Shown: positions 1-64,000 of the stretch, piece after piece
Layout: every line of letters starts with the position of its first letter
Numbering within the stretch: the first letter of the stretch is position 1
Assembly (NCBI RefSeq): GCF_009389715.1
Contig: NC_052397.1
Span: forward strand, 15,200,129-15,264,128
Direction: 5' to 3'
Length of the DNA: 64,000 nucleotides
Origin: Phoenix dactylifera
Taxonomy: Eukaryota; Streptophyta; Magnoliopsida; Arecales; Arecaceae
Made by a program: the position numbers and the translations under genes
Notes under the pieces: generated by a model
Databases searched by the model: none
The model's input: the letters and a program-made list of their open reading frames with translations, nothing else
Told to the model about the DNA's origin: nothing

Positions 1-399
1 TAGACTTAATAATCCTATTCAAGACATCTCTGTCTATCCACAAGTCATGTTTTGCAGAAGATTCAAGAAGATGAAAATGATATATTTGGGGATCTTTGGT
101 TTGAAACCCTTGATTCTTCCCGTATTATGACTAAAGTTCCATGTGCTCTGTTTGGGCCCAACTAATTTTCAAACCTTTAGGTCTCCTAAAATTTCCTTCC
201 ATAGAATTGCCATTCATTTATTCCTCAACAAACAGCACATGCACTAAAGAACACCCTCTTGGATATCTATAGTTCATGCGTAAAAAAGGGAAAGATAGGA
301 CCACTAAATTGGCTCCAAAAGCCGCTTGTCCTCAAGCGCTCTTGCATCTCTTCATGTACCTACTAAGTGTTTTTTTTTTTTAAAAAGGGTGGCCCGATG

Positions 400-560
400 C
401 TAAGGTTTGCCATCTTAGTACCGGACCCCATACCGGTGCCACACTAGTACTATGTTGGTACGGTACGGTACGGTACAAAGTCTTTTCAGCATACGAAGTA
501 TTGGTACACCTCCCGTAACGAATACTAGAACTGAACCAATAGGTACGGTACGCCAAGACT
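400..560. repeat. GGTAC-rich interspersed repeat, copy A
   Basis: The block contains 'accggtgccacactagta' followed by iterated GGTACGGTACGG. It closely matches the block near 1300-1475: both share the accggtgccacactag core and then ttggta-ggtacg. Related but more diverged blocks lie at about 8085-8295 and 24885-25275. Class unknown; no coding capacity or clear terminal repeats seen. Confidence 0.6.
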
Positions 561-1289
561 CAACTTCTTGAAATCCATCTCTATGTTTATTAAACTATAT
601 TTTCTGCCTATTATACTACTCTTCCTTATATGTACGAGCCCAGCGCCCCACCCAAAAAAACATGGTTTTGTGAATTTAATCGTCCTCATTCTGTATTCAC
701 TAAATAAGATCCAAATCTCTAATCTTTTGTCCCATTTTTGACTCTAAAATTACATGTCATATATAACATAATAAAACATGGTCCTTTTTCTCTATCTGTT
801 GAAATTTATCATATTGACTCAATGCTCTCATCTATTATAGAGATTGGACTTCGGGTTTTTTATTCTATTTGTTATTTTTCATTTGTGGTACTATACCATG
901 TTGACTTAGTGCTTTCACCTATTATAATGAATAGACTCTAGGGTAGTTAAGCAGCATTGTTAATCTTTTCCTAGCAACATGATAGTGCCTGTTTTCTCCT
1001 CATAAGTAACCTCTTTGAGATTAGGGGTAAATTAAACTTACACCCAATAGTTTGAAAACCTACATTTTTCCTCTAAGATTTTGTTTTCGAACACTTGAAC
1101 CCATAACTTAATAGAGCATTAGTTAAACCATTAATCTTAAATGAGACCCAAATACCCCATCAAAAAAAATTTAAAAATAACCAAAATAACCTTAAGTGAC
1201 ATAACAGCCACCCAAGGATATAAGAGAACATGTGTATGCTCCTCCCCACCCAAAGGCACTTTCAACTCTTCACATAAGGTAAACAATTT

Positions 1290-1478
1290 CATTAAGGTTC
1301 GGCGTCTCAGTGTCGGACCTCGTACCGGTGCCACACTAGCACTGTGTTGGTATGGTACGATACAGAATTTTTTTAGCATACCGAATGTCAGTACGCCATC
1401 CGTACTGGGTACTAGTACCGAATTGATATGGTATGCCCCGTACCGCCCGGTTCGGCCCGGTATGGCGAACCATGGGTT
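1290..1478. repeat. GGTAC-rich interspersed repeat, copy B
   Basis: Second copy of the same family, with the core 'accggtgccacactagca', then ttggtatggtacg, then a C/G-rich tail (ccgcccggttcggcccgg). The similarity to copy A is visible by eye over roughly 100 bases with scattered substitutions, mostly transitions. Confidence 0.6.
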
Positions 1479-1622
1479 TCACTAATGCTGTTGATTTAAC
1501 TGGTTATAGGTATAGATTTTACAAACTATTGGATGTAAGTGTAAGAAACGTAAACCTCAAAGGGATTTTTGTAATTTACTCTATTTTTTTAAGGTTATGA
1601 CTTCAGAAATTTGTGATGCCAG

Positions 1623-2469
1623 ATGGCTGTAACATGGACAAGTGGATACAGTATCAATGAGGCAGAACCTTTTGTTGAATGGGGTCTACAAGGAGAAGCT
1701 CAAATCCGTTCCCCAGCTGGAACATTGACTTTCAGTCGTAGCAGCATGTGTGGTTTGTTATTTTTTCCTTGTCTCCAGAATCTAATTTAACATCGGGAAC
1801 CATCTGACAATCCAAAATTGAATCATAAAAGAGTTGAAAATTCTTCTTTTGAAATGTGTTACTTTTAAGCATTCAATTATTTGACTTTGTAATCCTGCTA
1901 AATCTAAATGTGTTTGATAATAGCATGTAAGAATGTACATTAATTTTGAAATAACATTATAAATATTCAAGCTTTAGTAATAATCGATGGGCTGCCTGCT
2001 TTGATGATTAATTAGTGAGAAGTAAATATGGCCATAAATGAAAATTTTCAGCAAATAACTCTTGTGTCCTCAGTACGCAATAGTTTTAAGCTAACATGGA
2101 AGAAGATTGCTGCACAGTTTGCTATTGTCTTCTTATTTTAATTTTCAACTTTAAGATCTTATATGAGTCCACATTGCTCTGGAAACTCGATACTTCCTAT
2201 AAGATAGGGGTCTATACTTCATTGACTCAGCTTCAAGTTGTTATTTTAGTCAAGCTATATTAAAAAAGGGAACTAAACACGCCAGTCTCTTGAGTGCATG
2301 TCATTTGCCTTTGCAAGGTATGTTTGGGCTGGGTATAATTTTCTTTTTTTGTTGTTCAGAATTTTTTTCTTAGAATCGAAGTGTGTATACTAAAACAGGT
2401 CTATTTTCCTTTCAGTCTTTTCTCCCTTAAAGTTTTTTTTTTGGTAATATAAGATTTTTGGGAGGAACC

Positions 2470-2556
<87 letters not shown>

Positions 2557-5500
2557 TCTATATATGATGGATTTAATTGGTGGTACAGCATACTAGCCCA
2601 GTAAATTTAACTTTTCTGGGCCACTTTCATCCCAGTAAATGGCCTGAATTTCAGGAGTAAGATGCATGACCACACAGTGAGATTCTGAGGCTAAAAGTTA
2701 TTCTAGCTCAGGCTGAGCAGTCCAAATAATAAAGCTATGAGACCTGCTATAACAATGGTCTATATGCGGCTGTACCTTATGGTGAACCCATTTATTGAAT
2801 AAGCATGTTATATGAGCGGTGGCCTAGTTCTTATATCTGTACTAAGCTAGTTTCCCTCTTTCTTGTATTTATTGAAGTATTCGTAAGCTTTCTCCTCCAG
2901 CTACATTATATCAGTACTAATAATCATTTTCACGGGGTTGTAGTAACAGCATTAAGGACTCACTCTTAAAGATTTTATCTTCCATTTCAAATTTTTGAAA
3001 TTCAAGATGTTCCCTTAGGCTTTCCTGTAATTTAATGCCTTTTTCATGGATTGTTTGTTTGAACTTAACATTGAGATATAATCCAATTCTGTTTAAACTT
3101 TAAACTAAAGTGTTCCAGAAGGTTAGTACAATTTCTATGATCATGTTTGCCTTTTTTCTGGTCACAAGATTGTAATTAAAACGGAAAATCATGGCTGAAC
3201 AAGTAACCTACCGTTTGGTCAATCTAAAAATGCCTCTATTCTTATGAGTATAATGCTTGTGATTGTTGTCCTATATGTTTTTTCCTGATTGTAGCTTCCC
3301 AGGGTTGAACTAAGAATACCATGGAAATAATTGGACCCATGCTGCATCTTTTTTTTTTTCTTTTTTGTTCTCATTTACAGGTTCACCTGCACGGACAGTG
3401 GGTTGGCGTGATCCTGGTTTTATACATACAAGTTTTTTGAAGGACTTGTGGCCTAATTTAATGTAACAATTCATTATGCTGTTTCTTTCTTTGCAGTCCA
3501 AGTAAATCTATTGTCATACTCATTCTGCACACTCAACAATATGTTGCATGATGAGTTGTCATGGAGGTGATCTATCCAATTCTCATTAGTCAATACTGTT
3601 ACTATTTCATGCTGCAGGTATACTTACAAGCTTGGGCATAGATTATTTAATGGCTCGTATGTTTGGAGTCGGACATACAGTTTTAGAGCATCTCCATACC
3701 CTGGGCAAGGCTCTTTACAACAAGTTGTCATATTTGGTGATATGGGAAAGGTTGAAACTTAAAAATCTCCTCTACCTTATAATACAATTCATATCAATAG
3801 TTCAATATTCAATACTGTTCTGCTGTCATCCCATATACTCATTTAAACTTGCTCTTATGCTGCTAATATGGATAGCCCTTCTGATCTCTAATCATGCCTA
3901 GTCCAGTCCTCTATTTGTGTTCCTTAAAGCATAAGATGCATATGTTTTTGATGATTTAAATTATTACACCATGATCTCCAAGAAGTCAAATTAATAGAAC
4001 AGGATTTTAGAAAACAAGATAAATGGAGTACAAGTATCAAAACACATTGAAAAAAATGCAAATATCTGTCTGCAATTGAACTATCACCAAATTGGCAAAC
4101 GTCGTCACTTAAGTGCCATTCACTATCATCTGGCACCAGATTGTAGCTGATTTAGGTAACTGATATTTTTTTTAGTTAAATTGTCATATATACAAGCACC
4201 ACCAACTTGAGCGCCAAGCATGGATGAAAAGAATATGCAGGCCAGGACCACTGGGACTGGCGATCTGGTTCTGTGAGGTCAAGATGCACGTACACAAGCA
4301 AAATTGTTTAGCATAGCCTGGGTTGCAGAAATGGTAGGTCAAGGATGTCTACAAGTAAGTGACAATCTAAGGTGCAAAAACTGCTAGGGTAAGCCAGACA
4401 AGAGCCGAACAAGGCATATCCTAACCTAGATAGGAATTGGATTCTCTAGAATTGCAGAAAATAACATAACATGTTTTCGATTTTACAATAATTTCAAAAG
4501 CAAGAAAATAAAGAAAATAACTAGAAAAATAATTTTAACCAAAAGACTTTGAATCTGAACTAGAACTAGAAAGCAAGAAACAAAGAAGAGCTAGAAGGTA
4601 ATCTAAGCTAAACCGATCCCCTCGACTTCACCAAAGTTGCACCAGTCTTTTCTCGGGCTTTCCACTTATCCGCCAATGTTGCACCAGCTTGGTGCAGAAG
4701 AAGAAGTGTCTTCGAGTCGCATAAAGGTTGCTATAAAGTTGCACTACATGAAGCAAAGTCACACCATCAAGAACACTCACAGGGAATGCTTCAAAACTTA
4801 ATTCAGTTCGCTATGACCAAAAAACTGGAGTATATAAGGGTATTGATAGTGTTCTAGGGCCCTTACATTGATTGAAATTTGTGGATATCCTTAGAACTCG
4901 ACTAAGATTCAAAAGATAACTTCTAGAAATGAAATCTACACTTCAAGGGCAATTTGGATGCTTAAATCCAACCGACGGTGACCTCACTGCCATCGGTCTG
5001 GTTCGAAGGCATGTTAACTGCTGTCTGATGACCCACAGGTTGACTTGGACTTAAAAACCAACTAACGGCTGGGTTTCTGCAGTCAGAACTGTAACTACAG
5101 TGGTCTTGTCACCGTCATTACCCTTCTGACAGTTGGCACTCACCGTCAGCTCACAGTTTCGGATTGCACAATATAGCTTCATTCTTCTTCTATATGTTTG
5201 TTATCCAATCTCCAACAGATGTGATTCAACTTGCATTGGAAAGCTTGACAATGAACACGTTGGAATGGTTCATGCAAAAATTTTATTTGTGCTATTTTTG
5301 GTGAATTTTTAAAGTTGCTACTATCTAGGACATCTCATAACACTGAAAATGTTTGAGCTCCTTGGGCATTTGCCTCCACTAATTCATATTTTGCAAACCT
5401 TGCCAGTAGGCACATTATGTACAATGTTGTATTGTGCCTGCTGGTCAGCACTTTAATCCATGCTTTGATAAGTGCTAAGGTAGAGACACAATATGCATCC

Positions 5501-7737
5501 ATATATTTATAATGTTAGACATGCAAAGGAAAATGTACAAGAGGGGTCAGTTTTCATGACTTTCATTGCCTGAAACTTGCCATTCACGCATTAACATTTG
5601 ATAATTAAAAACATATGCCTCTTATTGTATATGAAATGTCGTAAATTAAGGACACTTGAAAAGGGATATTTTTATTAATTCTCGAGCGGATATTGATTTA
5701 ATTAGAACAGCATGCATTTCACTGGATAAATATGTGGATGCCCAGTCACCACTGACATCTCTTTTTCTTCGTCTTTTTTTGCAGGCAGAAGTTGATGGTT
5801 CGAATGAGTATAACGACTTCCACCCTGGATCTCTTAACACCACTTACCAGCTTGTCAAGGACTTGAAGAATATCGATATTGTTCTCCATATTGGAGACCT
5901 ATGCTATGCAAATGGGTACCTCTCACAGTGGGACCAATTCACTGCACAAATTGAACCTATTGCTTCAGCCGTACCTTACATGATTGGAAGGTTAGTGTGG
6001 TCTGGTTTCTCAGTATAAGATTGAGTTCTCTATCCTTTTTATATTAAATGATTTTCTATATTAACCTACAGCGGCAACCATGAGCGAGACTGGCCTGGAA
6101 CAGGATCCTTCTATGGGAATACAGATTCGGGTGGAGAATGTGGTGTGTTAGCTGAAACTATGTTTTATGTTCCTGCAGAGAACAGGGCAAAGTTCTGGTA
6201 TGATCAAAAATTAAAATGCTAGATACATGATAGTTACCCCTTACATTCCATTGTTAGAGTTGCTCCATGTATGTAGCTATTATAATTTCAATATTTAGAT
6301 ATACAGATTCTTTTCTCCCATTACCATCTTGTGTCAGCATGTCTTGGATTTCAATCCTAGGGCATATATAGTGTTCCTCAAGTTCCTGACTTTAAGGATG
6401 ATACTGTATGTCTGTATCATCTTCAACTTTCTTTTTCTTTTAGCGATATCTATAGTAACAAATATAAACATGATCAAGCTTACTTTTCTTTGAAGCAAGG
6501 GAACTTTCTATCTTTTTGTTACAGTGAGAGGTAATTGTTTTTATCAATGCACTAGTACTCTGTTAAGGAACCACTAGTGGTTAGTCTTCTGCTAAACTTG
6601 AACCTTAATTATATATTTCTCTTGTGGTAATGTATGCTGACTTTTTTTGGCAAAAAAATAATGTCTTGTGGAAGGCAGGTTTCTGTATTTTGCATTACAG
6701 AGTGTATATTGTATAGCATAATAGCTGCAAGGTACTTCTATATTTTGACTTTAAGGTGCCTTGCAGCCAAAAAGCTCAGCAAAAATTGTTAGTGTATGGC
6801 ACAGTTGTTATTAGAAATATAACCTTTTTAAATCTCCATGAGGATCCCCTTTTCTATTTTTTATTGTGATTTTCAATGTTCTAAATATCATTGTCATAAT
6901 GTCATCCCTTCCTGATTGGCGCTTATGGTTTACTTGCCAAGATTTTGAACTTAAGCTCACTGTTATTTCTCCAGATACTCAACAGACTATGGTATGTTCC
7001 GCTTCTGTATAGCTGACACCGAGCATGATTGGAGACCAGGAACTGAGCAATATAAATTCATTGAGCACTGTCTATCATCAGTTGATAGGGAAAAACAGCC
7101 ATGGCTCATATTCCTTGCACACAGAGTTCTTGGTTATTCGTCTGCTCATTTTTATGGTGCTGAAGGATCAACAGAGGAACCAATGGGAAGAGAGAGCCTT
7201 CAAGAACTCTGGCAAAAGTATAAGGTTGACATTGCCTTCTATGGTCATGTCCACAACTATGAAAGAACATGCCCAGTCTACCAGGTTAATATCCTAGATA
7301 TCTTGTCATTAAATGATACACCTTCATCTGGAAACAGTCTAGATGACTCGACTGTTTTGTTTACTTCTATCTGAGCATTCCATTTTCTCACTTGACATAC
7401 TGAAAATTATGTATTCTTTTTATTTTTTGCAGAATACTTGTGTGGGCAATGGATCTCACCACTACAGTGGTCCTTTTGGAGCAGCCACCCATGTAGCCGT
7501 TGGAGGCGGAGGCGCTAGCCTTGCTGACTTCACCCCTGTCCGGGCCAAATGGAGTTATGTTCAAGACCACGACTATGGATTCGTGAAGCTCTCAGCTTTC
7601 AACCATTCAACACTATTGTTTGAGTACAAAAGGAGCAGCAGTGGGAGGGTCTATGATCACTTTACAATCTCCCGTGACTACCGAGACATCTTAATTTGTA
7701 CCTTGATAGTTGTCAAGGGACCACCTTAGCTTCTTGA
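1623..7737 (+). pseudogene. Purple acid phosphatase, PAP1/PAP27 type (3' part, broken)
   Basis: Metallophosphoesterase of the plant purple acid phosphatase family, normally secreted. Visible exons are 1623-1752, 3381-3462, 3618-3750, 5785-5990, 6072-6197, 6975-7284 and 7433-7729, and all junction phases agree. The protein reads MAVTWTSGYS (fibronectin-like part), GDMGK, GDLCYANGYLSQWDQF, GNHERDWP, then FLAHRVLGYS and GHVHNYERTCP, so all five metal-ligand motifs (GDxG, GDxxY, GNHE, xxxH, GHxH) are present. The closest relatives I know are Arabidopsis PAP1 and PAP27, often annotated as probable inactive. Two lesions are seen. The exon 5/6 junction makes TG|A where the family has Trp (FWYSTDYG). 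Near the end a single-base shift replaces the expected tail DSCQGTTLAS, which is still readable in the +1 frame up to TGA at 7735-7737; the shifted frame stops at 7727-7729. N-terminal exons are not in the window. Either a young pseudogene or base-call errors. Confidence 0.8.
2474..2553. repeat. (AT)n microsatellite, about 80 bp
   Basis: Uninterrupted alternating AT/TA of about 40 units inside the intron between the first two visible phosphatase exons. The number of units should vary between individuals. Confidence 0.95.
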
Positions 7738-9894
7738 ATAGAGCTATTAGGAATTGTTCTTGGATCGCCTACCATGAAGGTCTGCCGTGTGTTTGAAACT
7801 TGAATGATGATTGAGATGGCTGGTTTTTCTCTAAAGAAGTCCTTGGAACTCGTGATAACCAAGAAACAACGGTGTTTACCTATTATAAAATTTGTCTGAC
7901 TAACTAGCTGGTATTTCTTTGGAACGAAAAAATTAAAACAGAGGAAATCCAATTTGGGCTGTCTGATGGTGGTGTTCAAAACTGGAGGATTTAGTCTGTC
8001 GAAAACTCCATATTCCTTAATGATGAGGGGAAAAGTCTAGATATCTTCTTCTCGGTACAATGCTAGTGCTGAGGACTTTTTAATTTTACTGTCATGGTAT
8101 GTCGTACCGGTTCGAATCAGACAGTAAGGGACGTATTGTACTATATTAATTCGATATCGATATTCGGTATGAATGGCATACTATAGCGGTTCGGTACCGA
8201 TGTTTGGTAGGGATGACGTACTGATACTTGGTATGCCAAAAAAAACTCCATATCGTATTGAACCGATATTGTACTAGTGTAATACCGGTATTGAGACAAT
8301 GATCGATTCTTGTTAGCTGCTATAAAAATTTTAAGTTTTAAGCACCACCCATTTGTCCCTTGGCCACTACGTAAAGACGCAGCCACATTATTTGGTGCTT
8401 GTGTGGGGCCTAAAGCGTCTGTTTGGGAGCTGAAAAGGTGATACCGTTGAGACAAGCAAGTAACAAGCTCCAACCCTTCTTTTTTCCTTTTTTTTTTTCC
8501 TTTATTTTTTTCCCCACCAAGAAAGCAGCATAAGCCATCACTCTTGGTTTGCTTGCTAGTGTGTTCCATTCGTTCTTTTATTTTTTCTATTTAAATAGAA
8601 TAAGAAATGGCAAAGCAAATATCTTGCGCTGCTTTCCAATGAGAGTCTCTTGCACACAACTTTCAGGATTGATTCCTAAGCACCAGTTTAGTTGCAGAAT
8701 AATGTGGTCTGCAGTAAGTGGTTTAGTCCTGTGGAAATTATCACTGAGAGATTTTACTAGAACAGCCCACTTCGTTTTCTTTTTCTTTTGCAAATTATTT
8801 TTTCCCAAAATCTTGATTGATAAACTCTAACTCTATTGTTTATGAAAGATTAAATAAACATATTTTTTTTATATTAAGTGCATGCATGTTGGTGGTGAAA
8901 TAAATATACGTACTTCTAATGTTAGCTGAACATATTTGTTAAACATGTTTATTAATAGAGCCCATGATTGGTTCTGGGATTGAAGACAAAAACAGCTAAA
9001 AATCTCAAAAAAAATAAATTATTCTTATAAAATAAATAAATACAAATAATTTGAATTTAACTCAGGCAGGCTAATTTTATTCTGAGTCAGGTTAGGTGGA
9101 AAAACTGGTATTATTAATTTCTACAAATTTCTATTTTATCCATGAAAACAAAATCCAAATAAATCAGACTACCTCTCATTGTTTTGGGTTTTTTTTTTTA
9201 AGTTCGAACTTAACATCCAAGCCATTGGCTTAGGATATCAAATCAGACGTATAAGACAGACAAAGGAAATGGACAACGATAATAAAGGAAATATTCTATG
9301 ACAGAGAGACCCCTCGGCTGTCCTTGTTTTCAGTTGAGATCTTCTTATTCTTAATTCTGAGGGGAAGATAACAGAGAAACGGCTGTCATTTGTTGACGGC
9401 TTCCAACCGCTCCCTGCTTGGTCTTTAGAACTTCAGACCATGTCGAGGTTTTTTGGGGCTCTCTCCCTCTCTTTCATGCTCGCGTGCTTCAATTAGTGGC
9501 CGGCCATCCGCCATGGCCGACTGATTGACCTTGAATTGGTTGTTTTGATTCGAAAGGTCGAATCTTTGGTAATTTTTGATTCCAAAGATCGAATCTTTGA
9601 CCATTTCTTATCTTTCTCTTAAGCTCTTGGGCTTCAGGGTGTGGCATTTTGCTTGGTTTCTAGCGGATTTCTTCGTTAGGGTTTGGAGACTGGGGGGAAG
9701 AATTCTTGGTTGTGGATTCCTTGATTGTTTCCTTCGATGGATTCTTTCGCATCGGGGATTCTATTGATTGGAGAATTCAAGGATCTGGCTTGTTGGTTGA
9801 GGTTTTATTCTGTTTATAAAGAGGAGCGGATTGTTCGGCGAAGCATTGGCAGGAGGCAGTGAGGAAGGTACTTCGAATCCATATAGTGGCTAGG
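7738..9894. other. Intergenic region and POLAR-like 5' UTR/promoter
   Basis: It holds phosphatase 3' sequence, a GGTAC-family repeat at about 8085-8295 and AT-rich DNA. From about 9300 the GC content rises toward the POLAR-like start codon, as expected for a promoter and 5' leader. No other gene seen. Confidence 0.5.
8085..8295. repeat. GGTAC-rich interspersed repeat, diverged copy C
   Basis: The block shows iterated taccggttcg, ggttcggtaccgat, attcggtatg and similar. The vocabulary is the same as in the copies near 400 and 1290, but the order is rearranged and more diverged, so family membership is an inference. Confidence 0.4.
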
Positions 9895-12800
9895 ATGGAT
9901 AAAGGAGTCGATCAGAAGAGAGTGGTATCTGGTGGCTGCCTCTTCCGTAGATTGATTCGGAAGCAAGCGGCAGAAGATGCTTCTTTGAATGCAGATAAGG
10001 CTTGGTCGAGCTCGAAAGGACGGATTTTGGAAACATCACAGGAGGAAATGGTTTTGACTAAAGCTATCGATGAAGACACGTCGGTGAGTCCAGAGAAGTA
10101 TGTTAGAGATACCAGTGCTTTGTTAAGCTTGCAGCCATGGATTTTCAAGAAGGTGATGATTGAAAAGAATGGTGAAATGGGTGATATTAGTGGATGTGCT
10201 GCAAATGGGTCTGCAAATGCCTTGCAACCTCAGCTTTCTCCAAGGAGTATTGGTCTTGGATACAAGCACTGCAGAAATAGAAGCTCTCTCAAAAGTAGGC
10301 GGTCTCAAAGATACCGTCTTATACCCCTAACGTCGACAGAGGATTGCCTTATACCTCAACTTTATCAAGAACATCTAGAAGTTGAAGAATATATTTTTAC
10401 ATCGATGTCATCGTCTCCTGCATCATCCAAGAGGCCATTCTTTGTAACTGATGGGGACAGAGTGATCAGCAAGTCAGGCTATGATTCTTCAAGCATACAA
10501 CCTGGAAATGGATTGCTTAAGAATGCTGAAGAGGTGTGCTGTGGCATACTATCAGAGGATGGGCCGCGCAAGGACAACCATGGGGGCATCAGCTTGGGTA
10601 TGGGGAGAACTGTGGTTGGAGTTCCTCCTCTTCTGGAATCAAGAAGACAGAAAAGAAAGAGCTGGAAGATGCGGTTGGAAAAATTGGGGGCTGCTCATTT
10701 ACAAAAATCTCACAGACTTTCGCATTCACAAGGTAGCAGTGCCTCCTGCTCGTATTCTGTTGCTATGATGCATTGATTAATTTCATTCGGATTTGTTGTT
10801 GACTAGCATGGGTAATCAAGAACTTATGTAGCATCCTCTAGAATTTGAGTGAATCTTCTAACGGCGGTTGAGTGATTTTTCATAGATAATTAAGTGCTTC
10901 CTCTTTCTAATAAGTGATCTTCAAGTGCAATCTTTGATCACCTTTTGCCTTTCCCATATTTCTTATCTTACCTATTATCAACCAGCTCCTCTGTTGCCTT
11001 CTATCTTGCCATGTTTATTAATGTTTTGCACCAATTCAGTTTTAAGGATAGGTTAGTCCTGCTTAAATCATGTTTGTTATTAAAAAATAATCGGAAGAGT
11101 TTACTTGAAGGATACTGCATGGATCTGGCACAAGTCATGATAATCTCAAAATTCAACCATATAGAGTCCCATGGCACCTGTTCCTTAATTGGATGTAGCA
11201 AATTGCTTCTTTGTCATTAACATGATTTTTTTTTTTACATTAATCAGTATTAAAGGGTTTTTTTACTGGGGATACGAGACTGTTTGGAGCTGCCATATAG
11301 AATGGCCTCCAAAAAGCAAGCTTAGGTGCCACTTTAAAATTGCTTTATACATAAACCAGCTATCATTGTGCAAATCCTAGGTAAAGTTCTTAGACGTGAT
11401 CAAGTTTGCAAGAGGTATCAGGTGGTATGTTGAAGAAGGATCCCATAGTTGAAGATTGAAAAATAGAAGGAGATGGCAAAGGGAGGTCTGGAAATACTTT
11501 TCCATAGCTGGTGTCTCTAGTTGAAAGAGTCAAGATATGCCTGGTTGAACAAGGCTATGCTCATTAATTCAACCATGAAAAAAATCATGGATAAACTTTT
11601 GCTTCAGATTATGTTAATGGTGATGCATGAGTTTGTGACAAGGAGTGGTTACATGATGCAGAGGCCTATATGTTATCTGAGGTATGGATTTATTTCATTA
11701 GGTGATCCCTTTATGGACAAGACTAAAATTTTTCGTATTTGAAAGGTATTGTGCAAAAAGCAATCAAATGGAAAAAATGCATTATATGGAGAAAATATAG
11801 TACCAACTGATGACCCTTTAAGTTATTTCCTAAAATATATCAAGATTTAATCCTGCACAAAGAACATCATTTTCATTTATTCCCGAATTTTTTAGCCAAC
11901 CAAAGAAGTAAAATGTGAACAGGAAACAGATGATTTAAATTACTAACGTCTCCATGGGTGGTTGTGCACCATCACTTTCCACAGAAGGCAAGAGTAATGA
12001 CTGCACTGATGGAGTCATGAGAGTTTCTAACATGATGGCTTCTCTCCAATAAAGTAATGAAAATTACTCCTTAGTCACTAGTTCTTCCTAGTTATTACAT
12101 CATGTCATAACTGGCATTAGAGCATTTTACTTCGTGTGTCTTAGGAGAGCCTGCCTCAGGGCATTTTGTTGCATTATGGTGGATACAACTTAACTAAGCC
12201 TTAATCCCAAACTAGTTAGGGTCAGGTATACATTTCCTCCATTCCTTTTGGTTTAGGCCATATTTTCTAAATGTTGCAATATGGTGGATGGCCTCCAAAA
12301 AATAATATCAATCCCTACCTTTAATGACACCTTGGAGGTGAACTATACTGTCAATATATAATTGTGCAAGAAACCGTAGTTTAAATTCTGAAAAGGTAAG
12401 ATCAATTCATGTAACAGGTATGAGATTTCTATCATTGAAGTATTCCATTAGATTGAAGTTTGAAAAATAGAAGTTGAAGACAAAATAAAGAAGAATCTAA
12501 CATCTGAAATTTTCATCAACAAAGCATCTGTAGTTGACAATCTCTTTGGGGAGATTGTTTTCAATGATCAAATCGTTGATAAACTGTTCTACAAAACTGT
12601 ACAAATGATATGTTCAATGAGGTGTGAAGGCACATAAATTTTACAACAAGATAGTGGCTCTTCGAAGAATGAAATATATTGAAGGTGAACTGGTAAACTC
12701 AATCAGTGAAGGATAATTTTTTAGTTTGTAGGTTTACATGAAATAGCTCGCACTATGCATATGCCACAGGGAGCAACATTTGCAAGGACTTGTACATATG

Positions 12801-15800
12801 ATCTATAACCCCATTGCATAAATGTCACTTGCAAACTAATTCTTGACCAGCTTTGAAATGAAAGGCAAACACACACTTGGGGGGTGAGGGAGGGAGGGGG
12901 CGAGAGAGAGGGGGGGAGAGAGAGGCTAAAGATAACACCTCCCATTTGTGTGATAGAAATTTTACAGTTGTGGACCTCTCCCTGATCAATTCAGATTTTA
13001 GGATAGATGTTTATCTATAGTAAGAATATAATCAAAAAATCTTTTGATGGGAGAATTAAAGTGCCACTTGTTAAGAGCCGATTATGGAAAACAGTTAGAA
13101 GAACCAAAGCTGCTCTGGGACAAAGGCATGGGATCCCCAATGAGACTGCTTAGGAGGGAAGGATCTTTTAGATACTTGAATTGCAAGAAGGGGCCAGGGC
13201 AATGGGGCATCTTCAGATTGGATGTGGGCCAAGATAGTAGATTAGCAGGGACCTCAAAATCTGGATCAAGTACATCTAGAGGAACTTTTGGATGAACAGA
13301 GGGGGGGGGGGGGGGGGGGGGGGGTGGCTCCACCCTAAATCTATCCCTTAGATAATGCTAAGACTTTGTCATTAACCAAGGAAAATGAATTCCTTATGCA
13401 GTTTCTTTTGGGATGAGAATTCTATAGTTTTGTATGCATGATGATTTCATAATAAAAGGGATAACTTTGTAAGGTACATGATTTACAGGGAAAACCTATA
13501 AACTAACTAGGTTATTCTCAGTGTGGTTCATTTATTCTGAACCTAGGTTACTTCGGTCAGTTACGAACCATTACTTTCCATAGAAGACAAGAATAACTGC
13601 AATTGTAAGAAATTGTAATTTGAGATGAATATTCTCTAATTGAGTAATATGATGCAGAAAAATTAAAAAGGCATGAATTATTGGCCATATTGTTTATAAA
13701 TGGTAAGAAAGACTGTTTCAAAGTGCATTCTAATCCTGCTAACAGTGACTGTAAGTTTTACTAGTTTTTTTTTCATGTTTTCTCCAAAGTTGTCTAAAGG
13801 ATTACATTATTTAGGTATTTACCAAAACAAGTTACCATAATATTTTTTAAAAAAGCGTAACAATTCAATCAACTCTGCTTGAAACAGATGATCATGATTA
13901 TTGAGCATTTATTTCAAATTGAGAGTTTGAAAAGGTTAATTTATCTTTTCTTTATTAATTTGTTTGTTTATTACTTCATTAGATTTTTCTAGTTTTATAT
14001 AATTATGAATACCTGCTAATAAAATTGTCACACGTTATAATCTATTTAGCCATTGAGTTGTTCTTGCCTTCTTGCTGGACATTTTTTACACCTGACTCTT
14101 TCTACAATCAGCATATCTCCTTTTGTTTAAATGCACGTCATATTTATTCTCTGGTGCCTTAAGTTTACAATTGTAGTATATCTATGTTTTAGGTGTCAAA
14201 TGCACATATCATCTGACAACTCTGTAGTATATAACTGCTGTTAGTATTGTTCCTTATGTTGACTGCGAGCTACAATAGAAGCCTGACCTTATTCCAGGCT
14301 TTTCTCGTATTGTGTCAATTTCTTAAACTCGTTAGTCCTGTTAGTTTTTTAATTTTAGTTGACCTATGAGCATCATTTTTCTAACAGGTTCTTTTGATGG
14401 AGTTCTTTTTTGTCTTGGAATCAGTATTGGTATAGCATTTGCTATCCTCTCAAATAAAACAGAAATAGAGAAGTTAAACAGCATATTGGAACACACTAAA
14501 GACTTGGTTCAAGATTTACAGGAGGAGCTGGATATGAAAGATTCGCTAACTGTGAAGGAACTTTCTAATGAAGGTTGTCAGAACCAAGAAGTTAACTGTT
14601 ATTCTGAAATAGAAGAATCTGTTGGCTCATTCCAGAATCAATATCCAGCATTTCATCTTGCTCCACAGGAAAGAGATGGACATGACTGCCCTCATTTTCC
14701 TGTGGCTGCGGGGAATTCAGAATCACTGAGTAAAATTGAAGCAGAACTTGAAGCTGAACTCGAGATATTGGAACAGAACATGAAAGCTAGCAGTCTGGAG
14801 AGAAGGAAGTCTGATCTTAGTGAGGTAAGTTTGTGTTGTTATTTTGATAATTTGCGAAAGTTGCTTTATCTGTTTATTAGGGTTTTGTGTTGGATTTGTT
14901 TTTCTGTATTCTTGTTGTAACAGTATCCAGTTGCTATGCTTGCGAAATGGGTTTTGATTAGCTGATGATTGTATCTGAAGTGGCAATAACTTATAAAGAA
15001 ATTAAAACTAAATGTGACCATGCTGGAGAAATTTGCAATTAGGTATAAATACCTTCCCATATCTCCTAGGCATACTTGAATCTTCAGAGCAGATTTATGC
15101 AACTCCATATATGGCATTGAAGAGAAAGTTCAGTTTGATCTGGATGATGTTTTGTCCGAGGAAGAAGCAGCTAAGTTCCTTGCTTTATTTGGAACATAGA
15201 GAGATAGTAACTTCTATTTTGATCCTCAAAAAAATTGTTTTTTTCTGTATTACTATACACTGGACATAGGTAATAGCTACCTCCTGTCCAATAAAGTTGG
15301 AGTTCTCCTGTATGTATTTCCGAAGGTTTATATAATACTATATCTTATTTTCTAAGGAGCAGTAGATACACAAGGTTGTGATATCTCAAACAATTACATG
15401 GCAGTTTTTGATCAGAACAGCTAGGTTAAGCATAGACAATTGCAGACTCGAGCTTCTCTACTTAGTTTCTTGAAAACAGGTTGCTAACATTGGAGCTCAA
15501 AGTATTGAAAGTTTGTTCTTTCACACTACTTACACACACATACAAAAAAAAAAAAAGCTAAAATCCTAAAACATCTCTTACTTGTATTTTGTATGACTTT
15601 TTTTTCTTGGGGCGAGAAGGTTAGTCATGCAAAGAATCCCCACTTGCTATAATTATTAAACACCAAACTTTTTGTGAAAACATCTTCTACTGTGACTTTT
15701 TGTGCTGCTGGTTGAAAAGAAGAATTTACCCTCTATATTGGCATAGCATGGATTCTCATGCAAAGGATTCTTCTTTACCAAATATGTCAAAAGTGGCCTT

Positions 15801-17688
15801 TTGATAGCCAAGTGGCTGCTTGAATGGCTAGAATGTCAATCTGTTTAAACTCTCCATTTCAAATGTTTAATGACTGATCAATCTGCTTAAACATCCATTT
15901 GAGGGTTATTCACTGTTTAGTCTATTTGATTGTTCAAAGAATAATCTGTCTGCCATAGTTAATGCATTTACAACATCTGTTTATATATTTAATATATAAA
16001 AATGTTTTACATGATCTTGAAAATTGTGTTTTTGTTTCATATTTGTTACTTCTTTGAGGGGATTGGATAACCTAAACTTTGCTGCATGCAAGATACCTTT
16101 AGAATGCTAAGAGGCAAAAGATTCTCAAACAACTACTTCCATCCAGTTGTAAGCATTTGATCTAGCTACAAAGCCCATTCTGGCAGCCTATTCACAAAGA
16201 ACTGCCATTTAGCATGTATAATTTAATCCTCACATTGGGATTGTGAAAACTAGATTGGTTGCTTATATAACTTCTACATTTTGCAGTTCAACTGGATATT
16301 CAAATGTTTCAATGAGCGTGGAGAATATATTTTGATTTCCTTACGTAGGGGATGTTAAAAATATAGTAGATTTCTTTACATACGTGATGTTGAAAATATA
16401 GTAGATATATTTCCATGTCATTTGGAATTAGCTGGGTTGAGCAAATTTCCATTGTGGTCTAGGATGGTTTTTTCTAGTTAGGAGCATTCATTGGAAACTC
16501 TGCAAAATTAAACACTAACTGAATTATGCCAGCATTATTGGTTATATATGCAATACACGCTTAACTCATGCATGCAAGGACATAACCATATCATCTACCC
16601 AACTTAAACCATCTATCACTGAATCATTTGAAGCATGTGAAGAAATGAACATAACAATGCCCCAAGTATCAAAAACTATTAGCTGAGAAATATGTGACAG
16701 GCATATAAGCATTTCTGGAATGGTAAGTCTGACGAAGCGACACATATTTTTAAGGGTAAATTTTGCATGATTTAATTATTTGAAGAAAAAAGAATTTTAT
16801 GAATTAATGTTATGTGATTTTTAATTTGGTAAATGACTGCATTTTTTATCCTAACACATTTAACTCATCTTTTTCTAAGTGCACATTTGCTAATATAGAG
16901 TTCGAAATTTCTTATTGCAGCTCGATCCAGATCTTATAGGAGATGTTGTTCATGGGGAATTAGGAGCAGATATTCCTGACTCCACATCTCAAAATGGTCA
17001 GGCTCATGCAACCAGCAGCAGCATCTCAACACCTCAAGCTCATACAGATCTTCCAGTTTCACCTAAGGAACTCAGTTTACGCCTCCATGAAGTGATCCAA
17101 TTCAGGCTAGAGGAACGAATCAAAGAACTAGAAAGAGCACTTCAACAAAGCCAGAGACAGCTCCAGATAATGGAAACTGGGGTGTGCTCTCGAAGGACCA
17201 TGTCAGACAGTGATGTGGGATCTCCTTCCGACCTTGAAAGTCCAACTCTGATAGAACTGGATGGTGCTTTGGTTCATCCGCTGTGCCTAAATCTATCTGG
17301 AGATGCATTAGGTGCATATGAAGAAGCTTATGAAGAGTTCATGTGCATAGCTGAGGAGGATGACAACCTGCCATCATCCACTGCTAGAGTTGAACAAATT
17401 GATCAGAACAGGTTGTGCCCTCCTGATCAGAGTCTGATTTGTGGTCATGAAAGGGAAGAGGCTAAAAAGTTATCAGAATTTATTAATTATTTTGAGAAGG
17501 AGCGAGCACAGGAGAAGATATTGAAGAGGAGAGGATCAAATCATGCTGTTGGAAGTGATGGAGAAGATAGAGATGATATTTTTGACCAAGAGGAAGAGAT
17601 ACTGATCCAACAAATTGTGGAGAAAAAGAGACAAGGTTCTTCTGGTTTAATAAATGCACAAAGAATGCTCATTTTACTGGATGACTAA
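9895..17688 (+). CDS. POLAR-like protein (polar localization family)
   Basis: Three exons: 9895-10732, 14388-14824 and 16921-17688. Junction phases agree and give a protein of 680 residues. The ATG at 9895 opens MDKGVDQKR. Exon 1 encodes a low-complexity, Ser/Lys-rich N terminus. Exon 2 opens with a hydrophobic segment (VLFCLGISIGIAFAIL, about residues 284-299), then a coiled coil (EIEKLNSILEHTKDLVQDL) and the motif KIEAELEAELEILEQNM. Exon 3 has LDPDLIGDVVHGELGADIP, a family block PKELSLRLHEVIQFRLEER with a following coil, and an acidic/basic C terminus. This order matches plant POLAR-like proteins, known as scaffolds in asymmetric division of the stomatal lineage; that role is family knowledge, not seen here. 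Introns are long (3.66 and 2.1 kb). If intron 1 is retained, the frame stops at 10776. Confidence 0.72.
12891..12927 (+). repeat. Purine-rich (GA/G)n tract
   Basis: A run of gggagggagggggcgagagagagg type inside POLAR-like intron 1. Simple sequence, no function assigned. Confidence 0.8.
13301..13324 (+). repeat. Poly-G tract, 24 nt, in POLAR-like intron 1
   Basis: Uninterrupted run of 24 G residues. Exact length is unreliable in any sequencing method. A second long G run lies at 23548-23573. Confidence 0.9.
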
Positions 17689-18837
17689 CTATTCTTTGCA
17701 TGGGTTAAAACTGGATGGATAGCTCAGTAAAAAATGTATATATATATATATTATCATTCATCTTGTATTTGTTTCTCTTTATTCGAAAAACTAATATAAC
17801 TTTTTTTGACTTCGGGTGAGCCATAAGGCTCTTATATGGTCACAACTAGTGCTCTCAAAATCTCTCATTAATTGATATTTGAACTTCAGGGAATTTCTCT
17901 CTCCACCTCCAGCAAAATTTAGTGCCTGTCTTCAGGAAATCTCTCTCCGTCTCCAGTAAAATTCAGTGCCTTTCAATTTCTTTTTTTTTTTCGATCACAC
18001 GGTGCCTCTCATATCTTGCTAAATTCACCAATCTGCTACTCCATGAATGTGTAAAAATTAACAAAAAGCAAGTCATATTTGGAAATATTTTTGATTTATC
18101 ATGTCTTGAGAAACATGGTGGGAATGACAACATTAGTGATGGAGAGATGCCAACCAAGCAGATCCTAATTCGCTTGATTTATCAGTAATGTACAAACAGC
18201 AACTCTTCTAAACCCCAGGAAAAGAATAAGCAGCTGTGGACAACCAGCAATTGACACTGCTATTTGCTTGATTTATCATCACTTTATCACCTGGTTTTGA
18301 CGCATTCTGCTTTTGTGCATGTCGTGGTGCAACTATTACAAAATAGAGCAATCCAAGTTGCAAGTTTGGCTAAAAGAACGCTCCACAATATCTGGAAACA
18401 TGAATGCACATAAATCTGAAATGTTCCTGAATGGTCATTGCGCCATTCCACAAACAACAGAAACATGAGCTGGCGCCAGCATTTTCCATATCCTGGTTGA
18501 AACTAGAAACAAATTCTACAAGAGGGGGAAGAAACTGAGAGATATATCACTGCAACATATAACGAGTTGGCCGGCCGCCTCAAGAATAAAAAAACACCTT
18601 AAAATGATATCTAGAACAAATATTCAAAGCACGTATGTGCATCTGCAGATTAAGATCAAGGTAACCCATGATTAATTCCCTGTTCAGATTTCTGCAACAC
18701 TAATTGAAGCAAAGAAAAACAAAAAAAAAACAAAGAACAGAAAATGTAGGTATGACCTAGCTTATTCAACACTGGTTACATAGATAATGCCCTCTTATGA
18801 AGTTCGCTCTCAAGATTTAATGACAAAATGCCAATTA
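17689..18837. other. 3' region between convergent POLAR-like and GR-RBP genes
   Basis: The two flanking genes end facing each other, so this stretch should hold both 3' UTRs. It contains a diverged 44-bp direct repeat beginning at 17897 and 17941 (each starts ctctctcc, then ctccag-aaaatt-agtgcct). No gene seen. Confidence 0.5.
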
Positions 18838-21800
18838 TCATCCTCGCTTGTTGGCAAAGTCATCAGGATGGTCATTATCATCCTCGAATTTGTCATCCAA
18901 CAAGTCATCCTGACTTCCATTCTCATAACCAGCATCTGCACTGCTCATGTTGTTGCTATGTTGGTCGCCGTTGCTGCCATAACCCATCGCACTGCTCCCA
19001 CCATAGCCGCCACTGCTGCCATAACCAGCTGCACCACCACCACTGACATAGTTATCAGCAGAGGCACCGCTGCCATAGTTGTCACTACCACCGCCACCTC
19101 CAGCAACACTGTAGCTCCCTCCACTACTGCTACCACCATAACCATCAGTACTTCCACCATAGCCGCCACCACCATAACCACCACCTCCACCGCTGTAGTT
19201 ATCTCCACTGTAATTATTGCCACCACCGTCCCGACCATAGCCACCAGCACCACCACCATATCCCCCTCCAGCACCGTAGCCGCCACCTCCACCGTAGCCC
19301 CCACCAGCACCATATCCACCTCTACCACCATAGCCGCCGCCGCCATAACCACCACCTCCATAGCCGCCGCCGCCATAACCACCACCACCATAACCGCCAC
19401 GAGATCCTGTCCTATCTGTAGCATAATTGACTCTTACAATCCGGCCATGAAGATCCTAATACCGCAAAAAAGATGATCTCGGTCATGTTAGAAGATGAAA
19501 CACTAAATTTTAGATATGACATACATACCGAACAAAATTGTGACATTTGCTCATGTAATAATGCACGTCTGCCAATTTTCTGGCATCTCTGATCCAATCT
19601 AGACAATCGATAATAGTGCATTCTAAAAAATAGCCAGTATTCAGAAATACCCGGATATGGTAAAAAATGATGATCACATTCATGTTAAAGATGAGCAGCA
19701 AGATTTTAGATACAACATGCGTACCAAGCAAAGTTACCACAATCACATATCGCAATACATATTTGCTAATCATTTTGCATCTTCCATTCCAATCTAGAAA
19801 ATTGATAACAGCGCAAGGTACGGAGAAAAATGATAAACTCATTAAATTGTCAATATGCAAAAATATACTACAGGTAACTGCCATATATGTGCACAGATCA
19901 CATTTTTTTTCCTTGTTGACTCTACCTTGCATGGAAGTCAACAATACTTAGAATGTGCACTTCCAGCCGGCAAAGAGAAATGGCCACTGAATAGTCTTAA
20001 CAAACTAACCATGGCCTATGGAAAACAAAGCAAATTCACATGCTATGCGCACATAATTATCTCCAGGTGAACTGCATGTGTCAAGTTGAAGACTTGAATT
20101 TTCGGCACTTTCACAGAGTCTTAGAACATGAAAGCATAATTGTTATATACAACATAATTCTACATATAATCTAAAATGTTTGTGTCAAACCAGCTGCTTC
20201 AGTAGAGCAAGAGTTCACCAATATCCAGCAAGCAGAATGTTGTTTGGTTCTAAAATCCAATTTTGATCAAAAAATTATCTTTTTGTCCCCAATGTAAACC
20301 CAACAAAGAGCAATCCACGTCATGAGGCATACCCTTCTCAGATCGAAACTACAAACGCCAATGCCAATTATTGGTTCATGATAGCAAGGACATCTCTGGC
20401 ATAGGCAAAGTAAGAGCAGAGACTTCCAATAACCATACAGTTGACAAACCATAAAGGTCTATTTTTATTAGTAAATCCTCGGGATTCCCTTTTAGTATTA
20501 AGGAAAAAAATAGACTCCAGTATGCAATGACTATACCTGTAATAATACCATGAAGGCCTGTGTTCGTTCCATATGTTTAAACCATTCTTCAAAATATCAA
20601 GCATTATTTCTTCCAATCAGCTCAAATAAGGCTTCATTAACATATATATATGTATGATTTTATGTGTTTGAAATAAATAGCAGTGGCAGTTCTACAAGAT
20701 CACAAACTCAAAGGACATTAAAAAAGCTTAAATACAGCAACGGAGATCCTATCTTAAGTGTTAAGACTGGGCTCCACTCTGTAACATTATCATGTTTAAG
20801 GTCAAGCAACTAAGAGACAAATACACAGTGATGGAGTTCCCAACATAAGGCTGTCAGATATTACAACATTATAATGTTTATCAAGATTCAACAAAGTGAC
20901 TAATGAGATGGAGATCCAAATGTATGTCGCATGCTAGAATATTATCATGTTTAAGATGAAGCAGCTAACCGATTGCAATAGAGATGTCATGCAAACAACA
21001 TGAATCAGCCTATTTCCCATCTAATAAATTTTATGGGACAAATCAATATTAATCCAGCAAGATGTTTTCAATAGTCCGCAGATGATCAACATCAAATCTT
21101 CTAATAATCAGATACACAATTGATCCTAAAAACTAACATAGAATTTTCTAAACCGTTTGCTTATGATTTTTCCACATTCATAGTGTTTTACCTCTTACCA
21201 TTTATCAACCCTGAAATAACACTTCATAGATTTCAGCCAAATTAAGTCCAAGACTTCAATTTTTTTAGAAAAAATGCCATAAATATTTTTTATTTAAGTA
21301 TGAGGGGAACATGCCCCGAACAGATATTACAAACTTGTTACATGGGTCAATTAGATGGTTGACATCTAACATGGAAATTGTTAAAGAGAAACAACATACA
21401 GCAGTGTTTTTATCAAAGTAAATTTGCATGCAACATTTCAAGAAGTTGGCATCACTTGAATTAAAGGGAGCTATAGGCATACCACAAAATAAATCAACTA
21501 AATTGTCCGAATTCCCATTCGAAAACATCATCAACATATTTTTATTTTTCTAATTTTTCTGTTGTAAAACATAAGCAATCAGTCCTTTTCATTATTGCAA
21601 ATAAAATAACTAGCAAATGTAGATAGTGTAGACACAATACACATAAGATGCAGGTCCACATGGCAGAGTAAAACTTGGAAGGTGGAGACGCCCAAAGCAG
21701 AGCACTTAGTTGTGAAGAAGACAAATGGGAATAAAATGGCACATGAAGTACAAGGAAGGTAAGATGCCTTTCTGGTACAATATGAAACAATCCAAAATGA

Positions 21801-22942
21801 GTACAGTAATGGATGATTACATAACATCAATAGCAAGTGAGAATCATTGGGGGGTGTGCATGTAGCACGTGCACAATTAGCCCACTTACAATAAAGAGTT
21901 GGAATTTAGGAAGAGTGAATAAAAAAAAACTCTTGGATCATAGTAGGAAGTAGGTACTCAAAATAATTTTGCCTCTTAATAGAATTTAGTCATAAAGCAT
22001 ACATAAGAACCAGAATGAGAAGCACTTATTGTTTGTTTATATAATATATTATAATACTCAACCTTCTCTTATATATCTTATTTAAGCCTGCAAATAAATC
22101 ACATCCATCTCTAATGATATTATAATATCTTGTACTACTTAACATATTTTGCCAGAACAATAATAGATATCAACCAAGGGCTTGCATGAACCGTAAAATT
22201 TAGACCTTTCTATGTCCATGATGTCCCAAATAGGCACTTAATATTCCACTGATTTTTTTTAAAAAATAAAGAAATACATTCAATTATTCTTCAAGTCCAG
22301 CCTTCTAGTTCTCTCTCCGTGGACCTTAGAAAGAAATGAAACTTAACCGTTTGAGAATATGAATCCATTTTTAGTGACATCAAAACTTACTTGCAGGTTA
22401 TTTTATGTGACTATGAAAAAGCATTGCCAGCACTGAAGCATAGTCATATTTCTAAGTCTGATTAATATGCTAGAAGCTATCAAAATACAAGTACCTTTCC
22501 ATCCATTCCAGTAATGGCAGCAGAGGCCTCCTCGCCAGATGTAAAAGTTACAAAACCAAATCCTCTAGACCTACCAGTCTCTCGATCCATGATTACTCTA
22601 GCTGAAGAAAGAAACTTCTCAATTAGTTCATTAGCAATGACAAGCAAAATGTTAGCAAATAAAAGGTATCACTTGCCTTCCACAACTTCACCATAGCCGG
22701 TGAATGCTTCTCTCAGACTCTGATCATCTGTGCCATATGAGAGTCCTGGAGGGAAGGCATAGAAAATATTAACAATTAGATAAATGAAATTGATGACTAA
22801 TGAAGAAAGAATTGCCAGGAGTTCATGACAAACCTCCAACAAAGAGTTTTGAGGATGACATGCATCGTATTGCCTGGTACACTGATGGATTGGAAGTTAT
22901 AGCTTTCTTAAAGAGATTTCCAATTTTATTGGTCAAAGCCAT
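18838..22942 (-). CDS. Glycine-rich RNA-binding protein, mitochondrial type (RRM)
   Basis: Single-stranded RNA-binding protein of the plant GR-RBP/ORRM type. Coding exons on the minus strand are 22834-22942, 22677-22745, 22495-22601 and 18838-19455; phases agree and give 300 residues. The N terminus ([15 protein letters not shown]...) is basic and amphipathic, like a mitochondrial presequence of about 28 residues. The RRM follows with RNP2 KLFVGG at 32-37 and RNP1 RGFGFVTF at 72-79. Exon 4 encodes about 150 residues of Gly/Tyr repeats (GGGGYGG units) and an acidic tail ([14 protein letters not shown]). A 5'-UTR intron runs from 24213 to 22953, with acceptor TTTGTTTCAG ten bases before the ATG. 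Intron 2 starts with GC (GGAAG|GCAAGT), an accepted GC-AG intron. The family is known for cold response and for C-to-U editing in mitochondria; which applies here is not decidable from sequence. Confidence 0.9.
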
Positions 22943-23547
22943 TGTTCAGAACCTGAAACAAAAGAACTGTCAGGGGTGCACAAAGAATAAATAATTAAAT
23001 GCAACCCTTGAGCACTCTATCTTTTGCAATGAACCAAGTTCACTACTGTACTACTATGGCATTCAACTAAACTAATCATGCCAAAGCTAACAAGGTTCAG
23101 TCTTTAAAAGTTAATAGAATCCAACCATGGAATGGATAGGTTGAACAGACTACAGTACAATACAGAGGAACAAGACTAGCAAAATAAGCACATTTAAGCA
23201 TCCCATAGGTAGATGACACATCAAACAAAAAAAAATAGCAATACTGCAGAACAACCCAAAGAAAGGTCCTTGAATTGAGTGAACAAGCCAACGAATGCCT
23301 AACCATCATAGTTTTACAAACTGCCCTGACACAGTATGTATTAGCAATTACCAAGGTTTACTGCAATCTAGAACATAAATATCAGATGTTACTGAACAAC
23401 TTTTATGAATACATGGAGCCTTGAATCGACAGCAGATAGTTAGCTAGCTCACATTCATAGCAACTAATACTAAGAAACTGAAAGAATTCTAGACATTCAG
23501 AAGCAACTGCGCTAAACAGCCAAATACAAGTAGACAAATTTAAGAGA

Positions 23548-23573
23548 GGGGGGGGGGGGGGGGGGGGGGGGGG
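23548..23573 (+). repeat. Poly-G tract, 26 nt, in GR-RBP leader intron
   Basis: Uninterrupted run of about 26 G residues on the plus strand, hence C in the pre-mRNA of the minus-strand gene. The length is uncertain. Confidence 0.9.
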
Positions 23574-24188
23574 AAGATGCTGCAAAATGGATCGTTTGCA
23601 AATAGTTCCTACTACATAAAGCCCTGCCTTCCCTGCATTAAAACAATGTAAAAACTAAGTCCTCGTGGTCAAATTGACTGTTTATTGCAATAGAAGATGC
23701 GTGCCCCACTCATTTCGAAGATCACTCACGAAATTCAATCAATCAAATAAAACCCTACGGAACTAAAAGCAGGACCATTTAAAGAGGAGTAAAGAGGACT
23801 CAGCACAAACGAACCCTCAGTCATCAAATTTTACCAACTCCAGAACAGCAAGAGCATGTCAAACCAAAACTCTCCTTCTCAGCATAGTTAGCATATATTA
23901 AAATAATGGAAAAAAGAAGCATTTGTATTCACGTGTACAGAATCAAAGATCCCAATAAACAGATTAGCACACAAAAAAAATAAAAGATACAAAATAGTAA
24001 TACGAAGAAATCGATCACTCGAGGAGTGTTTTAAGAACAACGAAAAACAAGAATCAATAGAATACTCTTCCGAAGATTCACTAAAAAAAATATCGAAAAA
24101 AGAAAAGCGGTGATGAAGGGGGTCAAAAAATCAATCGATTGCATGAGAAACTCAATAAAAAGATATCGCTTTCGAGGGGAAACGAAAA

Positions 24189-24203
24189 CTAGGGTTAGGG
24201 TTT
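24189..24203 (-). promoter_or_regulatory. Telo-box in GR-RBP 5' leader
   Basis: On the minus strand the sequence reads AAACCCTAACCCTAG, just upstream of the proposed leader-intron boundary and inside the predicted transcribed leader or first intron. The AAACCCTAA telo-box is well known near the start of plant genes for translation and RNA-binding proteins. Confidence 0.5.
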
Positions 24204-24299
24204 CGTGCGATACCTCCGTGGAGGCCCCTTCCGACAACTTCCTCTCTTTCGACTCGGCTTAAAGCCCTTCTTCGGGGTGCGATCGGAGGGTTTTAAAGG

Positions 24300-26204
24300 C
24301 CACGGTCCCGGGGGTTTTATTAGGGTTTTGATGGAATCCTGGCCGCCCGTCTTGTATAAATGGTTCGTGGCCGTTCGATAGAAAAAATCGGAGCCGTCGA
24401 TTTGCTCCGATGATGGCGGACTTCGAAGGTATTTTTGTGGGCTTTTGTTTCATGCTCCTGGGGAACAAAATCGTTAGCCTATTCCTGTAACAGAATTCCG
24501 CACGTGCAACACGTGAAGATATTAAGGCCGGTGGCCAAATCACGCTTGTTAAATTCCAAATTCTAATGCAGTTTTTGATGAGTCCACGAAATAATACATC
24601 AATGATGACAATGATGCTATTATAGTAGTAGTAGTAGTAGTAGTAGTAATAATTTGTTCTACTTTTGACTGCTTAATGCTTCACCTTGCACATGTTTGGC
24701 CTTGATCTTGGTCCCCAATTACTTCATTTTTTGGATAGGATGGTTCCATGCATTAGGTTGGATGGCTGTTTTGATGGTTTTTACCCATATCAGACTGTTT
24801 TTTTGTTTTGCTCTCATACACTTCCTGCTACTCATAGTACTTGTTATCATTCTCAATAGCTTTTCCTTCGCCTTTGATAGTTTACAAAGACCAATCTACG
24901 CCATACCAGTCGCCTACCGGACTGGTACGGTTCTGATTCGGATCGATTTAAATCGGTACTGAACCAGCCAGCATTTCCTCGCAGACTACACTTAAAAATT
25001 TTCAAATTAAAAAACCGCGGCCACATCCCCTATTTCAAAATGCGAGCTCCCCCTCGAGCCTCTGCCGGCCCCCCGCGGTCCTCCGCGGGCGGTGTGAGGT
25101 CTCTCCTTCTCCCTCCCTCCGCCGCTCGCTCTCTCCTTCTTTTCTGCTTCTTCAGCTCCAGTTGGATTCAGCATATACGGATCCTGTACCGAATTCCACG
25201 GCTCCGCCATACCGGTCAGGGTCTGGACCGATACGATACGTGCTGAACCAGCTGGTATAGGTTGATTCAGCATACCATGACAAAGATAGGATACTATTGG
25301 TTTTATCAGCAAACCATGACAAAGATAGCGTACTATTGGTTTTAGTAAGTTCCACTATTTGGTTGGACATTCCTTCTTCTATGACTAAATTAAGTTGGGA
25401 AAAGAAGTGTCATTGGTAAAATGTCTTAAAAATTCAAAATGTGGTTACATGTATGTAGGTATATATATACATATGTATGTCTATGTATACTTAAGTACAT
25501 ACATATGCAAACATCTGATCCAGCAACATCTTAGGGTTGGTTGTCGAGGTGTCGAAACTCGCTCTGGTACCTTTGATTATCTTCAAGTGTTCAAGTGGGA
25601 CTTAAGAAAAAGGGGAAGAAGTCTGAACAACAGCCCAAGATCTACGAGACATTGAACCTATTCAAGATAATCTTTTGGACCGGGCTGATCTTGAGGCAGG
25701 CCACAGTTGTATGTCGTCAAGCCCATCCTAACCCGAATCCCGTTGACGCCTTCAATATTCAGATGCCAGAAATGCTCCTCCTCTTCCTCTTCTTTTTTTA
25801 TTTTTCTTTTGTTCCAAAAGGTCAAGACCTCTTAAAAGTGAAATTTTTAATTTTTAGTTGGACCAGATCCACTGATGAGCTGGTGTACCAATCCAACCAC
25901 AAACTAACATGCACAAACTCGCGTGTACTGCGTGCTTTCCCCTCATATTTCTTTTTATTCATCTTTGTGCTGTGGTTGGACTAGTCCACCGCTGAGCTGG
26001 TAGACATGAATAGCTTATTCTCTCATTGTCCTTGCACGAGCCTTTTGATGCCATACAAGTCTATGGAACTGATTCACATTCACACAGATTGGTCAAAGTT
26101 GACAAAAGTTCTATAGGGTTTCATCCTGAATTTTCTTTATTTATAATTTTGTTATTTCTTTCCTTTTGACTCATTGCAGAACATAGCATTTTGCACCTCA
26201 CTCT
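24300..26204. other. Intergenic region with repeat-like DNA
   Basis: It holds the GR-RBP promoter (a TTTATACA-like box on the minus strand near 24353), a (TAG)n run at about 24627-24648, and GGTAC-family repeat copy D. Around 25500-25750 short open frames look faintly coding, but no splice or family support was found. Confidence 0.4.
24885..25275. repeat. GGTAC-rich repeat, copy D, with GC-rich middle
   Basis: It starts with ccataccagtcgcctaccgg and ends with ccataccggtcaggg and gctgaaccagctggtat, flanking a C/T-rich middle. The same tac-cgg vocabulary as the copies at 400 and 1290. Parts of the two ends are similar to one another (actgaaccagc near 24959 and gctgaaccagc near 25241). Confidence 0.45.
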
Positions 26205-26660
26205 GGGCTCGTTTGGTTCGCGGGAAAAAAAGAGGAGAAAGTGTGGTCAACGGGAAAGTAATGAGATGCCTCTTGTTTGGTTGGAGTTTTCAAAAGAGAG
26301 AGACGGAAAAGTTGTATTCCCATGGAAATATGATTCCCACATTTCATGGAAAAGCCTTTCCCATGAGAAACATGAGAAAGTTACTCCATTTTTATTTTTT
26401 TTCAAAAAATCCTTTCAGCATTAAAGAAGCATTAAAGAGGCATTAAATACCAAATTTTTATTAAGGGCATAGAAATTATACATAACTTTCCCAGGAAAGT
26501 GGACGGCCAACCAAACATAAACACTTTGGAAATTTGTCACTTTTTCATGGTCAACCAAACATGCCAAAAGTACTTTTCTAGGCAACCTCTTCCTAGGAAT
26601 TTGTTTCCCAAGAATCATATTCCTAAGAGGAAAAATGCTTTCCGCGAACCAAACGAGCCC
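26205..26660. mobile_element. MITE, 456 bp, Tourist/PIF-Harbinger-like ends
   Basis: The left end GGGCTCGTTTGGTTCGCGGG and the right end, read inverted (GGGCTCGTTTGGTTCGCGGA), match over 19 bases. Inside, further inverted copies of TTGTTTGGTTGG / CCAACCAAACA give a nested hairpin. There is no coding capacity. The trinucleotide TCT flanks both sides (26202-26204 and 26661-26663) and may be the target duplication; Tourist elements normally duplicate TWA, so the superfamily assignment rests on the TIR sequence only. Confidence 0.8.
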
Positions 26661-28634
26661 TCTATGTTTTGTCAGATACAAAACTCTATTGCAAGATCTG
26701 CAAAGGGTCAAATATAGTCAACGAGAAGGTAAGAGGTAAGAGCTTGGCGAAATGGACGCAGTTTTGCCCCTGGATACAGATAAACTATTTCCATATTATG
26801 TACCCACAATATTAGATCACAATAGAGCAACCTTATCATTGTGTCATAACCTATCCTCATGTTTTGCTGAACATTAGCATCTAAACTTTTTTATGCCGAT
26901 GGGGGCTGAAAACATGGAAGCTTATGAAGAGCATGCCATCATTTTTTGCTTGGTATCTATGGGTAGCTTATGAACAAAGTGAGGCATGCATTCTACAAGC
27001 ACGTAGCCACTAGCCAGTAAATTTAATATTTCCTACGGTATATATCCGAGCACTAATTGTTTCAGCTGACTCGAAGATACGAAGCATCAATGGAGGAAGT
27101 TGAGGATGACCGCATAAAGAAGAGAGCAAGAGGATAAATTCTTTCAGGCTAGCAATTGGTTACGTATATAAACGAATAATGCTCTCATAATTATGACTGA
27201 TGTTATATGGACCAAACTGATCTGCTAGATATTTTTAAGGCATACTAGTAAAAAGAACTTTGTGAGAGTGAATGAAGACACGCACAATGATGAGCCAAGA
27301 AGAGATGGATAGGTTAGTTGAAGAATACAAGGATCAAATCTGCTACAAACATTCCATTGACATCAGAAAACCAGGAGAGCATTTATTAATCTATGCTTGT
27401 TGCGTGTTTTTACTGCCTAGAGCCTCCAGTTGAGATTGTATAAGCTTAGTGGCATGAGGTTGTTGCCTCACTAGAGCCACAGGGCAACAACTAAGAGCAA
27501 AGTTGTCAAAAAATCTAGAACTAAAGTCCCGGGAAAGAGTATTAGTTATCTAGTTATCAGGAACTAAAGTCCTTGGAAAGAATGAATAGAAAAAGCATGA
27601 GCACTGAGGAAAGCATATCCTCGCCTCTATCTGCATTCTTAAAAACAAGGATACAAACATATGATTCTTTTGTCTTCCTACAAGAGATGCAAATGTCCCA
27701 ATGAAATAGTCACTTATTTCGAAAGTTCAGGACAATTCAAAACTATACCAGCAGAGCAATTCCGATCAACCCCCACTGGGAAAAAAAAAAAGACCAGTGA
27801 CAAACTAGCTGAAGTACAAATGCACCATAGAATGATCGTAACCAAACATAAGAGGAAGATGAGGCTGTGGTATATTTTACCATATTCTTGCCTTCGATTA
27901 GTTCATAAACATCAGAAATCAGCTTACTCACATGTATTCACATAGTCTCCCACCAAAATACTCCCAATGAAAAGGCCTGTAAGCACAAGATAAACAATCT
28001 TTACTTTTCATAGACTAGAACTAATTAAACAATGTTGACAAGCTCTCAGGGCTCCTGAGCAGCGGCATTCACTAAATTAAGTTTTGACTCTTGTTGGAAA
28101 ACTTTCACACATCCACGTGCTTATCTCCATATCACCAGTTTGCTTTACAACAACAAAAAAAAAAAAAAGGAATCAAAGTGGAAACAGCAAAGCAAGTAAA
28201 TGATTCCTGCTACTAAGTTTAGTTTTATAAAGTTACAAAAACACAGCATTAAAAAAAGATCTATAGCGAACTGGGATCTTTTAATTCAGTTCTAATTCAC
28301 ATTGGTGCATGACATAGCTGGAGGAGGGAGGAGGGGCTAACTTCTCAAAGTGCATATGTTGTTGTGTGCTGGAGCCAAGATCCAGAACCTTAAAAGAAAT
28401 AGTTTACATATAGTGATGTATACCAACTATCATAGTATCATTGGAAATGACAGAAAAAGCAACCTATAGGAGCCTACTTACCCAGAAATCATCCGTAAAT
28501 GTCAACTTTAAGATTAAACACCGAATTATGTATGAGAACTTGCTGATGCTAGTTGTCAAACATGAATAGCTCATGAAATTTTTTGCGACAGAAAAAGGGA
28601 AATAGCAACCTGAAAAACATTGCCAGCTTTGGTT
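26661..28634. other. Intergenic region
   Basis: Mostly AT-rich. The only coding-like trace is at 27066-27137, listed separately. The last part is the 3' flank of the minus-strand EXO70 gene. A possible 3'-UTR intron of EXO70 cannot be judged. Confidence 0.4.
27066..27137 (+). other. Possible orphan terminal exon
   Basis: After a strong acceptor-like sequence (ctaattgtttcag) there are 24 codons ending in TAA. They read LTRRYEASMEEVEDDRIKKR plus ARG, charged and unlike random AT-rich translation. I found no upstream exons on this strand and do not recognise the protein. It may be the last exon of a gene whose other exons I missed, a relic, or chance. Confidence 0.25.
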
Positions 28635-30616
28635 TCACCTCCTACGAGGGTAATGCAGAACCTTTGGTGACCCCTCAAAGAGATCCAGCAGGCAGCTTTC
28701 CAGATCATCTGGGTAGTACTTGATGTACTTGTCACGCTGTCTCACACCATCTAGGTAACTACTATACCGACCCATGAAAGTTCGATATGCTTGTAGCACC
28801 TTGAGTGATATCGAGATTCTCAGATCTTCTCGAAGCTGGACATCTGGGATTATCCATGCTGTCTGGACCCTGTATACCTCTTCAAATGCAAGGTTGAAAT
28901 TTTGGAATCTCTCCTTTAGAGTTGTCTTTGAAGGAGTGCTAGAACCTGGGTTCCAAATTCCCTCATCCTTCAAGAATGAGAGAACATGATTCCATGAAGC
29001 CCTCTCATAGCTCATAGCATGCTGACGGAACTTCCTTTTGTGCTCACGGATCCAGTCATCTCCAAGAAATATTCGAAGCTCAGAGTCCCTGACCTTGCAG
29101 ACCATGTAGCAAACATTATTCATCTTAAAAAAATACTGCAAGGAATCCTCTTTGTACAGCATCGATTTAGTCTCGAGGCTTGATTCAAGAATTGAGGTTG
29201 CATCCTTGAGGTAGTCACTCATTGGAGAGGAATTGAGACAGGAGCTCCTCCCACCATCTTCTGACGGTGAGCACTGGTTCTTCCTATCTTGATCTTCAAG
29301 AAGCGTATTGAGGATCTCATTATAATCAACCAGGACCCTTATGTAGTTCATGACATACTTTGTAAGAGGATGTATTCCACCTCCAACAAGTGGAATGTTT
29401 GATGTGTTAGTTCGAATGGCATTCTTCAACTCATTTAAGGTACCCTTCAAATATTCACCCAATCTCAACAACACCTCGTGACAATCTAATAAGATGCAGG
29501 CACCATACTCTTCGGGAAACAAAGCTTCTATGTCCATGATGAGATCTGCCAAACTTTCATACATATCAAGTATCCGGAATAGCTTTTCTGGCTGCATAGA
29601 TCCAATTGCTACAGCTTCACCAAAGTTGAGGAGTTGCAGGATTGAGCTCTTTGAGGTCTCAACAAAACAAGAGTCTCTTACAGACTGGGACAAGTCCCCG
29701 AAGATAAGGTCGGAGAGCCGTCTTTCACTGACAAGATAGACCCGAATGAAAACTTTTATCATGCGGTTCCACCTCTTGATCTTGCAATTTAATGTAGTCC
29801 AATCCATCTTCAGAACATCTTCAATACTCAACTTTTCCATGCGGAGAACAGATAAGCATTCATCTAGTGCATCTTTTCTAAGACTGATATAAGCCTGACA
29901 ACATTCCTTGTCATAGTTGGCCAAGAACATCATTTCAGCTATACGTTTAAGGTCAAAGATTGCACAAGAGTGAACCAAATCAATGACAAACTCTTCTGAG
30001 CCCCTGCTACTATCACCATGAATTCTACCCTCAACTTGCTCCTCGTCAAAGGAGCTAAATGAATAATCATCTACAGAATCCTCTTCACTCGAGCGAAAAG
30101 ACATGCGGTCAGGCTCCACAGGTTGCTGGTACTGAATGAGAAGGTGAATAAACTCCTCTTCCAGCCTTGCCATTGCCATCTGTAGAATACTATATGCACG
30201 GCTCAAGAGTACATCATGCTCCCTGTCTTCAATGTCTAAATGCAAGCCTCCCAAGTTTTCAGTGAGCAGTTGGACTTCATGCACCGCCTTTAAATACTTA
30301 GAAGCTTCCTCTGGATCACGATCCCAAATCATGGACTGATCAGAATCCCAACTCAGGATCTTGTCCTCCAAGAACCCAAGCCGCTGTTCAATGTCACTTT
30401 TACTTCTTTCTTCTGCAAACTCCATGTTTGAGCAACCCATATCAAGATAAGCAATAAATTTAATCACTTTATCAGTATGAGTAACCCATATCAAGATAAG
30501 CAATAAACTTAATCATTTTATCAGTATGATATAGAATTCCTTATAAGAACTTTACTATTACCTGGGGTGATCACTGGCTCGTCTTGAGCAACAGCTATCT
30601 TAGGACACTCTGCCAT
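28635..30616 (-). CDS. Exocyst subunit EXO70 family protein
   Basis: Subunit of the exocyst, which tethers secretory vesicles to the plasma membrane. Two coding exons on the minus strand, 30562-30616 and 28635-30412, phase 1, give 610 residues. Exon 1 encodes MAECPKIAVAQDEPVITP; exon 2 continues EERSKSDIEQRLGFLEDKI. Family blocks include WDRDPEEASKYLKAVHEVQ, an acidic/Ser stretch (SSEEDSVDDYSFSSFDEEQV), then the EXO70 domain with ALDECLSVLRMEKLSIEDV, HPLTKYVMNYIRVLVDY and the C-terminal YPDDLESCLLDLFEGSP. The exon 1 start was preferred over the in-frame ATGs upstream of the acceptor, because GTTTGCAG|AAGAAAG joins exon 1 in phase and plant EXO70s often start MAE. Plants have many EXO70 paralogues; the clade is not assigned. 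A spliced leader exon near 30977-31050 is possible. The intron holds a 49-bp tandem duplication. Confidence 0.9.
30434..30529. repeat. 49-bp tandem duplication in EXO70 intron
   Basis: Two copies (30434-30482 and 30483-30529, the second lacking the final two bases) differing at two positions. They lie just upstream of the EXO70 exon 2 acceptor. They also extend the exon 2 open frame, which can mislead gene finders into an upstream start. Confidence 0.9.
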
Positions 30617-33600
30617 AGCCCAACACAAGTATCACCCTAGATGACTAGTATAAGAGGACCCAAAAGGAGACCGTAATGTGTCCTTATATCCTGATTCCTG
30701 ATCCAATGAGCAACAGCCTGCCTCAGATGCACCCTATCCTTTTTGTTTCAACGTCCCCTCCTAATAAAAAAAGAGGAATTTTCAAGACAGACTGTGTATG
30801 ATTACAAGCAAAGAAAATGCGCCAGCAGCATCAAATTTGAAACTGTGAAACGGGCACAGGGGAGATTATGTTACAGGACTAAATTGGAAGGGTATATAAA
30901 ATGGTACTACAGTGCATGATCGGAGTTCTCTTATGAATGATGCAAGCAAATAATGAGGGGTGAAAGAAGTGCTGACCTCTGCTCATCCCATGTTAAATCG
31001 ATCCATGGAGATGTTGGAAGAAGAAAGCCTCAAACTCCTGCAAACAATCGAACACAATTCAATGAAAAAGCTCACAATCTGAATTTTAAGCAAAGAATAT
31101 TATCCCTAGAAGTGGAGAAAACAAGATTGCCATATAAAAACTTGATTATGACCAATCAACTACATAAAGTAAGAGTAAGAACATGAATACCAAACATAAT
31201 AATGACAAATACTGCTATCTTCAAGAGATGATTATAATACTGACGATTATTACTGGTAAATGAACAAGAAAGCTCTTCTATGAGCCAGCACAGGAATAAA
31301 TAATAAATTTTCAAGCTTTTCAAACCAGGCCAAACGGCGTCGATAGGTTACAATTACAAATTCAAGGGATCAATCGTTCTCGAAAAAAAAGGCAAAAAAA
31401 GAAATTTTTAAAGTCCCATTTCAGTTAATTTTTCGAAACCCAATTACGCTTTCTTCATTCCGATCGAAGTAATCAAAAAAAAAAAACAGCTGGAGGAGGG
31501 AAAGCAAAATTCCTGGATACAATTAAAATTAGATAACTAAAAGAAACTCACCAAATTCGATCTTGAGCACAAAAAAGTACTCCAGCAGTCCCATAAAAAA
31601 AAAACACACAAGAAGGACTAATTACGCGTGAAGCAAAGCTAATCACTAAGAAAAATGAAAGCAAAAGAAAAAAGAATCTAACCAGGAAACAGCAGTCTTT
31701 CATCTCGGATTCTAGGGTTTCAAAACTTTTACAGACACCGCTAAAAAAAATTTTTTGGGAATAATTCTGGAGAATTGCGAGCGCCACGATCCAAAGCCGA
31801 CCCAAAAAAAAATAAAAATATAAAGTAATTAAGAAAAGAAAATCTATGGTTACGGAACACTTAGATGAGTTTGGGGAAGGAAAAGGTGACCTTAAAACTT
31901 CTTCTCCGTGGGCTTCCACGGCGATTTCCCTCCAAGTCATTCAGTCGTTTCATACAACAGCCACTCTTCCGACTTTGTACGCTCCTATTAACCAATCGGT
32001 ACCCGACTTACTCAAAATTACGAGATTGCCAACGTGCTAACTACTTGCAGTTGGGGATATTTATAACGGATGTACGTTCTGTCAAGGGTCGAGCAAATCA
32101 GGACCATCCGATTGATGTAGCTTTAAAGTATTCATGACAGCAATTAATGAATTAGAGGGTTGGGTACACTGAATTTGGGTCATCACACCGACCGGATGAT
32201 TACGGCATGAGTGGATGCAGTTAGAGGGCATTTTGGTCATTTGATTCACAGACAAGGAAAGATTTTGGTTGGCGGGTTGTATTGACCTTGACCGTGTTTT
32301 AATTTTATAATGCCCAAAATATCTGTGGTCTGGTCTAAATCTAATCTATAGTCCAATCTAATCTGGATTTTATAATCTAGTCTAAAGCCATGATGAGGAG
32401 GACCATCGCCTGATGTTACGACCTTTTTGCCTTTCCATTCAAAAATTCGACGAGACTCGTATTGTTCCCATGGATCCCTTTGTTCAAAGACCAGTCTTGA
32501 TTGGAGTTGGAAAAGCTGAATGATGCTTGCTTATTAAAGATTATTTTTATTATTCATGGAATTTAAGAGTTGTGACTGCTTTTTTTTATATATATCTTGT
32601 TAAAGAGAACGGTTTCAACAACCAGTCTCATAGATGAATGGCACTTGGAAATCTGCTGCCCAAAAGAAAAAGTCAAGTGGAAATTTGTATCGGAATTAAG
32701 AATCCACAAGTGAAATACTTGCCAGACTCTAGTTGCATGACTCTAGGATATGATGGTCTGATATTGTGTTAAATCTAACTTAAATGGCTCATTTGCAATC
32801 CAGTGGATGGATTGGGTAGGTTCCTTGGTCTCTTTTAAATTGAGGAGATTTGAAGACGCTCGAGTATTAGTGAGATGTTGAAGTCGTGGTGGAAGTTCGT
32901 GAACGAGTGGATGCTGCAATAGTTTACTTTTCAAAGATGAATTTTCGACCATTAGATGTATAGGCTATGAATCTTCAAATTACGTTTTGCACTGGACAAA
33001 TTAATTACGATGAACATCAATCGTCCAGTCAAGACCGACCTCATTAAAGTTGTTGCATCGACACTCATAGATTAGCTCTACCCCCCATCCCTCCCTCTCT
33101 GTATAATAAATATTCTTCAATTCAAAATTCTTGATATATGATTTCTTTAATATAATTTAGAGGGACAATAATATAAAAAATAATAATATATCATAACATG
33201 TTTTGTTATCTATACTTGACTTTCGATCAGGTGTAACTTTTGAAATTTTAGTCAATCACTATTATGTAGTTGACAATCCAGTGCTTGTTGTTATTATTTA
33301 ATATTTTCATTGTCAAACATCTCAAAATATGGTTTGTTTGTCTTGATGAACTTTTCAAACATAATATTTGATACTCAAAATCTTACCTAGTAGGGTTTTG
33401 AGCGGCAGCATCGAGCATACCAAAATTTTGTCAAATATCAAGGCAAAACATAAATCATGCATGCCAAACATATCGTTCTTTTGATTGATCTCTAATATTA
33501 CTTTAAAATTAGTTAGTTTTTCATCCTCATGCCTAACTGTGTATTTAAATAAACATTCATATATTGGACAATTTCAACATAAGATTTTTCTACATAATGA

Positions 33601-34376
33601 CTTCTCAACACAAATCTCTATGACTAGACCAACTATTGCACTGTTTGAGTCTTCTCAAGTAATTTTAAAACCAACTGATTCTTAAGTCACAGTATCTTTT
33701 AAACTTGATAAAGTATTTATTTAATCGGGCTCTTTATACTCTAAATTTTATTTTGGACTTAGCTGATCTTTGAGCTAATCAACGCTGCCATACTCTGATT
33801 TTTTTGTTAAAACTCGATCCAACCTCTAATTGAACAAACTCTCTTTGCTTAAGATCTTCATCTTTAAACAAATTATGCTCTTCTTTTGGATTAGAAAAGT
33901 CTGAAACCAACACCCACTTTTGATACATTTTTTGTTTGAGAATACTGTGATGTCCCACCTTGCTACATCTTAAGTGAATAGTTGCAAGAATATTCCATAT
34001 TTTATTTGGCCTCTTTAAATTCTGCATATGGAGATAACTCTCTCCATAACTAGGATAATCTACATCACCATCTTGGTTTTCAAATTTCATATTTTTCTTG
34101 CAAGCTCATTATGAAAAGTATCTATTGATAATGGCTCTGACTTTAACAGCATTAGATGGCGTGGGTACAAATGCAAAAATATGGATTAAAAAAAGGTAGA
34201 ATAACAAAATAAGTATTTTAAGTAGGTAACTGGGTATACATGCAAATATCAATTTTAAAAAAATATTTTTATAAAATTTGATATTTAGAAGAGTATTTAT
34301 TTTTAAAAAAACTCCTCTATTTTAAACCTTATTATATAAAACCAGCCGGCCCAAACCCCGCTCACCGTCCGCAGCC

Positions 34377-34384
34377 TATATAAA
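34377..34384 (+). promoter_or_regulatory. TATA box of RPA1 gene
   Basis: TATATAAA about 310 bases before the RPA1 start codon, in the right place if the leader is about 280 bases. A second TATA-like stretch lies at 34332-34340. Confidence 0.5.
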
Positions 34385-34532
34385 CTCGGGCGCCCAAACC
34401 CGCGAGGCGGCACTTAAAAACACCCGCAACCTAAAATCTCCCGCGCAATAAGTCCAAGGAAAGGTGAAAAATATTTGAAAACCACGGAACTCTTCGGGGG
34501 AAAAAACCCGCGGCAAAGAAGTCGAAACCATC

Positions 34533-34540
34533 TTCCCGCC
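34533..34540 (+). promoter_or_regulatory. E2F-like site in RPA1 leader/promoter
   Basis: TTCCCGCC followed by GAAA matches the E2F core (TTTSSCGS type) seen in many plant S-phase genes. A second weaker match (tctcccgcgc) is near 34437-34446. The context (a replication gene) supports it, but the position is downstream of the likely TATA box. Confidence 0.4.
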
Positions 34541-34690
34541 GAAATCACATAGAAGAGGAGATTAAAACGAGCTCTCCCAAAGCTCTCGTATTCCTTGTTC
34601 CTCTCCTCCCCCTTTCGTTCTTCTTCTGATCGGTCGCTGTGATTTCGTTTCTCCACAGCAGGAACTGCAGAGGGCTTCAGATCGAGAAGA

Positions 34691-36052
34691 ATGGGGAAAT
34701 CTGTGACGCCGGAGGCTATCTCCGTGCTCCTTTACAACCCTTCTCCCGATTCTTCTTCCGAGATTCCAGAGATCATCGTGCAAGTCGTTGATCTCAAACC
34801 CATCGGCAGCAGTTCTACCCGATTCACGTTAGTTTTCTCCTCTCTCAGCTCCTTCTATTTTTTCCACTGATTTGTTCCTGTTAAGCTTGATTTTCTGGTT
34901 TTCGTGGGACTTTTTTTTTTTTTTTTGGAGAAAGAGACCTTTTTAGAGACCGGGCTTCTCCTTTCCTGGAAAACAAAGATCACATAGTTTTTATTTGTTG
35001 CCGTTATCATTAAAAAATGAATTTTTTTTATGACACGGCTGTACTTCTGGCTATAGCGTCAGAATCCAATATTCTTTAGATCTGTGTCAAAAAAATTCGC
35101 TCTGTGTTCTATTAGTTTGAAGGATACAGAGGATAGGAAAGAAGCATATGATCCCTTTGTCTAATTTCTCAATAAAATACACGATGCGACACAAACTGTC
35201 TCCACTTGACCAGAGAAATCGTGATGAATGAGAGTTCATGATACCGGGCTTCCTGGATAACATGTTGCGATGTTTTTCTTTGGTGATCTTGTGCAATAAC
35301 ATGTAACTTCTTGACATAGTACTGGAGTTTTTCTCTAATACTATGTTTGCTGTTCAAGTGTAATCATTTTTCCTCTATTGACATGTAACTGGGGTCAGTA
35401 GTTTATTCATAATAATCTTTTGTTACAGATTTATGGCTAGTGATGGGAAGGCCAAGCTCAAGGCGATGCTTCCGAGTCATTTTTCTTCAGAAATCCATTC
35501 AGGAAATCTTCAGAACCTTGGACTCATCCAGATTCTTGATTACACATGCAATGCCATTCCCAACCAAACCGAGAAGTAAGGACCAAAACAGGACAGCGAA
35601 CTTATTTGTCTTTTTACCTAGAACTACATTTATGATGATAATCTTAAAATTTACACTGTATCAGGGCTTTAATTGTGACGAAATGTGAGGTGGTTTCACC
35701 TTCCCTTGAAATGGAGATCAAAAGTGATGTGAAGGAAGTTGAATCTGGGATCTTGCTGAAGCCTAAGCAGGAAGCAGTATCAAAGTCAGCAGCTCAGATC
35801 GTGGACGAGCAACGCAGGAAGTATGCGATTTTATCCCTAGCACAACTGACCAATTGGATTGATTGACCTGAGTGTCTGTTTGTGTACCTTAAATGCTAGG
35901 AACCCTAAAAAAACGAAAGAAAAAGCCCTCTTTACAAGAACATACATACAATAATGCTAGGAACCCTAAAAAAACGAAAGAAAAAGCCCTCTTCATATAT
36001 ATTTACATACATACATACATATATACATACATATATATAGATATATATACAT

Positions 36053-36112
<60 letters not shown>

Positions 36113-38818
36113 TATCCTCTCCATCAGTTCTGCTCCTTCTGCAAGAATGGCTATGACAAGAAGAGTTCACCCTACACACACACACACATATATCAATAAA
36201 GCACGAAAAGAGCATGCCTTCAAGATGTTTGCATATATGCAATGCTCTATACGTTTCAGACCTGCTTTTAAGATGTTTTAGCTAATGTTTTCTTTGATGT
36301 TATCCTCTCCATCAGTTCTGCTCCTTCTGCAAGAATGGCTATGACAAGAAGAGTTCACCCTCTTGTTTCCTTGAATCCTTATCAAGGCAACTGGACCATA
36401 AAGGTTCGAGTCACAAACAAAGGGAATTTGAGGTCTTATAAGAATGCTAGAGGCGAGGGTCTTGTTTTCAATATAGAATTGACAGATGAGGATGTAAGTG
36501 CTTTATTCACCTTAAAATCTTTATTTATATGAGTGATTTATTGGTCTAGCTGTTGAAGTTGATTCATTTTGGATTCTTCTGCAGGGTACTCAGATACAGG
36601 CCACCATGTTCAATGAAGCTGCAAGCAAGTTTTATCCTAAATTTGAATTGGGAAAGGTTTACTACATTTCAAAAGGATCTCTTAGGGTTGCAAATAGACA
36701 GTTCAGAACTGTGCAAAATGACTATGAGATGACGTTAAATGAAAACTCTATAGTTGAAGAGGCAGATGGAGAATCTTTCATACCAGAGACAAAATATAAC
36801 TTTGTCAAGATTGATCAATTGGGGTCATATGTTAATGGCAGGGAGCTTGTAGGTAAGATTTGCATTCCGTATTTTGCCTTGACTGACAACTTTTGGCCTT
36901 TTAGTTCTTAGAACCTTTTCTTACATCTCTTGTTCTATCAAACTTTTTTCTCTTTTACTTGCAGATATAATTGGTATTGTTCAGAATGTTTCACCAACTT
37001 TAAGTGTTCGAAGGAAGAGCAACAATGAACCTATTCCGAAGCGTGATATTACTGTGGCAGATGATTCGTAAGTTTTTAGTCATGGTCATTGTTGCCATTG
37101 TAGTAGTTGTCGTTGTCATCTTTCTTTCTTTCTTTTTTTTCCTTGTCGAGGTGAGGCCCACATTAGTCACCAGAATTTATTAGAAAAATTGAAGGGAAAG
37201 CGTGCCCATCATCAAGAATTACATCATAACTAGTTGTTGTACTAGTTGTCGTTGTCATCATTGTTGCTGTTGTTATTTGGCATATGATAAGCTCTACATT
37301 GATTCCAATTGCAGGAACAAAACTGTTACTGTCTCCCTCTGGAATGAACTTGCTACAAATGCAGGCCAGGAGTTGCTGGACATGGCTGACACTACTCCTG
37401 TTGTAGCTATCAAATGCCTCAAAGTAGGAGATTTCCAAGGTACACTCAATTATAAACTGTCGTTATTGTCTCTTTTTCTTTCAATTCAAAGTAGTGTGAT
37501 TGATTTACCGTGAGGAGTTTATAGGTGTCTCTCTCTCAACTGTAAGCAGAAGCACAGTTCTAATAAATCCAGACTTATCTGAATCAAAGAAGCTTAGAAG
37601 CTGGTAAGATTCCAAACTCTGATTCTTGCCTTTACCAAGAAGCACATGATTGCTCCTTTCTCATTTTCTTTTGCCCTTTTTCGTTTTGCATAACAGGTAT
37701 GATTCTGAAGGCAAAGGTGTTCCAATGGCATCCATTGGCTCAAACTTTTCATCGAAGACAGGATTTAGGTCTCTGTACTCTGATAGAATTATACTCTCTC
37801 ATATTACAAATGACCCAACCTTGGGTCAGGATAAGGTATGATGTCAGTTTGACCAAATTAATTCATATTTTCCATTTCAAAAAGTCATTGTAGTTCCTTG
37901 AACTTGTTACTTTTGTTCTTATGTTGTTGCAAATTATCTAAACTAGTTTATATTGGCCAGCCTGTGTTTTTCAGCATAAAAGCGTATGTAACTTACATCA
38001 AGCCTGATCAGACGATGTGGTATCGGGCTTGCAAGACCTGCAACAAGAAAGTGACTGAAGCTGTTGGTTCTGGTTATTGGTGTGAAGGGTGCCAGAAAAA
38101 TGATGATCAGTGCTCTTTAAGGTAAAAGATGGAGCGAATGAGAAGCAACAAGTGATTTTGTCACTGGAAAAAATTGAACACTATACTAAAGTGTGGTTTG
38201 CTACTTTGCAGGTACATAATGGTGGTGAAGGTTTCTGATCATTCAGGGGAAGCTTGGCTCTCAGTTTTCAACGAGCAAGCAGAGAAAATTATTGGATTCA
38301 CTGCTGATGAGCTGGATAGGATTAAAACAGAGGTATGCTAATGATTAGACTGTTCCATAATTGCATGCTTCTACAAGTAACAGCTGCTTTATATTTCAGT
38401 TCTTCTTTTAAGCCATGGAAGCTATCATAAGTTCTATATTAATTAATTAGAAAGCATGCTAATGGGAATGCTAAAATGAGTGATTGTGTCTGTGTGCGTT
38501 TTCCCGCCCATTGTTATCTATGTTTTATGAACACTCATGGTTTAATCTTATACATTGTTATCTAATGCTTTATAAGCATTGCATGGTTTAGTCTTATACC
38601 TACTCTTGACTATTATATATCAGGAGGGTGACGAGAAGTATCAACTCAAACTGAAGGAAGCAACTTGGGTTCAACATCTTTTCCGAGTTAGTGTGACACA
38701 GTCCGAGTACATGAATGAGAGGAGGCAGAGGATAACCATCCGGTCTCAAGCAACAATAGATTTCTCTGCTGAGTCAAGATATCTGTTAGAAGAAATATCC
38801 AAGATGTCAATCTCTTAA
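34691..38818 (+). CDS. RPA1B: Replication protein A 70-kDa DNA-binding subunit, RPA1B type
   Basis: Large subunit of the nuclear single-stranded DNA-binding trimer used in replication and repair. Twelve exons: 34691-34827, 35429-35575, 35665-35820, 36316-36493, 36585-36852, 36965-37067, 37315-37439, 37525-37603, 37697-37835, 37961-38121, 38212-38332 and 38624-38818. All phases agree and give 602 residues with no lesion. Domains are the N-terminal OB fold (residues 1 to about 100), a linker with the signature ARMAMTRRVHPLVSLNPYQG, DBD-A and DBD-B (about 170-400), and DBD-C with a C4 zinc ribbon (C468, C471, C485, C488 in RACKTCNKK and YWCEGCQ). There is no CCHC zinc-knuckle tail, which separates it from the RPA1C/E group. 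The sequence matches my memory of Arabidopsis RPA1B through most of its length. A 65-bp copy of the start of exon 4, with its splice acceptor, lies upstream in intron 3. Confidence 0.93.
35892..35993. repeat. 61-bp-spaced direct repeat in RPA1 intron 3
   Basis: Two near-identical blocks of about 40 bases start at 35892 and 35953 (each begins aatgctaggaaccct). They sit directly before the AT/AC microsatellite and the duplicated exon piece. Confidence 0.9.
36059..36109. repeat. (AC)n microsatellite, about 25 units
   Basis: Uninterrupted AC dinucleotides. A further run of about seven AC units follows the exon 4 copy at 36174-36188, so the copy sits inside one AC tract. Confidence 0.95.
36109..36173 (+). 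repeat. Duplicated 5' piece of RPA1 exon 4
   Basis: These 65 bases are identical to 36297-36361, which includes the end of intron 3, its AG acceptor and the first 46 bases of exon 4. Splicing to this decoy acceptor would run into AC repeats and lacks a usable continuation, so the downstream copy is the functional exon. Confidence 0.9.
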
Positions 38819-39776
38819 TCCAACTAAGCTTTACAGACCTGCCTTTTTTGATTAACAATCCTCTTTAATGTATGGAAGCTGCTGATTTCTTGATCGTATT
38901 TTTGGTTGTGAAGCTCAAACATGGAATACTCATTAGTTTTTGCAAGTGATGTATCATATGTTTCTTCAGAAGTTAAATCCTTCCCTATATTTCTGTATCA
39001 CTGTCTTTTTCTCAGTCACTTTGTCTGAAGTGGTGAGGCCTTGGATCCATATATGTATTTGATATTGTTTTTCCTACTTTGGCTAAAGTTTCAGATCTTA
39101 TTTGTTTAACTGGTGCATAGAACAAAATTAGCAAGGTCATTATTATAATTAATGTGCTTTAGCTGGTGCCTTGAATTGTCTAAGCTACCCATAGAGAGAT
39201 ATCAAGCACTGCTATAGAGGATCATGGGTTAAATTTGAGAACTGAAGGTTAGCAAGGTTCATTGGCATAACTATTTGCTATATATGATAGAAAAAAAAGG
39301 ACAGCTTTCAACCTATGATCCACAGATCAAAATTATGTTCCTCTTGCAATCAAGACCGAGAATCGTACAGCCTCTCGGTCCACTGCCTAAAAGATTTAGT
39401 CTAAATAGAAGCTTCCTCTTGTGAGTATATCTCATAAAGTTTCTATGAGCACAAGTTTGTCTTGAATGACAACAAACCACATAGTCATATATAATAGATA
39501 GAAGAACATAAATAACAAAACCTATGCCACATTTTTGGTCACCAACACATCAACACAATAAGTGAATTTGTTACTGCAAACTACCAAACTGGATTTACCT
39601 TAAGTGAAAAGCATGCCACTTGTGGAACATAATTCTCCACAAAATTCTGAATCCTGTAGTATGTGAAATATTGTGCATTAAAATGAAATGAAGACATGTG
39701 CCATATCAACCATCAACATAATGTGCTAATTGGATCTGGATAAAATTTATTGGTTTCAGTTTATATTAGAAAAAAC
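38819..39776. other. 3' region between convergent RPA1 and GDPD genes
   Basis: RPA1 3' UTR on the left. The last exon of the GDPD-like gene should lie here on the minus strand, but its expected conserved block (G-V-D-G-x-F-T-D-F) was not found in any frame. Confidence 0.5.
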
Positions 39777-41784
39777 CTGCAATTTCCGAGCATGAGCTTT
39801 TGCAATTAGATCGGTTGGAGCTTGCAAGCGCCTGTTGAGTGGAGGCACTATGGTATCCTTCCATGGCCCAATACCAACAACATGGTCTTTAATATAGTCC
39901 AAGTATTTGTCTGAAGTAATTTCATCATAGGTCTACATATCACCCACAAAATTACAAGTGAGTCGAAGAAAAGCAATAAGATGAAAAAGCGTTTCATTCA
40001 AAAGGATGAAGTTAAGCTTAAATAAATTATCAGCACTTAAAAATAGAAGAATACCTGCTTTGTATCTTCAGTTAGTATGCTAAAGTCATCAGTTAAGAAG
40101 ACTTTAGGTGAATCGATTAGCTTCGAGATGTACACAGAGTGAGGTTGGAGCAAATGACTGAATGAATATTGGTTTCTCCAGCCAATCTTCCAACATGTAC
40201 CCACCTTTGTATCCATATTTTTTAAGCATTTGAACAAATTTGTCCTCAAATTTCTTTCCATCTGCCCACTTAACCTGTTTTTGAGTAAAACATCCAAGAA
40301 TGACAATTAGATTAGTATCTCAGTTTAAATTTAAAACTGAAATCCAACTTGAAGTCTATGATTTGAGAAGATTTTAGAAATCAATATTACTTCCAAGAGT
40401 CACCAGAACATTTACTCACATGTTTGTTGATGAAAACTGGATTTTTAATCTCCGGATATATTCCAACAACTCTCGGTGCATTTAATGCGATCGAGATGAA
40501 TTCATCAAAGGTAATGATCTGAAATTTCCCTGTTTCGAATACATTAGAAAGGAGAATTAGCCTCTTGATGGCCAACCGATAAAGTTTGTAAGAATCAGAA
40601 CTACTAGAATTTGATATAGGTGACATGGATAGAAGTACTAAATTTTTTCAATGTGCATACTCATTGTCCTGTTATGAGAACAGCAGAAAACTAACCGTTG
40701 TATTGTTGATCACGGAAAGGGAATCTCTGCTTTGCACGGAGTGTTTTTATCTCTTCCAATGTGAAGTCGACTGTAAATAACAAATGAAAAATTTATCATT
40801 CATCTCAAATCCCATCAAATTGCAATCCAACATTTAACAGAGCCCAACAGGCTATGAAATCCACACACCTATCATGATTCATGCTAAGATTGGGATGCTG
40901 AAAGTGCACTGATGATAGCAGAAAGTGCTAGTAATAAAAAGATTGAGATGCATGCAAGTTAGCATCAACAAGAGCTAGCACTCCACAATTATCCAAATAA
41001 ATGTTCGCATACCTGGAAACCATCCGGTGACGTTCGCCCACTGGACCTCATAAGTCCTTTTACGATCGGCGAACTCTTTATGCTCGGCTACATCGGTCGT
41101 GGCATCAAGGGTGACATCATGCATGCAGATGAGTTCACCATCCTTGGTGGCTAGTATATCAGATTCTATGAAGTCTGCACATTCTTCAATTGCTCTCTAC
41201 AAAGATCCAACAAAGTTCTTCAGAGGCTGATCTCCTTGATCCATAACAGCATACAAGATTCTAGGATTCGATAACCCTTCAAGTGCTATGGGTGCATTCA
41301 TTATCAAAACTTACTACTATAGCGACAACAAATGCACCATTATATGCAAATAAAATTTCTGAAAAATTGCATCTAGCGTTCGAAAGCAAGCGAAGTATAT
41401 TGTGCATGGATCTCACCATGTAAGCAGCAGCAGTTTCTTCAGGGAGCTCGCCATTCGATCCACGGTGCGCAATGTTGTAAGGGCGAAATGTTCGCAGAGG
41501 CTGCTTTGGTTTTTGACTCGAGTAGTCATGCAAAGGCCTTCCAGCACAACCACTAACAATCCATAGCATGAAGACAACGACAAAGCCTGCAATACATCAA
41601 GCAACACCCATTAGCCATATGCGATCCAACAAATGGAATAGCAGGAAAACAAGCCTAGATACATCTTGTCAGTCATGGCACAGGAAAGATTGAATCAGTA
41701 TAGATCCTATAATTCTCCAAAGAAGGAAAGTGAAGGATTTAAAGAAGAGTTTGGGAGTGCTTTTGGCTTACAAAGAGAAGCCAT
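39777..41784 (-). pseudogene. Glycerophosphodiester phosphodiesterase, GDPD5/6-like, broken
   Basis: GDPD enzymes split glycerophosphodiesters to glycerol-3-phosphate and an alcohol; this subgroup carries a secretory signal. Minus-strand exons: 41772-41784 (only 13 coding bases), 41417-41586, 41013-41196, 40696-40770, 40420-40529, 40055-40274 and 39777-39932. Joined, the start reads MASLCFVVVFMLWIVSGCAG, a clear signal peptide. Catalytic motifs are AHRGSNGELPEET (H45, R46) and ESDILATKDGELICMHD (E72, D74, H87, D88). Exon 6 has one extra base near 40136 (minus strand TCACTCTGTGTAC), which shifts the frame and gives an early stop; the proper frame continues VYISKLIDSPKVFLTDD. The C-terminal exon of about 70 residues is missing downstream. 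The upstream exons are otherwise clean, so the gene either died recently or is misassembled. Confidence 0.82.
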
Positions 41785-42399
41785 TCTCTATTGCTTCGAT
41801 CTCTCTCCCCTTGAAGCTATGGATTGCTTCGCTCGTTTGTGGCCTTTCATATGAATCTGCAAGGGTGGAATATTCCATTATGCCAGAGTAGCAGCTAAAG
41901 ATTTGAACTCATCCGTCATAGTTTCAGTTTCAGTCATATAGATCAAATCAAACTCGCCTCCTTATCATCTCTTCTATCTCGTCTCTGTTAGGATTTGGTT
42001 CCATTTTTAACGGTACAAAGGTGGCACAGATCCTCACGCACCCACTTGCTCCCGGTCTTATTAAATCTGAACCATCCTTTTGAAATGAACGGCCTGAAAT
42101 TGGATCATACACCTATTCATAATGTATCAAACATCCATTGGGTGCTACTTGCACCTGGAACAAGCAAACTTATTGCACCTCCTTGAAATATTTTCTACGC
42201 ATGCTGAAGCTATTACAAATAACCACAGCAGTCCTTGAACAAATCACATCATTCAGATGTGCATTTGAAGCCTTCAACGACATCAAAAGGGAACTCGAAT
42301 CCACTGATTGTTTTTATTTTAGAGAAGTGGAGAAAACTGGCGAAAAATAAAAAATAGAATATGAGGACTTTCAAAGAGTCACCCATCCTAATATAGATT
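41785..42399. other. GDPD upstream region to retrotransposon edge
   Basis: Promoter side of the minus-strand GDPD-like gene up to the insertion site of the gypsy element. The five bases before the LTR, agatt (42395-42399), are the proposed target duplication. No gene seen. Confidence 0.5.
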
Positions 42400-42453
42400 T
42401 GTTGGGGGAAAATCAGTCACTCCAAAATGTATAGGACACGTGGTCGGCACGTG
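42400..42453 (+). repeat. 5' LTR, first part (before nested insert)
   Basis: 54 bases matching the start of the 3' LTR at 54142-54195, with five transitions. It is interrupted after ...cacgtg by the nested element. Confidence 0.85.
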
Positions 42454-44332
42454 TGTTGGCCCGCGGGGCTTTGCGGTTCCGAACCCCGTGCCAAGGTTGA
42501 GGGTTTGCCGTGCGTTGGGACCGACTTGATGTGGGTATCTCTCTTCCTTCTTGCTGCTTTGGATCCACGCCGTGTGCTACTGCCTTTGGGCTGCCGGCGG
42601 TGGGAAAGAATCAATGTGGGGCTCAATGTGTTGAAGGAAGTTGACTCTTGTATACCAATAAGCAACGATTACAAGGACTCAATGCAAGATCCGGAAGAAA
42701 CCTTGCTATGCCTAAAACAATCTAAGGGGAGTGATGTTCTCCACCTTAGCCCAAGCCTTTCGGCTGAATGAAAAACAAAGGGGTACAACCCTTGACACTA
42801 TGCTGGAAATTCAATTGCTAAGAGATGATTGCCGGCCCTAATGGCTCCTCTTATAGGCCGATTGCCTTGGCTTATTTTTGGACTTAATTCAAATGACAAA
42901 GGACTTCTAATTCGGCCGCAAGGGCCTGACCAAACTTGGCTCTTCTCTTGGCCATGTGTTGCATTGAGTTGGGCGCTTGGGATTTGATCTCGGTGTGGCC
43001 TGTGCACGTGTCATGAGCTGAGGCTGCCATCTGCCCGTGCGCAGCCTGATTTGGTGTTGTGCTGGGCGGCTGGGCTGCGCTGCCTGATTTGCTGTGATAT
43101 CCTTCCTGATTTGCAGGGGTGCGTTGCTGTTGCCTTGGCTCCCATGGATTGCTAGCGTGGCTGTCCTCGGTGCGTCCATCCTTCGGCCTGCTGTATCCTG
43201 GCCGCCTGTGTCTTCTCCTGCCGGATCCCTATGGAAGAGCCCACAGGCTCCTCCTTTGATTCTGCGCGTGCGCTTTCCTTGTTTGGCCCGGCGCCGATGT
43301 TGAGATGCTTGCCATGTGTCTCGGTCGGTTGGTTCTGGCCGGGCGCAATCTGATGATGGTTTTTCTTGTTTGGCCTTGCGCGCGGATGGTTGCCACTTGT
43401 CCTTGGGCGCGCTCTCGGCCGGGCTGACGGCGGCTTGCCTTGTTTGGCCTTGCGCGCGGATGGCTGCCACTTGTCCTTGGGTCGCGCTCTTGGTCGGGCT
43501 GATCGTGGCTTTCCTTGTTTGGCTTTTGGGTGTGCGCGCGCTGGCTGGTCCGGGTCCAATGCATGCGGGCTCGGTTGCCTTGCTGTGTCTTTGGCTGGGC
43601 TCAACCCGTGCGCTGTCCTTGGGCTCGTCTGGCTTGGGCGCGCTCGGCCGAATGCAGTCTTGGCCGGTCCTTGCGCTTGCTGTGCTTCCTTGTGCGTGTG
43701 CGCCCAAGTGCGCACGCACGGGCTGGTGCTCCTGGTTGCCGCTCGTGCCCATGCCCATGTCTGGCGTGCGCGCAACCCACTGTTGCGCGGGCGCCAAGTG
43801 CTGGCGAGGGGCGGGGAGGCGGCTTTGCTGTGCACTGGCCGACTCCAGGCCTGGCGAGGTTCGGACGCGCCAGGCGGGCGCGGGTGCGGGGCGCGGGCGC
43901 GGGCGCTGGGCGCGCCGGGCGGGCGTGGGCGCTGGATGCTGGGCGCGCCGGGCGGGCACGGGCGCAGGCGCCTTGGCTGGTGGCCGCGCGCAGGCAGGCG
44001 CGCGGGCTGGCACGTGGGCGTGCGCCTGTGGCCGGGCTGCTGCGGTGGGCGCGCAGGGGGCTGCGCGTGCCGTGGGCTGTCTGGGCGCGCGGTTGGCCGC
44101 GCGCTGCTGTGGCTGGCCATGTGCGCGGTCGGCCGTGCGCTGCTGCAGAGGGCGCAGAACCTTGCATAGGTGCTGGTCTGGGCCTGCGCGGGGTTGTGCC
44201 GTGGGCTGAGGGTGCTGGCCACTGCTTGGGCAGACCTCCAAGCAGTGGATTTGGCCCGGGCGTTGGTCTTGGCCGAGGTTGGCCTCGGCCATACTTGCTA
44301 GATCTTGGCTTGGCGGGCTGAGGTGTCTATCA
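42454..44332 (+). mobile_element. Nested solo LTR, 1879 bp, inside the 5' LTR
   Basis: The insert starts TGTTGGCCCGCGG and ends TGTCTATCA. It is flanked by identical acgtg at 42449-42453 and 44333-44337, and the sequence between the flanks is absent from the 3' LTR. TG...CA ends and a 5-bp duplication are the signature of LTR-element integration. I see no internal gag-pol and no second LTR, so a solo LTR is the simplest reading; a non-autonomous element with very short LTRs is the alternative. The right half is extremely GC-rich, which leaves long stop-free frames on both strands; I treat these as artefacts of composition. Confidence 0.72.
43289..43545. repeat. 75-bp tandem repeat inside the nested LTR
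   Basis: The block starting cttgtttgg recurs at 43364, 43439 and 43514, a strict 75-base period, with a looser copy at 43278. Because 75 is a multiple of three, open frames pass through it and produce repeated peptides. Confidence 0.8.
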
Positions 44333-44337
44333 ACGTG

Positions 44338-44547
44338 CCTAAAGGCGCCCTTCCAGGAGGCGCCTGACCTGGAGGCGCCCGACCAGAAGGCGTCCGACCT
44401 GGAGGCGCCCGACCAGGAGACACCTGACCTGGAGGCGCCTAATCAGGCGCCCGACCAGAAGGCATCTGACCTGAAGGCGACCGACCAGGTGCCCGACCTG
44501 GAGGCGCCCGATCAGGCCTTAAGGCCCGCAACCAGATCTGGAGTCTG
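44338..44547 (+). repeat. 5' LTR, second part, with 15-bp array; truncated
   Basis: Resumes the LTR after the nested insert (cctaaaggcgcc). About twelve copies of a 15-base unit (gaggcgcccgacc type) follow, then aaggcccgcaaccag, shared with the 3' LTR near 54502. At about 44547 it departs from the 3' LTR and runs straight into gag, so the last roughly 700 bases of the LTR, the primer binding site and the start of gag are gone. Confidence 0.75.
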
Positions 44548-44564
44548 ACCAAGCTACAGAGCCC

Positions 44565-45540
44565 TCATGGCATTGCAAGGGTCCTCGGAGGCTGTGCTCT
44601 GCAAGGCCTTCCCTGTGACTCTTCGGAGAACGGCTCGGCTTTGGTTCTCGGGACTGAAGCCGAGCACGGTATCCTCCTTTGAGTAGCTCGGCAGGCAGTT
44701 CGCTACCAAATTTGCTGTCAGCCGACGCCAGCGGCAAACATCGGATTCCCTTCTGGACGTCAAGCAAAAGGACGGGGAATCTTTTAGAGAATATCTCGAC
44801 CGCTTCACTGCTGCAACCTGGGAGGTCTGCGAGCTCGACCAGTCGATAGCCATGTCGGCACTGAAGACTGGGGCTCGCTCTTGCAGATTCCTCTTCTTTA
44901 TCGAGAAGAGCTTCCCCGCCGACTTCACTGAGATGCTGGCCCGAGCTTGAAAGTATGCGAAGGCCGAGGAGGCTATCGCCTCCAGAAAGGGCGCGACCGA
45001 GCAGGCCTCAAAGAAATAGAAGAAACGCCGCGAAGAGCGCGGCCGCCCAAGAAGCCGATCTCTCCGCCGAAATAACCAGCCTCGACTGAGGAGCCCACCT
45101 CGACAATGGGAACAACCATGGCCAAGGTCCCCGCCTCGACAGCAATCTCCACCGCGACCACGGATGTCCACGGATGTCCCCATTGAATGCCCCCCGAGCA
45201 GAGGTCCTTATGGAGATAGAAGGTCGGGACTATTTCCGACCTCCACCCCCAATGCGGGACACGGGAGCTTGGCGCAATCCTAGGAAGTATTGTCGTTTCC
45301 ACCTGGACAACGACCACGACACGGAGGATTGCTTGCAGCTCCGAGATGAGATCGAGGTGCTCATCCGCCGCGGGGTGCTCAACCGGTTCGTGCGGAACTG
45401 GCGCGAGGAAAGGAGGCTAGCGGAAAATGCCGCACCGAAGGTCCAAATGATAATAGACCCATCGCCGGCACCATCAACACCATTTGGGGGAGAAGCTCGA
45501 CTGAAGAACCAATCGAGGGAAGGACCCCTCCGAAGCGCCC
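44565..45540 (+). pseudogene. gag remnant of the Tat element
   Basis: Retrotransposon capsid (Retrotrans_gag) core is readable on the plus strand: LWFSGLKPSTVSSFE, then RQFATKFAVSRRQRQTSD and SFREYLDRFTAATWEV. At least three in-frame stops interrupt it (after SSFE, after LARA and after ASKK). The C-terminal part has YCRFHLDNDHDTEDC, the Cys/His motif usual for Tat gag. A frame change near 45460 precedes the protease. The N-terminal part was lost in the deletion that also cut the LTR. Confidence 0.85.
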
Positions 45541-48500
45541 GCGCACCTTCGAAGCCATCTCATTCTCAGACAAGGACATGGAAGGAGTTGAAACTCCTCA
45601 TGATGACGCTGTAGTCATCTTTATGATTGTAAATAAGTTTGATGTAAAACGTGTCCTATTTGATAATGGAAGCTCGACGAATGTTTGGTACTACGATGCC
45701 TATCAAAAAATGGGGATGACGGAAAGCCAGCTTCGGAGAATGAATGCTCCACTAATCGGATTCACCGGGGACTCCGTCCTGGTTGAGGGTGAGGTCAGCC
45801 TTCTTGTCACGGTCGGTCTCACTCCCCGAGAAAGCACTGTGAGGATGGACTTCCTTGTGGTCCGCCTGCCTTCGGCCTACAACGCCTTTCTCGGACGACC
45901 AGGGCTAAATGCCCTCCAAGCTATGGTCTCGACTTACCACTTGCTTGTACGGTTCGCCACCGACCAAGGAGTAGGCGAAGTTCGTGGGGACCAGCTGATA
46001 GCTAAGCGGTGCTATATGGCAACCCATAAAGCCAAGCAACCGGCTAAAGCACCAAGCCAAGAGGAGCAAACTGCCGAGGCGCCAATATTAAATCAGGCGC
46101 TACCCATTGAAACCTTAGAGGTGCAGGACGACCTCTACAAGGAACGGGTAGAGCCCGGTGAGCTTCTTACCCAAGTTCCATTAAGACAAAACTGCCTAGA
46201 GCTAACTGTGCAGGTCGGCTCGGGCCTGAGCTCCCTCGAAAGGGACCGCCTGATCGAGTTCCTTCGGACCAACATGGACATCTTCGCCTGGTCGCCCGCC
46301 GACATGCCGGGAATCGACCCTAAGGTCATGGTCCACCAGCTCCAAGTGAAGCCGACCTACAGACCCGTGCGGCAGAAGAAACGGGGCTCCGCCCTGGAAC
46401 GACAACGGGCAACGACAAAGGAGGTGGACAAACTTCTCGATGCCGGCTTCATCCGAAAAATCTTCTATCCGGACTGGCTCGCCAACGTGGTCCTCGTGAA
46501 GAAATCTAACGGAAAATGGCGCTTGTGCGTGGACTACACCGACTTGATCAAAGCTTGCCCAAAGGACAGCTTTCTACTTTCCAACATCGACCAGCTCGTC
46601 GACTCCACCTCGGGACACCAGTTGCTGATCTTCATGGATGCCTTCTCGAGATATAATCAAATCCGAATGGCGCCGGAAGATGAGGAGAAGACGGCTTTCA
46701 TCACCGATAGGGGCACTTATTGTTATAAAGTGATGCCTTTCGGGTTGAAGAATGCCGGAGCAACATACCAAAGGCTGGTCGGCCAAATCTTTAAAGACCA
46801 AATAGGCTGGAACATGGAGGTCTATGTGGACGACATGCTGGTGAAAAGCCGAACGGTGGAGGACCATGTGGTCGACCTCAGTGAAGCATTCTTCATTCTC
46901 AGAAAATATCAAATGAAGCTCAACCCTGCAAAGTGCGCCTTCGGAGTCACCTCGGGCAAGTTCCTTGGGTTCGTGGTAACCCAACGGGGAATCGAAGCAA
47001 ACCCTGAGAAGATCCGAGCGCTACAAGGGATGGGGCCTCCGAAGACGGTCAAAGAGGTACAGCGACTCACTGGGAGGGTCGCAGCTCTGAGGAGATTTGT
47101 CTCCAGGTCGGCCGAGCGGTGCCTCCCATTCTTTAAGATCCTCAAGCGACCGAAGGACTTTTTATGGTCGGAGGAATGCCAGCATACTTTTGAAGAGCTC
47201 ATGCGCCTTCTTGCTTCTCCGCCACTACTCACCAAACCCCAGCAGGGTGAGCTCCTTTATCTATACTTGGCCGTCTTCCCGGTTGCGGTAAGCTCGATCC
47301 TGGTCTGAGAAGAGAACAAGCTCCAAAGACCAGTGTACTACGCCAGCCGGGTCTAAGGGATGCTGAGACAAGGTATTTCAGACTAAAGAAATAATTTTTG
47401 TCTTGGTCACCTCGGCTCGGAGGCTCCGACCTTATTTCCAGGCCCACACTGTGGCCATATTGACCGACCAGCCAATGAAGCAGATTCTGCAGTGGTCGGA
47501 CCGCGCCGGGAAGATTGCCAAGTGGGCAGTTGAGCTCGAGGAGTTCGATCTCGAATACCGTCCGAGGCCGGCAATCAAAGCTCAGGCGCTCGCCGATTTT
47601 ATCGTGGAGTGCACTTTGCCCGACGACCCCGAGCACCAACTCATGCCAACGAAGGAGACCCCGGGGTAGCCATGGTTCCTACATGTGGACGGCTCCTCGA
47701 CCTCGGGGGGTAGCGGAGCCGGTCTTATCCTTACAAGCCCAGATGGGGTAGTTGCAGAGCAGGCCCTACGCCTCGAGTTTCCGGCCTCGAACAATGAGGC
47801 AGAGTATGAGGCATTCATCGCCGGGCTCAAATTGGCGAAGGAGCTAAAAGTCGAGGATCTGAAGGCTTTCAGTGACTCCCAACTGGTCGTGAGCCAGATC
47901 CTGGGGGACTTTGAAGCAAGAGAGCCGTCAATGCAGAAATATCTCCGGAAGGTGCGGGACCACACCTCTACTATGAGCTCCTTCAACATCCAACATATTC
48001 CCAGGACAGAGAACCTGAGAGCAGACGAACTGTCGAAGCTGGCGACCTCCCGCATGAGCGAGCTTCCTAAGGCAACAATGCTCGAATATCTTCAAATGCC
48101 TAGCACGGAGGAGCCTGAGCCGACCCTCTACATCGAAGTTGAACCGAGTTGGATGGACAAGCTTGTCAACTATCTACAAGGTGGAGTCCTCCCCAATGAC
48201 GAGCTCGAGGCTCGCCGAATCAGGCATTTAGCTTCCCGATTCATATTGTATGAAGGCAAGCTCGACCGAAAATCCTTCACCTCTCCTCTCCTCAGATGCC
48301 TCTACCCGTCAGAGGCAGACTATGCTATGCGAGAAGTCCATGAAGGGATATGCGGGAACTATCTAGGAGGCCAAGCACTGGCTCATAAAATCTTGCACCA
48401 AGGATATTTTTGGCCCACACTCCAAAAAGACACAACGGACTTCGTCCGAAAATATGACCGATGCCAGCGGAACGCTAATATCCAGCGCCGACCCTCGGCC

Positions 48501-49381
48501 CCGCTGACCTCGATTAGTGCCCCCTGGCCATTCGCCCAGTGGGGGATTGACATCCTGGGGCCATTTTTTCTGGCAACCGGCAGAGAAAATTTCTGGTTAT
48601 CTCCATCGACTACTTCACCAAGTGGGTCGAAGCTGAACCAGTGGCCCGGATCACTGAGCAGAAGATGCGGAACTTTGTGTGGAAGTCGATCATCTGTAGA
48701 TTTGGACTCCCCCGCATCCTCATATCTGACAATGGTCGTCAGTTCGACAACATCCGTTTAAGAGAATTATGCTCCGTGCTCGGCATCGATCACCGCTTCA
48801 CCTCGGTCGCCCATCCACAGACAAATGGAAAAACCGAGGTGACGAATCGCACCATTCTTCAGGAGCTCAAAGTTAGGCTCGACCGCTCTAAAGGACAATG
48901 GGTCGAAGACCTCTATAATGTCCTCTGGGCCTACATAACAACATTCCGGCTCCCCACCAGCGAAACCCCCTTCAACCTAGCATACGGAACGGAAGCTGTT
49001 ATTTCTTTGAAAGTTGGACTCCCCTCACCAAGAGTGGAACACTACGACACGACCTCCAACTCTTCCCAACTCAGGGGCAACCTGGACCTCGTCGAGGAAA
49101 CAAGGGAAGCTGCCTGAGTTCGTATGGTAAGGTATCAACGAAAAATGGCACAGTACTATAACTCCAGAGTAAAAGCCAAGCTCTTCAAAGTGGAAGATCT
49201 CGTCCTCAGGAGGGTTGAAGCTTCTCAGCCTTTCGAGCAGGGGAAGCTAGCCCCGAATTGGGAATGACCCTACCGGATCGCACGTATCCAGCGGCCCGGA
49301 GCATAAAAGCTGGAATCTCTCGAAGGAACCCTCATCCCACGAAGCTGGAATTCCGAGAATCTACGGATGTATTACCAGTAA
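45541..49381 (+). pseudogene. pol remnant: protease, RT, RNase H (two), integrase
   Basis: The protease has VLFDNGSSTNVWYYDA (active-site Asp). The reverse transcriptase has RLCVDYTDLIKACPKDSF, VMPFGLKNAGATYQ and the YVDD catalytic box at 46823-46834. A stop at 47306-47308 and further frame breaks disrupt the first RNase H. The second, archaeal-type RNase H starts near 47670 (FLHVDGSS) and continues through NNEAEYEAFIAGL and FSDSQLV. The integrase has a zinc-finger region in which the first Cys of CxxC is Tyr (KYDRCQRN), then WGIDILGPF, ISDNGRQF and QTNGKTEVTN carrying the D, D and E residues. One base is missing near 48582. The reading ends at TAA 49379-49381 with WNSENLRMYYQ. Two RNase H domains place it in the Tat clade. 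Confidence 0.9.
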
Positions 49382-49631
49382 AACCCCAAGGGGTTCCTGG
49401 TGATCGGGAACATGAATCCCGTCTCCTCCTTACGATAATTCATCTACAGTTCTCCTTTGATCATGCTATCTTTCTCCTAATATTGGGACATTTGTGATCC
49501 TCAGATTACCCGACTCAGCTCGGATGCCCGACACAGCTCGGATGCCCGACCAAGATCGGATGCCCCAGCCAAGCCTGGAACGCTCTGCCGCATCGATATC
49601 GAGCTTGGTCTCGATCTCCCTCAAAGACCCC

Positions 49632-50240
49632 GACTAAGTTCGGGATGCCCCGTGTGTCGCCGTAGAGTCCCAAACTCCCTCGACCTCGTGAAGTGTCACA
49701 GATCGACAGTGCGTTCCCAGACCCCTCGACCTTGCGCACGATCCTTCGACTAAGATCGGGATGCCCCGTGTGTCGACCGTAGAGTTCCAACTCCCTCGAC
49801 CTCGGAAAGCATCGCAGGTTGACAGTGCATTTTCAGACCCCTCGACCTTGCGCACGATCCCTCGACTAAGATCGGGATGTCTCGTGTGTCGACCGTAGAG
49901 TTCCAAACTTCCTCGACCTCGGAAAGCGTTGTAGGTCGACAGTGCATTCCCAGACCTTTCGGCCTTACGCACGATCCTCCGACTAAGGTCGAGATGTCCC
50001 GTTGAGTCGACAGTGAGCCCAAGCTCCCTCGACCTCGGAAAGACGGGATAGTACCTTTGCGGCACTCCGTGGCACTCGACATCGACAACGAGGTAGTACC
50101 TTCGCGGCCCCCCCGTAGCGCCTCCTCGACCAAGGTCGGGATGCTCCGTGTGTCGACCGTAGAGTCCCAAACTCTATCGACCTCGGAAAGCGTCACTAGG
50201 TCGACAGCGAGCCCCAGCTCCCTCGACCTCGTGTTCGGTA
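49632..50240. repeat. 116-bp tandem repeats after pol
   Basis: The phrase gactaagatcgggatgcccc (and variants) recurs at 49632, 49748, 49864 and 49981, a 116-117 base period, with a further copy at 50128 after a spacer. Each unit also carries gtcgaccgtagagttcc and ctcgacctcggaaagcgt. Tandem arrays in the 3' untranslated part are known in several Tat elements and can seed satellite DNA. Confidence 0.85.
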
Positions 50241-51464
50241 CCTCGACCAAGATCGGGAAGACAACAACGGGGCAGGACCTTTGCGGACCCCCGTGGCCTT
50301 CAACAATGGGGTGGCGCCTACGTGGACACCCCAACGTGCGGGCACACCAAAAACAGAGTGAATACACGACGTTCTCCCCTGATCGGCTGGTGCAGGCTAC
50401 GCTGTGGCGCGAGGCTTTGACCAAGTGCCGCCTCATTCTACCACGGATGACATCACCTGCGGAAGCGGGCTACGGGCCAAAGAACACCTCTAAGAGCCGA
50501 GAGCGGAATTGGCTACCTGGACCCGAGGTGCTCGGCTCCGACGGTGCGAAAGATACTTTCCACATAGCATCTACATTATTGCATTTACTTATGTACCAGA
50601 ACGATCGTCAAAATCCCGACCAACCTCAGGACCTTCCCCGACCAAGATCGGGATACCCCTCCGAGCCAAACACAAGCTGAGGTCTCCTCGATGTAAGGCA
50701 TGGTCTTCTCACCATTGATTTACAAATCAATCCATGCGGGCCTCTCAGAATGAGGGCTCGGTCAAGCCTAAATGTCGATCTGGGTCGACGCCGGCCTGCA
50801 ATGACGATTTCAAGCCCAGATATTTGGCCAAGCTCGGGAATGCTGAGTCACAAATTCAATTAGACTTATAGGTACTCTGACCAAGTTTGAGACCAACAAC
50901 CGTGAGAACCCCGACGATAGCTTGACTCTGGTCCACTATCTCCTTGGGGACCGACTCTGGGTTTTTATAAGGTTATACCCGGCAAGCTAAGCCCAAAGGC
51001 TCGGCCAAAATCTCTCGGGAGATGGACCCGAAGACCCGACAAAACCCCTCCGGAGTCCAAGGCTCGAGCTTAGCGCTCCGCCAATTTGGAAGCCGAGCTC
51101 AGGGGCTCGGCAAGATTCGAATCCGAGCTCAAAGATCTTGAATTTTCCTGAAGTCTGAGCTCGGGATTTTCCCTATCGGATCTAAGCTTAACAACCTAGC
51201 AAACGTACTCGGAACCTAAGTCTACGGATTCCAAATATATGAACGTAACCAAGTTCGCAGAATTGGCCGAAGGAAGCCAAAGGAAATTTTAACTTAAACA
51301 ATCGAAAAATTTACCATACAGAAGAAAGAGACGAGCATAAATTTAGGAAAAAGGAGCTCTTCATTAAAAGTCCAAAAGCTAAGTACAAAACCAAGATTTG
51401 GCCGTACAATTTTGAGGGCTGACCTTGTTGACAGAACAAAAAAGAAGAAACAGAAAATAAAACC
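50241..51464. other. 3' untranslated region of the Tat element
   Basis: Between the tandem array and the end of the antisense gene. It shows scattered diverged echoes of the array (accaagatcggga, gagctcgggg) and no open frame I can support. Confidence 0.5.
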
Positions 51465-53517
51465 CTAAGGAGCGGGCGCAGCTCCGGGATCGTCTACAGA
51501 GGCCGCCTCGACGCTCCTTGTTGAAGCCTCGCCAGGTCCTTCCGCCAACCCGGACGCGGTATTGGGAGCTTTGGCCGAGACATCGTCCGCAGCTTCGGGG
51601 GCGGCGTCAGGAGCTCCTTCAGGTGCCTCCTCGGTGGAAACCTCCCTGGCCTCTCGGACCTCGGCCTCACCCATGTCTTTGGGCCCATCCTCGCCTTCTT
51701 CAATCCCTGCTTCGGGCTGGAGCAGGTTGAGGTCGAACTTGGGGCAGAGCCGCTTAAGCTGATTTCGAAAATCTTCAAAACTGCGGATAAGTCCGTCCAT
51801 GGCTTCCTCCTCCATTAGCTCGCGGAACTTCTCCGACTTCCGGAAGAGTTGCACCGCCCGTTCGGTTCGCTCCTCGGCCTTTTTCTCCCGAGCCTTGAGC
51901 TGCTCGATCTTGAGTTGAGCAGCCTTTACCTCGTTCTGATGAACGACGAGCATGGAGCGGGCCTCAGCCAGACGAGCCTCTGTAGAGCGCACCTCCGATC
52001 TGGCCAAGGCGTGTGCGCCCTTCTCCTCCCCAATTTCCATGGCTCGAGCCCGAAGCTCGCCTTCGACGGCCTCCACCTTTGCGAGAAGCTCTCTCCGCGA
52101 GGACTCAACCTCGCCGAGCTTCTTCTCGGCCTCCTCCCGACCCCTCAGACATCTTCGGGCCCGCTCCCGGTAGTCTGTCTCTATGTGCATGCGGGTCTCA
52201 ACCTCGTGGAGATGCTGCAAACAGCGGGTGGAAGAGCGAATTAGGGCTAGAAACTTAAAGCTAAAAACGAGAGTCAAAAGACAAACTTACCCGGACACCG
52301 GAGCAGTAAATTCCGTCCAGGAAGCTGTTGTAGCTCATGGACCGGATCTCGGCCTGGTCGGCCGGGAGCAGCGTGACTCGGAAGACCTGGCGCGCTACTA
52401 CAGGATTGGTGAGGGCCGAGTCACCCTCAAAAACCTCCCACCCGGGGAAGTACAGCGTCCTCTCTGGTCGGGCCTCACCCTCCGAGGGACCCGGGAGACC
52501 AAGTCTTGCTGGGCTCGACGAGGACGACCCTGCAGCTTCTTGGCCGCTTCCCGACTTAGGCCTTGGCCATTGGGGTCGGACAGGCGGCCGAGTCGGCCGC
52601 TGCGAGATGGGGGCTGGGCACGCGAGCGCTGCAGAAGTCCCCGCAGAGCTCGAGCCCCCACGGTCGGAGCTCGGTACCTCCCTTCGAGCAGGCCTGGAAG
52701 CCCCGCCCAGGGCTGTACCCATCTCGACACCCGCGCCAGACAAAGTTCTGGCTTTCTTCCTCGGCTCAGGCGGGGCTCTGCCAATCTCGGCTGCCCTCTT
52801 TCGGAAGCGAGCGTAGATGGCTGCATTCTTTGTCACCATCTTCGGAACGTCTGGAAGAACAAAGAGTTTAAATGTTAGGAAAGAAGAGACAGAGCAGAAC
52901 AAACGACAGAAACCATCACCCTTACCCTGAGGGCGCACCGAGCTCAAGCCTACGTTGACTAACGCGTCCTCACTTACGAGGTCGTTCAGAAGGATGTTTT
53001 CCTCGAGGCCGTATAGAGCATTGAGGATCCTCTGCTCATTCTCGGACAGTTTGGGGAGTCTGTTAGCATTCTTGAGCCGAGTCTGCCCCCACCTGGGGTC
53101 GAATCCCCATGACCGCTCGGAGGACAAAAAGAAGAGTTTCTCCTTCCACCCGTGAATGGATGTCGGAGCGCCCCGAAAGAATGATCGACCACCTCGAAGG
53201 GCAAGATAAAGCCATTCTCCGTCTTCCGGGTTGGACTTCAGTAAGAAGCACCACCGAAAGACGTTGACAGAAGTCGGTATTCCGTGCGCAATGCACAAGG
53301 ATAGAAAACCGACGATCGTCCTCCACGCATTTGGAGCGAGCTGCGCTGGAACAAGTTGGTAAGTCACCAGGAGCTCATTCACAAACGCGTGGAAGGGGAA
53401 CCGCAGACCGGCCCAGAGTGTTTCCAGATGCACCCCGATCCGACCCGGGGGGGTCTCGTCACTCGATCCCCCAACCCCGCAGGTTCCAGACGGAACCCCC
53501 GCTGAGGAAAAAACCAT
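51465..53517 (-). CDS. Spliced antisense gene in retrotransposon (gypsy-type PF04195-like)
   Basis: Minus-strand exons 52926-53517, 52291-52850 and 51465-52214 join in phase (introns of 75 and 76 bases, both GT-AG with GTAAG donors and pyrimidine-rich acceptors) into 633 codons without a stop. The N-terminal part has FPFHAFVNELLVTYQLVPAQ and NAWRTIVGFLSLCIAHGIP. These are typical of the domain Pfam calls putative gypsy-type transposon (PF04195), which I recognise from memory. A basic segment (RFRKRAAEIG), a Ser/Pro/Gly-rich linker, a long Glu/Arg/Ala coiled coil in exon 3 and an acidic Ala/Pro tail follow. Maize Grande carries a gene in the same antisense place. The start at 53517 is the first in frame; an upstream ATG at 53582 or 53549 would fit if the T6 run near 53510 were one base longer. 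Function unknown. Confidence 0.72.
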
Positions 53518-54126
53518 TCCTCAGCCATCTCTACTTCCTCACCGCTCATGGTGGATTCGAATTCGTTCGGACCACGACCCATCTCAGAAAAATGATCAGA
53601 GGGAAAGCAAAAACCTCCGAGCAGACAAAGGGGGAAAAGGCACCTACTGAAATCTTCGCCGGAAATATCAATGGATCAGAGAGAGGCGCAAAAGCTGCCT
53701 CGGAATATCGCCGGAAGGAACAGAAGGTAGGAAGAAGGAACAAGGGGCGACTATAGCGGCAGCCAAATAAAGGCCCCCGGGGCCAGAAAGGGCATTTCTA
53801 TAGACCTCTCCGACGGCCCGGATCGGCGGAACAGGATCACGCCTTCCGTCTAGATCGTGCCATGCGTCAGCCCTAAAAACCGAAACGACATATTAAATTT
53901 AGACCGACGCCTTGAATACAAAATCAAGAAAGCGCCGTATCGGATTGCGAAGCCCCATCATGAGCTCACGAAGCGAGGACGCTTCGAAAAGCGAAAGGGT
54001 GTCGCCTCGTCTCCTCCCATTAAAAGCGCCTTAAAGCGCGCGGAACGCCGAAATAATTCGAAATCTCCTGGCCCCCACCAACGCGGTAAAAACAGCTACT
54101 TCCCACGTCCGAGCTCGCTCAAACTC
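53518..54126. other. Upstream region of the antisense gene
   Basis: This would be the promoter and leader of the antisense gene and, on the plus strand, the last part of the element before the polypurine tract. No convincing TATA box was seen on the minus strand. Confidence 0.4.
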
Positions 54127-54141
54127 GAAAGTCGGGGGTAG
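54127..54141 (+). other. Polypurine tract
   Basis: gaaagtcgggggtag directly abuts the 3' LTR. This is the expected position of the plus-strand primer for reverse transcription. Confidence 0.6.
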
Positions 54142-54192
54142 TGTTGGGGGAAAATCAGTTACTCCAAAACGTATAGGGCACGCGGTTGGCAC

Positions 54193-54508
54193 GTGCCTAA
54201 AGACGTCCGACCAGGAGGCGCCCGACCAGAAGGCGTCCTACCTGGAGGTGGTCCTACCTGGAGGTGCCTGACCAGGCGCCCGACCAGGAGGCGCCCGACC
54301 TGGAGGCACCCGACTTGGAGGTGCTTGACGAGAAGGCGTCTGACCTGGAGGCGCCTGACCAGGCGCCCGACCAGGAGGCGTCCGACCTGGAGGCGCCCGA
54401 CCAGAAGGCGTCCGACCTGGAGGCGCCCGACCAGAAGGCGTCCGACCTGAAGGCGCCCGACTAGAAGGCACCCGACCTGGAGGCGCCCGACCAGGCCTTA
54501 AGGCCCGC
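54193..54508. repeat. 15-bp minisatellite in 3' LTR
   Basis: Roughly 21 copies of a 15-base unit (gaggcgcccgaccag type, alternating gcgccc and gcgtcc forms). The 5' LTR has only about twelve, so the array has expanded or shrunk since insertion. Open frames through it (PDQEAPDLEAPD) are composition artefacts. Confidence 0.9.
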
Positions 54509-54670
54509 AACCAGACCTGGAGTCCGTTCAAGCGCTCAACTCCAAGGCTCCCCGCCCAAACACTTGGCCTTAGCATCCTCGACCTTGAGAGCTTGGTCTC
54601 CCAACTGCACCGTCCACCTGCTGCAATCACATCCACTTGCAGTCCGACCAGGGACCATGCCCTGCCATTG

Positions 54671-54796
54671 CACTCAACAATTAATGCGCATGGCCTCTGC
54701 TGATCTCCGGCTCACTCAACAATTAATGCGCATGACCTCTGCTGATCTCCAACTCACTCAACAATTAATGCGCGTGGCTCCTGCCATTTACGGATC
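54671..54796. repeat. 42-bp tandem repeat in 3' LTR, three copies
   Basis: cactcaacaattaatgcgc recurs at 54671, 54713 and 54755, a strict 42-base period, with a few substitutions. Confidence 0.9.
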
Positions 54797-54972
54797 TCAA
54801 GCCCTCCATGACAAATCCGCCCGGCCGCGTCCGATCAACCACGACGACTCATTACCGTCAACTTGATCTTCTATGTGCAAGGCATTAATTCGCACGATCG
54901 TGCATTAATCCGACACATACAATCATACGGTAATCCGTTCGCTCCGTCACATCGCAGGTATATCTATATCCC

Positions 54973-54982
54973 TCTATAAAAA
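54973..54982 (+). promoter_or_regulatory. LTR TATA box
   Basis: CTATAAAAAG about 250 bases before the LTR end, a normal place for the U3 promoter of a plant LTR. Transcription would start near 55005. Confidence 0.55.
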
Positions 54983-55231
54983 GAAAACTCGACCTCCGGA
55001 GAGGGGGTTGGCTGGCAAAAACTCGAAAAATTACTCTCTCTCTCTCCACATATTTGCCCCCTCTGACTTGAGCATCGGAGGGCCGGCGCCGGAAACCCCG
55101 GCTACCGGCTTCTTGCAGGTCTCCTGGAGAACGCCGCCCGCCGACGGACCATCGCCACCTATCATTCCAGCACCGGAGCTTCTCCTCCTCAGCCGACGGC
55201 CGCCCCGGGTCCAAATTCCAGCAACAAGATC

Positions 55232-57044
55232 CATCTCATTCAATAGCATATGTTGTCACATAGCATTAATATGCTGTCAAATTGGCCTTAAATCATGCCC
55301 GGACGCCTCAGATATACAAATCATTTTGCATGAAAGATGTTAGTACTGCTTGCTTCCTTATTTTGCTATTTATTACACACATAACAATGTTCTCCAAAAT
55401 CTATATTCCTAACTATAATATAATATATTACTTGGAATGGCCAATGAAAAGAAAAATATATTTCATATTAAAATATCCAATGATGTGCGACAAAGTTGAA
55501 ATTTATAAATCTATTCCTAAATAAAAAATCAAGTTCTCTTCGTATATCTATCCCTATCCCTAAATTAAGTTTTTGTTATACATCTATCTCTATTGTCACT
55601 CTCCATCTACTTTGGAATAGCCAATGGAAAAAAAACCTTAGAAAGTTTTTACATATATTCTCCTTTTACAAATACCCAATTATATATTTATCGCTGTAAA
55701 ATTACAATTTACATATTTCTCCCTAAATTGAGTTTGTTTAGGCATATATGCCTTTGTAATCACACTCCATTATATAGCACTATTAAGATGGCATTAAAGT
55801 AATTAAATCTTCAAAATAAAATTTTTACCCCCACAAAATCAGATCTAAAAAATTAAAATTAAAATATTGTTTAGAATCTAAATTAGGCCTTCAACCATTA
55901 AGTAAAAAAAGAACTTTTTAACTATTAAGACAACATTTATTAATGACTCACAATGGTTATTAATTTTATTTATATTGATTGAATTGAAAAATTCCCACTA
56001 CATACCTCAATTTTCTTGGATATTCTCAAAACATACCTATTTGAAATAATTAAAAGACACTAATTAAGTTTCATTAATATTATATTTTTTCCATATATTA
56101 ATTTTTTTTAAATTACATGGATTTATGGTTATTTTATACTCATCTTGCTACCAAAAAGTAGTGTAAAATACAAATCTACATGATTTAAAGAGAAATATAT
56201 CTCATTTTCTTTTGAATATTTTTAAAATTTAAAATTTATTGAAATTTATTTTATTTCTTTAATAAAATTAATATCTTCTAATTTTATACATTAAATTTCT
56301 GCAATTTTTTTAAATAGTTCTAAGAGAAAGCGATAGCAGAAGTGTATATATATATATATATAATGTCAAAATAAATATACAAATAACAATTTATAATTAG
56401 ATATTTTTCACTACTTTTATGGACACCAGAGTTTCCCTCGATCACATTTCAAAATCAAAGAGTCAAACCATGCTATCTACCTAATGGTGCTCCCTAGCTT
56501 TCTTCATCCAATTCATTATGGTAGCTGGAAAAATATTTCTTCTAGTTAGGAGCCTTGTTTTACCTGCCCGTGCTTTGCAACCACATCAATAGCCTCCGAG
56601 TCCGGAGGTTTTTCTTTAAGACCATTAAACTATGAAGACAAAAAGAGCCAGCCGAACGACCCTCTCACCAACCTTGTAGGTGGCAGACCACTTGGCCATC
56701 GTATATGAACTCTTTTAGTGGGTAAAACCGGTCAGATGACCAGCTCCCACAAGGAACAAACCACCTCATACCAAGAACACTCTTCATGTACATATCCTCC
56801 ATTAACTCATCCTATAAACCATTGAAAGATTCAGTAAGAAGTAGACATAGAAACCATAACTCAGCAGTGAGAAGTAGATGTCAGAATCTCCTCATTTCTA
56901 CCCCCTTTTTTTTTCCCTTTCCCCTTGAATAAAAGCACCCTTCACCCATAAGGAGAAACCTCAACTCTCCAATGTCAAAGTAGGAAAAAAAGCAAAAAAA
57001 AAAACTTGTTTTTTGGGGGGGTTGAGATATTTAGGGGACCATGA
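55232..57044. other. AT-rich intergenic DNA
   Basis: From the retrotransposon edge to the end of the Ninja gene. Very AT-rich, with short TA runs and no supported gene. Confidence 0.5.
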
Positions 57045-59839
57045 TCAGAAGAAGGCAAAGGGGGAGGGGTTGACAACAATATGCTTGAGAGGGTGCGCAA
57101 CATCACCACCTCCTGCATGCCTCACGAACTCGGCGGGGGTGAGGAAGCTGCCATGGCACACACAAACTATTCTCACCTCTCCTCCCTTCTTATATTTGTA
57201 GAGGAAGCCTTCAATTCTTCTCCCATTAGGACCATCTCCCTTGGTAAACACACATGGCATCTCTTCTATCATGTTTCTCTCCATCTCCTTCATCACATTG
57301 GCTCTCCCTGCATTCTTCTTTGCAGGATCCTCTTCCCCTCCTCCGACAGAGCCGATAGCCTTCCCGACAGCGGATGTTGCAGCATTGGCTGCCATTTTGT
57401 GATTGGCATGTTCTGGCAGTGACTGGAAGGTTGAGGGGCTCCTGACTTCAGTGCAACTGGTGAACCCAGATACGTCGAACCCTGGGAAAAACAAATGACA
57501 ATGGAGGAATAAGTTGTTGGCAGTTGAATTATAAACAACATCAATATGAATAAACCCCTGCATGTTCTCATTTTGATTCTTCTTTTCCTTTATTATTTTC
57601 CCATAGGTAAATTGGTGAAACATTAGAAACACAAAACCAACCAGCTAATGACTGGTATGGAGATAGTAGAATATCCTGACAAAATTCAGCTAATATTGGT
57701 TCTCAAGTCAGGTAGGTCACTGCTCCATTCCAAACAGGAATCGGCGTTGCAGGTTTTGATACAGGACATGCTTGTTTAATTGCTGACTCTAGCACAAATT
57801 ATAACAATGTATATCTGAAAGGGATCAAATTGCTAAATATAGTAATAGGTATGCTCATACCATATGTATTTTAGAAGCAATCCTCATTGCTATGGAGATA
57901 TTTCTATACATATGATTCCATGATGTCTATCAGGTAAATAGTGAGTTCGAAATGGAAAACAGATGCAATACTTTTTTGCAATTTGTGGCTACTACTTCAG
58001 CACCAACATGAACTTGAAATGGAAAGAAACTCTGCTAATCATCAAACACATTCTACTAATGGGATTGAAATTAGACTACAGCTATAATTAGACAGAAGGC
58101 ATTGAAATTGTACGCAGGCTGACTTGAAGTTCCAGTCCACCCCTCTGAATCTGGATTGGATCCTCATCCAATGGTTTTGCAGAGTCAGATACCTGTTGGA
58201 AATCTGTCGTCTACGAACACGACATCATAATCTTCTGTTAAACGAACATGACATCATAATGTTCCGTTAAACGAACATGACATCATAATGTTCCATTAAA
58301 CGAACACGACATCATAATGTTCCATTAAACGGATAATAAAAGTAAGGCCTTACAGTTATGGGAAGGAATCTGCCATCAAAAAAGCATATAAATTCTTAAT
58401 TTTCAAGCAAATTGAGCACAGTTCCCTGCTAGACAACAGGCAATCACTTGAAGCTCCCAATGATTCCCACTGGGGTATCAGATCATTTAAATAACCTTAA
58501 ACATTTCCTTTCAAGAGATTCATAAAATGACACTAGACTCAATAAGAATCAAAACAAACCAGCCAGTGAAAAAGAGTTACAAGGAAGTAGAGGCATATTA
58601 GCAACCAGAAAGTAAGATAAAAGGATCAACCTACTGAAACCTCAATAATTACTTTCCTGAAAAAGGTCAGCAACTAGCACACTATACACTGAAGAAAATC
58701 CAATTCAAAAAAATAAAAATCTTTAAAAGCACAGTGGAACAGAGAAGTGGCAAAAACATCCTAAAGATCATCAAAATTGTACATTTTTCAACAAAAGAAC
58801 AGAATCAATTTAACAGAAAGCACAACAAAAATACCCACCCACAGCAACCATTATGACAGGACCCAACCATCCTCTGTATACTTCCTCATGCTGTGGGAAA
58901 TAAAGCAATCTAAACATGACTTTTCCCCCAAATCTCAGTACTTAAGCGAGCAGCAGACCCACCAACCTCCGATTCCAACCATGCCAACCTCAAACAAAGA
59001 TCAATTCATCAACAGTACTACTACTACTACTACTACGAAAGTTAAAAAAAAAATCACTATCAAACAAAAAATCGAGATAAAAAGAACCAATTTTTGTTAA
59101 GCAATTTCGCAAAAACTCGGGACATAAATTTAGAAGCAAGACAAGATCTTATACCTTGCTTTGGCCGGCTCTCGTACTCGGACATGCCGGAGCTACTCCC
59201 TTGCGATCCAATCGATCCCTGCGACATCGGCCAAGAAGTCGCCTGGCCGGAGCTCGCCAACCACCCCGGCAGCCCTGGAGGAGTAGCAGCATTCACCACC
59301 TTTCCGAGATGACCACCGCCGGGAAATCCATGGCCCCCATTGAGCCCGACCTCAAAGTTCCCCACCTTCATCGCCGTCGGCGCCGCCGAGCTCTGCCCTC
59401 CCTCCCAATCGTCATCCGCTCTCGGCCCCCGTTTCAAAGAATTCCTCTTCTCCGACCTCTTTCTCCTAGCTTCTAACCTCTTTAAGCTCTGGAGTTCCTT
59501 TCTCTTCCTTCGCTCCTCCTCGATCTCGGTCGGAAGAGAGCTCGTCCTGCTGAGGCCGGTGGCCACCGGGAACTCGGGCTCTGTCGGAAACGACGAGAAT
59601 GAGGCGATCGAGGACGATCGGACGAGCTTCTTCCCCTTGGGGTCGCCGCTGAAGCACCCTCCGAGGGAGAGCCCGAGGCTGAGCTCGATCTCGTCGTAGT
59701 CGCCGCCTGTTCCCTCCGGGTGCTTGTCGGCGAAGCTATTGCCAGCAAATCGCTTCAGGAAATCCTTCGAAGCGCTCTCATTCCGCGAGGTCATCTCCTC
59801 CTCCATCGAACCAGAACAAGCAAATGAAGAACCAAACAA
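57045..59839 (-). CDS. Ninja/AFP family transcriptional repressor
   Basis: Adaptor that links the TOPLESS corepressor to JAZ proteins or to ABI5 in jasmonate and abscisic acid signalling (family knowledge). Minus-strand exons are 59155-59839 and 57045-57481, phase 1, intron about 1.67 kb. From the ATG at 59806 ([10 protein letters not shown]) the protein has 362 residues; an in-frame ATG at 59839 would add 11. Domains in order: the EAR motif [10 protein letters not shown] at 41-50, a Ser-rich stretch, a bipartite basic nuclear signal ([19 protein letters not shown], near 96-114), a Gly/Pro-rich middle and the C-terminal conserved domain ([20 protein letters not shown], then [20 protein letters not shown] and [10 protein letters not shown]). 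The gene is intact. Upstream DNA carries seven CACGTG elements, which would fit ABA control. Confidence 0.92.
58211..58331. repeat. 29-bp tandem repeat in Ninja intron
   Basis: gacatcataat with flanking ttaaacgaaca recurs at 58221, 58250, 58279 and 58308, a strict 29-base period, four copies with minor variation. Confidence 0.9.
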
Positions 59840-60207
59840 CTAACCAACAGGAGAAAAAAATAAAATAACCGAAGAGAACACGCAAAAAAGCTACAGTATT
59901 TCTACCAAAATTTCATCTTTTATTACAAGTTTGTTATTTTTATAGAAACATAAGAATCCATGACTACAGATTCAGCTTTGATTCAGGTTTTTACGAGAAA
60001 TTTGCAGAAATACGCAGAAAAAACAGCGAAATAAAGCATACAAGCCATGATACAAGATCAACAAAAAAAACAAACAAAAAAGAGTGAAATAGAGGAGAGA
60101 TCTAACCGTTCTCCTACCCAACGAAGAAAGCCAGCAAACAAAAGCGAAAGGAGGAATCGAGGAGAGAAGCCATTGGAGATTTTTGGGAGACTCGAATTAG
60201 AGATGGA

Positions 60208-60250
60208 ATGGAGGAGAGGGAGAGAGAGGGAGCGAGAGAGGGAGAGAGCG
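60208..60250. repeat. GA-rich tract in Ninja leader/promoter
   Basis: Iterated gagagaggg on the plus strand, i.e. CT-rich on the transcribed sense of the Ninja gene, typical of plant 5' leaders and core promoters. Confidence 0.7.
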
Positions 60251-60326
60251 TCTCTTAGTGCCCCTGGAAATTTTTGCGGGATTCCGGAAATGCCCCTCCT
60301 CGTAGCCTGCATCGCTTTCCTTGCGC

Positions 60327-61347
60327 CACGTGCCTGGTCGGAGGGCGGGAGAGGGGACACGTGGCGAAGCCCGTAGCCGGAGTCGTCGGCGAACGAGCGG
60401 CGCCACCCTTCGGCTCGCGAGCGGCCATCGTGGTCCTCGGCCTGTCCAGGCACACGTGTCCTAAGGGCAGAGGCCCCGCTCCGTCTCACACGTGTCGCCC
60501 TTTTATCCTATCGCCCGACGGGTTGCTCTCCCTCTAGCTGTCTTCCATTCCCATCCCGAGCTAAAAATCTCGACCTTTTGCCTTCATGCAACCCACAATA
60601 CGTTCTATGCGGGCGGAAAGATCCACCGTCGGATTTTTTCCAATTAATCCATCGAGGAACGCGGACGGTAAAGATTACTACCGTACAAAACTCTCTATGC
60701 TGGCAGTCCGCTTCATCCGACACGTGTTGGAAAGCATCTCTCCCGAGGATGGAAGCTACTGTCCTGCACCAAAACCCGGTTATTTTAACGTTTATTTTGA
60801 ATAAATTAGTTAATAAAATCAGTCGTTTCTTGAACGGCCGTTATCACGCCATATTAGCAGGTGCGAGGTTGGAGATTGTACATGGGCATCAGGTGTGTGG
60901 ACTCACAAGGAAAGGATGTGGTCGCCGAGTTTTGACCACGATGGCATGCCTGTGGACGGGGGAGATCGGCGAGGATTTAGAAGGAGCGGTCCAACGTCCG
61001 TCGTGGGCTGGACACGTACTACTTTAACTTTTCGGACAAGAAGCGGGGCCCGCTTGGCGCCTTTTGAGGGACGAGAGGGCGCCGCATCTGCTGCCACGTA
61101 TACAGACAGGCCGCCGCGCGACACGTGTATTTCCGGTACCTCGCGTCCCACAAGCAGCGCATCCTTTTGGACAAGTTGCCCGCCCCGGGGGAGCTACGTG
61201 TCGCGCTCTCGGACCGGAAGGACGGGCCGTGACGTCACCCGTGTTTGACGCCACGAGATCTTCTTCGGATAGCCTGACGGACGCGTCATTGCCGTTGACG
61301 TGGGCGGACGGAAAGCGACGTTCCCGTCATATCCCCCGATCCACGTG
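60327..61347. promoter_or_regulatory. Cluster of seven G-boxes (CACGTG) upstream of Ninja gene
   Basis: Perfect CACGTG occurs at 60327, 60358, 60453, 60489, 60721, 61122 and 61342, with extra ACGT cores such as TACGTG at 61195 and CACGTA at 61095. Several have ABRE-like flanks (ACACGTGTC, GACACGTGG). The whole stretch is GC-rich and shows no supported gene, so it reads as the promoter of the minus-strand Ninja gene. Confidence 0.7.
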
Positions 61348-62063
61348 CCGGTCAGGTGACCGGAATCCGAGGGCGCCACCGCCACGCGTCCCAGGTGAGT
61401 TGGGGGGGACAGAATCTTCTCTCGAAGTTGATTGCCCGGGGCTGAAGGTGGCGGAAATCTGGTCAGAATATTAGGCCGGAAGTAGCTCCATCATCAGCCA
61501 TAAACTGTCCGTCGGACGGCCCTGATGATCAGGTCTCTCAATTGTATCTTTTCTTGGATGGCTCCTAGTTTATATATATTACATGTGGGTACCAATGACT
61601 TAATTAGTTGAAATGTTAGGTTATATTTCATTGAAAAACATATTGGATGCCTCGACCTCGAACCGATCTCAGAATAAACATAGATGAGCAACTTCAGCAC
61701 TAACCATACAATCTGGAGGATCTCGGGTATGAATAATATGCAAGCAATATTACTTATAGAGATCACACTTTACTGAAACTCTCCTTTCTGTATTATTGCT
61801 TCTCTATCTTAATTTAGGCAAAAGATGGCTCTCCACTGAAAACTCTAAGGCAAGCAGACTTCTTACAGGCTATTTTCGAAAAAGATCAACTTCCTACACC
61901 TCATCCATTTCGATTCTTGCTGACCTTAAGGCCATCCTAGCCATGCTCCGACCTCAATTAGGAATTCAATGGCAATATAGGCGGCCACAGCTTTTTGCTC
62001 CCACGTTAATAAGAAGAGGGGTAAAAGATCTCAAAAGACGGGCTCTCATAGCTTAAACCTCTT

Positions 62064-62399
62064 ATGATAAGAGGCTTCCACCTCTTGTCCATCATCTTGC
62101 TTTTTTTTGTTTTTGGTAGGTTAACAGGTTTATGGGCTGCCCAGACTAAGGTGAAGCTCGAGGCCGAGGTGAAGTCCAAGACTGAGGTGAAAACCAAAAT
62201 CAAGGTGAAGTTCCAGACCGAGGTAAAGACCAAGGCCGAGGTGAAGTATGAGGCCGAGATGAAAACCCCAGACCGAGGTGACGACCGAGACAGGGGCCAA
62301 GATCATCATCTTTCTGTAGATTTACTAGCGCCCTCCAAACCTCCACAGTCGGACCGGGTTCCATGGCAACAAGGTCCAATCATGTTGGTGTACATTTAG
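62064..62399 (+). other. Unrecognised 111-codon ORF with 18-bp repeats
   Basis: The frame opens MIRGFHLLSIILLFFVFGRL, which looks like a signal peptide or membrane segment. It is followed by seven 18-base repeats (62149-62275) that translate to K-x-E-V-K-x hexads (EAEVKSKTEVKTKIK), then a hydrophilic tail. No homologue comes to mind and no splice sites or promoter support it. It may be part of a decayed transposon. Confidence 0.2.
62149..62275. repeat. 18-bp minisatellite, seven units
   Basis: Units of the type aggtgaagtccaagactg with strict 18-base spacing and many transitions. Confidence 0.85.
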
Positions 62400-64000
62400 A
62401 TGAGCCTAAGGTTGCAAGTGGCCATGCCATCTAGGATGGATGCCATATGGCATGAGAGCAGCATCTTTCGTGGTTGCCTGTCTCATCTTGTGGTTGGCAG
62501 CTGATCAATGAGACCCATATCCTCTTCCATGCACCACCTGGCATGCACTTTTTATTGGCCAAGGCTGCAGCTAGCTGTGACTTAAACTGCACCCATCTCA
62601 ATCATCCAATTGCACCATTGCTATCAACTCTTCTCTTGGAAAATGACTTGCCTTCTGTCATCCTGCACACATATGCCGAATCAATTTTGGGCATCTAGTG
62701 GGTCATATCCAACTCGATCTAGATTCACTTTGGATGATTTATGGGGTCCAAGATTTCGAATCGAGGTTTGCTATAAGTTTAAAGAAAACTATCGTTGTTC
62801 GATCTGATCAAGTTCATTCAATTTTTATCGCGGCCGGTCTAATCCTTTATCAAATTGGGAAATAAGCTCTCTACATTATCTGGCAAGCAACCAAGTGGGC
62901 ATTAAATTATAGTTGGGCCCCAAAGCAAATGGTACTAGTTTAAGGATAAATCTCCAGCTAATGATGCTGTTTGCTTCAGTAATGGTTTATATTATAGAAC
63001 TAATTCCCACAGCCATTTGGTGATTGGCACGTTGCTTTAGCTTTATGTTAAAGGAGGAGGAAGGTTAGGGGCAACACCACACTTGTTTCCTATAGTGTTA
63101 GAGCCCAAGGCACAAAGAATCTGCTCCTCAATATTTTTGGCTTCCTAATCTTTTTGGGGCAATGAAATGATGTAGACTTTCCTTCCACTCTCTTTGATTG
63201 CCTAATCTTTTCAGACTCTGTTTTTTTTTTTTTTTTTTTTTAATTTTTTAATTTTTTTAATTTTTTAATTTTTTAAAGCCGAAACAATTGAAAATTGCAT
63301 GGACATGTACCCCTTGCAACTGAAAAAAAAATTATAATATTTCATTGGAAGTGTCTGTGGATAACCTTTTTTATTGGTAATTATCTGTGAGTCACCCTTA
63401 TCAACATCTGTATTTAATGAACGTTTTAATTAAATTTTCTCTTTGAACTTGAAGCATTTCTATTCTCTGAACTTTAGCATTAATAGGTTTGCTCCTCTCC
63501 ACATGTGGAGCAATTAACACTACTATTAAGGCTCTGACTTGCTTCAGTGACCCCTTTCTCTGAAATAAACTTTCACACATTTTGTAAACAAGATTAAATT
63601 CTATATTATTGCTTCATATTACAAAACTACTATATTATTAACTATGCAGAAGTGTGCAAATGGTTAGTTAATACATAATATTCATGAATTATTTGATATT
63701 AAATTTATACAAAGTGGCTTATAACTGACAAGAAATGGAGAATATGTCTGTAATATTTCTTTTTTCATGAAAAAAACAAAGGGAACATGTCTGTAATTTT
63801 CAAGTTATAAGTTTATGGATAATATTGCACCAAATACCCATTGTGTGTTACATCACTTGCTTTTTTTATAGACCAAGAGATTTATGACATGCTTTCTATA
63901 TGGACCCCAAAGATATCTCAATCACCCATAAATTGACGTCACTGTCGAGAACATCTTTAGATTAAGATCTAAGCGGATGGGGAACCATGGGAAATTGGAA

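Follow-up and report, generated by a model that had tools for sequence, protein, structure and literature searches.

The 64,000 nt stretch of Phoenix dactylifera DNA analysed here, which we call the window, contains a Ty3/gypsy element with a predicted gene antisense to its own gag-pol, located on the minus strand in the region that separates pol from the 3' LTR. The parts of the element other than this gene are the following.

44328..44554, plus strand: probable 5' LTR remnant, a repeat stretch matching 54259-54533 (repeat match)
44689..49117, plus strand: remains of gag-pol (ORF list, Pfam)
49628..50258, no strand assigned: array of ~116-bp repeats between pol and the antisense gene (repeat analysis, copy comparison)
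54142..55226, plus strand: 3' LTR, beginning TGTTGGGGG, its end approximate (similarity to copy L010/L042)

The gag-pol region is broken into ORFs at 45174-45614, 45578-47308, 47685-48761 and 48641-49117; plus-strand Pfam matches to reverse transcriptase (RVT_1), RNase H and integrase are spread over several of these broken frames, and the first ORF (45174-45614) has no Pfam match. The pattern of matches among copies suggests that the number of units in the ~116-bp array differs from copy to copy. At the right-hand end, similarity to copy L010/L042 stops at 55226, beyond which the flanks differ. At the left-hand end no 5' LTR was found beyond the remnant at 44328-44554, and the window copy thus does not show two paired LTRs; we read this as truncation of the window copy and not as a trait of the Retand lineage. 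Both the remnant and the 54259-54533 segment of the 3' LTR consist of a minisatellite with 15-nt units and proline-rich frames, and the truncated end of the element adjoins a very GC-rich segment (42907-44292) with long overlapping ORFs on both strands. Elsewhere in the window, a minus-strand ORF at 59060-59839 encodes 259 aa with an LSLGLSLGG stretch, which we take to recall the NINJA family of plant proteins. The region between pol and the 3' LTR spans ~5.0 kb (49117 to 54141), within the 2,933-6,566 bp reported for this region in Retand elements (PMC11963269), and an antisense ORF encoding a TRP28 domain sits within it. By these two features the element can be classed, on sequence grounds, as a Retand/Tat-type LTR retrotransposon of the Ty3/gypsy group.

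The antisense gene is predicted to have three exons and two GT-AG introns and to encode a product of ~630 residues, as follows.

52926..53582, minus strand: exon 1, with the family start ATG at 53582-53580 (alignment of copies)
53236..53430, minus strand: PF04195 Transposase_28 (TRP28) domain (Pfam, genome profile search)
52851..52925, minus strand: intron 1, 75 nt, phase 1, GT-AG (splice sites, copies, distant loci)
52291..52850, minus strand: exon 2, a linker (frame, copy alignment, dN/dS 0.27)
52747..52809, minus strand: basic bipartite nuclear-localisation-like motif at the start of exon 2 (alignment read by eye)
52215..52290, minus strand: intron 2, 76 nt, phase 0, GT-AG (splice sites, copies, distant loci)
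51465..52214, minus strand: exon 3, charged and helix-rich (coiled-coil-like), with an acidic tail and the stop codon TAG at 51467-51465 (frame, weak Pfam matches, dN/dS 0.28)

A preliminary description of this DNA had proposed an antisense frame of 633 codons with two GT-AG introns, and removal of 52925-52851 and 52290-52215 does leave such a frame, which opens at 53517 and ends with the stop at 51465. That description held both introns to be needed for the open frame, which is correct for intron 2 but not for intron 1, whose 75 nt contain no stop in the window copy and can be read through; in 24 of 33 copies (window included) retention of intron 1 would break the frame. Exon 1 is 658 nt long in 17 of the 30 rows for which spliced frames were read from the aligned copies. 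The frame is open to the family end in only two of the 29 other copies so read, L019 and L040, whose full spliced frames comprise 635 and 630 codons respectively.

The suspected relationship of the product to PF04195 is confirmed by a profile match of 57.3 bits against a gathering cut-off of 26.2 (E 1.9e-15), covering residues 30-94 of the frame that starts at 53517; a genome-wide profile search places the same match at G000:C6:15253364-15253558. PF04195, in exon 1, is the only domain that Pfam identifies in the product, while exon 3 yields weak matches, several of them to coiled-coil families. The basic motif of exon 2, which we take to be of the bipartite nuclear-localisation-like type, is recognisable in frame in 28 of 31 rows when the alignment is read by eye. 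No capsid-related domain was found by Pfam, and fold searches with a weak structural model (mean pLDDT 55.8) gave no PDB match at E <= 0.001; with this weak model no fold was recognised, and no structural or sequence relative came to light, such as the transposases that the Pfam name would suggest. The capsid-related role suggested earlier thus draws no support from Pfam or from these fold searches.

The family to which this copy belongs was surveyed in the genome that contains the window (773 Mb in 2391 contigs). From 593 candidates, 40 copies were scored, one of them being the window itself, and 32 of the remaining 39 were fetched and aligned to the window as reference. Intron 1 keeps its GT in 31 and its AG in 31 of these 32 copies, and intron 2 its GT in 31 and its AG in 30; in the five exceptions AT replaces GT twice and AG once, and AA replaces AG twice. 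Over 33 copies the length of intron 1 ranges from 74 to 114 nt and that of intron 2 from 69 to 91 nt, with all three classes modulo three represented. In sequence, the introns show the traits of spliceosomal introns, with conserved GT-AG ends and an interior that is free to vary in length. Indels occur at 4.35 and 1.86 per 100 nt per copy in introns 1 and 2 (32 copies), and at 2.61 and 2.98 in the untranslated sequence that precedes and follows the gene, respectively; the exon rates are 0.15 (exon 1), 0.28 (exon 2) and 0.36 (exon 3). Multiples of three make up 40 of 51 indels in exon 2 and 64 of 73 in exon 3, 35 of 89 in intron 1 and 2 of 38 in intron 2; they account for only 4 of 25 in exon 1, which counts against the expectation for coding sequence. 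Three copies whose exon 1 start is not alignable (L032, L033 and L037) are kept in the splice-site and indel counts, in dN/dS and in the stop counts given below, and are left out of the reading of spliced frames and of the 28-copy tree.

Precise loss of an intron was seen neither in the 32 other copies nor in the more distant loci where an intron could be placed (11 for intron 1 and 10 for intron 2). That no intron-less copy occurs among those examined suggests that copying proceeds through the sense RNA and not through a spliced antisense mRNA. The preliminary description had reasoned that introns in an antisense gene survive reverse transcription, and the lack of precise loss in the copies examined is what would be expected if the sense RNA is copied.

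The same two introns are found well beyond the immediate family. Among 3465 first-look candidates for PF04195 in the genome, 150 were scored, all of them above the cut-off, and from these we picked 12 distant loci by hand for open frames and spread, rather than at random. Exon 1 is 63-86% identical to these 12 loci, and exon 2 could be matched in 11 of them at identities of 27-64%. Eleven of the 12 share the codon position of intron 1 and 10 share that of intron 2, the remaining loci offering no match by which to place the intron. Read by eye, the donors are GT in 10 of 11 loci for intron 1 and 8 of 10 for intron 2, and the acceptors are AG in 10 of 11 and 9 of 10, intron 1 of L047 being read a few bases upstream of the scripted cut. 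Another 20 loci were read for the donor of exon 1: 17 have it exactly where expected, two have AT instead, and one has GTAAGG displaced by one base. One set of exon 1 sequences retained only frames without stops; in one set of loci, 4 of 32 were skipped because they contain a stop, and another set was compiled without L055, L069 and L031. Distant families within one genome carry two introns at unchanged sites.

Substitutions among the copies are those expected of a protein-coding gene. Median dN/dS is 0.263 over 465 pairs from 31 copies, the near-duplicates L025 and L031 being excluded here and from the tree ratios, and the values for exons 1, 2 and 3 are 0.18, 0.27 and 0.28, lowest in exon 1; the other frames of the gene strand give 1.05-1.61. 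In pol the corresponding values are 0.127 for reverse transcriptase (8 copies), 0.183 for RNase H-integrase (10) and 0.136 for the integrase core (12). The mirror frame on the plus strand is also lowered (0.25, 0.37 and 0.41), although it is above the gene frame in each exon, and we think that the lowering comes from codon boundaries shared with the gene. Over 33 copies each exon of the mirror frame accumulates 166-177 stops, and no copy has this frame open; the gene frame over the same copies has 54, 12 and 21 stops in exons 1, 2 and 3.

On a tree of 28 copies the internal branches carry 625 nonsynonymous and 828 synonymous changes (a ratio of 0.75) and 6 stops, against a neutral expectation, under assumed base weights, of a ratio of 1.84 and ~84 stops. 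The terminal branches, with 1082 nonsynonymous and 922 synonymous changes and 51 stops, are intermediate, which is what one would expect of branches that span both an active and a dead phase. On the branch of the window copy alone there are 41 nonsynonymous and 21 synonymous changes and no stop, and neutral simulation of this branch, again with assumed base weights, gives 39.6, 20.4 and 1.99 respectively, with a probability of 0.137 that no stop appears. Selection in the family, together with a window branch that fits neutrality, indicates that the protein was maintained for as long as the lineage was being copied, and that the window copy has been decaying since. We conclude that the predicted antisense protein is under purifying selection in the copying lineage. 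The earlier suggestion of selection before or after insertion can accordingly be divided: selection before insertion agrees with the family dN/dS of 0.26, and selection after insertion finds no support, the window branch fitting neutrality and the N-terminus being frameshifted. A dN/dS near one, or a frame and splice sites lacking conservation in other copies, would have spoken against the gene; the ratio is far below one and the sites are conserved, and the proposal of an intron-bearing gene antisense to gag-pol in an element of the Tat group is sustained by conservation of both splice sites and frame.

The N-terminus of the window copy is unusual with respect to the family. In the copies a conserved N-terminal region extends upstream of 53517, and the family protein begins at ATG 53582, in a different frame from ATG 53517; the latter, previously taken as the start, opens the frame of the window copy but is not the start used by the family. 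Near 53452, an additional base relative to the window is present in 30 of the 32 copies (L032, L033 and L037, which are among the 30, are not reliably alignable there), and the shorter form, a one-base frameshift, is common to the window, L009 and L010. The window N-terminus is thus frameshifted because a base is missing near 53452 and the family start at ATG 53582 lies in the other frame. Since the window and L010 insertions occupy unrelated genomic sites and share the frameshift, it seems that a subfamily transposed when its N-terminal frame was already broken. Such apparent mobility without a normal N-terminus points to a protein that is supplied in trans, or to an N-terminus that is partly dispensable.

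Upstream of the family start lie two further features.

53795..53802, minus strand: TATA box, TATAGAAA in the window and TATATAAA in most aligned copies (copy alignment)
53803..54141, minus strand: conserved non-coding block from the TATA box to the 3' LTR, proposed as a promoter (identity per 60-nt row)

The TATA box is situated ~220 nt upstream of ATG 53582 and aligns in 20 other copies, of which 18 have the strict TATA pattern that is absent from the window. Mean majority identity in the block of ~340 bp is 0.83-0.87 per 60-nt row (17 copies and the window), and it is 0.86 in the row that contains the TATA box and 0.76, 0.77, 0.82 and 0.83 in the rows downstream, a modest drop; L009, L010 and L025 are excluded from these means. 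Ten of the 12 distant loci contain a single TATA cluster, which begins ~275 to 153 nt upstream of the start codon, with no further TATA in the 904 nt read, and the other two hold none. Within a fixed frame of -350 to -150, TATA is present in 8 of the 12, where chance would give ~1% per 200 nt. We propose that the conserved block and the TATA box constitute an internal promoter of the antisense gene, although the block may instead serve reverse transcription or packaging. A TATA box near the antisense gene fits the published description of maize gene23, which has a promoter upstream of itself (PMC7264820).

The locus probably holds a self-contained second gene of a Retand-type element, and this probability applies both to its antisense layout and to the way in which its introns survive. 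RNA polymerase II would make a spliced mRNA from the internal promoter, and the genomic RNA, transcribed from the 5' LTR on the other strand, would carry the introns as reverse complements; in that form they would present no splice signals and would pass reverse transcription intact. The product may enter the nucleus by means of the basic motif of exon 2, assemble through the C-terminal helices of exon 3 and bind nucleic acid or chromatin through TRP28, and the bound product could favour transcription of the family or its escape from silencing, partly in trans. A nuclear regulatory role of the product is nonetheless a tentative suggestion, and one that we regard as somewhat doubtful.

It could be argued that the introns are mere remnants and that only exon 1 (TRP28) encodes the active protein, exons 2 and 3 being carried along, given that exon 1 is the most conserved (dN/dS 0.18) and that 57 antisense TRP28 ORFs are reported as ORFs in their own right (PMC11963269). 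We consider this unlikely, as exons 2 and 3 are constrained too, at 0.27 and 0.28, and the intron sites are kept in 11 and 10 of the 12 distant loci. Somewhat less likely still is a role for the antisense transcript in place of the protein, in which the RNA would pair with the genomic RNA and regulate copying or silencing, the frame being a by-product. Regulation of this type has been discussed for these elements (PMC7264820) and the promoter-like block is conserved, but an RNA-only role would need no conserved splice sites, and it does not sit well with indels mostly in threes in exons 2 and 3 or with purifying selection on amino acids in all three exons, unlike the other frames of the strand.

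The frame from 53517 is open even though pol is broken, which might be taken to mean that the host took over the window copy as a gene after insertion; changes on the window branch fit neutrality, however, and the N-terminus is frameshifted relative to the family, and this possibility appears very remote. The slightest probability of all attaches to an error of sequencing or alignment, or to decayed, GC-rich DNA that holds an open frame by chance. The copy is indeed decayed, and GC-rich parts of the region hold several long overlapping ORFs on both strands, but the intron layout is repeated in 32 other copies and in 11 of the 12 distant loci, the Pfam match is well above its cut-off and selection is frame-specific, and we regard this reading as refuted by the copies, the distant loci, the domain match and the selection together.

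Starting from the self-contained spliced gene as the preferred reading, one can speculate more broadly that all reported Retand antisense TRP28 ORFs correspond to exon 1 of a single ancient gene that is spliced and has a TATA promoter of its own. This gene would have been captured in reverse as a complete nuclear gene, in the orientation that keeps introns through the RNA stage, and its product would be a trans-acting nuclear factor on which its family depends. This is a conjecture that we think possible, but we would lean against it if pressed.

Retrotransposons usually lose introns because they are copied through RNA, and antisense placement is a means by which a retrotransposon gene would escape this loss. 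The antisense HBZ gene of the retrovirus HTLV-1 is itself spliced. For the antisense ORFs listed piecemeal in surveys, the analysis also provides a precise gene model, and functional tests can therefore take the correct protein, promoter and start.

Antisense TRP28 ORFs have been reported in 97% of recent Retand clusters, with a regulatory role suggested and nucleic-acid binding predicted for TRP28 (Vicient 2025, PMC11963269). The window gene is like these ORFs in its position between pol and the 3' LTR, its antisense orientation, its PF04195 domain, the long region in which it lies and the tandem repeats nearby. The two accounts differ in that the published ORFs are those returned by ORF Finder, whereas in the window the TRP28 and charged helical parts are exons of one predicted gene; a term search finds no 'intron' in the main text of that paper (PMC11963269). 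Smc and similar domains are reported there in other antisense matches, and these Smc-like matches may correspond to the C-terminal exon of the antisense gene. The preliminary description, which considered the gene's function undescribed, was right in part, as to function, while the antisense TRP28 ORF as such is well described (PMC11963269; PMC7264820). Among the open-literature matches listed, none describes introns in antisense TRP28 genes, although an earlier mention in subscription papers (Gomez-Orte 2013; Steinbauerova et al.) is possible. Relative to the known antisense TRP28 ORFs, what looks new is the presence of conserved introns, of a C-terminal exon joined to the TRP28 part and of an internal TATA box.

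The gene23 of the maize Grande element (Gomez-Orte et al. 2013, as described in PMC7264820 and PMC11963269) resembles the window gene in being antisense and in having its own upstream promoter, a candidate promoter in the case of the window; in maize the upstream promoter drives transcription of gene23 (PMC7264820), and the gene23 protein is found in the nucleus (PMC11963269). HBZ of HTLV-1 (PMC11963269) is likewise an antisense gene in a reverse-transcribing element with a nuclear protein, the nuclear location of the window product being a prediction. The HTLV antisense promoter lies inside the 3' LTR (PMC7264820), whereas the TATA box in the window is internal, and we claim no homology between the two. 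Plant LTR retrotransposons are generally without introns, with Ogre and EVADE as exceptions (2025 review, PMC12786077), and the window element joins Ogre (PMC12786077; PMC6317226) and EVADE (PMC12786077) as a plant LTR retrotransposon with apparently functional introns. In Ogre and EVADE the introns belong to the sense transcript, where their role is in gag-pol expression or in making subgenomic RNA, whereas those of the window element lie in its antisense gene.
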